Shown piece by piece: positions 1 to 37,174 of a stretch of DNA of 37,174 bases (positions within the stretch are counted from its first letter, which is position 1; each line of letters starts with the position of its first letter). Origin of the DNA: Candidatus Ornithospirochaeta stercorigallinarum (GTDB lineage Bacteria; Spirochaetota; Spirochaetia; Sphaerochaetales; Sphaerochaetaceae); assembly GCA_018711525.1 (NCBI GenBank), contig DVIF01000086.1, forward strand, positions 1 through 37,174, read 5' to 3'. The position numbers were made by a program, and so were the translations under genes. Under the pieces are notes generated by a model. That model was given only the letters and a program-made list of their open reading frames with translations. It was not told the DNA's origin and made no database searches.

Positions 1-2
1 AT

Positions 3-200
3 CTTTTCGTCGATTATGAAGAAGAGAAAAGAAAGGATATGGAGGATATGAACGCCTCCATGAAGGAAAAGAATTTCCAGCAGGCAGCACTTGAGATAAA
101 GAAGAAATATGGCAAGAATGCAATCTTGAAAGGCATAAGTCTTGAAGATGGAGCAACAGCTAAGGAGAGAAATGAGCAGATTGGAGGACATAAGGCATGA
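3..200 (+). CDS. Y-family DNA polymerase (UmuC/DinB-like), C-terminal end only
   Basis: The window opens inside this gene, so only the last 65 codons are visible. The frame is open from base 3 and stops at 198-200. The tail has many charged residues and contains AALEIKKKYGKNAILKG followed by ERNEQIGGHKA, which I recognise as the C-terminal signature of the Firmicutes/spirochaete branch of Y-family translesion polymerases. The stop overlaps the next start as ATGA (197-200), so the two genes are translationally coupled. The partner is YolD-like, as in Bacillus uvrX/yolD-type pairs, which supports the call. Such enzymes act in SOS lesion bypass, but any LexA box would lie outside the window. The catalytic palm domain cannot be seen. 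Confidence 0.8.
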   Translation, partial: LFVDYEEEKRKDMEDMNASMKEKNFQQAALEIKKKYGKNAILKGISLEDGATAKERNEQIGGHKA

Positions 201-601
201 ATGGGAAATATGATGACATCATCAATATGGAATACCCCTATCCTTCAAAGCACGAGAAAATGAGCATGTATGAAAGAGCCGCACAGTTCTCCCCTTTTGC
301 AGCCCTCACAGGATACGATGAGATAATAAAAGAAGAGGCAAGATATGTTGAAGGAAGAACAGCACTCAGCGAAGATGACAAGGAGAAGATAAACGAAGCC
401 CTTAACATCATAGCATCAGATGCATCAAGATATTTCGATATAACCTACTTCATTCCTGACAGCCGCAAGGCATCTGGTGGTGAATATGCCAGGAAAGAAA
501 AAGCAACCATGAAAAAGATTTCAGAGCATGAGCACTTCATAATACTTTCAGATGGCACTCACATCTCATTCGAGGACATACTGGAAATCAAAATCGAATA
601 A
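197..601 (+). CDS. YolD-like family protein
   Basis: This 134-residue protein starts inside the polymerase stop codon (ATGA overlap). Early residues read YPYPSKHEKMSMYERAAQFSPFAALTGYDE, quoted here as the YPxPSK..KMS...RAAQFSPFAALTGYD pattern typical of YolD-like proteins. The rest is a small acidic domain ending in a short beta-strand-like segment (HFIILSDG). YolD-like proteins are encoded beside Y-family polymerases in Bacillus and relatives and are thought to assist or regulate them, by analogy with UmuD; the mechanism is not settled. There is no signal peptide or membrane segment. The gene ends in the minus-strand terminator of tRNA-Cys, so the two units converge. Confidence 0.85.
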   Translation: MNGKYDDIINMEYPYPSKHEKMSMYERAAQFSPFAALTGYDEIIKEEARYVEGRTALSEDDKEKINEALNIIASDASRYFDITYFIPDSRKASGGEYARKEKATMKKISEHEHFIILSDGTHISFEDILEIKIE

Positions 602-626
602 AAAAGCTCCCAATCCCTTGGAAGCT
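600..626 (-). terminator. Rho-independent terminator of tRNA-Cys
   Basis: Read on the minus strand, a 7-bp stem (AGCTTCC with GGGAGCT, one G-U pair) and a short loop are followed by six T. It lies 5 nt beyond the tRNA 3' end. Its T-run overlaps the yolD-like stop codon. Confidence 0.7.
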
Positions 627-630
627 CTAT

Positions 631-704
631 AGGAGTCGAGCGGATTCGAACCGCTGAAAGACGGTTTTGCAGACCGTTCCCTTAGGCCGCTTGGGTACGA
701 CTCC
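631..704 (-). tRNA. tRNA-Cys (GCA)
   Basis: Read on the minus strand, the 7-bp acceptor stem GGAGTCG/CGACTCC, the 5-bp anticodon stem ACGGT/ACCGT with loop CTGCAAA (anticodon GCA), and a T arm containing GGTTCGAATCC fold as a normal cloverleaf. The discriminator base is T, as expected for cysteine. The 3' CCA is not encoded. Confidence 0.95.
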
Positions 705-722
705 ATTGTTTTTGCTTTATTG

Positions 723-751
723 ACTTTATCAGAAAGAATTCTCTTATTCAA
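723..751 (-). promoter_or_regulatory. Candidate sigma-70 promoter for tRNA-Cys
   Basis: On the minus strand TTGAAT (751-746) and TAAAGT (728-723) are separated by exactly 17 bp. The -10 element ends 18 bp before the tRNA, leaving a short 5' leader. Pattern match only. Confidence 0.45.
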
Positions 752-775
752 GATGTGAAATTTCATTTTTCACAA

Positions 776-804
776 TTTACATTATTCCGCTTACACTCCA
801 TACT
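776..804 (+). promoter_or_regulatory. Possible promoter for the secreted protein gene
   Basis: TTTACA (776-781) and CATACT (799-804) are 17 bp apart, about 30 bp upstream of the start codon of the next gene. The match to consensus is modest. Confidence 0.3.
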
Positions 805-834
805 ATACAAAATACTTCTTAGGAGTGTTTTCCG

Positions 835-1410
835 ATGAAAAAAGTATTATTGATAATCTTGATTGCAATCATTGCATCCACTTCGGTTTTCGCTGATTCC
901 TTCTCCGGTTTCGGCATCAGTGGAATATATGACAATCCGCTGGAAAACTTCGAACTCGGCTTCTATACGAACTATTATTACACCTTCCCGCTCGAAGGCA
1001 CTTGCGTAAACATGGGATTCGGTTCACGTCTGGACCTTTCATTCAGCATACCTGTAGATACGTTCTCATTCGCATTTCTCAGCGGATTCGCAATTGATGC
1101 CGAGTTGAGCAAGCGTATAGACCTATATTTCATCCTTGGGCCACAAGTTACAATCCTGATGCCGTATGATGCCCCTGATTCCATCATAGGTATCGGAGGA
1201 GGACTCGATGCAGGATTGACCTGTTATTTCAACGATGAACGTTCCATAGGAGGGTCATTCGGAATCGCAAATTACTTCTCTGCGATACTCTCCGATGTCG
1301 GAGATGCATATTTCGGCTACTATGGAGGAATCTATGCCGGCCTTACAGTCAGATTCGGACCGACGGTTTTCGACACACTTCCTCCCGGGTACTCATACAT
1401 AATCCTGTAA
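835..1410 (+). CDS. Secreted beta-rich protein, possible outer-membrane protein
   Basis: A 191-residue protein with a clear Sec signal peptide: MKK, then a hydrophobic core of about 15 residues, then SVFA before D21, a good signal peptidase I site. The mature part alternates hydrophobic and polar residues and is rich in glycine and aromatic residues (repeated FGxG, YYGGIYAGLTV), as in small beta-barrel outer-membrane proteins. The start is supported by AGGAG 9 nt upstream. I cannot name the family. The terminal aromatic residue typical of porins is absent (it ends YIIL), so a periplasmic beta-protein is also possible. It is monocistronic: a hairpin follows the stop. Confidence 0.7.
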   Translation: MKKVLLIILIAIIASTSVFADSFSGFGISGIYDNPLENFELGFYTNYYYTFPLEGTCVNMGFGSRLDLSFSIPVDTFSFAFLSGFAIDAELSKRIDLYFILGPQVTILMPYDAPDSIIGIGGGLDAGLTCYFNDERSIGGSFGIANYFSAILSDVGDAYFGYYGGIYAGLTVRFGPTVFDTLPPGYSYIIL

Positions 1411-1419
1411 TTTTTAATG

Positions 1420-1460
1420 AAAGCCTCCAAAAGTAGTTTATACTGTTGCTGGAGGCTTTT
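1420..1460 (+). terminator. Terminator-like hairpin overlapping the next gene's ribosome binding site
   Basis: A perfect 10-bp inverted repeat, AAAGCCTCCA (1420-1429) and TGGAGGCTTT (1450-1459), with a 20-nt loop and a short T-run. The second arm contains the GGAGG Shine-Dalgarno (1451-1455) of the dehydrogenase gene that starts at 1461. The loop contains TATACT (1439-1444), a possible -10 element. Confidence 0.55.
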
Positions 1461-2597
1461 ATGACAAAAGAGGAAAAAGAGTATCTAGATCGGTATAAGG
1501 ATTCGGCTTTCGTCCCCTTCGACAAGCTTGAGCGTTTCATGAAAGAAGCACTTATGGGTGCCGGTGTTCCAAAGGCCGATGCAGAAATCATAGCAGATGT
1601 ACTCATTGAAAGTGATAAAAGAGGTATCGACAGCCATGGGATCGGAAGATTGAAACCGATATATATCGACAGGATCGACAAAGGGATCCTAAACCCTGTC
1701 ACACAGATAGAGATAGTAAGGGAAGAGAAGGCAACCGCAGTCATCGATGGCCACAACGGCATGGGACATGTAGTCTCCCATAAGGCGATGGCCATGGCGA
1801 TAGAGAAGGCAAAAAAGAACGGAATCGCCATGACTGCAGTCAGGAACAGCACACACTATGGTATTGCAGGCTATTATGCGACCATGGCGACAAAAGAGGA
1901 TATGATAGGCATCACAGGTACAAATGCACGACCTTCGATCGCCCCTACCTTCGGAGTGGAGAACATGCTCGGCACCAATCCTCTGACCATAGGACTTCCT
2001 ACCGATGATCCATTCCCGTTCGTCCTTGACTGCGCAACCAGCGTAAGCCAGAGAGGAAAGATTGAAGTATATGGAAGAGCAGGTAAGGACATTCCCGCAG
2101 GGTGGGTGATCGACGAGAACGGAAACACGAGGACCGATACCGACGGAATACTGAAAGACCTCACACTCGGCAAAGCCGCACTCACCCCGCTGGGAGGGCT
2201 CGGAGCAGAGACAGCAGGATACAAGGGGTACGGGTATGCAACAGTCGTTGAAATACTTTCAGCAGCACTTCAGGACGGCTCGTTCATGAAAGCTCTCAAT
2301 GGAAAAGATGAGAATGGACAGGCAATACCATATCCTCTCGGACATTTCTTCATCGCCATAGACCCTGATTTCTTCATGGGAAGAAAGACATTCAAGAGAA
2401 TAGCATCGGCAATCCTCAAAGAACTCAGAGAGAGCAGGAAAGCTCCAGGCCATGAGAGGATATACACAGCAGGAGAGCCTGAATACGTGGCATATCAGAT
2501 AAGGAAAACATACGGATGCCCCGTTCCTCCATCACTGCAGAAGGTGATAAAAGAACTCTCCCAGCGCTACGGGCTCACAGACTCCTGGCCGTTCTGA
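1461..2597 (+). CDS. Malate/L-lactate dehydrogenase family (Ldh2/YlbC type) NAD(P)-dependent oxidoreductase
   Basis: This 378-residue protein belongs to the LDH2/MDHG family, which is unrelated in fold to classical lactate and malate dehydrogenases. Visible family marks are DSHGIGRL near residue 60, the substrate/NAD region NSTHYGIAGYYA near 140, and GTNPLTIGLP followed by VLDCATS near 180-205. The start is placed at ATG 1461 because GGAGG lies 6 nt upstream; an in-frame TTG at 1446 has no such support. Substrate (malate, lactate, sulfolactate or ureidoglycolate type) cannot be read from sequence. Malate would fit the oxaloacetate decarboxylase and PEP carboxykinase elsewhere in the window. 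The 3' end overlaps the convergent gene by 31 bp. Confidence 0.85.
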   Translation: MTKEEKEYLDRYKDSAFVPFDKLERFMKEALMGAGVPKADAEIIADVLIESDKRGIDSHGIGRLKPIYIDRIDKGILNPVTQIEIVREEKATAVIDGHNGMGHVVSHKAMAMAIEKAKKNGIAMTAVRNSTHYGIAGYYATMATKEDMIGITGTNARPSIAPTFGVENMLGTNPLTIGLPTDDPFPFVLDCATSVSQRGKIEVYGRAGKDIPAGWVIDENGNTRTDTDGILKDLTLGKAALTPLGGLGAETAGYKGYGYATVVEILSAALQDGSFMKALNGKDENGQAIPYPLGHFFIAIDPDFFMGRKTFKRIASAILKELRESRKAPGHERIYTAGEPEYVAYQIRKTYGCPVPPSLQKVIKELSQRYGLTDSWPF

Positions 2598-3745
2598 AAG
2601 AGGTTTTTCGAAACAGCTGCTATGGCTTCAAAATTATGATCTGCAGGGACGAAGATCGTACTCTTCGTCCTTTTCAGCAATATCCCGCCATCTATGAATT
2701 CAACGGTGTAGATTCCAAGATTCATCCTCGGGTTGTCATAACCGAGGAATGCGTCAGCAAAATACAAGGTCTTCGATCTGCCTTTCTCTAGAGAGAAATT
2801 CTTAGTATGCCTAGGCCCGTAGTTCATCCCTACGGAAAGGCTGTACACCTGACTTGTCGCACCATCATACAAGGCCCATGGGGTATCCATACGTCCAAGA
2901 TAGTTCTCTACAAGGAATATGTTCGGGAAACTGTCTATCATATCGGCAGGAGTGAAAGAGATATAAAGCTGCTGCAGACGTGGATTGATGATGCTTATCC
3001 AGCCTGTCTTCGCCCTCTCCGGGAGTTTTCCCAGGAGATAGTCATAGGTTCCCGTGGGAGCTGGAACATAGGAGGCATCGGCAAACCCACCTTTTACAAG
3101 GGGTGCTTTCTTAAGCTCGTCGAATACGGGCCCCGAAAGGAAACGGTTTGTCGCAAGCTCTCGCACAGCCGTATGATAAGCAGAGAAATTGCGTGCATTG
3201 GTATCTATGAAACACCCTGATTCAAAGAACGGGGAGCCAAACATCACGGAATGCGACGGGGATGCATAGAGAGTTTCATCTCCTGTATTGGTGATTCTTA
3301 TCGCAGTGTACAGGACGGGATGGCCTGGAATCACGAGGTCGACCTTCTCAAGACGGTATCTGTTGCCCTCCTCCCTGCTCTTCATCTCTGATAGACGCCA
3401 GACTCCTCCATAGTTCTCCTCCGTACCATACTTACGGACGGTCCAGTATGTATTGTTGCTTGTAATATGGTCTTCGGAGGAATAAGGGAATGTGAAATAG
3501 GAGCCTCCTGCCTGGTAGAGGCTCTGCTTCATCTGATACCACTCCCCGTTGGGATCGGAGAGCACTCCGCTTCCTATTCCTCTGAAATATGGGAGACTGA
3601 GAGGATTCACCCTTGCCCCGGATATGCATGTATTGGAAAGCTCAAGGCATACCTCTCCCTGGTCTTCTATAACTACGTTGATGATGTCATTGCTCATATA
3701 AGTGGCATTTCTGCCTTCCCAAAGGGGTATGCGGCGAATATCCAT
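2567..3745 (-). CDS. Unknown protein, possibly carbohydrate-related (mutarotase-like fold suspected)
   Basis: A cytoplasmic protein of 392 residues with no signal peptide or membrane span. I do not recognise the family with certainty. The sequence is beta-rich, with many aromatic residues (GEWYQMKQSLYQAGGSYFTFP, quoted only to 18 residues as GEWYQMKQSLYQAGGSYF) and segments such as TAIRITNTGDETLYASPSH that recall galactose-mutarotase-like or DUF4432-type sugar proteins; that is inference. The start at 3745 is chosen over an upstream ATG because AGAGAGG lies 8 nt before it. The gene diverges from the GH36-like gene with only 48 bp between the start codons, so both may answer to one signal. The tail overlaps the dehydrogenase gene. 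Confidence 0.6.
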   Translation of the reverse strand: MDIRRIPLWEGRNATYMSNDIINVVIEDQGEVCLELSNTCISGARVNPLSLPYFRGIGSGVLSDPNGEWYQMKQSLYQAGGSYFTFPYSSEDHITSNNTYWTVRKYGTEENYGGVWRLSEMKSREEGNRYRLEKVDLVIPGHPVLYTAIRITNTGDETLYASPSHSVMFGSPFFESGCFIDTNARNFSAYHTAVRELATNRFLSGPVFDELKKAPLVKGGFADASYVPAPTGTYDYLLGKLPERAKTGWISIINPRLQQLYISFTPADMIDSFPNIFLVENYLGRMDTPWALYDGATSQVYSLSVGMNYGPRHTKNFSLEKGRSKTLYFADAFLGYDNPRMNLGIYTVEFIDGGILLKRTKSTIFVPADHNFEAIAAVSKNLFQNGQESVSP

Positions 3746-3793
3746 GGAAAAATCCTCTCTGCTATAATATAATAGCACAGAAAGAGGTCTTTA

Positions 3794-6037
3794 ATGGTAG
3801 AAATAAATGATGGAAGACTGATACATCTGAGAGGTGCCGCTACAAGCTATGTCTTCAGGGTCACTGAGACCGGACATCTCGAGCATGTCTATTACGGGAA
3901 GAGGCTCTCCCATGTCGCAGAATCGGAAAAAGCCATGGTCGAGAAAAACCTTACAAGGGCGCTTCCTTCCATTTCATTTGACAACAACCATCCGACCATC
4001 GACTTGAACAACATGTCTCTTGAAGCCTCTTTTGAAGGCAAAGGGGATTTCCGGGAGCCCCTTATAAGGATAAGAGGAAAGAAAACACTGGACTTCAGAT
4101 ATGCAGGAGAGAGGACATACCCGGGGATAAGAAGATATAAGAAAGCACATCTTCCCGTCGCTGTCGCGGAAGAGACTGCAGCGGAGACCATTGAAGTCAT
4201 ATTGGAAGACAAGAGGGAGAACATCTCGATCATCCTCTCTTATACCCTGTTCAAGGACTGGGACACGATAAGCCGTAAGACCATAATCAGAAATGATTCG
4301 GATGAAGATATCGAAATAAGCAAATGTGCATCGCTGCAGCTGGATCTATACGGAAGCACCTGGAGCCTCGTAAGCCTCAACGGTGCATACTTAAGGGAGT
4401 TGAGAGAGCAAAGGAAGAAGCTTGAAGAAGGGAAATACACACTCTCCTCTTCCAGTATGTGTACCGGTTTCGAGAACAACAGCACATACGCCCTTATAAA
4501 TGAAAACAATGAATGCATAATATCAGGACTTCTCTACTCATCCGACTTCTCTACAACCTTTGAGCAGAGCCCTTATTCAAAACTGCATATCGTAAATGGA
4601 ATAAACGACTCCTCATTCTCCTGGACGCTTAAGAAAGGAGAGGAATTCGAAAGCCCTGAAGCGCTGTTATGCTATTCAGAGAACGGACTTGTAGAGGCAG
4701 GAAGGAGATTCAAGAGCGCAATAGGAAAAGTCGTCATGCGCGGGCTCTGGAAGGAAAGGCTGAGGCCGGTTACACTCTCCACAAGGGACATAATGGGACT
4801 CGATGTGACAGAAGCAAAAGTCGAGGAGCTCAGCAAAGCCGCAAAAGCACTCGGCATAGAGGCCATCATCATCGATGACGGATGGTTCGGGGTAAGAAGG
4901 GAGAAGGCGACAAGCCTGGGAGACTGGTATGTCAATTCCATGAAATTCCCAAGCGGGCTGAAGATGGTTGCCGACAACATCCACAGGACAGGTCTCCTCT
5001 TCGGACTGTATTTCGACATCGAGACGGTAAGCAGGATAAGCAACCTTTACAAAGAGAAGGAAAGCTGGATTCTGAAGAGCGGGAACACCAAGAGCTATTC
5101 CTCCAATGAGGATGACTTCCTCCTTGACTTCACAAAAGAAGATGTGCAGGAATGGGCGATAGACACACTTTCACTCATCATAGAGACAACCAAGCTGGAC
5201 TATCTGAGATATGAGAAGACAAGGCTGCCGTCGGAGATATATGTCGATGTCCCTGGAGAATTCTCCCTCAGGTACATGATGGGTATATACAACGTACTCA
5301 ATACGATATCCAGGAAATTCCCGAACATGATAATAGAGACAAGCTTCTCTGGTGCAGGACGATTCGACCTAGGTATGCTCAGCTATTCATCCCTGATGAG
5401 GATAACAGAGAACACCGATCCGATATCCAGGCTCGGCTCGATCGAAGGGGCAAGACTTTTCTTCCCTGCTTCAGCATCGCTTGTCACATTGTCATCCTCC
5501 CCTGATGCAATCACCAGGAAGGATACAGATATCGAGACCAGGTTCAACGCCTCGAGCTTCACGGCATTCGAATACTCAATCGACCTGATGCATCTTTCAA
5601 TACATGAGCACCTTGCAGTAAAGAACCAGATTGAATTCTACAAGCAGTACAGACAGCTTCTGCAATTCGGTGATGTCGTAACAGAGGAAAACGGCAACAG
5701 GAGGATATGGTCGGTCTCCAACCCTGATGGATCGATAATCATAATGCTGTATCTGATAAAGGAACTGATTCCCAATGAGGGCAAGGAGCGCATATTTGTA
5801 CGTCAGGCGAATGAGAAGTTCAAATACAGGATATACTCAAGGACGCATATCCAGAGCGATGATGATGAGATGAGATACCCCGCAGAGATAGAATGCTATG
5901 AGGCATGGGGTGATGCAATAAAATGGGCTGGTATCGCCCTCTCCGAAAAAACAGGAGGGACTCCGGAACAGGAGGATATGCGGAAGCTGAAGGATAACAG
6001 CTCAAGACTTTATATTTTCAGGAAGATAGATGAATAA
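3794..6037 (+). CDS. GH36 alpha-galactosidase-like protein with altered catalytic residues
   Basis: A 747-residue cytoplasmic protein with the clan GH-D layout: N-terminal beta-sandwich (about 1-320), TIM barrel (about 330-640) and C-terminal beta domain. Diagnostic barrel motifs are present: DDGWFG at 361-366, LGDWYVNSMKFPSGL after it, and FSGAGRFDLGML at 518-529. The nucleophile motif, normally DYxKWDxNR, reads DYLRYEKTR (469-477), so the catalytic aspartate is E474. The acid/base motif, normally SD[DN]TD, reads TENTD (538-542), so that aspartate is E539. The barrel signature FGLWFEPEMV is also changed, to FGLYFDIETV. Known GH36 enzymes hydrolyse alpha-galactosides such as raffinose; activity here is uncertain. 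The start has AGAGG 7 nt upstream. The 3' end overlaps gpsA by 8 bp. Confidence 0.8.
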   Translation: MVEINDGRLIHLRGAATSYVFRVTETGHLEHVYYGKRLSHVAESEKAMVEKNLTRALPSISFDNNHPTIDLNNMSLEASFEGKGDFREPLIRIRGKKTLDFRYAGERTYPGIRRYKKAHLPVAVAEETAAETIEVILEDKRENISIILSYTLFKDWDTISRKTIIRNDSDEDIEISKCASLQLDLYGSTWSLVSLNGAYLRELREQRKKLEEGKYTLSSSSMCTGFENNSTYALINENNECIISGLLYSSDFSTTFEQSPYSKLHIVNGINDSSFSWTLKKGEEFESPEALLCYSENGLVEAGRRFKSAIGKVVMRGLWKERLRPVTLSTRDIMGLDVTEAKVEELSKAAKALGIEAIIIDDGWFGVRREKATSLGDWYVNSMKFPSGLKMVADNIHRTGLLFGLYFDIETVSRISNLYKEKESWILKSGNTKSYSSNEDDFLLDFTKEDVQEWAIDTLSLIIETTKLDYLRYEKTRLPSEIYVDVPGEFSLRYMMGIYNVLNTISRKFPNMIIETSFSGAGRFDLGMLSYSSLMRITENTDPISRLGSIEGARLFFPASASLVTLSSSPDAITRKDTDIETRFNASSFTAFEYSIDLMHLSIHEHLAVKNQIEFYKQYRQLLQFGDVVTEENGNRRIWSVSNPDGSIIIMLYLIKELIPNEGKERIFVRQANEKFKYRIYSRTHIQSDDDEMRYPAEIECYEAWGDAIKWAGIALSEKTGGTPEQEDMRKLKDNSSRLYIFRKIDE

Positions 6038-6986
6038 GATTGTTATAGCAGGAGCAGGAACATTCGGAACAAGCGTGGCAGAACGCCTTGCATGGAATCT
6101 AGACAACAGGGTTTTCCTCCATACGATAGAGAAAGAAGTGGCTTCAGACATACAGAAGAACCATAAGAATACGAAGTACTTCCCCACCCGTTTCATAAAC
6201 CAGAGCATACAGGCGACGACCTCATATGATGTCTTTTCGGATGCAGATGTCATAATGCTCGTAATCCCGTCAAAAGCCATAGTGAGTTTCTCCCTCGAGA
6301 TGAAGAAGCATACCCAGCGGGATCCTCTTGTAATAAACCTTGCGAAAGGGATGAGTGATGATGGTGCATTCATAACGGAAAAGATTCCATTTTCACGCAC
6401 AGCAAGCATGAAAGGCCCCTCATTCGCCATCGAGACATTGAATGGATTCCCCACTGCATTTACATTCGGGGGGAAGAGAGATGATTACGACTACTTCAAA
6501 TCCAAGGTCCTTCCATCGACAGGTTTCTCTCTCGACTACAGCAGGGATGTAAGAGCCGTAGAGCTGGCAAGCATACTTAAGAACATGTACGCAATCGCCA
6601 TCGGTCTTGTATCAGGAAGATACAACAGCCCTAACGTAGACTTCCTTGTATATACGAAGGCTGTAAACGAGATGAGGGGGCTGCTACATATGTTCGAATG
6701 TGATGAAGAGACCATCTTCCGCTACTGTGGAATAGGAGACCTTGGACTGACAAGTCTCAACGACCTTTCAAGGAACAGGACATTCGGCATGCTCATAGGA
6801 AAAGGCTTCTCATATGACGAGAAATCCGGAGCTACAGTAATCGAAGGAAAGAGGACGATAAGGCTGATCGGCGAAATAGTTGCAAAAAACAAAAGGGAGG
6901 AGGAATTTCCCCTTGTCATGTCACTATATAAGCTGATGTATGAAAGCAGCAGTCTGAACGACTACATCACTGCAGCGTTAAGCTGA
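6030..6986 (+). CDS. gpsA: NAD(P)H-dependent glycerol-3-phosphate dehydrogenase
   Basis: This 318-residue enzyme reduces dihydroxyacetone phosphate to sn-glycerol 3-phosphate for phospholipid synthesis. The N-terminal Rossmann motif is GAGTFGTSVA (residues 8-17). VIPSKAI and NLAKGM match the GpsA core, as do GPSFAIE and the substrate-binding helix with LKNMYAIAIGLVSG (catalytic Lys in LKN). GDLGLTSLNDLSRNRTFG matches the usual GDLxLT...SRNxxFG. The length is slightly short of the usual 330. The gene starts 8 bp inside the GH36-like gene with AGGA 6 nt upstream, so the two are coupled although their roles look unrelated. The end overlaps the convergent MATE gene by 20 bp. Confidence 0.93.
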   Translation: MNKIVIAGAGTFGTSVAERLAWNLDNRVFLHTIEKEVASDIQKNHKNTKYFPTRFINQSIQATTSYDVFSDADVIMLVIPSKAIVSFSLEMKKHTQRDPLVINLAKGMSDDGAFITEKIPFSRTASMKGPSFAIETLNGFPTAFTFGGKRDDYDYFKSKVLPSTGFSLDYSRDVRAVELASILKNMYAIAIGLVSGRYNSPNVDFLVYTKAVNEMRGLLHMFECDEETIFRYCGIGDLGLTSLNDLSRNRTFGMLIGKGFSYDEKSGATVIEGKRTIRLIGEIVAKNKREEEFPLVMSLYKLMYESSSLNDYITAALS

Positions 6987-8314
6987 GCCTTCTCTTCTGG
7001 AAATAAAAGAAATAGGCAAGATTCATTACGATTCCAAACATAGTGGCAAGGGGAGCCGCAAGCCCTATCATGGTCAGGCTCGGGTCAGGGCCTGCACTCA
7101 TCACATAAGAAACCGGCAGGCGTACAAGCAATGTCTGCATAAGCCCTTGTATCATCACAAACAGCGTCTCCTGATGCCCGTTGTAATACCCGATGAACGA
7201 GAAGAGGATGCTGGTGACGATTGCCTCCAGTGAAAAGCCCCTAAGGTATTCAAAGCTTCTTTCTATCACCCTGTCATCCCGGCTGAAAACCGCACTCACA
7301 AGATCTCCATGGAAAAAGGTGAGATAGAATACAACAACTCCTATCACGATGCCGATCGACATACCCGTAAGCATAGCCTTTTTCGCCCGGTCCTCCCTCT
7401 TTGCGCCAACATTCTGTGCGACGAAAGAACTCATCGACTGCATCAGGGATGATGGAATCAGCATCACAAAGCTTACAATCTTGTTCGCAACACCATACCC
7501 AGAGGATGCCTCAAGCCCTATCCTGTTGATGAAAGCTACAAGAGCAAGGAATGAAATCTGTGTAAGCAGTTCCTGAAGAGCGACAGGAGCACCGACTTTC
7601 AACAGACCTTTTATCTCACCGGATAGGCGGATATCCCCTCTTCTGATTTTAAAAGGAAGCTTCTCCTTCTTAAGTATGACCAGGGAAAGGATGACGCTTA
7701 CAGCCTGTGCGGCAACCGTTGCAAGAGCCGCCCCCCGACTCATCCATATTGAAGACGGCAATCAGGACATAATCACCTATTATGTTCGTAATACACGCGA
7801 TAAGAACGAAGATAAGAGGAAGACGTGAGTTTCCCAGCCCGCGGAATATGCAGCTTATCACGTTGTAGGCAATGATGAACAAAAGACCAGAGCCGCATAT
7901 CCTGACATAATTTACCGTCTCATCTAGAGCCTCGGCAGGAGCCTGCATCAGAACGGAAACGGGCCTGGCGAAAACTACCATCAGGACAGTCAGGATTACA
8001 CCAATCAAAGCAAAGAAGGCAATCGATGCACCTATTACAGCCCCGATGCGTTCTTCATCCTTCTGCCCAAGGCAACGCCCTATTATCACAGTAATGCCCA
8101 TAGCCAGACCTGTAAGGACGAATGTGACAAGATTTATGATGCTGGATCCCGTAGACACCCCGGAAAGTCCTTCTGTCGTACCGAACCATCCAACCATCAT
8201 GACATCCACTGCCCCATACATTGCCTGCAAGATCAAAGCACCAAGGATAGGGAACATGAAGAATGTCAGCTTCTTGAATATGCTTCCACTAGTGAAATCA
8301 GATATGTCATCCAT
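6967..8314 (-). pseudogene. MATE family multidrug/Na+ efflux transporter, frameshifted
   Basis: Two adjacent frames together make one MATE protein of about 448 residues with 12 membrane segments. The first part starts MDDISDFTSGSIFKKL and includes FPILGALILQAMYGAVDVMMVG, quoted as FPILGALILQ and AVDVMMVGWFG. It runs to IAVFNMDESG. The second part continues GAALATVAAQAVS, the usual middle of the family (GxAGAALATxxAQ). The frames join at a run of six C (7731-7736; six G on the coding strand). Removing one G restores ESGAALATV. MATE proteins exchange Na+ or H+ for cationic drugs. As read the gene is broken; a sequencing error or slippage in the G-run is equally possible. The start at 8314 follows family alignment and has no clear ribosome binding site. 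Confidence 0.8.
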
Positions 8315-8402
8315 AGTCCATAATCGGTATCTAAGTGATTGTGTCCATAAACCAAATCCACTGAATGATTTTTTTCGTGCTATAATCATTACGGGTAGAA
8401 GC

Positions 8403-8974
8403 ATGAAATAGATAATACTGACAGTGTTTGCCATACTGACTCTTATAACTGGTTGCAACTATGATCCCAATGCGCTGATGTATGGAGAGACAAGGACATC
8501 GGAATCATAGAAGGAAGATATACGGCCAGGTGCAAGGGGCTGGTATATGAATTCGTTTTTGCAGAAGAACCTGAGAAAAACAAAGAGGTGCAGATGACGT
8601 TGAATGTTTATAATGAACCTCAATTCTCCTCAACCGAAGCTCCAGATGCAGTATTTAGAGGCAGTTGCATCCTCGTATCCAAAATCCATGACGAAAACTA
8701 CATCACAAAAGAAAAATTCGATAGCTACAATGTGTATGAGATCATGCTTGATAAGCAGAATTCCTCAAACTTCAAAACAAGCATGCTCAATGGAAGAGTA
8801 ATGGTTCAAATACTTGACAGGGCAATATCCGATGCCAGCGAATATGACTTTGCCGGGAATATAAGGCCATCAGTAGGGAGTACCCTTCTCTTTCAACCTC
8901 TAGATGATTGGAATGAAAAAGAACAACGCCCTGACTATCCAACACGTTGGCGCTATCAGGGCGATTTGCAATAA
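8403..8974 (+). pseudogene. Degraded lipoprotein gene of unknown function
   Basis: Two frames appear to be parts of one gene. ATG AAA at 8403 is followed at once by TAG (8409-8411). The same frame then encodes IILTVFAILTLITGCNYDPN, a textbook lipoprotein signal peptide with lipobox ITGC, and stops at about 8503-8505. The other frame is open from 8465 and reads through EGRYTARCKGLVYEFVF to the stop at 8972-8974, giving at least 128 residues from GTG 8588. A nonsense codon plus a frameshift between about 8480 and 8505 would explain this. The mature part (IHDENYITKEKFDSYNVYEI, DFAGNIRPSVGSTLLF) matches nothing I know. An alternative is a shorter intact protein starting at GTG 8588. Confidence 0.5.
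8927..8963 (-). terminator. Hairpin serving as terminator for the SIMPL gene
   Basis: An 8-bp perfect inverted repeat, CGCCCTGA (8927-8934) and TCAGGGCG (8956-8963), encloses a smaller CCAAC/GTTGG hairpin. On the minus strand it is followed by the T-rich TTGTTCTTTTTC, 21 bp past the SIMPL stop codon. It lies inside the end of the convergent broken lipoprotein gene. Confidence 0.5.
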
Positions 8975-8983
8975 TATAATTCC

Positions 8984-9700
8984 CTACTTCATCTCCACGA
9001 CCATGCTTATTGAATCTGAAACACTCAGGTCATAGCTGTAGAATGTCGTCTTGTAGTTCGCCCCGTCTGCAGAAGGAGCAAACGATGCAGCTTCCAGCCT
9101 CAGAGGACTTGCGTAGTATGAAGGAGTGCTCTCATCTGAGATGGATACGACAGCTCCAAGTTCCCTGCCTAATGCCTCGGCATATGTTGCAGCCTTCTCA
9201 AGTGCGTTCCTCACGGCAAGGGATCTGGCCTGGGAGATCTCCTCAGTCTTATCCTCCTTATCAAGCGTGATGGAGGAAATGGATATCCCGTTTATCTTCG
9301 ACAGGTCTTCCACAATCGCTCCGATGATATCTATATCACCAAGGGTGACATCGATGCTCTGGTATCCCCTCTGCCCTGTAAGAACCCTCTGGTTGTCCAC
9401 ATATGTATATTCAGGACTCAAAGAAAGATAGTTCGTCCTTATATCCTCGGCGGAGACACCATACTTTTGCTCCAACACCTTCACAGCTTCCGTTATTATG
9501 CCGTCGACGGCATTCCTCGCCTCATCGGTGGTATCCTTCACAGCCTCGGCAGAGACCGTGAAAGACGCCATATCAGGACTCATATATACAGTGGATGTTC
9601 CACTTATGCTGATGATTGACGCATCACTCTTCTCCACAGTCGAACACGATGCAAGGAGAATCAGCGACAATGATAGAAACGCTATTAATATCTTCTTCAT
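8984..9700 (-). CDS. SIMPL-domain (DUF541) lipoprotein
   Basis: A 238-residue exported lipoprotein. The signal peptide MKKILIAFLSLSLILLASCS ends in lipobox LASC, with C19 as the lipid attachment site. The body is a SIMPL/DUF541 domain: ISISGTSTVYMSPDMASFT at the start, then Y-x-Y...RGYQSIDVTLGDIDIIGAIVEDL, and RSLAVRNALEKAATYAEALG near 175, a hallmark helix of the family. Members sit in the periplasm or outer membrane, and their biochemical role is poorly known (oxidative-stress links in YggE). The start at 9700 is chosen because GGAGG lies just upstream and because it begins the signal peptide; an upstream in-frame ATG would spoil it. Confidence 0.88.
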   Translation of the reverse strand: MKKILIAFLSLSLILLASCSTVEKSDASIISISGTSTVYMSPDMASFTVSAEAVKDTTDEARNAVDGIITEAVKVLEQKYGVSAEDIRTNYLSLSPEYTYVDNQRVLTGQRGYQSIDVTLGDIDIIGAIVEDLSKINGISISSITLDKEDKTEEISQARSLAVRNALEKAATYAEALGRELGAVVSISDESTPSYYASPLRLEAASFAPSADGANYKTTFYSYDLSVSDSISMVVEMK

Positions 9701-9757
9701 GACTTCCTCCATAAAAAGAGAAGGATGACCATCAGAGCCTTCCCTATGTCGTGAACA

Positions 9758-9789
9758 GTTTAGCATCTGTTGATGTGCTTATGCTAAAC
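9758..9789. repeat. Inverted repeat upstream of the SIMPL gene
   Basis: Perfect 9-bp arms GTTTAGCAT (9758-9766) and ATGCTAAAC (9781-9789) with a 14-nt centre. They lie between the end of the Nudix gene and the start of the SIMPL gene, both on the minus strand. No T-run follows on either strand, so a regulatory site or a Rho-assisted hairpin is more likely than an intrinsic terminator. Confidence 0.5.
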
Positions 9790-9813
9790 AATGTTTGAAG
9801 AAATCTGTTGAAT

Positions 9814-10434
9814 TCAAGTAGTTATCCGCTCCCTGAGCTCAGGATGAGCCTCAGCATATCGGAGGAAATAACCAAGGGCCATCATCATCGTACCGTTATC
9901 ATAGACACCCCTGCCCATGTTCTCTATGGCATCCTCCACAGGGATTGAAAACACATCTATCTCCTCATTTTCATCAAGGTCCTGGGATGAGACGAGCTCA
10001 AGGTCCTCAGCCAGATAGAAGTTCTGACGGTTATCCATGAATGCCGCATTTGGACAGACATTGCCGAGGAACGTGATACGACCCTTCAACCCCGTCTCCT
10101 CTAAAAGCTCACGCTCTGCAGCCTCAAGACTGTCCTCCCCTTCATCCACAAGACCTCCGGGGAATTCCCTTGTGACCATGTCGTTGCCATGCCTGTACTG
10201 CTGCTCCATTATGAAGCGTGGAACCCCTTCCTCATCCCTGAACCATGGGATTACGACAATCCAGTCGGTAGTGTGAAGCTTCACGAACGAGCCTTTCTTC
10301 TCCCCGTTCTGGCTTTCTCTCTCGACCTTCATCACATCGAAAATCGGTGTATGCATCTCGAGTTTCTCGCCTCTGGTAACCCATTTCAAAGATTCAGGAG
10401 CACCGGGAGCACTGAACAGTTTCTTTTCCATCAT
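9814..10434 (-). CDS. Nudix hydrolase, ADP-ribose pyrophosphatase-like
   Basis: A 206-residue cytoplasmic hydrolase of nucleoside diphosphates linked to another moiety. The Nudix box is complete: GGLVDEGEDSLEAAERELLE followed by ETGL, fitting Gx5Ex7REUxEExGU. The preceding strand EQQYRHGNDMVTREFPGG is typical of the ADP-sugar pyrophosphatase branch (QyRxx...EfPaG), which favours ADP-ribose as substrate; this is inference. The start at ATG 10434 overlaps the Mrp stop codon as ATGA, with AAGGA just upstream, so the two are translationally coupled. A second ATG follows directly (10431) and cannot be excluded. The coupling to an Fe-S carrier gene has no known functional reason. Confidence 0.88.
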   Translation of the reverse strand: MMEKKLFSAPGAPESLKWVTRGEKLEMHTPIFDVMKVERESQNGEKKGSFVKLHTTDWIVVIPWFRDEEGVPRFIMEQQYRHGNDMVTREFPGGLVDEGEDSLEAAERELLEETGLKGRITFLGNVCPNAAFMDNRQNFYLAEDLELVSSQDLDENEEIDVFSIPVEDAIENMGRGVYDNGTMMMALGYFLRYAEAHPELRERITT

Positions 10435-11351
10435 TTCTTCCTTGAAGGGCAGTTTGATGTGCATGTAGCACATGCACTGGGTTTGCATGAAGGTGTCCCT
10501 AGGAACGAGGTATCCCTGCTTGTTGAACATGCAGTACCGTTGTTGATTTCATTTGCAATCTCCCTGAGAGCCTTCTGGGAAGGATGGCTTACCCCCTCAT
10601 GGGACCAGTCCTTGCCCTCATCCTCTGCGATTCTCAGGTCCATCTCCATCGGGACCTCCCCGAGGAAAGGAACATGCATCTCCTGGCACATCCTCCGGCC
10701 ACCGCCCTTACCGAAGATAGGAATCTCCGTCTTGCAGTTCGGACAGACGAGTCCGCTCATGTTCTCTATGACACCTATGATGGCAACGCCAAGCTTTCTT
10801 GAGAAGTTCACACTCCTTCTGGCATCAAGGATTGCGACATCCTGAGGTGTCGTCACGATTATCGTGCCGGTAAGTTCCGGGATGGACTGGCAGACAGTCA
10901 GCTGCTCATCGCCCGTTCCTGGAGGAGTGTCGATTAGAAGATAGTCGAGCTCTCCCCACTCCACATCAGCAAGGAACTGCCTGATCGCCCCCATCTTCAT
11001 GCTTCCACGCCAGATCACCGGTGCATCCGGGTCCTCAAGAGCAAAAGAAAGAGAGATCACAGAGAGGTTGTCCCTGACCTTGACAGGCAGGAACGACACC
11101 CCGTCATTGCTCGAAAGGCTCTCCCCCTCTACCCCGAACATCTTTGCAACATTAGGTCCATGAAGGTCTGTATCGAGGACACCGACCCTGCAGCCCATGT
11201 CTGCAAGTTCGTTTGCAAGGTTCACAGTGACAGTCGTCTTACCGACTCCACCCTTGCCGCTCATCACCATTATCTTTCTTCCGATTTTATCCATGCGCTC
11301 GCGGATACGTTCATTCGTAAGCTCATACTCGTCTTTTACCTGTTCCGCCAT
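10431..11351 (-). CDS. Mrp/NBP35-type Fe-S cluster carrier ATPase with cysteine-rich C-terminal tail
   Basis: A 306-residue P-loop NTPase of the MinD/Mrp class that carries and transfers [4Fe-4S] clusters. The deviant Walker A is SGKGGVGKTT (31-40), Walker B lies in YLLIDTPPGTGDEQL (137-151), and the bridging cluster motif is CPNC (203-206), all canonical. Unusually, the last 33 residues hold five cysteines at 275, 289, 294, 297 and 301, including SACATCTSNC. Eukaryotic NBP35 carries a similar C-x13-C-x2-C-type cluster site, but at its N-terminus. The start has GGAG about 9 nt upstream. The stop overlaps the Nudix start. Confidence 0.93.
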   Translation of the reverse strand: MAEQVKDEYELTNERIRERMDKIGRKIMVMSGKGGVGKTTVTVNLANELADMGCRVGVLDTDLHGPNVAKMFGVEGESLSSNDGVSFLPVKVRDNLSVISLSFALEDPDAPVIWRGSMKMGAIRQFLADVEWGELDYLLIDTPPGTGDEQLTVCQSIPELTGTIIVTTPQDVAILDARRSVNFSRKLGVAIIGVIENMSGLVCPNCKTEIPIFGKGGGRRMCQEMHVPFLGEVPMEMDLRIAEDEGKDWSHEGVSHPSQKALREIANEINNGTACSTSRDTSFLGTPSCKPSACATCTSNCPSRKK

Positions 11352-11676
11352 AATATTTCATCTCCATTAGGTTTTATTCTCACCTATCTTAATCTAACTA
11401 CGGGCAAAAGGAAAGGAAAGAGAGGCGGCTGAAATGATAAAAACATGAAAAATTGTGAAATGATATTTCATTTTGTTTTTTCACTCTTTTTCACATAAAA
11501 CCACCATATCCGGAAAATAAGTCGGCTTTCTGTTTTTCTTTTATCAACAAAGAGTTACAACCACACATCCAAAGTCATTTTTAAAGGTTAAACTTACTGT
11601 AATTACTTGATGAAATAATGCTTTTTGGAATAAGATTCAATCTTGAATGACTTTTATTTAGTATTAGAGGAGATAA
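11352..11676. other. 325-bp divergent intergenic region between mrp-type gene and oadG, with nested palindromes
   Basis: No coding region is seen. The stretch is A/T-rich and must hold the promoters of both flanking operons, but I see no strong -35/-10 pair. Near oadG, at 11632-11648, two palindromes overlap: AAGATT-C-AATCTT and ATTCAA-TC-TTGAAT. They may be an operator for the oxaloacetate decarboxylase operon, 28 bp before the start codon. Confidence 0.35.
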
Positions 11677-11967
11677 ATGATGTTAGCATTGTTAACAAAC
11701 TTGCCTCGAGAAACTCTGGTCCAGCAGATCAATGATGGACTTATATTGTTGGTACTTGGTATGGGAACCGTTTTCATTTTCCTTGTGCTTCTAATTTATG
11801 CGACAAAGATTATGAGCAAAGTCTGTAGCAGAATATCTCCGGCTGAAAAGGCTGAAGTGAAATCAGTACAGAGACCAGTAGCGGCAACCGCACCGAAAAC
11901 AGTTGCAAAGAGCAATGACGCAGCCATCGCAGCAGCCATTGCAGCAGCTTACGACAAAGAGAGATAA
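11677..11967 (+). CDS. oadG: Oxaloacetate decarboxylase gamma subunit
   Basis: A 96-residue small membrane subunit of the Na+-pumping oxaloacetate decarboxylase. One transmembrane helix lies at about 20-44 (LILLVLGMGTVFIFLVLLIY), with the GMGTVFxFL signature of OadG. A polar Ala/Pro-rich linker and a cytoplasmic tail follow. OadG anchors the alpha to the beta subunit and helps assembly. GAGGAG lies just upstream of two adjacent ATGs; the second (11680) has the better spacing of 7 nt. The gene is the first of the operon, 11 bp before oadA. The tail lacks the His-rich zinc-binding end of the Klebsiella protein. Confidence 0.88.
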   Translation: MMLALLTNLPRETLVQQINDGLILLVLGMGTVFIFLVLLIYATKIMSKVCSRISPAEKAEVKSVQRPVAATAPKTVAKSNDAAIAAAIAAAYDKER

Positions 11968-11978
11968 GGGAGATCGAA

Positions 11979-14123
11979 ATGAGCAAGAAAAAAATCAATT
12001 TCATGTGTACAGCATTCCGTGACGGCTTCCAGTCTGTTTACGGAGCTCGTGTATTCACAAAGGACTTCATGCCTGCAGTAGCAGCTGCAAAGGAAGCGGG
12101 AATCAACCACTTCGAAGCTGGCGGCGGTGCAAGATTCCAGTCACTATATTTCTACACAAACGAAGATGCGTTTGAAATGATGGATGAGTTCAGAAGAGTT
12201 GCAGGACCTGATGCAAACCTCCAGACACTTGCAAGGGGTGTGAACGTCGTAGGTCTCGACAGCCAGCCACGCGACATGATCAAGCTTCATGCAGAGCTCT
12301 TCAAGAAGCATGGCATGACGACAATCAGGAACTTCGATGCACTCAATGATGTGAACAACCTAATCGACAGCGGAAAATACATCCATGAAGCAGGACTCAA
12401 GCACGAGGTCACTGTTACAATGATGAGCCTTCCAGAGGGAGTTACAGGAGCTCATGATCCTGACTTCTATGAGAAGATACTCCGCCAGATCCTTGATGCA
12501 GGCATTCCTTATGACAGCGTATGTTTCAAGGATGCATCAGGCACATCCACACCTCATAACGTATATGAGACCGTAAAGAGGGCAAGAAAGCTCCTCGGAC
12601 CGAATGTAAAGATCGTATTCCACTCACACGAGACAGCAGGAGTATCAATCCAGCAGTACATGTCAGCCATTGAGGCAGGTGCAGACCAGGTCGACCTCTC
12701 AATGAGCCCATGCTCAGGTGGTACATGCCAGCCTGACATCATCACGATGTGGCATGCCCTCAGGGGAACCGAGTACACTCTCGATATCGACATCAACAAG
12801 GTTCGTGAAGCTGAAAAGGTATTCGAGGAGTGCATGAAGGACTACTTCCTCCCACCAGAGGCGACAATGGTCAACCCTGAGATTCCGTTCTTCCCACTTC
12901 CAGGTGGAGCTCTTACAGCAAACACACAGATGCTCAGGGACAACGGCCTCATGGATAAATATCCTCAGATTGTAGAGGCTATGGGTGAGACAGTTGCAAA
13001 GGGTGGTTTCGGAACATCCGTTACACCTGTAAGCCAGTTCTACTTCCAGCAGGCATTCAACAATGTCATGTTCGGACCATGGAAGAAGTTTGCAGAAGGA
13101 TACGGTAAGATGGTTCTCGGCTACTTTGGAAAGACTCCAGTAGAACCGGATCCGGAAGTCGTAAAGCTTGCCGCAGCACAGCTCAAGCTCGAGCCTACAA
13201 AGGAAAAGTGCGTAGACATCAACGACAGGGACCCGAAGAAAGGAAGAGCAGCTGCAGAGGCGATGCTCAAGGAAGCAGGTCTCCCTATTACAGATGAGAA
13301 CGTATTCATCGCAGCCGCATGTAAGGACAAGGGTATCCTCTACCTCACAGGAAAGGCACATGTAAACGGCGTAAGAAAGGTCAGCGAGGAGCAGAAGAAG
13401 GCAGAAGCTGCACCAAAGAAGACCTCCAACGGCGAATACACAGTCACAGTCAACGGCTCTGCATATGCCGTCAAGCTCGAGAAGGACAGCGCAACAGTAA
13501 ACGGCGTAAAGTATCCTCTCTCTATTGAAGATGGAATCAAGGCTGCTCCTAAGGCTGCAGCAGCTCCAGCTGCCAAGACAGTCGTTACAGGAAGCACGGA
13601 CATCACAGCACCAATGCCGGGTCTTGCTCTCCGCTTCGAGGTCAAGGAAGGCGACAGTGTAAAGAAGAACGACATCCTCATGGTAATGGAAGCTATGAAG
13701 ATGGAGAACGAGATCTATGCTCCTTGTGATGGCGTCGTCTCAAAGATCTGCGTAAAGCAGGGAGACCAGCTCCAGAGCGGAGACCTCCTGATGCAGATCG
13801 GAGGAACGGTCGTAGAAGCTCCTGCAGCAGCTCCAGAGCCGGAGCCTGTAAAGGAAGCAGAACCAGTTGTAGAAGCTCCTCAGAAACCTGTCCAGAGCGG
13901 AGCAAAGGGAAGTGTCGAAGTAAACGCACCAATGCCGGGTCTTGCACTTCGTTTTGCAGTAAAGGTCGGTGACCATGTAAACGAGAACGACCTTCTGATG
14001 GTAATGGAAGCCATGAAGATGGAGAATGAGATCTATGCTCCAGCCAGTGGAACCATCATGAGCATCGATGTAAATCAGGGAGACCAGCTCCAGAGCGGAG
14101 ACCTCCTGATGACAATAGGTTGA
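11979..14123 (+). CDS. oadA: Oxaloacetate decarboxylase alpha subunit with two biotinyl domains
   Basis: A 714-residue protein, against the usual 580-600. Residues 1-300 form the carboxyltransferase TIM barrel: the FRDGFQS motif near the start, the carbamylated-lysine motif SVCFKDASGTSTP, and metal ligands HSHETAG. A PYC/OadA conserved domain covers about 300-460. Two biotin-carrier domains then follow at 542-608 and 648-714, each with EAMKM and biotinylation lysines K574 and K680. They are joined by a Pro/Ala/Glu linker. The alpha subunit moves CO2 from oxaloacetate to biotin and releases pyruvate. The two carrier domains share a 33-bp identical stretch, so the duplication is fairly recent or maintained by gene conversion. 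GGGAG lies upstream of the start. Confidence 0.95.
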   Translation: MSKKKINFMCTAFRDGFQSVYGARVFTKDFMPAVAAAKEAGINHFEAGGGARFQSLYFYTNEDAFEMMDEFRRVAGPDANLQTLARGVNVVGLDSQPRDMIKLHAELFKKHGMTTIRNFDALNDVNNLIDSGKYIHEAGLKHEVTVTMMSLPEGVTGAHDPDFYEKILRQILDAGIPYDSVCFKDASGTSTPHNVYETVKRARKLLGPNVKIVFHSHETAGVSIQQYMSAIEAGADQVDLSMSPCSGGTCQPDIITMWHALRGTEYTLDIDINKVREAEKVFEECMKDYFLPPEATMVNPEIPFFPLPGGALTANTQMLRDNGLMDKYPQIVEAMGETVAKGGFGTSVTPVSQFYFQQAFNNVMFGPWKKFAEGYGKMVLGYFGKTPVEPDPEVVKLAAAQLKLEPTKEKCVDINDRDPKKGRAAAEAMLKEAGLPITDENVFIAAACKDKGILYLTGKAHVNGVRKVSEEQKKAEAAPKKTSNGEYTVTVNGSAYAVKLEKDSATVNGVKYPLSIEDGIKAAPKAAAAPAAKTVVTGSTDITAPMPGLALRFEVKEGDSVKKNDILMVMEAMKMENEIYAPCDGVVSKICVKQGDQLQSGDLLMQIGGTVVEAPAAAPEPEPVKEAEPVVEAPQKPVQSGAKGSVEVNAPMPGLALRFAVKVGDHVNENDLLMVMEAMKMENEIYAPASGTIMSIDVNQGDQLQSGDLLMTIG

Positions 14124-14135
14124 TAGGAGCAGATA

Positions 14136-15329
14136 ATGGAAGCTATTATTGAAGGCGCAAAATCGCTATGGAACACGACGGGTATCGTCGGGTTCATGCA
14201 GAATGGAGGATGGGGAAATGCCTTGATGATCCTCGTAGGCTTCGTGCTCCTCTATCTTGCAATAAAGAAGGGATTTGAACCCCTACTCCTCATTCCAATC
14301 GGAATGGGCTGTATCCTTTCAAACATCCCGTTCGCATATATCGCAAGTGTTGATCCTACAAGTGGGGATGCTGGATTCATCAAAATCCTCTATGATGCAG
14401 GAATTGAGTCGGGACTCTTCCCTGTACTCATCTTCATGGGTGTTGGTGCAATGACCGACTTCGGACCGCTTATCGCGAACCCGAAGACACTCCTTTTAGG
14501 AGCAGCTGCACAGCTCGGAATCTTCACAGCACTCATCGGAGCTCTCCTGCTCTCATTCCTTCCAGGAATCAACTTCACTCTTCCTGTTGCGGCATCAATC
14601 GGTATCATCGGTGGTGCTGACGGACCTACGGCAATCTACGTAACAAGCCGACTTGCACCGGATTACCTTGGCTCTATTGCAGTTGCAGCTTATTCGTATA
14701 TGGCCCTCGTTCCTATCATCCAGCCACCTATCATGAAGCTCCTCACGACAGAGAATGAAAGGAAGATCAAGATGCAGCAGCTCAGACCTGTAAGCAAGCT
14801 TGAGAAGATCATATTCCCAATCATGGTAATCACAGTCTGTGCAGTCCTCCTTCCTTCCGCATGTCCTCTCATCGGAGCTCTCATGTTCGGAAACCTCGCA
14901 AAGGAATGTGGCGTAATCGGAAGGCTTTCCGATACGATGCAGAATGCACTCATGAACACTGTAACAATCTTCCTCGGACTCTCAGTTGGATCGAAGATGG
15001 CTGCAGACAAGTTCCTCAACCTCGAGACACTCGGAATCCTTCTTCTTGGAATGGTTGCATTCGGAGTCGGAACAGCAGGTGGAGTTCTTCTTGGAAAGCT
15101 CATGAACAAGCTCGACCCGAAGCATCCTACGAATCCTCTTATCGGATCTGCAGGAGTATCTGCTGTCCCTATGGCGGCACGTGTATCGAGCAAGGTCGGA
15201 CAGGAAGCAGATCCTCAGAACTTCCTTCTCATGCATGCAATGGGACCGAACGTATCCGGAGTTATCGGAAGTGCGGTAGCAGCTGGAGTTCTCATTTCAG
15301 TTGTACCTACGATGATGGCTGCTCTCTGA
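14136..15329 (+). CDS. oadB: Oxaloacetate decarboxylase beta subunit, Na+-translocating
   Basis: A 397-residue integral membrane protein that decarboxylates carboxybiotin and exports Na+. Many hydrophobic segments are visible. Conserved stretches include [17 protein letters not shown] near 105-120 and [20 protein letters not shown] near 155-175, the latter holding the DGPT motif with the essential aspartate. [16 protein letters not shown] and [19 protein letters not shown] are also present. The length is slightly below the Klebsiella 433. AGGAG lies 8 nt upstream of the ATG and 12 bp separate it from oadA. A strong terminator after the stop closes the operon oadG-oadA-oadB. Confidence 0.96.
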
Positions 15330-15347
15330 TAGAGAAATGCCGCAATG

Positions 15348-15378
15348 AAAAGTGCATCCTATGTGGTGCACTTTTTTT
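15348..15378 (+). terminator. Rho-independent terminator of the oad operon
   Basis: AAAAGTGCA, a 10-nt loop and TGCACTTT form a stem running into seven T, starting 18 bp past the oadB stop codon. Confidence 0.9.
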
Positions 15379-15394
15379 ATGCCGTTTTTCCGTT

Positions 15395-15400
15395 TATAAT
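15395..15400 (+). promoter_or_regulatory. -10 element for the esterase gene
   Basis: A consensus TATAAT 24 bp before the start codon and just after the oad terminator. No good -35 hexamer is seen. Confidence 0.4.
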
Positions 15401-15423
15401 GATGTAATCTACCAAGGAGACGG

Positions 15424-16428
15424 ATGATGGAAGGAATGAATACTGTAATCGGCGGAGCAGACGTAGCAACTGAAATCTACCTAGCATCCCATATAAGCTG
15501 TCTTCCACTCATCATAGTGGCGTTTCTGGTGTTTCTTTTCTTCTTCTGGAACATATCACTCGTTTTCTATAAGGAGAAGAAGGAGCCGAAGCTGAAAAGC
15601 GATGAGAGCAGGTGTTTTTCTGAAAACTGCAGATCAATCATCTATGAGAACGGATATGATAAAGCAGTGCTTTTCATCCATGGCTTTCCAACAACGCCGA
15701 GCATGTACTCATACCCTGCAGAAGTCTTCAGAGACGAAGGCTATGATGTCTATGCGCCCTTGATACCCACATTCGGAGCTGACTACAAGGAGTTTGAAAA
15801 GACAAGTTTTTCCCAGTGGTTCTCATTTATCGATGACTACTACATCAGACTGAAGAACAGATATGAAAAGGTATATGTAATCGGTGTCTCAATGGGAGGA
15901 GCGATGACACTTAAGCTTGCAGAGAAGTACTCCCACTCCCCTCTTTCTCCAGAGAAAATCGCCGTTCTCTCTGCTCCTGTTGCATACAACAGCCTTATAA
16001 GAGACCATTTCGTTACAAGCTGGTCGTTCTATGTCGGACGTTTCATCGCCCTGTTCATAAAGGAAATTGGAGCTGAATGCGTAGATGGAAAACCTGAGGG
16101 CGAGGACGGAAATGAGAACTGGACAGGCTATGGCGGGACATTTCCACGACAAGGGCTCTCCCTCATATATAATCTCAAAGGAATAAGAAAAGACCTCGGC
16201 AGGGTTGATGTCCCCATCATAAGCATACATGACAGAGGGGACAAGACTGTTCCTTTTGGAAACCAGAAGATAATTCTCTCTTCAATACAAAGCAAGGATA
16301 TTGAGGCATACAGCCCTGAAATGCCAAACTACAGACATACACATCATTCACTTCTGATGTATGATTCATGCAGGAAGGAATACACGGATCTGATACTGAG
16401 CTTTTTCAAAAAGGAGGATAAGCAATGA
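15424..16428 (+). CDS. Membrane-anchored alpha/beta hydrolase (esterase/lipase family)
   Basis: A 334-residue protein. One hydrophobic helix at about residues 27-52 (LPLIIVAFLVFLFFFWNISL) anchors it, probably with the catalytic domain in the cytoplasm (KEKK follows the helix). The hydrolase core shows VLFIHGFPTT (oxyanion loop), the nucleophile elbow GVSMGG with S156, a late acid in ISIHDRGDKTVP and the catalytic His in RHTHHSLLM, matching the carboxylesterase/monoglyceride-lipase type. The substrate is unknown. AAGGAG lies 4 nt before ATG 15424 and 7 nt before ATG 15427, so either may be used. The stop overlaps the dCMP deaminase start as ATGA. Confidence 0.85.
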   Translation: MMEGMNTVIGGADVATEIYLASHISCLPLIIVAFLVFLFFFWNISLVFYKEKKEPKLKSDESRCFSENCRSIIYENGYDKAVLFIHGFPTTPSMYSYPAEVFRDEGYDVYAPLIPTFGADYKEFEKTSFSQWFSFIDDYYIRLKNRYEKVYVIGVSMGGAMTLKLAEKYSHSPLSPEKIAVLSAPVAYNSLIRDHFVTSWSFYVGRFIALFIKEIGAECVDGKPEGEDGNENWTGYGGTFPRQGLSLIYNLKGIRKDLGRVDVPIISIHDRGDKTVPFGNQKIILSSIQSKDIEAYSPEMPNYRHTHHSLLMYDSCRKEYTDLILSFFKKEDKQ

Positions 16429-16910
16429 GTTCTAAAAGAAAGGATTACATATCCTGGGACGAATACTTCATGGGTATCGCAGTACTCTCAAGCATGAGGA
16501 GCAAGGACCCGAACACACAAGTAGGTGCATGCATAGTAAGCCCTGACAAGAAAATCATAGGTGTAGGTTACAACGGTTTCCCGATCGGATGCAGCGATGA
16601 TGAGCTTCCATGGGAAAGGGAAGGAGACTGGATAGAGACGAAATACCCGTACGTATGCCATGCGGAGTTGAATGCAATCCTCAATTCAAGCCTTCCATCA
16701 CTGAAAGGAGCTACACTCTATGTGGCGCTCTTTCCGTGCAATGAATGTGCGAAGGCTATCATACAGGTCGGGATAAAGAAAATCATTTATCTTTCAAACA
16801 AGTACAAGGATACAGATGCGACGAAAGCTTCTGTGAAGATGCTTGAAGCCGCAGGAGTCGAGCTGCAGGAATTGAAGCCGCAGAAGGGCGAAATAGTCCT
16901 CAAATTCTAA
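16425..16910 (+). CDS. Deoxycytidylate (dCMP) deaminase
   Basis: A 161-residue zinc enzyme converting dCMP to dUMP for thymidylate synthesis. The start ISWDEYFMGIAVLSSMRSKDP is typical of the family (quoted in part as SWDEYFMGIAVLSSMRSKDP). Zinc ligands and the catalytic glutamate lie in CHAE (His and Glu) and PCNEC (two Cys). GVGYNGFPIGCSDDELPW is the substrate loop. It overlaps the esterase gene by 4 bp with GGAG upstream, so it is co-translated, though no functional link is evident. Confidence 0.93.
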   Translation: MSSKRKDYISWDEYFMGIAVLSSMRSKDPNTQVGACIVSPDKKIIGVGYNGFPIGCSDDELPWEREGDWIETKYPYVCHAELNAILNSSLPSLKGATLYVALFPCNECAKAIIQVGIKKIIYLSNKYKDTDATKASVKMLEAAGVELQELKPQKGEIVLKF

Positions 16911-16917
16911 CTTTTCG

Positions 16918-16946
16918 TTGACAGTGCAACATTGAGAAGGGACAAT
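16918..16946 (+). promoter_or_regulatory. Sigma-70-type promoter for the molybdenum hydroxylase gene
   Basis: A consensus TTGACA (16918-16923), a 17-bp spacer and GACAAT (16941-16946), ending 16 bp before the ATG at 16963. The only gap of this kind between the deaminase and hydroxylase genes. Confidence 0.6.
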
Positions 16947-16962
16947 ATTTCTGGAGATTGCG

Positions 16963-19521
16963 ATGGATATTCTTGTAAACGGCATACACTATGAAGCAAA
17001 GCAGGAGATGAGCCTCTTAAGGTTCCTCAGGGATGTATTGCATCTTGAGGGAACGAAGGATGGATGCTCAGAAGGAGCCTGCGGGGCCTGTACCGTGATA
17101 ATCGACGGAAAGGCTCAAAGGGCATGTGTGCAGAAGCTCTCCCGTCTCGAGGGCAGGAGCATCATCACAATCGAAGGACTCTCAGAAAAAGAGAAGGAAG
17201 TCTATTCATACTCATTTGCAAAAGCAGGGGCAGTGCAGTGCGGTTACTGCACCCCCGGTATGATACTCTCAGCAAAAGCACTTATCGACATCAATTCCTC
17301 CCCTTCCCTTGATGATGTGAAGAAAGCCATAAGAGGGAACATCTGCCGCTGTACCGGTTATAAGAAGATAGAAGAAGCAATCTTGATGGCCGCCAGGATA
17401 TTCAGAGGGGAGGAGGAGATCGATGGAAAAAAGGAGAGTGCATATCTTGGGATGCGCTACACCCGCCTGGATGCCATAGAAAAGGCCCTGGGCAAAGGTG
17501 TGTTCGTCAATGACATGGAGATAGATGGGGTTGCCCACCTTGCAATCATCAGATCACCCTATCCTAAATGCCTTATAAAGAAAATCGACACCTCTGAATT
17601 GGAAGAAGATCCTCGATGCATCGGCATAATAAGGAAGAAGGACGTGCCTTTCAACAGGCATGGTCACCTCACCCCCGACTGGCCCGTCCTATATGGAGAG
17701 GGGGATATCACATCATACATAGGGGACGCTCTTCTGATAATCGCAAGTCACGATAAGACGGCACTTGATGAACTGCGGTCCTTGGTGAAGATAGAGGCCG
17801 AGCCAATTGAAGGAGTATACAGCGCCGAAGACGCACTGAAGGATGAAAGAATCGTACACTACTGGGAGAAGACAAACCTGTACAGGGAGGAGAACATCAT
17901 AAGAGGGAATGCGGATGAGGCTATAAGGAATGCAGAACATGTCATTACAAGGACATATACAACACCGCACACGGAACATGCATTCATGGAACCTGAAGCG
18001 GCAATCGCAATTCCAGAAGAAGGCATCATCCATCTCTATACTTCCAGCCAGAGCGTATATGACGACAGGAGGGAATGTGCACGCATGCTTCAGATCCCCG
18101 AAGACAAGGTGAGGGTCACGGCCTGCCTTGTAGGTGGAGGATTCGGAGGGAAGGAGGATATGTCCGTCCAGCATCATGTTGCACTTGCAGCATACATCCT
18201 CAAATGCCCTGTAAAGCTTGTATTCTCACGACAGGAGAGTCTTAACGTGCATCCCAAGAGACATCCGATGAGGATGGAGCTCACCTTGGCCTGCGACAAA
18301 AACGGAAAGATCCTGGCACTCAAAGAGGATATACTCGCAGATACTGGAGCCTATGCATCCCTCGGCGGCCCTGTACTGCAAAGGGCCTGCACTCATGCAG
18401 GAGGACCATATAACTATCAGAACATGAAAGTAAGGGGCAGAGCGCTTTACACAAACAATGTACCAAGCGGAGCATTCCGCGGCTTCGGGGTCACCCAGAC
18501 ATGTTTTGCAATTGAATCGGCACTCGATGAAATGGCCGCGATAATAGGTATGGATCCATTCAGAATCAGGGAAATCAATGTGGTAAAGCAGGGAGAAGAA
18601 CTTCCAAACGGGCAGATAGCTGGAGCAGATACAGCAGCATATGAATGCCTAATGGCGCTGAAAGAAGATTATTATAATGCAAAATACAAGGGGATTGCGC
18701 TCGGATTCAAGAATGCAGGGCTTGGCATGGGTGTGCCTGATGCCGGCCGCTGTATCATAAGTGTGGAGAAAGGAAAGATACACATTAGAACCAGTGCCGC
18801 CTGCATGGGACAGGGGCTGAAGACAATGGCTCTTCAGGTGGCTGTCGAGACCACAGGCATCGATCCTGAGCTCTTCATCGTAGAAGAGCCCGATACTGCA
18901 CGTACGCCCGACAGCGGCACATCAACGGCTTCAAGGCAGACGGCATTCACAGGAGAGGCTGTACGCCTTGCTGCAGAGGAGTTGAAGAAAGCTCTTGAGC
19001 ATAAGAGCCTCAGGGATATAGAGGGCCTTGAGATATTCAAGGAATTCATGCCCCATACAGACCCTCTCGGCTCGGATAAGAAGAATCCTGTAAGCCATCT
19101 GGCCTATTCATACTCCGCACAGATGGCAGTCCTCACGGAAGACGGCATGATCGACAGGATCATCACAAGTTCAGACGCAGGAACCGTCATAAACAAGACC
19201 ATGATCGAGGGTCAAATAGAAGGGGGTGTCGCCACAGGAATGGGATATGCCGTCAGGGAGAACTTCATAACGGAAAACGGCTATGTGAAGAGCAGATACG
19301 GAACACTCGGCCTTTTAAGGAGCACAGAAGTTCCTCGGATAGAAGTGCGTCTTGTACATGCCGAAGGAAAAAGCCCATCCACATATGGAGCAAAGGGCAT
19401 CGGAGAGCTATGCGCGATTCCGACGGCCCCGGCAATAAGGAATGCATACCTATGCTATGATGGGAAAAAGAGGTATTCCCTTCCTCTTGATGATACTCCA
19501 TACAGGAAAAAGAAAGATTAG
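16963..19521 (+). CDS. Fused molybdenum hydroxylase (Se-dependent xanthine dehydrogenase/aldehyde oxidoreductase type)
   Basis: An 852-residue single-chain member of the xanthine oxidase family. Residues 1-80 form a plant-type [2Fe-2S] domain (C35, C40, C43, C55). Residues 85-150 form the second [2Fe-2S] domain with QCGYCTPG (C93, C96) and CRCTG (C128, C130). The rest is the molybdopterin part: GGGFGGKED, the PSGAFRGFGVTQ loop, ACMGQGLKT, and the catalytic glutamate in YGAKGIGE. There is no FAD domain, so the layout is that of Desulfovibrio MOP and of the Se-dependent xanthine dehydrogenase group. No in-frame TGA is present; the selenium of that group is a labile ligand, not selenocysteine. 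The exact substrate is open. GGAG lies 6 nt upstream. Confidence 0.88.
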   Translation: MDILVNGIHYEAKQEMSLLRFLRDVLHLEGTKDGCSEGACGACTVIIDGKAQRACVQKLSRLEGRSIITIEGLSEKEKEVYSYSFAKAGAVQCGYCTPGMILSAKALIDINSSPSLDDVKKAIRGNICRCTGYKKIEEAILMAARIFRGEEEIDGKKESAYLGMRYTRLDAIEKALGKGVFVNDMEIDGVAHLAIIRSPYPKCLIKKIDTSELEEDPRCIGIIRKKDVPFNRHGHLTPDWPVLYGEGDITSYIGDALLIIASHDKTALDELRSLVKIEAEPIEGVYSAEDALKDERIVHYWEKTNLYREENIIRGNADEAIRNAEHVITRTYTTPHTEHAFMEPEAAIAIPEEGIIHLYTSSQSVYDDRRECARMLQIPEDKVRVTACLVGGGFGGKEDMSVQHHVALAAYILKCPVKLVFSRQESLNVHPKRHPMRMELTLACDKNGKILALKEDILADTGAYASLGGPVLQRACTHAGGPYNYQNMKVRGRALYTNNVPSGAFRGFGVTQTCFAIESALDEMAAIIGMDPFRIREINVVKQGEELPNGQIAGADTAAYECLMALKEDYYNAKYKGIALGFKNAGLGMGVPDAGRCIISVEKGKIHIRTSAACMGQGLKTMALQVAVETTGIDPELFIVEEPDTARTPDSGTSTASRQTAFTGEAVRLAAEELKKALEHKSLRDIEGLEIFKEFMPHTDPLGSDKKNPVSHLAYSYSAQMAVLTEDGMIDRIITSSDAGTVINKTMIEGQIEGGVATGMGYAVRENFITENGYVKSRYGTLGLLRSTEVPRIEVRLVHAEGKSPSTYGAKGIGELCAIPTAPAIRNAYLCYDGKKRYSLPLDDTPYRKKKD

Positions 19522-20507
19522 GAGTACGAAAGGATCTCGGCAATCTCCTCTGCAGAGAAGTGCAGATCCGTCTCAAGCGTCCTTATGTTCTCCATAAGCT
19601 GTTCGGCATTCCTTGCTCCGATGATGACAGTGGAAACACTCCTCTGGCTCAAAGCAAAAGCAAGAGCCATCTGGGCAAGACTCTGTCCTCGGATGTTTGC
19701 TATCTTCCTAAGTTCCTCCAGCCGTGCGATGAGGCCTGCAGTAATCGCACTCTCCTTAAGATAATTATTCTCATGCGCCCTTGAATTCAGAGGGACATCG
19801 CCGGAGAGGTATTTATCAGTCAGAAGGCCCTGTGCAAGCGGGGAGAATACCGCAGAACCCATACCGAGTTCATCAAGGACCGTAAAAAGATTATCTGAAT
19901 CGAATGAGCGGTCGAGGATTGAATACCTCACCTGGTCCAGAACAGGACGGATATTGTATTGTCTGAAAAGCTCGTATGCTCTTCTCACATCCCTGGCATT
20001 ATATTTAGAAAGCGCCACATACCGGGTCCTACCACTTCTGACAGCCTCGCTGAGGGCCTCAACTGTCTCTTCCAACGGTGTCTCGGAATCCGGACAGTGA
20101 TGGTAGTAGATATCGACATAATCGAGATTCATCCTCTTCAGGCTCTGATCAAGAGAGGCCAGAAGATGCTTCTTTCCACCACCCTTGCCAAGCGGCCCGG
20201 GCCACATCTGGTAGCCGGCCTTCGTACTTATGACAATCTCATCGCGGTAGGCTTTAAGCCCTTCATTCAGGATGGCACCGAAATTCTTCTCCGCCTCCCC
20301 TCCTGGCGGGCCATAGTTGTTGGCAAGGTCGAAGCTCATTATACCATTGTCGAAAGCGGTATATACCATTCTCTTCATTTCGGCATAATCCCCCTTTGCC
20401 CCGAAATTATGCCAGAACCCCAGGCTGAAAGCAGAAAGGACGAGACCACTTCTGCCTGCACGCCTGTAAATCATCGAATCATATCTGTCTTCATCAGCAT
20501 CATACAT
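19518..20507 (-). CDS. Aldo/keto reductase, YghZ/Gpr-like
   Basis: A 329-residue NADPH-dependent reductase of the AKR superfamily, closest by eye to E. coli YghZ (L-glyceraldehyde 3-phosphate reductase). Shared stretches are LGFWHNFG, the catalytic Asp/Tyr region FDLANNYGPPGG, the lysine strand ISTKAGYQMWPGPLG, LLASLDQSLKRMNLDYVDIY, and FSPLAQGLLTDKYL. The annotated start has no strong ribosome binding site (GAGG only 2 nt away), but the N-terminal extension before IYRRAGRSGL matches that of YghZ, so I keep it. The likely role is detoxification of small aldehydes. The stop overlaps the molybdenum hydroxylase stop by 4 bp, tail to tail. Confidence 0.88.
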   Translation of the reverse strand: MYDADEDRYDSMIYRRAGRSGLVLSAFSLGFWHNFGAKGDYAEMKRMVYTAFDNGIMSFDLANNYGPPGGEAEKNFGAILNEGLKAYRDEIVISTKAGYQMWPGPLGKGGGKKHLLASLDQSLKRMNLDYVDIYYHHCPDSETPLEETVEALSEAVRSGRTRYVALSKYNARDVRRAYELFRQYNIRPVLDQVRYSILDRSFDSDNLFTVLDELGMGSAVFSPLAQGLLTDKYLSGDVPLNSRAHENNYLKESAITAGLIARLEELRKIANIRGQSLAQMALAFALSQRSVSTVIIGARNAEQLMENIRTLETDLHFSAEEIAEILSYS

Positions 20508-20550
20508 AGCCTCATCATAGCAGAAAAGATATCAGAGGAGACAGTTTTTT

Positions 20551-21426
20551 TCACACCTTCCCTCTTATCTCTTCTGAGGCCCTCTCCATCGCGGCAACGA
20601 CGGCATCTGTAATGAACTTCCGATAACGAGTTGGGGCTCTCTCCATGAATTTCATGACTCCATCCTTATCCAGAGGGGAAAGTTTTGCAAGATTCACGAC
20701 CTCCTTCTTCTCCAGGACGTTCACACCCGGGGTGTTGAAACGTTCTGCCGTCTTCTCCCTTGCAATGAAAATATGCTTTAAATAGATTCTCTCCTTCGAA
20801 GAGAGCGAATAGAAGTTACATATCTTCATCCAACCGGGTTTTGATGATTTTATCTCGGCAACATGCTTCATAGAAGCTTCAACCTGCTTCAAAAGCTTTC
20901 TATCCCTGACTTCATTCAGAAGGACCTCTTTCAATGAGAAAAGATACTCCACATCCTTCAGGGCATAACTCAACATCTCATCTGCTATCGGGCGTTTCAT
21001 CCAGTTCTCTCTCTGATTCTTTTTCTTTGCACCTCCCCTGTCGATACCAAGGAAAGCCTTGAGGACTGCATCAAGGCCATGGATGTCGCCAAGGGCCTTG
21101 GCAAGAACCCTCAGGTCATAGACATTGCATGCCTTTATATGATGTTTCTTATACAGGATTGAGAGATCTGAGTGGCACTCGAACCAGATCTTCTCTACAG
21201 GAGATGTGAAAAGCACCTCGAGTCCTTTATCGGTAATTCCTTTTGCCAGGACATCGACGATGTAGAAATGGGCGTTATCGTAAATCTGGATTATCGAGAT
21301 ATGCTCCCCATAGATATGAAGGTTGCATTCCTCCTCAAAGTCGATAGCGATGGCATCCAGTGTTTTAAAGTCCTCCACAAGCTTCAAAAGCCTTTCATCT
21401 GTGGTTATATATTCAAATTCATTCAT
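20551..21426 (-). CDS. RNase D-like 3'-5' exonuclease
   Basis: A 291-residue DEDD exonuclease. The first motif is IAIDFEEE (D and E ligands), the second lies in WFECHSDLSIL (D), and the third is YALKDVEYL, the YxxxD of the DEDDy subclass. The region after residue 200 resembles an HRDC-type helical domain, as in RNase D, which trims tRNA and small RNA 3' ends. The start at 21426 overlaps the WYL regulator stop by 8 bp, so translation is coupled. An upstream in-frame start would run far into that gene. The pairing of an RNase D-like enzyme with a WYL regulator is unusual. Confidence 0.85.
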   Translation of the reverse strand: MNEFEYITTDERLLKLVEDFKTLDAIAIDFEEECNLHIYGEHISIIQIYDNAHFYIVDVLAKGITDKGLEVLFTSPVEKIWFECHSDLSILYKKHHIKACNVYDLRVLAKALGDIHGLDAVLKAFLGIDRGGAKKKNQRENWMKRPIADEMLSYALKDVEYLFSLKEVLLNEVRDRKLLKQVEASMKHVAEIKSSKPGWMKICNFYSLSSKERIYLKHIFIAREKTAERFNTPGVNVLEKKEVVNLAKLSPLDKDGVMKFMERAPTRYRKFITDAVVAAMERASEEIRGKV

Positions 21427-22318
21427 ATCTTCTTGCCATATTCCTGCATTTTTTCTTATATTCAGAGACAAAATCCTCAGGAGCGACGGGCTCTGCGGCA
21501 TCTCCATAGAAAAGGATCCTGGACAACAGCTCAGTATGGTTGCTTATAGGCAGTCGCAGCTCCAGGACATTTCCATCATCCGAGAGGCTCATCTTCTGAT
21601 CCTTCTGCCATACCTGGTTTGAAACAATCGGTATGGCCCATGAATAGAATCTTATGACATACTCCATTGGTGGATTATCATCAGAGTATATTCCATATCC
21701 ATCAAGAAGCTTCTCCAGCCTCTTTGAGTCCGAAAATGAAATCTCCTCCTGCAAAAGCTCGACATCTTCTATTCTTGAAAGGCTGTACGTCAGAAGCTTG
21801 TCATCGGCTGCCGCTATGAGATACCAGATCTCCCCATAGTTTATAAGGCGCAACGGTTCGACCACCCTCACCGGATGTTTTCTCGAACTCGGATAGGAAA
21901 GCCTTATCTTCTTCCTCTCCCTCAGCGCTCTCATCAGCCTCTCATATATAGAAGGTGAGAAATTCTCCTTTGCGTAGCTTTTATATGTTATGTATGATGC
22001 GTCTGATCTTACCGTCGCACTCTCCGACAAGCCCTTCTTCCCCTCCTCCTTGCTCTTTGCAAGGCTTAAAGAGGTATCAGCACGCCACTTGATAAGGCGC
22101 TCAGCTGCATCAGGTGTGAGGACATAGGCCCTGATAGAGCTGTCATACACGATATCCAGATTTCCAAATGGCAGAGGGCAACGGTCCCTCAGATATTCCT
22201 TATCCCGCCAGATCTGCTTCTCCGAGACCTCGAAATGACGGGCGACCTCATCACGGCGGAACCTACCCTTCTCCATAAGAAGGTCTATGATATAGAAAAT
22301 CCTCTCTGTCTGACTCAT
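21419..22318 (-). CDS. WYL-domain transcriptional regulator
   Basis: A 299-residue regulator. The N-terminal winged helix (about 1-60) contains ERIFYIIDLLMEKGRFRRDE and VSEKQIWRDKEYL, typical of DeoR-like HTH domains in this family. The WYL domain is at about 130-220, with RVVEPLRLINYGEIWYLIAA, quoted in two parts as EPLRLINYGE and WYLIAA. A C-terminal WCX-like extension follows. WYL domains bind ligands, often nucleic acids or nucleotides. The start MSQTERIF is typical of the family. It has no Shine-Dalgarno, and a perfect TATAAT lies 6 bp before the ATG, so the mRNA is probably leaderless. A perfect palindrome further upstream suggests autoregulation. Confidence 0.88.
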   Translation of the reverse strand: MSQTERIFYIIDLLMEKGRFRRDEVARHFEVSEKQIWRDKEYLRDRCPLPFGNLDIVYDSSIRAYVLTPDAAERLIKWRADTSLSLAKSKEEGKKGLSESATVRSDASYITYKSYAKENFSPSIYERLMRALRERKKIRLSYPSSRKHPVRVVEPLRLINYGEIWYLIAAADDKLLTYSLSRIEDVELLQEEISFSDSKRLEKLLDGYGIYSDDNPPMEYVIRFYSWAIPIVSNQVWQKDQKMSLSDDGNVLELRLPISNHTELLSRILFYGDAAEPVAPEDFVSEYKKKCRNMARRYE

Positions 22319-22324
22319 GGAGGA

Positions 22325-22356
22325 ATTATAAAACAAAAGGTACTCTTTCGAGTACC
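22325..22356 (-). promoter_or_regulatory. Leaderless promoter with palindromic operator of the WYL gene
   Basis: On the minus strand TATAAT occupies 22330-22325, followed by six bases and then the ATG at 22318, so transcription should begin at the start codon. In place of a -35 box lies a perfect palindrome, GGTACTC-TTTC-GAGTACC (22339-22356), about -21 to -38 relative to that start. Confidence 0.6.
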
Positions 22357-22375
22357 CGTATTCCGATATAAGCAA

Positions 22376-22608
22376 GAAGAAGCTCTGCGCTTTTTTCTCT
22401 GGGATCCCCGGCCTTTTTTCCTTCTGGAATGTCCTGAAAACGAAACCTGAACATTTCCTATTTCCCCGCCTGAGGTTGTCTCCTACAAGCGCATCGCTTT
22501 CATCTTTGACACATACAATGTAGCAGAAGGAAAAGAAATAAAAATAAAGGTTATGTAAAATTTCAGTGAAAAAGAATCCCCAAGGCTGGAGGCCCTGGGG
22601 AGAATCTG
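22376..22608. other. Intergenic region upstream of the WYL gene, no gene seen
   Basis: Short frames only, with no ribosome binding site or family resemblance. The right end holds the PEP carboxykinase terminator. Confidence 0.4.
22569..22600 (-). terminator. Rho-independent terminator of PEP carboxykinase gene
   Basis: On the minus strand CCCCAGGGC, a 5-nt region and GCCTTGGGG (one G-U pair) form a 9-bp stem followed by ATTCTTTTT, starting 8 bp beyond the stop codon. Confidence 0.85.
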
Positions 22609-24432
22609 TTATTTCTTAAGAGCGGCTTCGAGTGTATCGAGCATCTCTGAAAGCTCCTTTGGAAGATGCTTTCCGAACTTCGGATAGTGGTTGGTCCTGA
22701 TATCCTCAACCTCTTTGAGCCATCCAGCCTTATCGACTGTGAGAAGGGTCTTCATATCCTCTTCCGTCACACCCTCAGGGCGGTCGATTGCATCGACTGT
22801 AGGCATGATTCCGATTTCTGTATCAACTGTCTTTGCAGTTCCGTCACAGCATTCGAAAATCCACTTGAGAACACGGCTGTTGTCACCATATCCCGGCCAG
22901 ATGAAGTGGCCTTCAGCATCCTTTCTGAACCAGTTGACGTAGAAGATCTTAGGAAGAACATCCTGACTAGGAGCTGCCTTACCTACATCGATCCAGTGCT
23001 GGAAGTAATCTCCCATGTTGTATCCACAGAATGGAAGCATTGCGAACGGATCTCTTCTTACAGTACCAACCTTGGCATCAAGTGTTGCTGCTGTAACCTC
23101 GCTTCCTACGATGGATCCGAGGAACACACCATGGTTCCAGTTCCTTGCCATATGGACAAGAGGAATTGTTGAAGGTCTTCTTCCACCGAAGAGGATTGCA
23201 GAAATTGGAACTCCTGCAGGATCTTCCCACTCTGGTGCGATGCATGGGCACTGTGCAGCTGGAGCTGTGAATCTTGAGTTTGGATGTGCAGCTGGAGCCT
23301 GCTCCTTGTTGCCCTTGTCCTGAACCCACTCGTTTCCATGCCAGTCGATAAGCTTGCCAGGAGCATCGTATCCGATTCCCTCCCACCATACATCCTTATC
23401 TTCTGTGAGAGCTACGTTTGTGAAGATAGTATTCTTGCTTGCTGCCATGAGAGCGTTATAGTTGCTCTTTGCGCTTGTTCCAGGAGCAACACCGAAGAAT
23501 CCTGCCTCAGGGTTGATTGCATAGAGTCTTCCATCCTTTCCTGGCTTCATCCAAGCGATGTCATCTCCGATTGTCTCAACCTTCCATCCCGGGATGGTAG
23601 GAATGAGCATGGCGAGGTTTGTCTTTCCACAAGCTGATGGGAATGCACCTGTTACGTACTTGCTCTTTCCCTCAGGGTTTGTAATCTTCAAGATGAGCAT
23701 GTGCTCTGCAAGCCATCCCTCATCACGAGCGAGAACACTTGCAATCCTGAGTGCGAGACACTTCTTTCCAAGAAGAGCGTTTCCACCGTATCCGGAACCA
23801 TATGACCAGATCTCCCTTGTCTCAGGGAACTGGCTGATATACTTGTGCTCCATTGGAGCGCATGGCCACTGTCCATTGTCACTTTCGCCCTTTGCAAGCG
23901 GCTTACCTACAGAGTGGAGACATGGAACATAGTATCCGTCTGTTCCGAGGAGGTCGAGGACCTTTACTCCTACCCTTGTCATGATCATCATGTTACATAC
24001 AACGTATGCGCTGTCGGTGATCTCAACACCGATCTTTGAAATCGGAGATCCGAGAGGACCCATTGAGAAAGGAATCACATACATGGTTCTTCCATGCATA
24101 CAACCCTTGTAAAGACCTGTCATTGTGGCCTTGAGTTCTTTTGGATCAATCCAGTTATTTGTAGGACCTGCATCTTCTTCTTTTTCAGAAGCGATGAACG
24201 TCCTCTTCTCTACACGGGCAACATCAGAAGGATCGGAGTGGAAAAGTACACATCCCGGCTTCTTCTCTTCATTGAGGCGGATAGCAAGACCAGAATCAAC
24301 ACATCCCTTGATGAGTTCATCATACTGAGCCTTGGATCCATCTGCAATCACAACATCATCTGGTTCACAGAGAGCTTTGATCTCTTCAATCCAGCTGACA
24401 AGTTTTGCATGCTTAAGATCATTAATTGTCAT
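22609..24432 (-). CDS. pckG: Phosphoenolpyruvate carboxykinase (GTP)
   Basis: A 607-residue GTP-dependent enzyme interconverting oxaloacetate and PEP. Diagnostic stretches are [33 protein letters not shown] (kinase-1 P-loop with the hyper-reactive Cys), the metal-binding [24 protein letters not shown], and [23 protein letters not shown]. The length matches the GTP family, not the shorter ATP family. AAGGAG lies about 7 nt upstream. In anaerobes PckG often runs toward oxaloacetate during fermentation; together with oadGAB and the malate dehydrogenase-type enzyme it forms a C4 node. A TATACT at about 43 bp into the upstream gap may be its -10 box. Confidence 0.97.
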
Positions 24433-24452
24433 CAGAATTCTCCTTATAATAA

Positions 24453-24468
24453 TCTGGAGTCATCCAGA
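24453..24468. repeat. Small palindrome in the pckG 5' leader
   Basis: TCTGGA-GTCA-TCCAGA, perfect 6-bp arms, 20 bp before the start codon of pckG. It could be an operator or an mRNA hairpin just before the ribosome binding site. Confidence 0.4.
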
Positions 24469-24533
24469 ATATTTCCTTTCAATAGAGTATAGGAATAACT
24501 CTTTTTTTGCAATATAGATAAGAGATTATCTAT

Positions 24534-25079
24534 TTAGTGAAGGTTACCATGAGTCCTTGTATAGCAGGTAACATACAAGTCAGGAGGAACATCCTTCGGC
24601 ACGTCTAATAAGACATCGGCGATCCCTTTCAGCCGCTCCCTGATGCTCTTCTTCTCCTTATTCTTATCGCTTTCAATCTCCCCCACCAGGGTTCTTACAA
24701 CATCCTGGGCGCTCAACAGTTCATCGGTGACGACATTGAACCGTCCGGCAAGGTCCTTTATGATCTTGACACCCAGATTCGGATGCTTTTCCAAAAACTC
24801 CTGGAAATGGGCCTCTTCAAGCTCCACGAGAGTAGAATCCTCAAGGGCTACAGCAGTAGCATTCCTCGGCTCACCCTCCAGAAGTCCCATCTCCCCCAGG
24901 CTGGAACCCTTCTCAGAAAGGACGATAAGAGCAAACTGATCCTTCGTGCCATAGTTCAGAAAAAGTTCCACCGCCCCGCTTAAAAGGACGAACATCGTAT
25001 TGCACTCATCACCCTGATGATAAAGCACGTGTCCCTTCTCAAGGTTTACGACCTTGTTTCCCGCATCATAGTTCTGCAT
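24534..25079 (-). CDS. Cyclic nucleotide-binding domain protein without a DNA-binding domain
   Basis: A 181-residue protein with one cNMP-binding domain at about 10-125: GHVLYHQGDECNTMFVLLSGAVEL (quoted in part as LYHQGDECNTMFVLLSGAVE), and the phosphate-binding cassette GEMGLLEGEPRNATAVA near 78-94. The usual arginine of the cassette is present (PRNAT), so cAMP/cGMP binding is possible. No helix-turn-helix follows, only a charged helical tail with EIESDKNKEKKSIRERLKG. It therefore acts through another partner and is not a classical CRP. AAGGAGG lies 7 nt before the start. The gene diverges from the U32 gene with 61 bp between. Confidence 0.85.
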   Translation of the reverse strand: MQNYDAGNKVVNLEKGHVLYHQGDECNTMFVLLSGAVELFLNYGTKDQFALIVLSEKGSSLGEMGLLEGEPRNATAVALEDSTLVELEEAHFQEFLEKHPNLGVKIIKDLAGRFNVVTDELLSAQDVVRTLVGEIESDKNKEKKSIRERLKGIADVLLDVPKDVPPDLYVTCYTRTHGNLH

Positions 25080-25101
25080 ATGGGAGCCTCCTTATCTTTC
25101 T

Positions 25102-25107
25102 ATTATA
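25102..25107 (-). promoter_or_regulatory. -10 element of the cNMP-binding protein gene
   Basis: Consensus TATAAT on the minus strand, 22 bp before the start codon, in the 61-bp gap shared with the divergent U32 gene. The -35 region (TATCAA at 17 bp) is poor, which would fit a regulated promoter. Confidence 0.4.
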
Positions 25108-25140
25108 TTCACTTTAACTGTAATTTGATACACTTCAGTC

Positions 25141-27144
25141 ATGATAGAACTATCCATGCCGGCAGGAAGCTTGGAAAACGCCGTAAATGCATTTAATGCA
25201 GGAGCTGACTCCGTATATTTCGGGCTCAAGGAATTCTCAGCACGGAAAAGTGCTGAAAATTTCAGCATCAGTGATTTCAGGAAGATACGCAGATTTGCAA
25301 AAGAGCGCAACAAGAAAATATATATCACGATAAACACCTTGATAAAAGACAGTGAGCTTGAAGATCTGTTCAACACTCTGAAAGAGATAGGGAAATATGG
25401 AGTAGATGGAATCATCGTCCAGGACCTCGGAGTAATGAGGATGATGAAAAGATATTTCCCATCCCTCAGTATTCATGCCTCCACACAGCTTGCTGTGCAC
25501 ACGGACTACGGGGTGAAGATGCTGAAGGAAATCGGAGCAGAGCGTGTCGTACTCTCCAGGGAACTTTCGCTGAATGAAATAGAGAAGATAAGAAAAGCCA
25601 ATCCTGATATCGAGCTGAAGGTCTTCATCCATGGTGCGATGTGCTACGGCTTCTCTGGTCTTTGCATGGCATCCCTTGAAAAGACAGGAAGGAGTGCGAA
25701 CAGAGGAGAATGTGCGCAGATCTGCAGGACATGGTTCACATACGAAGGAAAAAGGATCTTTCCTTTCAGCATGAAGGACATGGATGCAGGAGAAGAGATC
25801 CTCCTGCTTGATAAGATGGGCATAGACAGCGTCAAAGTGGAAGGAAGGATGAAGGGAAATGAGTTCGTCTACTACACTGCAAGATACTACAGGAACATCC
25901 TTGATAGGACAAAAGAGAAGGACATGCATCCATTCACATTCCTGCGTGAGCATTCAGACGGATTCTTCAAATACACAGGACCTGGGCATGAGAGGCTCAT
26001 CACGGAGAGATACACACAGCATGAAGGCAAAGATATAGGGGCTGTGGTCTCTCAGCAAGGAATAAGGCTTGGAATCGAAACAGAAGAAGAAATAAAAGAC
26101 CGCGACGGGCTGATGATCCTCCTGAAGGGAGAGGCACATAAATTCCCTGCAAAGGTCCTAGGCAGGAATGAGATACTCTTCGATGGGGATTTCCAGATCC
26201 CCTATGGAACGAGGATCTACAAGATAAGCGACTCGGCGGCCATGCTGAAGAAGATAAACACAGATGCCCTCAAAGAAGAGAAAGAGAGCATAGAGGCATC
26301 TCTAACGATAAGCGACGGCAGGATAAGAATCGAAACCCCGCTTTTGACGAAAGAATATGAAATCGAGACGGAAAAAGCACTTAAAGGGGACAATACGGAG
26401 AATATAAGGAAGATCTTCTCCCAGAGTACGGGGGAGAAAGTACTTGATATAAGAAAAATAGAGAACGCACATGGCCTGTATGTCCGGGAGAAGGAGGCAA
26501 AAGAGAGAAGAAGAGATTTTCTTTCCCTGCTGGAAGGCCTCAGTACGGAAGACAACCTTTATAAAAAGGAAGGAACAGAAGGGAAAGGCATCCTGTTGCC
26601 GGAGAGAAGTCTTCTTGAGGGGAAGAACACTCCCTGGAACGAGGATGGTGTCACAATCGGAGGAGTGACGTACATAACCCTTCCACCCGTCACATACTCG
26701 GAGAGAGGGAAATATGAGCACCTCATTGAAAGAGTAAGTGAAATAAATGGAGATGTTCTCATAGGACTTAACAACATTGCGGATGTGTTCTTTGCCAAAA
26801 ACCACCCTCAGTACTCATATTTCATGGATGTATATCTATATGCTTCAAACAGGGAAAGCGTCGCCCTTGTAAAAGACATACTCGGCGAGAGCCTGAAAGG
26901 AGCATATCTTGCAGTAGATTTCGACTCCTATGAGGAGCCATGGCCTCTGAAGCCTACCCCGCTGCGAGGCTACAAACTTCCTCTTTTCATCTCTAGAAGC
27001 TGTTTCAAACACGACAGTCTCGCTCTTGAGTGCAAAGGATGCACGCATCATCATACATTCCATATTGAACAGAATGGAAAGAAATACATGGTGATTGTCG
27101 ACAACTGTCAGAGCCTTGTAAAAGAAGAGCCCTCAGAGGACTGA
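25141..27144 (+). CDS. U32 family protein (RlhA/YhbU-type peptidase family)
   Basis: A 667-residue protein of the U32 family. The N-terminal barrel has ELSMPAGSLENAVNAFNAGA and DSVYFGLKEFSAR. The key cysteine region reads HGAMCYGFSGLCMAS, then GRSANRGECAQICR near 180-200, the signature shared with RlhA, which hydroxylates 23S rRNA, and with prephenate-derived ubiquinone hydroxylases TrhP/UbiU. These cysteines bind an Fe-S cluster in characterised members. A long C-terminal part (about 290-667) has a further CxxCTHHHTF-like motif near the end (CKGCTHHHTF). The family was first called collagenase, but RNA modification is the better-supported role. No Shine-Dalgarno is visible before the ATG. 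Confidence 0.85.
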   Translation: MIELSMPAGSLENAVNAFNAGADSVYFGLKEFSARKSAENFSISDFRKIRRFAKERNKKIYITINTLIKDSELEDLFNTLKEIGKYGVDGIIVQDLGVMRMMKRYFPSLSIHASTQLAVHTDYGVKMLKEIGAERVVLSRELSLNEIEKIRKANPDIELKVFIHGAMCYGFSGLCMASLEKTGRSANRGECAQICRTWFTYEGKRIFPFSMKDMDAGEEILLLDKMGIDSVKVEGRMKGNEFVYYTARYYRNILDRTKEKDMHPFTFLREHSDGFFKYTGPGHERLITERYTQHEGKDIGAVVSQQGIRLGIETEEEIKDRDGLMILLKGEAHKFPAKVLGRNEILFDGDFQIPYGTRIYKISDSAAMLKKINTDALKEEKESIEASLTISDGRIRIETPLLTKEYEIETEKALKGDNTENIRKIFSQSTGEKVLDIRKIENAHGLYVREKEAKERRRDFLSLLEGLSTEDNLYKKEGTEGKGILLPERSLLEGKNTPWNEDGVTIGGVTYITLPPVTYSERGKYEHLIERVSEINGDVLIGLNNIADVFFAKNHPQYSYFMDVYLYASNRESVALVKDILGESLKGAYLAVDFDSYEEPWPLKPTPLRGYKLPLFISRSCFKHDSLALECKGCTHHHTFHIEQNGKKYMVIVDNCQSLVKEEPSED

Positions 27145-27148
27145 GGGC
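27129..27148 (-). terminator. Terminator of asd, inside the end of the U32 gene
   Basis: Perfect 8-bp stem GCCCTCAG/CTGAGGGC with loop AGGA. On the minus strand it is followed by TCTTCTTTT. It covers the U32 stop codon and may also slow plus-strand transcription, but no T-run follows on that strand. Confidence 0.65.
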
Positions 27149-27172
27149 CGAAGGAAACTGAAATATCTTTTT

Positions 27173-28195
27173 TTAGATCAATCCGTATTTCTGCACGAAA
27201 GCCTCTGCATTCTGTATAGAACCGCCGGCAGCTCCCTTTACAATATTGTTCACAAGAAGGCAGAAACCGATCTTACCGTTCTTCTTCTTGAGCCTTCCTG
27301 TATAGACGACCATTCCTTTCGGCTCGCCCCAGAAAGCATACTTAGGCTGAGGGAATGTCGGCTCCGCAGAGTACTGTATAGGCTGAGCTGGAGTGGATGG
27401 AAGGTCCTGAACAGTATTGAAGTTCTTCCAGTCTGCTATGATCTCCTCCTCACTTACATCCTTTTCTGTCTCAAGCCAGACAGTCTCAAGATGACCGAAC
27501 ATGACAGGAACACGCACCGTATAGGCGTAGACCTCAGGGTCTATCGAGAGGATCTTCTTGATCTCCTTCTCAATCTTCTCCTCCTCACCCTTGATAAAAG
27601 GGATGCAGTTGTCTGTGATATCGAAAGAGGAAAGACCTGGATAGCCGGCACCGGAGACACTCTGGTAGCTGTTTATCATGATCGTCTTGATACCATATTT
27701 CCTAAGTGGAGCAAGAGCCATCGCAAGACCTGTGGTTACGCAGTTGGCATTTGTCACACAGAAACCGGTCTGCGGGTATCCCTGCTTCCTTATCAGCTCA
27801 AGCTGGTCTGCGTTCGTATCTGGAATGAGAATCGGGACATTCGCATCATAGCGCATCGCAGCAGCATTGGAAAACACATAGAAACCATTCGCCCTGAGCT
27901 GAGGCTCCGCCTCTGATGCGACAGCAGCAGGAAGAGCTGAGAAGACAATCCTCACCCCGGCTTCCTTCATCTGAGCATAATTGAACTCCCTGACATCCAT
28001 ATCCTTGATGCATTCAGGCATCTCAAACGGCATTACCCAATGGACGGTAGCTGCATACTTCTGCCCTACTCTCGCAGCAGATGCTGTTACATAGCTGAGC
28101 TCAAACCATGGATGATCGGAGAGCATCCACATGAAAACCTGGCCGACTGCACCTGTTGCACCGATTACGGCTACTTTAATCTTCTTATTTTCCAT
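27173..28195 (-). CDS. asd: Aspartate-semialdehyde dehydrogenase, archaeal/fungal type
   Basis: A 340-residue enzyme reducing beta-aspartyl phosphate to aspartate semialdehyde for Lys, Met, Thr and cell-wall diaminopimelate synthesis. The Rossmann motif is GATGAVGQ. The nucleophile lies in TNANCVTTGLA (Cys), and SVSGAGYPG is the active-site loop. The spacing and the length match the archaeal/fungal subfamily more than the E. coli enzyme. The start at 28195 is chosen because AGGA lies 8 nt upstream; an upstream in-frame ATG at 28210 has no such site. Upstream, TTGACC with a weak -10 may be the promoter. No lysine-riboswitch fold is evident. Confidence 0.93.
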   Translation of the reverse strand: MENKKIKVAVIGATGAVGQVFMWMLSDHPWFELSYVTASAARVGQKYAATVHWVMPFEMPECIKDMDVREFNYAQMKEAGVRIVFSALPAAVASEAEPQLRANGFYVFSNAAAMRYDANVPILIPDTNADQLELIRKQGYPQTGFCVTNANCVTTGLAMALAPLRKYGIKTIMINSYQSVSGAGYPGLSSFDITDNCIPFIKGEEEKIEKEIKKILSIDPEVYAYTVRVPVMFGHLETVWLETEKDVSEEEIIADWKNFNTVQDLPSTPAQPIQYSAEPTFPQPKYAFWGEPKGMVVYTGRLKKKNGKIGFCLLVNNIVKGAAGGSIQNAEAFVQKYGLI

Positions 28196-28402
28196 AGCAT
28201 TCATCCTCATAAATAATAAGGTAAGGCAAGATTAATTCTTTTATGCCGTTAGGGTCAACCTCTTTCATTAATCTTTGTTATAAATTTTACATTATGTTAG
28301 AATAACAACAAATATAAATATTAGAAGAACTATTAAATGATATTCTAATCTTTAGCAACACAAACAGTAACCAGAGAAAAGATATACGCAATCTTTCATT
28401 TT

Positions 28403-28489
28403 ATGGTAAGGAGAAGAGAGATTTCAGAATTCGCGCATTTCTTGGGTATCATCATGACAATGAAATTCAACGACAATAGGGAAATATAA
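28403..28489 (+). pseudogene. Possible DUF4160 N-terminal remnant
   Basis: A 28-codon frame reads VRRREISEFAHFLGIIMTMK and then FNDNREI before a stop. It resembles the start of DUF4160 proteins (PEIS.FFGI.I.MYFNDHNPPHFH) but breaks off where the conserved His-rich part should come. An AAGGAG lies inside the frame. The match is by eye and short. Confidence 0.3.
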
Positions 28490-28520
28490 TAACCCTAAAG
28501 AAAGAATTGGGAACATTAAT

Positions 28521-28612
28521 GTCAATTTGACTAACGAAAAAACGCCAACTTGACTAACAGAAATTTGCCAAAATGACTAATGAAAAATCGCCAATTTGAC
28601 TAATGAATAGGA
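28521..28612 (+). repeat. Four 23-bp tandem repeats upstream of the DUF4143 ATPase gene
   Basis: Units start at 28521, 28544, 28567 and 28590, each exactly 23 bp. The shared core is CCAA-N-TTGACTAA followed by an A-rich half. TTGACTAA occurs at 28527, 28550 and 28596; the third copy has ATGACTAA at 28573. The last copy supplies the -35 box of the downstream promoter. Confidence 0.85.
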
Positions 28613-28624
28613 ATCCAGTATGAT
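28596..28624 (+). promoter_or_regulatory. Sigma-70 promoter of the DUF4143 ATPase gene
   Basis: TTGACT (28596-28601), a 17-bp spacer and TATGAT (28619-28624), 24 bp before the ATG. The -35 box lies inside the fourth 23-bp repeat, so whatever binds the repeats would compete with or recruit RNA polymerase. Confidence 0.6.
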
Positions 28625-28648
28625 TATCATTGAGGAAATATAAACTTT

Positions 28649-29956
28649 ATGGAAGTAATACAGAACTCTTTTTATCGCACAAGAATCGCAGACAAACTTC
28701 TCAGGCGGGAGCTGGAAGGCATGGGGGCAGTCCTCATAAAAGGCCCAAAATGGTGTGGTAAGACCACAACAGCTGAGCAGCAAGCAAACAGTATTATATA
28801 TATGGATGAGCCCGAAAATGTTGACTTGAACATTAGGACTTCAGAGATAAACCCATCCCAGCTTCTTGAAGGTGCCACTCCCCGTCTGATAGACGAATGG
28901 CAGATAGCTCCGAAACTCTGGGATGCAGTAAGATATGCAGTCGATAGGAGAAAACAGGACGGACAGTTTATCCTTACAGGTTCATCCGTCCCTATAGAGG
29001 GGAAGAAGAAAGAGAAAGATAAGACGCTGAAACATTCGGGAACAGGCAGAATTGCCCAGATAACAATGAGACCGATGAGTCTATGGGAATCAGGGGATTC
29101 AAATGGTTCTGTAAGTCTTGGCAACCTGTTTTCAGGCAACATGAATATTGAAGGAATCAATACGGCAGGTATTGAAGATATTTCCTATTTCATATGCAGG
29201 GGTGGATGGCCTCGTGCAACATTGCAAAAGAAGGATGTAGCTATTAGAAGAGCTTTTGATTATTACGATGCAATAGTAAATGTGGACATACATCGGGTCG
29301 ATGATGTTGAAAGAAGTACGGAAAGGACGAAACTGCTCATGAGATCATATGCCCGGATGCAGGGGGCTCAAGTACCCCTGACAACAATAAGGGACGACAT
29401 GAAACCAAATGATAATTCATCTTTAGATGAACGTACTGTATTTTCCTATATTGAAGCGTTAAAAAAACTTTTTGTAATAGAAGACATGCCGGCATGGAAT
29501 CCAAACCTCCGTTCAAAAACAGCGATAAGAACTAGTGATACAAGATATTTCGTCGATCCATCCATAGCAGTAGCCGCTCTTGGTGTCGGCCCCGATGCTC
29601 TTGTTTCAGATTTGAACACATTAGGATTATTGTTTGAAACAATGTGCGTTAGAGACCTCCGCATCTATGCCGAAGCATTAGATGGCATGGTTTCTCATTA
29701 TCGTGATAAATCTGGTCTGGAATGCGATGCCGTAGTACATTTGAGAGACGGCTCCTATGGGTTGATAGAAATCAAGCTAGGCGGAGAGAGTCTTGTAGCA
29801 GAAGGAGTTAGAAATCTACAGAAACTTGAAGCAAAACTTGATACAAGCAGAATGAAAAAGCCATCGTTCATGATGGTACTCACAGGCACTGGACGCTATG
29901 CGATAAGGAGAAACGATGGGATATTAGAAGTACCGATCTGCTGTCTGAAAGATTAG
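28649..29956 (+). CDS. AAA ATPase with DUF4143 domain
   Basis: A 435-residue protein of the common AAA_14/DUF4143 family. Walker A is GPKWCGKTT (residues 32-40), Walker B is LIDEWQ near 80, and the sensor segment QFILTGSS is near 107. The DUF4143 part follows (about 200-430) with the PD-(D/E)xK-like end CDAVVHLRDGSYGLIEIKLGG. Function is unproven; family members are numerous in gut anaerobes and often patchily distributed. The GAGG upstream is 13 nt from the ATG, further than ideal. The gene stands alone between asd and tRNA-Ala. Confidence 0.88.
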   Translation: MEVIQNSFYRTRIADKLLRRELEGMGAVLIKGPKWCGKTTTAEQQANSIIYMDEPENVDLNIRTSEINPSQLLEGATPRLIDEWQIAPKLWDAVRYAVDRRKQDGQFILTGSSVPIEGKKKEKDKTLKHSGTGRIAQITMRPMSLWESGDSNGSVSLGNLFSGNMNIEGINTAGIEDISYFICRGGWPRATLQKKDVAIRRAFDYYDAIVNVDIHRVDDVERSTERTKLLMRSYARMQGAQVPLTTIRDDMKPNDNSSLDERTVFSYIEALKKLFVIEDMPAWNPNLRSKTAIRTSDTRYFVDPSIAVAALGVGPDALVSDLNTLGLLFETMCVRDLRIYAEALDGMVSHYRDKSGLECDAVVHLRDGSYGLIEIKLGGESLVAEGVRNLQKLEAKLDTSRMKKPSFMMVLTGTGRYAIRRNDGILEVPICCLKD

Positions 29957-30167
29957 AAAATAACGTTAAGTAGTTTGCAACACACAATGAAGCATATTTT
30001 TTTGGGTATTATATTGAGCAAATTGAAGGAACATCAACGGAATAAATGTAGAACTAAACTCGACAATGCCATAGATAATATGATAATCTAGGCAAATCGG
30101 CAAAAGTACCACAAGAACATTCTCCCCTATTGTATTTCCTCTTTATAGTATTGCTTTTTTTCTTCTA

Positions 30168-30194
30168 TTGCTGTAAATTATCCATCGTTAAAAT
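30168..30194 (+). promoter_or_regulatory. Possible promoter of tRNA-Ala
   Basis: TTGCTG (30168-30173) and TAAAAT (30189-30194), the latter 6 bp before the tRNA. The 15-bp spacer is short, so this is tentative. Confidence 0.35.
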
Positions 30195-30200
30195 AAAAAC

Positions 30201-30274
30201 GGGGCTGTAGCTCACCTGGCTAGAGCGATTGAATGGCATTCAATAGGTAGTCGGTTCGATCCCGATCAGCTCCA
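30201..30274 (+). tRNA. tRNA-Ala (GGC)
   Basis: Acceptor stem GGGGCTG/CAGCTCC has the G3-U70 pair that identifies alanine tRNAs. The anticodon loop ATGGCAT gives anticodon GGC, D stem GCTC/GAGC and T arm GGTTCGATCC are regular, and the discriminator is A. CCA is not encoded. It borders the integrative element and is a plausible attachment site. Confidence 0.95.
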
Positions 30275-30281
30275 CTCAAAG

Positions 30282-30313
30282 CAACTCCCTCAAAGTCAGG
30301 GAGTTGTTTCGTT
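30282..30313 (+). terminator. Terminator of tRNA-Ala
   Basis: Perfect 9-bp stem CAACTCCCT/AGGGAGTTG with a 7-nt loop, followed by TTTCGTTT, 8 bp after the tRNA. Confidence 0.85.
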
Positions 30314-30328
30314 TACAAGGCAGAATCC

Positions 30329-30351
30329 CGTCAGTAATTCGCGTCAGTAAT
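30329..30351 (+). repeat. Short direct repeat near tRNA-Ala
   Basis: CGTCAGTAAT occurs at 30329-30338 and again at 30342-30351, a 13-bp period, between the tRNA terminator and the serine recombinase gene. It may be an arm-type or accessory binding site at the end of the element. Confidence 0.35.
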
Positions 30352-30424
30352 CCTGATATCACCTGATGTTTAATGGCCACTTCCGATTAAATCCGGTAGT
30401 AGTCCAACGACACACAAACGCCCA

Positions 30425-30976
30425 TTATTCACCCTTAAGCAACCTGTAGAACGTGGCATGGCTCAAGCCTAATCGCCTCTTTGCCTGGGTTGCGGTTATC
30501 TCTTTAGCTCTATAGAGCCTGATGACATAATCCCAGTCCGCTGGCTTCTCAATCGGCTTGCGCCCCTTGTACTTGCCTTCTGCTTTGGCGATAGCGATTC
30601 CTTCAGCCTGACGCTGGAGAGTACACTCTCGCTCAAACTGGGAAAGCCCAGCAAAGATTGTGAGCATGAGCTTGCCCTGTGGTGTTGTCGTATCGATGTT
30701 CTCTTTCAAAGAGACGAAAGACACTTTCTTCTCCTGTAGCTTATCGATGATGAAGAGAAGATTCTTTGTAGACCTGGCCAAGCGAGAATAGGACTCGACA
30801 ATCACAATGTCCCCTTCCCTCACAAAGTCCAGAAGTTCCTTCAGCTTCGGGCGATTCATATCTTTCCCTGAGATCTTCTCTTCGAAAACACGCTCCACTC
30901 CGTGTTGTCGGAGTGCTTCCTCCTGCCTTGCAGGATTCTGATCAGCAGTGCTGCCCCTGATATATCCGACTTTCAT
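30425..30976 (-). CDS. Serine recombinase, resolvase/invertase family
   Basis: A 183-residue small serine recombinase. The catalytic serine is S9 in GYIRGSTADQ, and the active-site arginines are R65 and R68 in YSRLARST. The dimer helix TPQGKLMLTIFAGLSQFERE lies near 100-120, and a C-terminal helix-turn-helix (ITATQAKRRLGLSHATFYRL, about 160-180) binds the site. Size and layout match Tn3-type resolvases and Pin-type invertases. GGAG lies 7 nt upstream of the start. In this element it may resolve multimers or cointegrates or invert DNA; a perfect palindrome at 31046-31063 is a candidate site. No transposase gene accompanies it. Confidence 0.92.
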   Translation of the reverse strand: MKVGYIRGSTADQNPARQEEALRQHGVERVFEEKISGKDMNRPKLKELLDFVREGDIVIVESYSRLARSTKNLLFIIDKLQEKKVSFVSLKENIDTTTPQGKLMLTIFAGLSQFERECTLQRQAEGIAIAKAEGKYKGRKPIEKPADWDYVIRLYRAKEITATQAKRRLGLSHATFYRLLKGE

Positions 30977-31045
30977 TCTTATTCTCCATATCTTTGAAGT
31001 AGACTCCAGTGATACTATCCCAGCTGTCTCACTGAAATACGTTGT

Positions 31046-31063
31046 TGATACAAAGCTGTATCA
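31046..31063. repeat. Perfect palindrome upstream of the serine recombinase gene
   Basis: TGATACA-AAGC-TGTATCA, 7-bp arms. A related half-site TGATACT lies at 31010-31016, 36 bp away. Position between the recombinase start and the preceding gene suits an operator or part of a res site. Confidence 0.45.
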
Positions 31064-31067
31064 GAAT

Positions 31068-31508
31068 TCAATCCCCATCCTTTTGAGACTGCGTAGAAGT
31101 CAATTCATCTATCAGTCTCTTCGATTCCCAGATGAAATCTTCATTCATGATCTTCTTGGTGGCAGCATAGAGAAAGGTATCGAGAGACTGTCTTGCTTCT
31201 TTGAGGAGGGCTCGGGCTTCCTTCTTCTCTTCTTCAGATAACGTCCTGGCCTTGCGCACGAGCAGTGCCGTATAGACCTCCTTGTTGAACGCTTGCATCA
31301 GTGTCAGATGATCGAGAACAGAAAACACAAGCTCCTCAAGATGTTCGACCCGCTTATCGACCCTCTCGATATCTTCGAAGGATGAATTGATCACTTCGCT
31401 GGTGACAGCAGAGATGGTGCTCTTGTTGATCACAGCCATCTTCTGGAGCTTCTCGTAGTTACCCACATCAAGGCGGACGGATATCACTTTCGTTCCTTCT
31501 TTGGCCAT
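31068..31508 (-). CDS. Small protein with ribbon-helix-helix-like N-terminus and coiled coil
   Basis: A 146-residue protein. The first 45 residues, with TKVISVRLDVGNYEKLQKMA and then a helix before SEVINSSF, look like a ribbon-helix-helix DNA-binding fold such as those of plasmid mobilisation and partition proteins. The rest is highly charged and helical (KRVEHLEELVFSVLDHL, LSEEEKKEARALLKEARQSL), probably a coiled coil. I cannot assign a family. GGAGG lies 7 nt before the start. A perfect inverted repeat about 105 bp upstream could be its binding site. No relaxase gene is visible in the window. Confidence 0.6.
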   Translation of the reverse strand: MAKEGTKVISVRLDVGNYEKLQKMAVINKSTISAVTSEVINSSFEDIERVDKRVEHLEELVFSVLDHLTLMQAFNKEVYTALLVRKARTLSEEEKKEARALLKEARQSLDTFLYAATKKIMNEDFIWESKRLIDELTSTQSQKDGD

Positions 31509-31613
31509 TTCGCTTCCTCCAAGAACTGTAATTTGGTGGGGTTTTCAGCACAGATGCCGCTACTAATTGAATTGTTATAATGAAAGGAATTATCGGAATG
31601 TGATTACAGCCCC

Positions 31614-31635
31614 TATTTATCTTGCCCGATAAATA
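31614..31635. repeat. Perfect 8-bp inverted repeat upstream of the RHH-like gene
   Basis: TATTTATC-TTGCCC-GATAAATA. It lies in the 193-bp gap between the two small element genes, upstream of the 31068-31508 gene. A candidate operator, partition or transfer site. Confidence 0.5.
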
Positions 31636-31701
31636 CACCTTCATATGACTGAGGCTTCCGGTAATTCAGAAGCCCCCAGTACTCAAAAGGTACGCTACAG
31701 A

Positions 31702-31992
31702 TCAGTAATAGTCTTTCTGAACATGTTTGCTGAGCTGTTTCACTTCTTCCATATTCTCTGGCAAAGCAAGCTCAAGCTTCCAGTCAATCAAGTCCTGGAC
31801 AATCCCGCTTGCAAGCCTGTCCAGCTTTCTGGCTTTCCTCCGCATCTCCCGCTTGCTCATCCTCCAGAAATCCTTTCTGACTGACTGTGACAGGGATTCC
31901 CATTTGTCAGCTTTATCCAAAGTGCTGATAATCTTTTCTTCCGTCTCTCCGGGAAGAATACCATTGAACAGATACTCGTTTTTGATCTCCAT
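31702..31992 (-). CDS. Small basic helical protein of unknown function
   Basis: A 96-residue soluble protein, predicted helical, with a strongly basic centre (RKDFWRMSKREMRRKARKLD, about 39-58) and an acidic end. I do not recognise the family. GGAG lies about 8 nt before the ATG, which supports expression. It stands directly downstream of the repeat and hairpin region at 32016-32238, and the 15-bp inverted repeat there ends only 24 bp before the start codon. A role in copy control or DNA binding near the origin is possible but not shown. Confidence 0.6.
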   Translation of the reverse strand: MEIKNEYLFNGILPGETEEKIISTLDKADKWESLSQSVRKDFWRMSKREMRRKARKLDRLASGIVQDLIDWKLELALPENMEEVKQLSKHVQKDYY

Positions 31993-32015
31993 TTCTTTGC
32001 TCCTTATTCATTCAA

Positions 32016-32069
32016 GGAGAGAAAAAGGGTTGCGTATTATTTTTGAGAAGCGCCACCCTTTTTCTCTCC
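32016..32069. repeat. Perfect 15-bp inverted repeat
   Basis: Arms GGAGAGAAAAAGGGT (32016-32030) and ACCCTTTTTCTCTCC (32055-32069) match at all 15 positions, with a 24-nt loop. It sits just upstream of the 31992-31702 gene and would form a strong hairpin in its leader RNA or in single-stranded DNA. No T-run follows on either strand beyond those in the arms. Confidence 0.85.
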
Positions 32070-32073
32070 GTAT

Positions 32074-32136
32074 GGAGGCTTCCATTAGGCGAGGGCTCCC
32101 AGGTGCTGAGCCTGCGCCGTTAAGATGGAAGGCTCC
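32074..32136. repeat. Long two-level stem-loop
   Basis: Outer arms GGAGGCTTCCAT (32074-32085) and ATGGAAGGCTCC (32125-32136) pair at 11 of 12 positions. Inside, GGCG..GGCT (32088-32097) pairs with AGCC..CGCC (32109-32118). The whole is a 63-nt foldback next to the 15-bp inverted repeat. Confidence 0.8.
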
Positions 32137-32146
32137 TATTTTGAAT

Positions 32147-32182
32147 AGTTAACCTTATTAGCCTGATTAACCTTATTAACCT
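32147..32182. repeat. Four A/T-rich 9-bp tandem repeats
   Basis: AGTTAACCT, TATTAGCCT, GATTAACCT and TATTAACCT run head to tail without gaps. Such short A/T-rich direct repeats are typical of DNA unwinding elements. In one minus-strand frame they encode repeated Arg-Leu-Ile, so a decayed coding repeat is the alternative. Confidence 0.75.
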
Positions 32183-32187
32183 AATTG

Positions 32188-32238
32188 AGTAACGTGAGCG
32201 TAACGAAACCGTTACGGAGGCGTTACGGCATCGTAACG
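32188..32238. repeat. Five GTWACG motifs phased at 11 bp
   Basis: GTAACG starts at 32189. CGTAACG starts at 32199, CGTTACG at 32210 and 32221, and CGTAACG at 32232; CGTTACG is the reverse complement of CGTAACG. Every step is exactly 11 bp when the first is aligned at 32188, so the motifs face one side of the helix. An 11-bp period does not fit codon repeats. Confidence 0.8.
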
Positions 32239-32244
32239 GACTCA

Positions 32245-32649
32245 TCACTCGATATATTCGAGAAGCACTTGAACCTCTGAATCAGGACGCTCAGGAAGCA
32301 ATCCGTATGACAGATTGGCAGCCTTCCTGCTAGTGGGAATTTTCAGAAGCTCCTTCTCTTTGATGTAGATGGTCTGGTGATAGAGGTCCTTCCGAATGAC
32401 GTTGTGATAAAGCCAGTCCGTTATCACGACGACGCCAGTGTTGAATGGAATCAGATACCGTTTGGATATCAGAATCCTCAGGTCGTCATCAGAAGCACCT
32501 GTGACCTTCATGACCCGGCGAGGAGTTATGAAACCGTCATCATCTGCCCTGACAGCCAGATCCACATATAGCATTCTGGCTGAAGTCGGCATCGAGAGGA
32601 ACTTGTCTGAATCGATTATCGACTTGGAAAGCATGCGTTTGTCGGCCAT
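32245..32649 (-). CDS. Phage replisome-organiser-like N-terminal domain protein, probably truncated
   Basis: A 134-residue protein resembling the N-terminal winged-helix domain of phage replisome organisers: MADKRMLSKSIIDSDKFLSM, then LYVDLAVRADDDGFITPRRV, GASDDDLRILISKRYLIPFN, and a WLYHNVIRKDLYHQTIY segment (each a stock piece of the family). Full-length relatives continue with a low-complexity linker and a DnaD-like domain. Here the frame stops, but the next frame runs on for about 44 codons (VTVSLRSRYSIRLIRLIRLI) before its own stop, which suggests a frameshift in the linker. AGGGGG lies 7 nt upstream of the start. It begins 1 bp after the excisionase stop. Likely role: starting replication at the adjacent repeats. 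Confidence 0.7.
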   Translation of the reverse strand: MADKRMLSKSIIDSDKFLSMPTSARMLYVDLAVRADDDGFITPRRVMKVTGASDDDLRILISKRYLIPFNTGVVVITDWLYHNVIRKDLYHQTIYIKEKELLKIPTSRKAANLSYGLLPERPDSEVQVLLEYIE

Positions 32650-32650
32650 A

Positions 32651-32866
32651 TCAGATACCCCCTGAAATCAGCTGAGCCTCATAGCCCTTGCTGTTGTCCG
32701 GATCCGTGGAACAGAGCTTCACATAGTCTTCAAGATCCGAGTCCAGAATGTAGACACGGCCTCCGAACTTGCGCCCTGTGAGTTTCTTCTTGTAGATCTC
32801 CCTGCGAAGCACAGGAACAGAGATGCCAAGCTTCGCAGCCGCTTCATAAATGGAATAAGTAGTCAT
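32651..32866 (-). CDS. Excisionase-like helix-turn-helix protein
   Basis: A 71-residue protein with a MerR/excisionase-type winged helix: YSIYEAAAKLGISVPVLRRE then KLTGRKFGGRVYILDSDLED, the standard HTH_17 layout covering residues 4-50. It starts inside the integrase stop codon (ATGA, 32863-32866). Excisionases bend DNA at attachment sites and favour excision by the integrase; the direct coupling to the integrase gene supports that role. It could also be a small repressor. It is followed after 1 bp by the replisome-organiser-like gene. Confidence 0.8.
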   Translation of the reverse strand: MTTYSIYEAAAKLGISVPVLRREIYKKKLTGRKFGGRVYILDSDLEDYVKLCSTDPDNSKGYEAQLISGGI

Positions 32867-34149
32867 ACGCTACACCTCCTCATGGTCCTTGAGGGCTTCT
32901 TGTATTTCTGAGCCAGGTCAAGAATGTCATGTGACTTGAACCAAGCGACAGATTCTTCGTCAAAGAGCACTTTCTGAGCATCCAGAATCTTCTGATAGTG
33001 GATTGGGAGAACCTGGAAATAGTGCTCAAGGGCAACGTTCTCGCTAGTCCAGCCGAGTATTCCACGACGGATATCACTTGAGAGCGTTCCAGTCATCATC
33101 GAGTTGAACATCTTCCTCAGTGAGTGGAAGTCGATTCCTGCGGCCTGAACTGCTTCAGGTGAGGTTCCCATGACCTCAGCAAGTTCGTTGCGGAAATGTT
33201 CGAGATTCTTATCGATTGAGATAGGTTTCTTGCCTTGAGTGTTTGAAAAGCAGAGATCCGTATTGCTGAGCAGAAAGACAGGTTGGATGAACTCATATAC
33301 CCAGCGAGGGAGAACAGTCAGCCGTTCACGGCCATTCTTAGGGCTTTTCTCCACATTCCTGTTTGTCAGGCTATGGCGGATATGAAGCACAACACAGTCT
33401 TCGATGCCCTCATGTCCATAGTAGGTTTCAAAGTCATTCTTCTTGAGGGCCCTGATCTCTGAGACACGCATACCGGTGAAGAAACAGACCATGGCCACAG
33501 CATGGTTGATTGGATTCTTCCACCCTTTTAGAAGCATCTTGCGATAATCCTGGATGTTGCCCGGGATACGGTTCTTTCTGGGCTTGGGACGGGCCATCTT
33601 GAATGTTGAATCAAATGGGGTGCGCAGCATCCAGCCGACCTCAACGCAATAGTTGAAAAACTCCTTGGCTTCATCGATGCAGTAATGTACAGACCTATCG
33701 GATAGTCCCTTTTTCTGCAGATTGAGCTTGTATGCGGTGACATCCTCGACCGCCAATGATGATAGTCGCTTTTTCCCGAGATACGGAATCAAGTGATTCC
33801 TGAAGCGAGCAGACACCTGTTCTATTGAATGAACCTGACATGTCTCACTCCGCCCCGTCTCCCTTCTTTTGATGAAGATCTCGCAAGCCTGAGCAACTGT
33901 GACGGGAACCTCTGACACCTTCTCTTTCTGTTCTGGCGTCATTGCCAGAGTCCTCATGTAATTGTCAAAGAGCTCTCTGGCAATAATTCCTGCATCATTA
34001 CGGCTAGCATGAAAAATAATCCTTTTGAATCCATATGCGTAATGATCGTCACGTATAGAGAGAATGTAGGAATCCTTCCCTCTTTTGTCCTTCGTAAAGA
34101 AATAAGACTCTTCTTTGCGTGGTCGTGCCATGATAACTCCAGTATTCAT
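32863..34149 (-). CDS. Tyrosine recombinase (phage/ICE-type integrase)
   Basis: A 428-residue site-specific recombinase. An N-terminal arm-binding region (7-60) and a SAM-like core-binding domain (about 82-175) precede the catalytic domain. Catalytic residues are R228 (TGMRVSEI), a lysine near 268-271, H342 and R345 (FHSLRKMF), W367 (LGWTSENVALEHY, in place of the more usual His) and the nucleophile Y377. Two starts each have GGAG at 5 nt: ATG 34149 and ATG 34131; I use the longer. Integrase, excisionase and replication-like genes form one coupled operon. Its likely attachment site is tRNA-Ala, 2.6 kb beyond its 3' end. Confidence 0.92.
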   Translation of the reverse strand: MNTGVIMARPRKEESYFFTKDKRGKDSYILSIRDDHYAYGFKRIIFHASRNDAGIIARELFDNYMRTLAMTPEQKEKVSEVPVTVAQACEIFIKRRETGRSETCQVHSIEQVSARFRNHLIPYLGKKRLSSLAVEDVTAYKLNLQKKGLSDRSVHYCIDEAKEFFNYCVEVGWMLRTPFDSTFKMARPKPRKNRIPGNIQDYRKMLLKGWKNPINHAVAMVCFFTGMRVSEIRALKKNDFETYYGHEGIEDCVVLHIRHSLTNRNVEKSPKNGRERLTVLPRWVYEFIQPVFLLSNTDLCFSNTQGKKPISIDKNLEHFRNELAEVMGTSPEAVQAAGIDFHSLRKMFNSMMTGTLSSDIRRGILGWTSENVALEHYFQVLPIHYQKILDAQKVLFDEESVAWFKSHDILDLAQKYKKPSRTMRRCSV

Positions 34150-34217
34150 TTCAACTCCTTTAGTATCAGGGTTGATTTACAAATACAAAACTAATGCATG
34201 TGCTGCAAGCTGTCAAT

Positions 34218-34294
34218 ACAGAACCATATATTGTGGAGTTATTTTGAATTTCTCTTTTGAAAACAGAACCGTATATTAAGGTGTCTTTTTGAAA
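34218..34294. promoter_or_regulatory. Two direct repeats between integrase and HTH regulator, candidate operators
   Basis: Two 31-bp copies at 34218-34248 and 34264-34294, 46 bp apart, agree at 25 positions. Both begin ACAGAACC, continue [A/G]TATATT and end TTTTGAA. Each contains a CC-N9-GG near-palindrome and a TATATT that could be a -10 box. They lie in the gap between divergent genes, as expected for a lysogeny-type switch. Confidence 0.65.
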
Positions 34295-34345
34295 ATGAGG
34301 TTCTTTTTTCTTCTCTTTTTTTCCAAAAGTGTGCAAACTTATTTT

Positions 34346-35416
34346 ATGGGAATTGCAACGGATTTTCCAAAACTTGCAGCAGATACAATCCTCAACAGAA
34401 TCGACAAGCAGCGTGAATTCTTACATTTATCGCGCAATGATGTTGCATCTGTTGCAGGAATCAATCAGCTATCTTTCATCAACAACTTCAAGAAGCACAA
34501 GATTCCAAAATTCAATGACCTTTACAGAATCTCGAATGCTCTCGGTATCACATTTGATACTCTGGTTGCAGAAAAGGAACCGGAATATCTTACTGACAAG
34601 AATAATGTCATCTATTGGACGACACTGACAGAAAAAGATACTTTGCCAAACAGTCAGCTTATGCAGAATTCCGACAAGAATGCAATTGTCAGAGCATTCA
34701 ACTCACTCTCTGAAGGACTTGATGCCGGTAACTTGATTAGGAATCCCGAGACAGCTGGCACTTCCGATGAATACAGATTCTGTATTTTTTATGAGTTCCT
34801 GCGTGCAGAAGAAGTTGATGGGCTCTTTCTGATGAGCGAAATCATTCATGTTCTTAATAAGGCATTTGGAGTGGAGGACTTCCAGATATCAACATTCAGT
34901 CTACAAATGGCTTTTTATGAAATGGCAAACAGCCTTTGGCTCCACTCATACCTTCCTGTAGCTTCAATCTGGCAAACAATTGACGATAAGATTTCCTCCA
35001 GATATGACTTTAAAAGCAATTTCTACAAAGATTCAGGCATCAGCAGCAGGTCTTATTCTGAATATCAGGATGCCACGACAACAATGGCTAGTCCTTCCAC
35101 TGATACGATGCTGAAGATACTGAAACTTCTCGATATTGATAACGTCGATGAAGCTATAAGATCTAGAATTCCGGAGACATTTGATGCTCCTTCATTAAGC
35201 AACATCAGTTTCTATGTGAACTACGAACCCATGACTAATGAAACACTGAAGGCAACCCTCAAGACCGTTCCATCTCTTGCTCAGTTCATGAACGGGATTT
35301 TCTCTCTGGGTTTCAAGGATCTTGCAAGGATAAAAAATCTGACAGATGCTGCTGTCAGAAACCCATACAGCAATTTCAACTCCGATAGATCAACAGCTAC
35401 ACGTACCTCAGACTAA
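34346..35416 (+). CDS. XRE/Cro-C1-type helix-turn-helix regulator of the element
   Basis: About 356 residues from ATG 34346. The N-terminal domain has ILNRIDKQREFLHLSRNDVA then SVAGINQLSFINNFKKHKIP and LYRISNALGITFDTL, a Cro/C1-type HTH. A second similar segment, YQDATTTMASPSTDTMLKIL, lies in the middle (around 250-270 from this start), so it may hold two HTH domains. The centre and C-terminus match no family I know. No Shine-Dalgarno precedes this ATG; an upstream TTG near 34289 has AAGGTG in front but would add an odd Phe-rich leader. It diverges from the integrase across paired repeats, which suggests that it controls integrase expression. Confidence 0.7.
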   Translation: MGIATDFPKLAADTILNRIDKQREFLHLSRNDVASVAGINQLSFINNFKKHKIPKFNDLYRISNALGITFDTLVAEKEPEYLTDKNNVIYWTTLTEKDTLPNSQLMQNSDKNAIVRAFNSLSEGLDAGNLIRNPETAGTSDEYRFCIFYEFLRAEEVDGLFLMSEIIHVLNKAFGVEDFQISTFSLQMAFYEMANSLWLHSYLPVASIWQTIDDKISSRYDFKSNFYKDSGISSRSYSEYQDATTTMASPSTDTMLKILKLLDIDNVDEAIRSRIPETFDAPSLSNISFYVNYEPMTNETLKATLKTVPSLAQFMNGIFSLGFKDLARIKNLTDAAVRNPYSNFNSDRSTATRTSD

Positions 35417-35506
35417 GAGCATGAGCCCATATCCACAACGGAGCAGGGAGATAAAGCAGAGCGGATATGTAGGAAGGAATAAAACATTGGCAATAGCCGT
35501 CTACCA

Positions 35507-36916
35507 TCAAACCACTTCCCAGTGGCCATCCTTATCGCTTCCGACTCTTCTGACAACACCTGCTTCACTTAGGCTCTTGAGATAATTCGCTACTGAAGCT
35601 CTTGATATGTTGAACATCTTACTGAGAGTCTCATATGTACATGAAGGATTCTCTTTAAGAACTCCTACAATCTGAATCTTGATTTCAGCACGAGATAGCC
35701 TCTCTGTGCTTTTCGGTCCAGAATCAGATTTAGACTGTAAGTTAGACTGTAAATCCTCGTTGGAATCAATTTTAGACTGTAACTTAGACTGTAAATCGGC
35801 AGATTCTTCATTTTTAGACTGTAAATCATCTTCAAAGCCTGGAACAAATCTGAATACAACCTTGATCATGTCATCATGTATCTCAAAGATGCTCTTGTCA
35901 TAATACTGAAGGATCCTGTTCATGCCGGATCCTAGTTGCTCCACCATTTCAACATCATGGAAGATTCTCATGATTTCCCTATTTCGAGGACGGCTCACGC
36001 CGGAGAAGAAGCGCTCTACAGTCATCCCATCAGGAAGACCTCCATGCGATGTAAGCTCAAGTCTGTCGGAATACACCTCCACAACAGGTGTATAACCTCG
36101 GCTGTAATCGTTGTGGACAAGCATGTTGATTAGAGCCTCCCTTGCTGGAATCGGTTCAAACATCTTCCTTTCAAGCCTTAGCTTCGGAGTTATCTTTGTC
36201 CATGTTCTGTTCTCTACGAGGAGACGGTCAGCAAGTCTGTGCGCCGTTGTAATAAGACAGTTGAAACCGTACTCAGAGCTCTCTACAAGCTCACACTTGT
36301 CAATTCCTGCATACCTGGCGAACTTGAATGTCAGATGATTGTTGTCCGCCATCAGATAGGCAACGAAGTTGTACTTTCCTTCAGGGGTGAGGAAATCAAG
36401 AGTCTCGGCAAAATTGTCATTGAGTGGATGCTTCTTCTCGCTGTAATAGATCTTCAGCTGTTCAAATTTCAAATTCTGGCTTGGGGCTATGATTGTGGCC
36501 AATGTCGTAGGCACCCTTTGGGCGTACATCTCCCTGATCATTCGCTCAGGCATCGGACGACATGAGGAACCTACCCTGTAATAACACCCCTTCGAGCTCA
36601 TCCCGTACTTTGCGATGTAATATGGTCTATCCGATCCAGCAGAGACAATTACCTTCACAAGATGTTTGCCTCCCTCTGTAGCTTCAACTTCGATATCGAA
36701 GAGACCAAGGCATGATGAATGCACATTTTCAGACAGTCGCTGCGCGATACGTTTCTGAACATCATCAGGATCAGGAACTCCATAGACGGTGCCATCATTG
36801 GCCAAGCCGAAGACAAGCTCTCCTCCAAATGTATTCAGAAAGGAAACGACCTCCCTCTCAAGGCCATCAACGTCTTTTGTAAGTTCCCTCTTATATTCAA
36901 TAACTCTTCCTTCCAT
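35507..36916 (-). CDS. AlbA_2/Schlafen-type ATP-binding protein with repeat linker and winged helix
   Basis: A 469-residue protein. The N-terminal AlbA_2 domain (about 1-120) has VIEYKRELTKDVDGLEREVV then SFLNTFGGELVFGLANDG, the family's core. The C-terminal part of the ATPase-like module contains REALINMLVHNDYSRG and LGSGMNRIL (around 255-340), typical of the HATPase_c_4 type. A linker at about 365-400 repeats DLQSK/LQSK five times. A winged-helix domain (TYETLSKMFNISRASVANYL, about 430-465) ends the protein. Such proteins are thought to be regulators or defence-related, but roles are unproven. AGGA lies 8 nt upstream of the start. Confidence 0.85.
   Translation of the reverse strand: MEGRVIEYKRELTKDVDGLEREVVSFLNTFGGELVFGLANDGTVYGVPDPDDVQKRIAQRLSENVHSSCLGLFDIEVEATEGGKHLVKVIVSAGSDRPYYIAKYGMSSKGCYYRVGSSCRPMPERMIREMYAQRVPTTLATIIAPSQNLKFEQLKIYYSEKKHPLNDNFAETLDFLTPEGKYNFVAYLMADNNHLTFKFARYAGIDKCELVESSEYGFNCLITTAHRLADRLLVENRTWTKITPKLRLERKMFEPIPAREALINMLVHNDYSRGYTPVVEVYSDRLELTSHGGLPDGMTVERFFSGVSRPRNREIMRIFHDVEMVEQLGSGMNRILQYYDKSIFEIHDDMIKVVFRFVPGFEDDLQSKNEESADLQSKLQSKIDSNEDLQSNLQSKSDSGPKSTERLSRAEIKIQIVGVLKENPSCTYETLSKMFNISRASVANYLKSLSEAGVVRRVGSDKDGHWEVV
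35730..35824. repeat. Five copies of TTAGACTGTAA inside the AlbA_2 gene
   Basis: Copies start at 35730, 35742, 35772, 35784 and 35814, steps of 12, 30, 12 and 30 bp. All steps are multiples of three, so repeat number can change without shifting the frame. On the coding strand they encode LQSK. Confidence 0.85.
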
Positions 36917-36939
36917 CGCAAATTCCTATTTTAGACACC

Positions 36940-37174
36940 CTACATAAACATGTTTTCATTCCAGACAAGCTTTGAAAGTTCTGCAATCAATGCAGTTCTC
37001 TCTTCTATCTCCTTCTTGGAGAAGCCATGACATGGCTTGAACGGAAGATTGTTTTCTGTAATAAAGGCTTTGAATCGAGGATTATTCTCATATGCTATTT
37101 CGCCCAATGATTCAGAGAGGATATTGCCTTCATGGGAGCAGTATTTAGGCAGTTTCGCCTCATACATCTTGTCA
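36940..37174 (-). CDS. Unknown protein, C-terminal part (runs off the window)
   Basis: The frame is open to the right edge of the window. At least 77 residues are visible, including MYEAKLPKYC near the edge (possibly an internal Met) and a helical, charged end (KKEIEERTALIAELSKLVW). An HGF motif follows a lone Cys (PCHGFSKKE). I do not recognise it. It lies upstream of, and in the same direction as, the AlbA_2 gene with a 23-bp gap, so they may be one operon. The true start is probably outside the window. Confidence 0.5.
   Translation of the reverse strand, partial: DKMYEAKLPKYCSHEGNILSESLGEIAYENNPRFKAFITENNLPFKPCHGFSKKEIEERTALIAELSKLVWNENMFM

Follow-up and report, generated by a model that had tools for sequence, protein, structure and literature searches.

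Phased iterons, A/T-rich repeats and a conserved hairpin beside a short rep gene: a putative replication origin in a spirochaetal integrative island

The window, that is, the whole stretch of 37,174 nucleotides that was analysed, carries an island next to a tRNA gene. The following features were assigned (names such as G042 denote genomes of relatives):

30201–30275, plus strand: tRNA-Ala(GGC), where the element is proposed to have inserted
30425–30976, minus strand: serine recombinase of the resolvase/invertase type
31068–31508, minus strand: ORF146, no assigned function; conserved like the backbone, unmatched in G042
31702–31992, minus strand: ORF96, no assigned function; diverges along with rep and the array between relatives, no match in G042
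32016–32069, no strand assigned: long inverted repeat GGAGAGAAAAAGGG...CCCTTTTTCTCTCC, kept in relatives, possibly a two-way terminator
32074–32136, plus strand as drawn, strand of action uncertain: hairpin with a 12-13-bp stem, an asymmetric internal loop (A / GUUAA on the plus strand), a GGC/GCC stem and a variable terminal stem
32148–32183, no strand assigned: four gapless 9-mers, of the type AGGTTAATA on the minus strand; proposed unwinding element
32188–32238, no strand assigned: iteron array of five 7-bp near-palindromic cores, (A/C)GTWACG, at 11-bp steps (32188, 32199, 32210, 32221 and 32232)
32245–32649, minus strand: rep, encoding a 134-aa winged-helix protein that corresponds to the N-terminal domain of replisome organisers and lacks the C-terminal part present in its homologues; proposed to bind the iterons as initiator
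32651–32866, minus strand: xis, encoding a 71-aa HTH_17 excisionase-like protein
32863–34149, minus strand: int, encoding a tyrosine integrase

The gene set of a phage satellite (PICI-like) is present: the chromosomal island, at a fixed att site, carries int, a regulator, rep and ori. The tRNA-Ala(GGC) gene adjoins the element in four loci (the window, G058, G018 and G095:C7), and the window reaches its end before any second att site. G058 belongs to another genus, and its copy shares 98% identity across 6.7 kb but is flanked differently; therefore, the element moves.

Direct reading placed the cores of the array at 32189–32194 (GTAACG), 32199–32205 (CGTAACG), 32210–32216 and 32221–32227 (both CGTTACG) and 32232–32238 (CGTAACG); in the first slot, position 32188 is A and not C. 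The array ends (32238) some 6-7 bp from the stop-codon boundary of rep (32245). Since the cores face both ways (++--+) and no two of the 4-bp spacers are alike, we regard the array as a set of conserved sites and not as a recent tandem duplication. The motif CGTWACG occurs four times in the window, every time in the array, and GTWACGN4CGTWACG had no second site in the 1.93-Mb draft genome (reversed control pattern: 0). The longest chain of GTWAC at step 11 had five members in the window versus one in each of 60 Markov-1 simulated windows. The 9-mers read GTTAACCTT, ATTAGCCTG, ATTAACCTT and ATTAACCTA, the second with G in place of A; positions 32140–32188 are 73% A+T, and a stability computation showed that the 9-mer block falls within the least stable DNA of the 3.9-kb core (30276–34200). 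Direct reading and simulated windows thus bear out the preliminary description of this DNA, which had reported five GTWACG motifs at exact 11-bp phasing beside four A/T-rich 9-mers.

The replisome-organiser-like gene that had been noticed beside the array could be assigned to a family: its product matched PHROG 8489 and PHROG 5708 ('DnaD-like helicase loader') with E-values of 1e-46 and 8e-44, the match being limited to the first ~107 of 296 and 263 positions, respectively. It is 42% identical to Rep of Tuc2009 and 36% identical to ORF11 of r1t. Its phage relatives comprise replication initiators and replisome organisers from phages of streptococci and lactococci, together with proteins from streptococcal satellite phages. 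The AlphaFold model is a winged helix (pLDDT 87). We found no C-terminal domain in the window Rep, and a search for a helicase-loader (DnaC/DnaI-type) gene near rep in the islands, the window included, found none. No Pfam family matched at E ≤ 0.1, RepA_N (PF06970) included, and there was no match among PDB sequences. With its winged-helix N-domain proposed to act on iterons, Rep resembles the RepA_N initiators (pSK41, pTZ2162 and the RepA of V. cholerae PLE), but it has no sequence match to them, and its structural score stays at the generic winged-helix level: the best Foldseek matches (5kbj, 4pt7, 4pql; E 0.04-0.3, Z ~5) were level with other winged helices, and in a second structural comparison (VIA-align) no family stood clearly above them. 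In pSK41 the ori lies inside rep (PMC5703833), and the iterons of PLE1 are longer semi-palindromes of ~30 bp (PMC8263062).

The same arrangement of sites is found within the phage genes. The Tuc2009 rep gene has four iterons (~GNCAACC) at 11-bp steps followed by AGGTTAGGTAAGG, and ORF11 of r1t has four iterons (TGGAACC) at 11-bp steps followed by AGATTAGATAAG, these being AGGTTA/AGATTA repeats. The database record of Tuc2009 rep is annotated 'contains origin of replication', and according to a 2022 summary the Reps of Tuc2009 and TP901-1 bind direct repeats within their own genes, these repeats being the ori (PMC8965321). The kinship with the Tuc2009/TP901-1 group that had been proposed at first holds for Tuc2009, and for r1t as well, but apparently not for TP901-1, whose REP seems to be another protein and has no 11-bp array.

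To follow the phasing through the family, we pooled 70 dereplicated Rep homologue loci and compared the autocorrelation of the DNA just after the N-domain with codon-shuffled controls. Autocorrelation peaked at 11, 22 and 33 bp (z = 13.8, 10.2 and 5.6), the next largest z being 2.8. This pooled measure was used instead of an earlier chain test against codon shuffles, in which 23 of 79 single viral loci exceeded the controls and which is underpowered for 4-site arrays. In the longer-Rep homologues, chains with an 11-bp step lie directly after the N-domain and are translated through as coding sequence. The preliminary description had held that intact coding sequence in homologues would speak against an origin; the idea nevertheless stands, because the array in the phages is coding and still 11-bp phased. 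The cores vary by element (GGATAC, GACAAC, GGAACC, GGAAAC, GACGTC, TGTCAG, GTATCC and others), and one Rep from a viral contig has nine CGTNAC cores, the same core type as in the window, inside its ORF at exactly 11 bp. AGGTTA-type repeats usually follow the iterons, and a block of the AGGTTAGGTAAGGATAGG type follows the array in 59 of 72 homologue loci. The peptide QVRLGKDRLGKDR, common in phage Reps (L083, L085, L103, L106, L128 and others), is the read-through of the A/T-rich AGGTTAGGTAAGG block, and is thus apparently dictated by an origin.

The window therefore shares with a Tuc2009/r1t-type origin the homologous initiator N-domain, the iterons at 11-bp steps right after the N-domain coding region and the A/T-rich AGGTTA-type repeats behind them, spaced at 9 bp here versus 5/10 bp; the 9-mer block is the counterpart of the AGGTTAGGTAAGG block. 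It differs in its iteron core and in that the phage array is embedded in the rep coding sequence with the C-terminal part behind it, whereas rep of the window stops just before the array. Because the same layout lies inside rep of Tuc2009 and r1t, the array and the 9-mers are most simply the same origin, and since the window Rep stops short, without the C-terminal part, this origin lies outside the gene. We conclude that positions 32074–32238 are very probably the replication origin of a small integrative island (probability about 0.86), and homology to the Tuc2009/r1t layout thus supports the first proposal of an origin with iterons and an unwinding region.

In the mechanism that we propose, Rep, encoded alongside, would bind the 7-bp cores, one per helical turn, and form a regular filament, the strain of which would pass to the adjacent A/T-rich AGGTTA repeats and melt them; both the binding and the melting are inferred. 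Helicase loading in the phage relatives would fall to the C-terminal part of Rep together with a separate gene of the DnaC/DnaI type. Such a gene lies directly after rep in the phage and satellite relatives examined, was seen beside rep in Javan16, Javan595, Javan64 and Javan195, and is described for r1t (PMC8965321). Neither was found in the island; relative to Tuc2009 and r1t, it has a hairpin and an inverted repeat added. The hairpin just past the melted stretch, once single-stranded, may be the assembly site for the host primosome or primase.

The hairpin and the inverted repeat (32016–32136), which like the missing C-terminal part of Rep were absent from the preliminary description, are conserved among relatives. 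The integrase is shared at at least ~68-69% identity by eight islands in seven genomes, and in all eight islands found with this integrase it is accompanied by a short Rep, phased iterons and a hairpin. Every short-Rep relative has an asymmetric hairpin and a long inverted repeat beyond the A/T block. In lineage A, all five islands have the hairpin in the gap that separates the A/T block from the next gene; its sequence ATCTTWACGGC...TCGCCTAAT and its asymmetric loop are retained, and an inverted repeat whose arms are AGAGAAAAAGG comes after it. The hairpin of lineage B is unrelated in sequence and has a two-part stem with a strongly asymmetric internal loop, and beyond it stands the long inverted repeat GAGTGGAAAAATG...CATTTTTCCACTC; the short-Rep loci of this lineage (L023, L024, L026 and L027, from G095 twice, G024 and G039) keep the same order with the other hairpin and the other inverted repeat. 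Twelve pairs of the hairpin are altered on both sides, which none of 500 shuffles reached, in an alignment of seven rows, two of which are Clostridia look-alikes that account for part of this covariation. By position and covarying fold, which speak to structure and not by themselves to function, a structured single strand adjoining the opened region of the origin, as in ssi/PAS sites, appears to be present. Strong downstream folds also occurred in 2 of 46 long-Rep loci, in a comparison for which the short-Rep windows were picked after the hairpins had been seen.

Models of the lineage-A hairpin found no match beside the long-Rep loci tested and only the known islands across 393 genomes of the phylum; a pattern scan of viral contigs gave no hit, nor did a comparison of 31990–32250 with plasmid and phage DNA collections. 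In Rfam, neither the origin nor the Clostridia hairpin had a meaningful match, and the inverted repeat matched only microRNA-type models, below their gathering scores. The inverted repeat has a G+C-rich stem with A5 before and T5 after it, like a two-way intrinsic terminator with a long loop, and its role may be to shield the origin from the gene that follows. We also considered the hairpin as an IS200/REP-type repeat and rejected this: Y1 transposases are found in most of these genomes, but nothing links them to the hairpin, and the hairpin occurs once per spirochaete genome. The same loop sequences, TTAGGCGA...GAGCCGTTAAGAT, recur in a hairpin that a Clostridia MAG has in 11 dispersed, partly tandem copies, often near tRNA genes (L054 5653-5720 and 5819-5883), and also in a few relatives (G216, G220, G232 and G233; L055-L069), by kinship to the island hairpin or by convergence.

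The role of the hairpin as a primosome or priming site is the least certain step of our proposal, a tentative assignment that we consider somewhat short of an even chance. As no C-terminal domain and no neighbouring helicase-loader gene were found, the hairpin is proposed as the replacement for the loader. A possible functional parallel, by layout, is ssiA of pAMbeta1 (Inc18), where the origin lies directly downstream of rep and this single-strand initiation site downstream of the origin; RepE of that plasmid binds a single 25-bp site (PMC5703833). Alternatively, the array and the A/T block may be the origin while the hairpin acts as RNA, as a regulatory or antisense transcript or as a terminator, a substantial though minority possibility. 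The wobble pairs of lineage A are G-U on the plus strand and never on the other, the plus strand folds better (-34 versus -28 kcal/mol), and the similar Clostridia hairpins are dispersed repeats, all of which would fit an RNA. However, no promoter above the chance number precedes the hairpin, lineage B has a wobble on the other strand, and in both of its unrelated sequence forms the hairpin always separates the A/T block from the next gene.

If the hairpin is a priming site, the island family may have replaced the helicase-loading part (a protein domain and a loader gene) by an origin hairpin at least twice, with unrelated hairpin sequences in the same layout of phased iterons, A/T repeats, asymmetric hairpin and inverted repeat, while swapping origin cassettes between islands; we put this forward as a possibility, with less than even confidence.

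A hairpin with A/T-rich repeats would also fit the oriT of an island mobilised by a borrowed relaxase, the array serving accessory proteins, and no capsid or packaging genes of the island were found in the window. We consider this improbable: the array and the A/T block match a phage replication origin, and the relaxase family PF03432, the one family searched for, in genomes that are incomplete, was absent from seven of the eight carrier genomes.

Comparison of the islands indicates which protein reads the array. The window and G018 are mostly 84-98% identical, but only 52-73% across ~31626–32675, which covers ORF96, the hairpin region, the array and rep; by gene, int is 96%, xis 93%, ORF146 94% and the resolvase 93% identical, and rep 57%. 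The array after rep of G018 consists of eight GTNAC sites, mostly at 12-bp steps, that of G007 of nine YGTWAC-type sites at exactly 11 bp, and that of G042 of about ten slots at an 11-bp step with a different core (GTATCC/GGATAC). In lineage B (G095, G039), xis is 91-93% identical, rep is distant (27%), and CTGGAA sites at 12-bp steps lie behind its stop codon. At the level of sequence, these comparisons demonstrate that relatives swap rep and array as a cassette; an exchange of repA and ori as a module was shown experimentally for PLE in Vibrio (PMC8263062). Because the array travels with rep, we infer that it is read by Rep and by none of Int, Xis and ORF146. It is not evident what determines specificity, since the Rep N-domain of G042 is 78% identical to that of the window despite its quite different iteron core. 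The G042 rep gene (L014; G042:C4, 41605-41962) has a frame change after about residue 73, with array and hairpin intact; an assembly error and a decayed copy would look alike here.

This exchange also bears on two other readings of the array. Excisionases bind short phased repeats and xis lies two genes away, so the array might be an operator or arm-site array for Xis or Int that controls excision or the int-xis-rep operon. We regard this as very improbable: the array comes after the operon, relatives with another core, another step or both in their arrays still show 91-93% identity in Xis and 68-96% in Int, and the same kind of array lies inside rep in phages. A partition-type centromere such as parC of plasmid R1, whose 11-bp iterons are bound by a small ribbon-helix-helix-like protein, has a similar step, and ORF146 would be the binding protein, its N-terminus being ribbon-helix-helix-like by eye with profile support only from phrog_876 (E 0.005), but this is most improbable, as no ParA/ParM-like gene was seen, G018 combines a changed array with an ORF146 at 94% identity, and G042 has its 11-bp slots without an ORF146 match.

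Under the origin reading, spacing was largely retained in the homologues while sequence was not: the 11-bp step is kept although the cores differ, but G018 and lineage B use 12 bp. The earlier claim that the initiator binds one face of the DNA was for this reason too strong to be general. As both steps exceed 10.5 bp, a Rep filament would wind around or underwind the DNA and not sit on one face. What marks the origin in this initiator family appears to be the spacing of the sites, roughly one for each helical turn (11 or 12 bp), rather than a fixed sequence, in coding and non-coding arrays alike. With such a rule, the sequence by itself could reveal origins in phages and islands that lack annotation. 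The short-Rep islands take the Tuc2009-type origin system beyond Firmicutes phages into spirochaete islands with restriction systems. New here are the conserved asymmetric hairpin and long inverted repeat of the short-Rep islands, a layout repeated in a second, sequence-unrelated lineage. With one small DNA-binding protein and ~165 bp of DNA, these islands are a minimal setting for studying how replication starts when the initiator lacks a helicase-loading part.

The variable end of the island (34289–36916 in the window; L038; L039 7580-8584; L071) has a divergent HTH regulator and changing cargo: a Schlafen/AlbA_2 protein in the window, genes resembling type I restriction-modification in G058, a likely cytosine methyltransferase in G007, and a methyltransferase-like gene, an MvaI/BcnI-type endonuclease and an ankyrin protein in G095.
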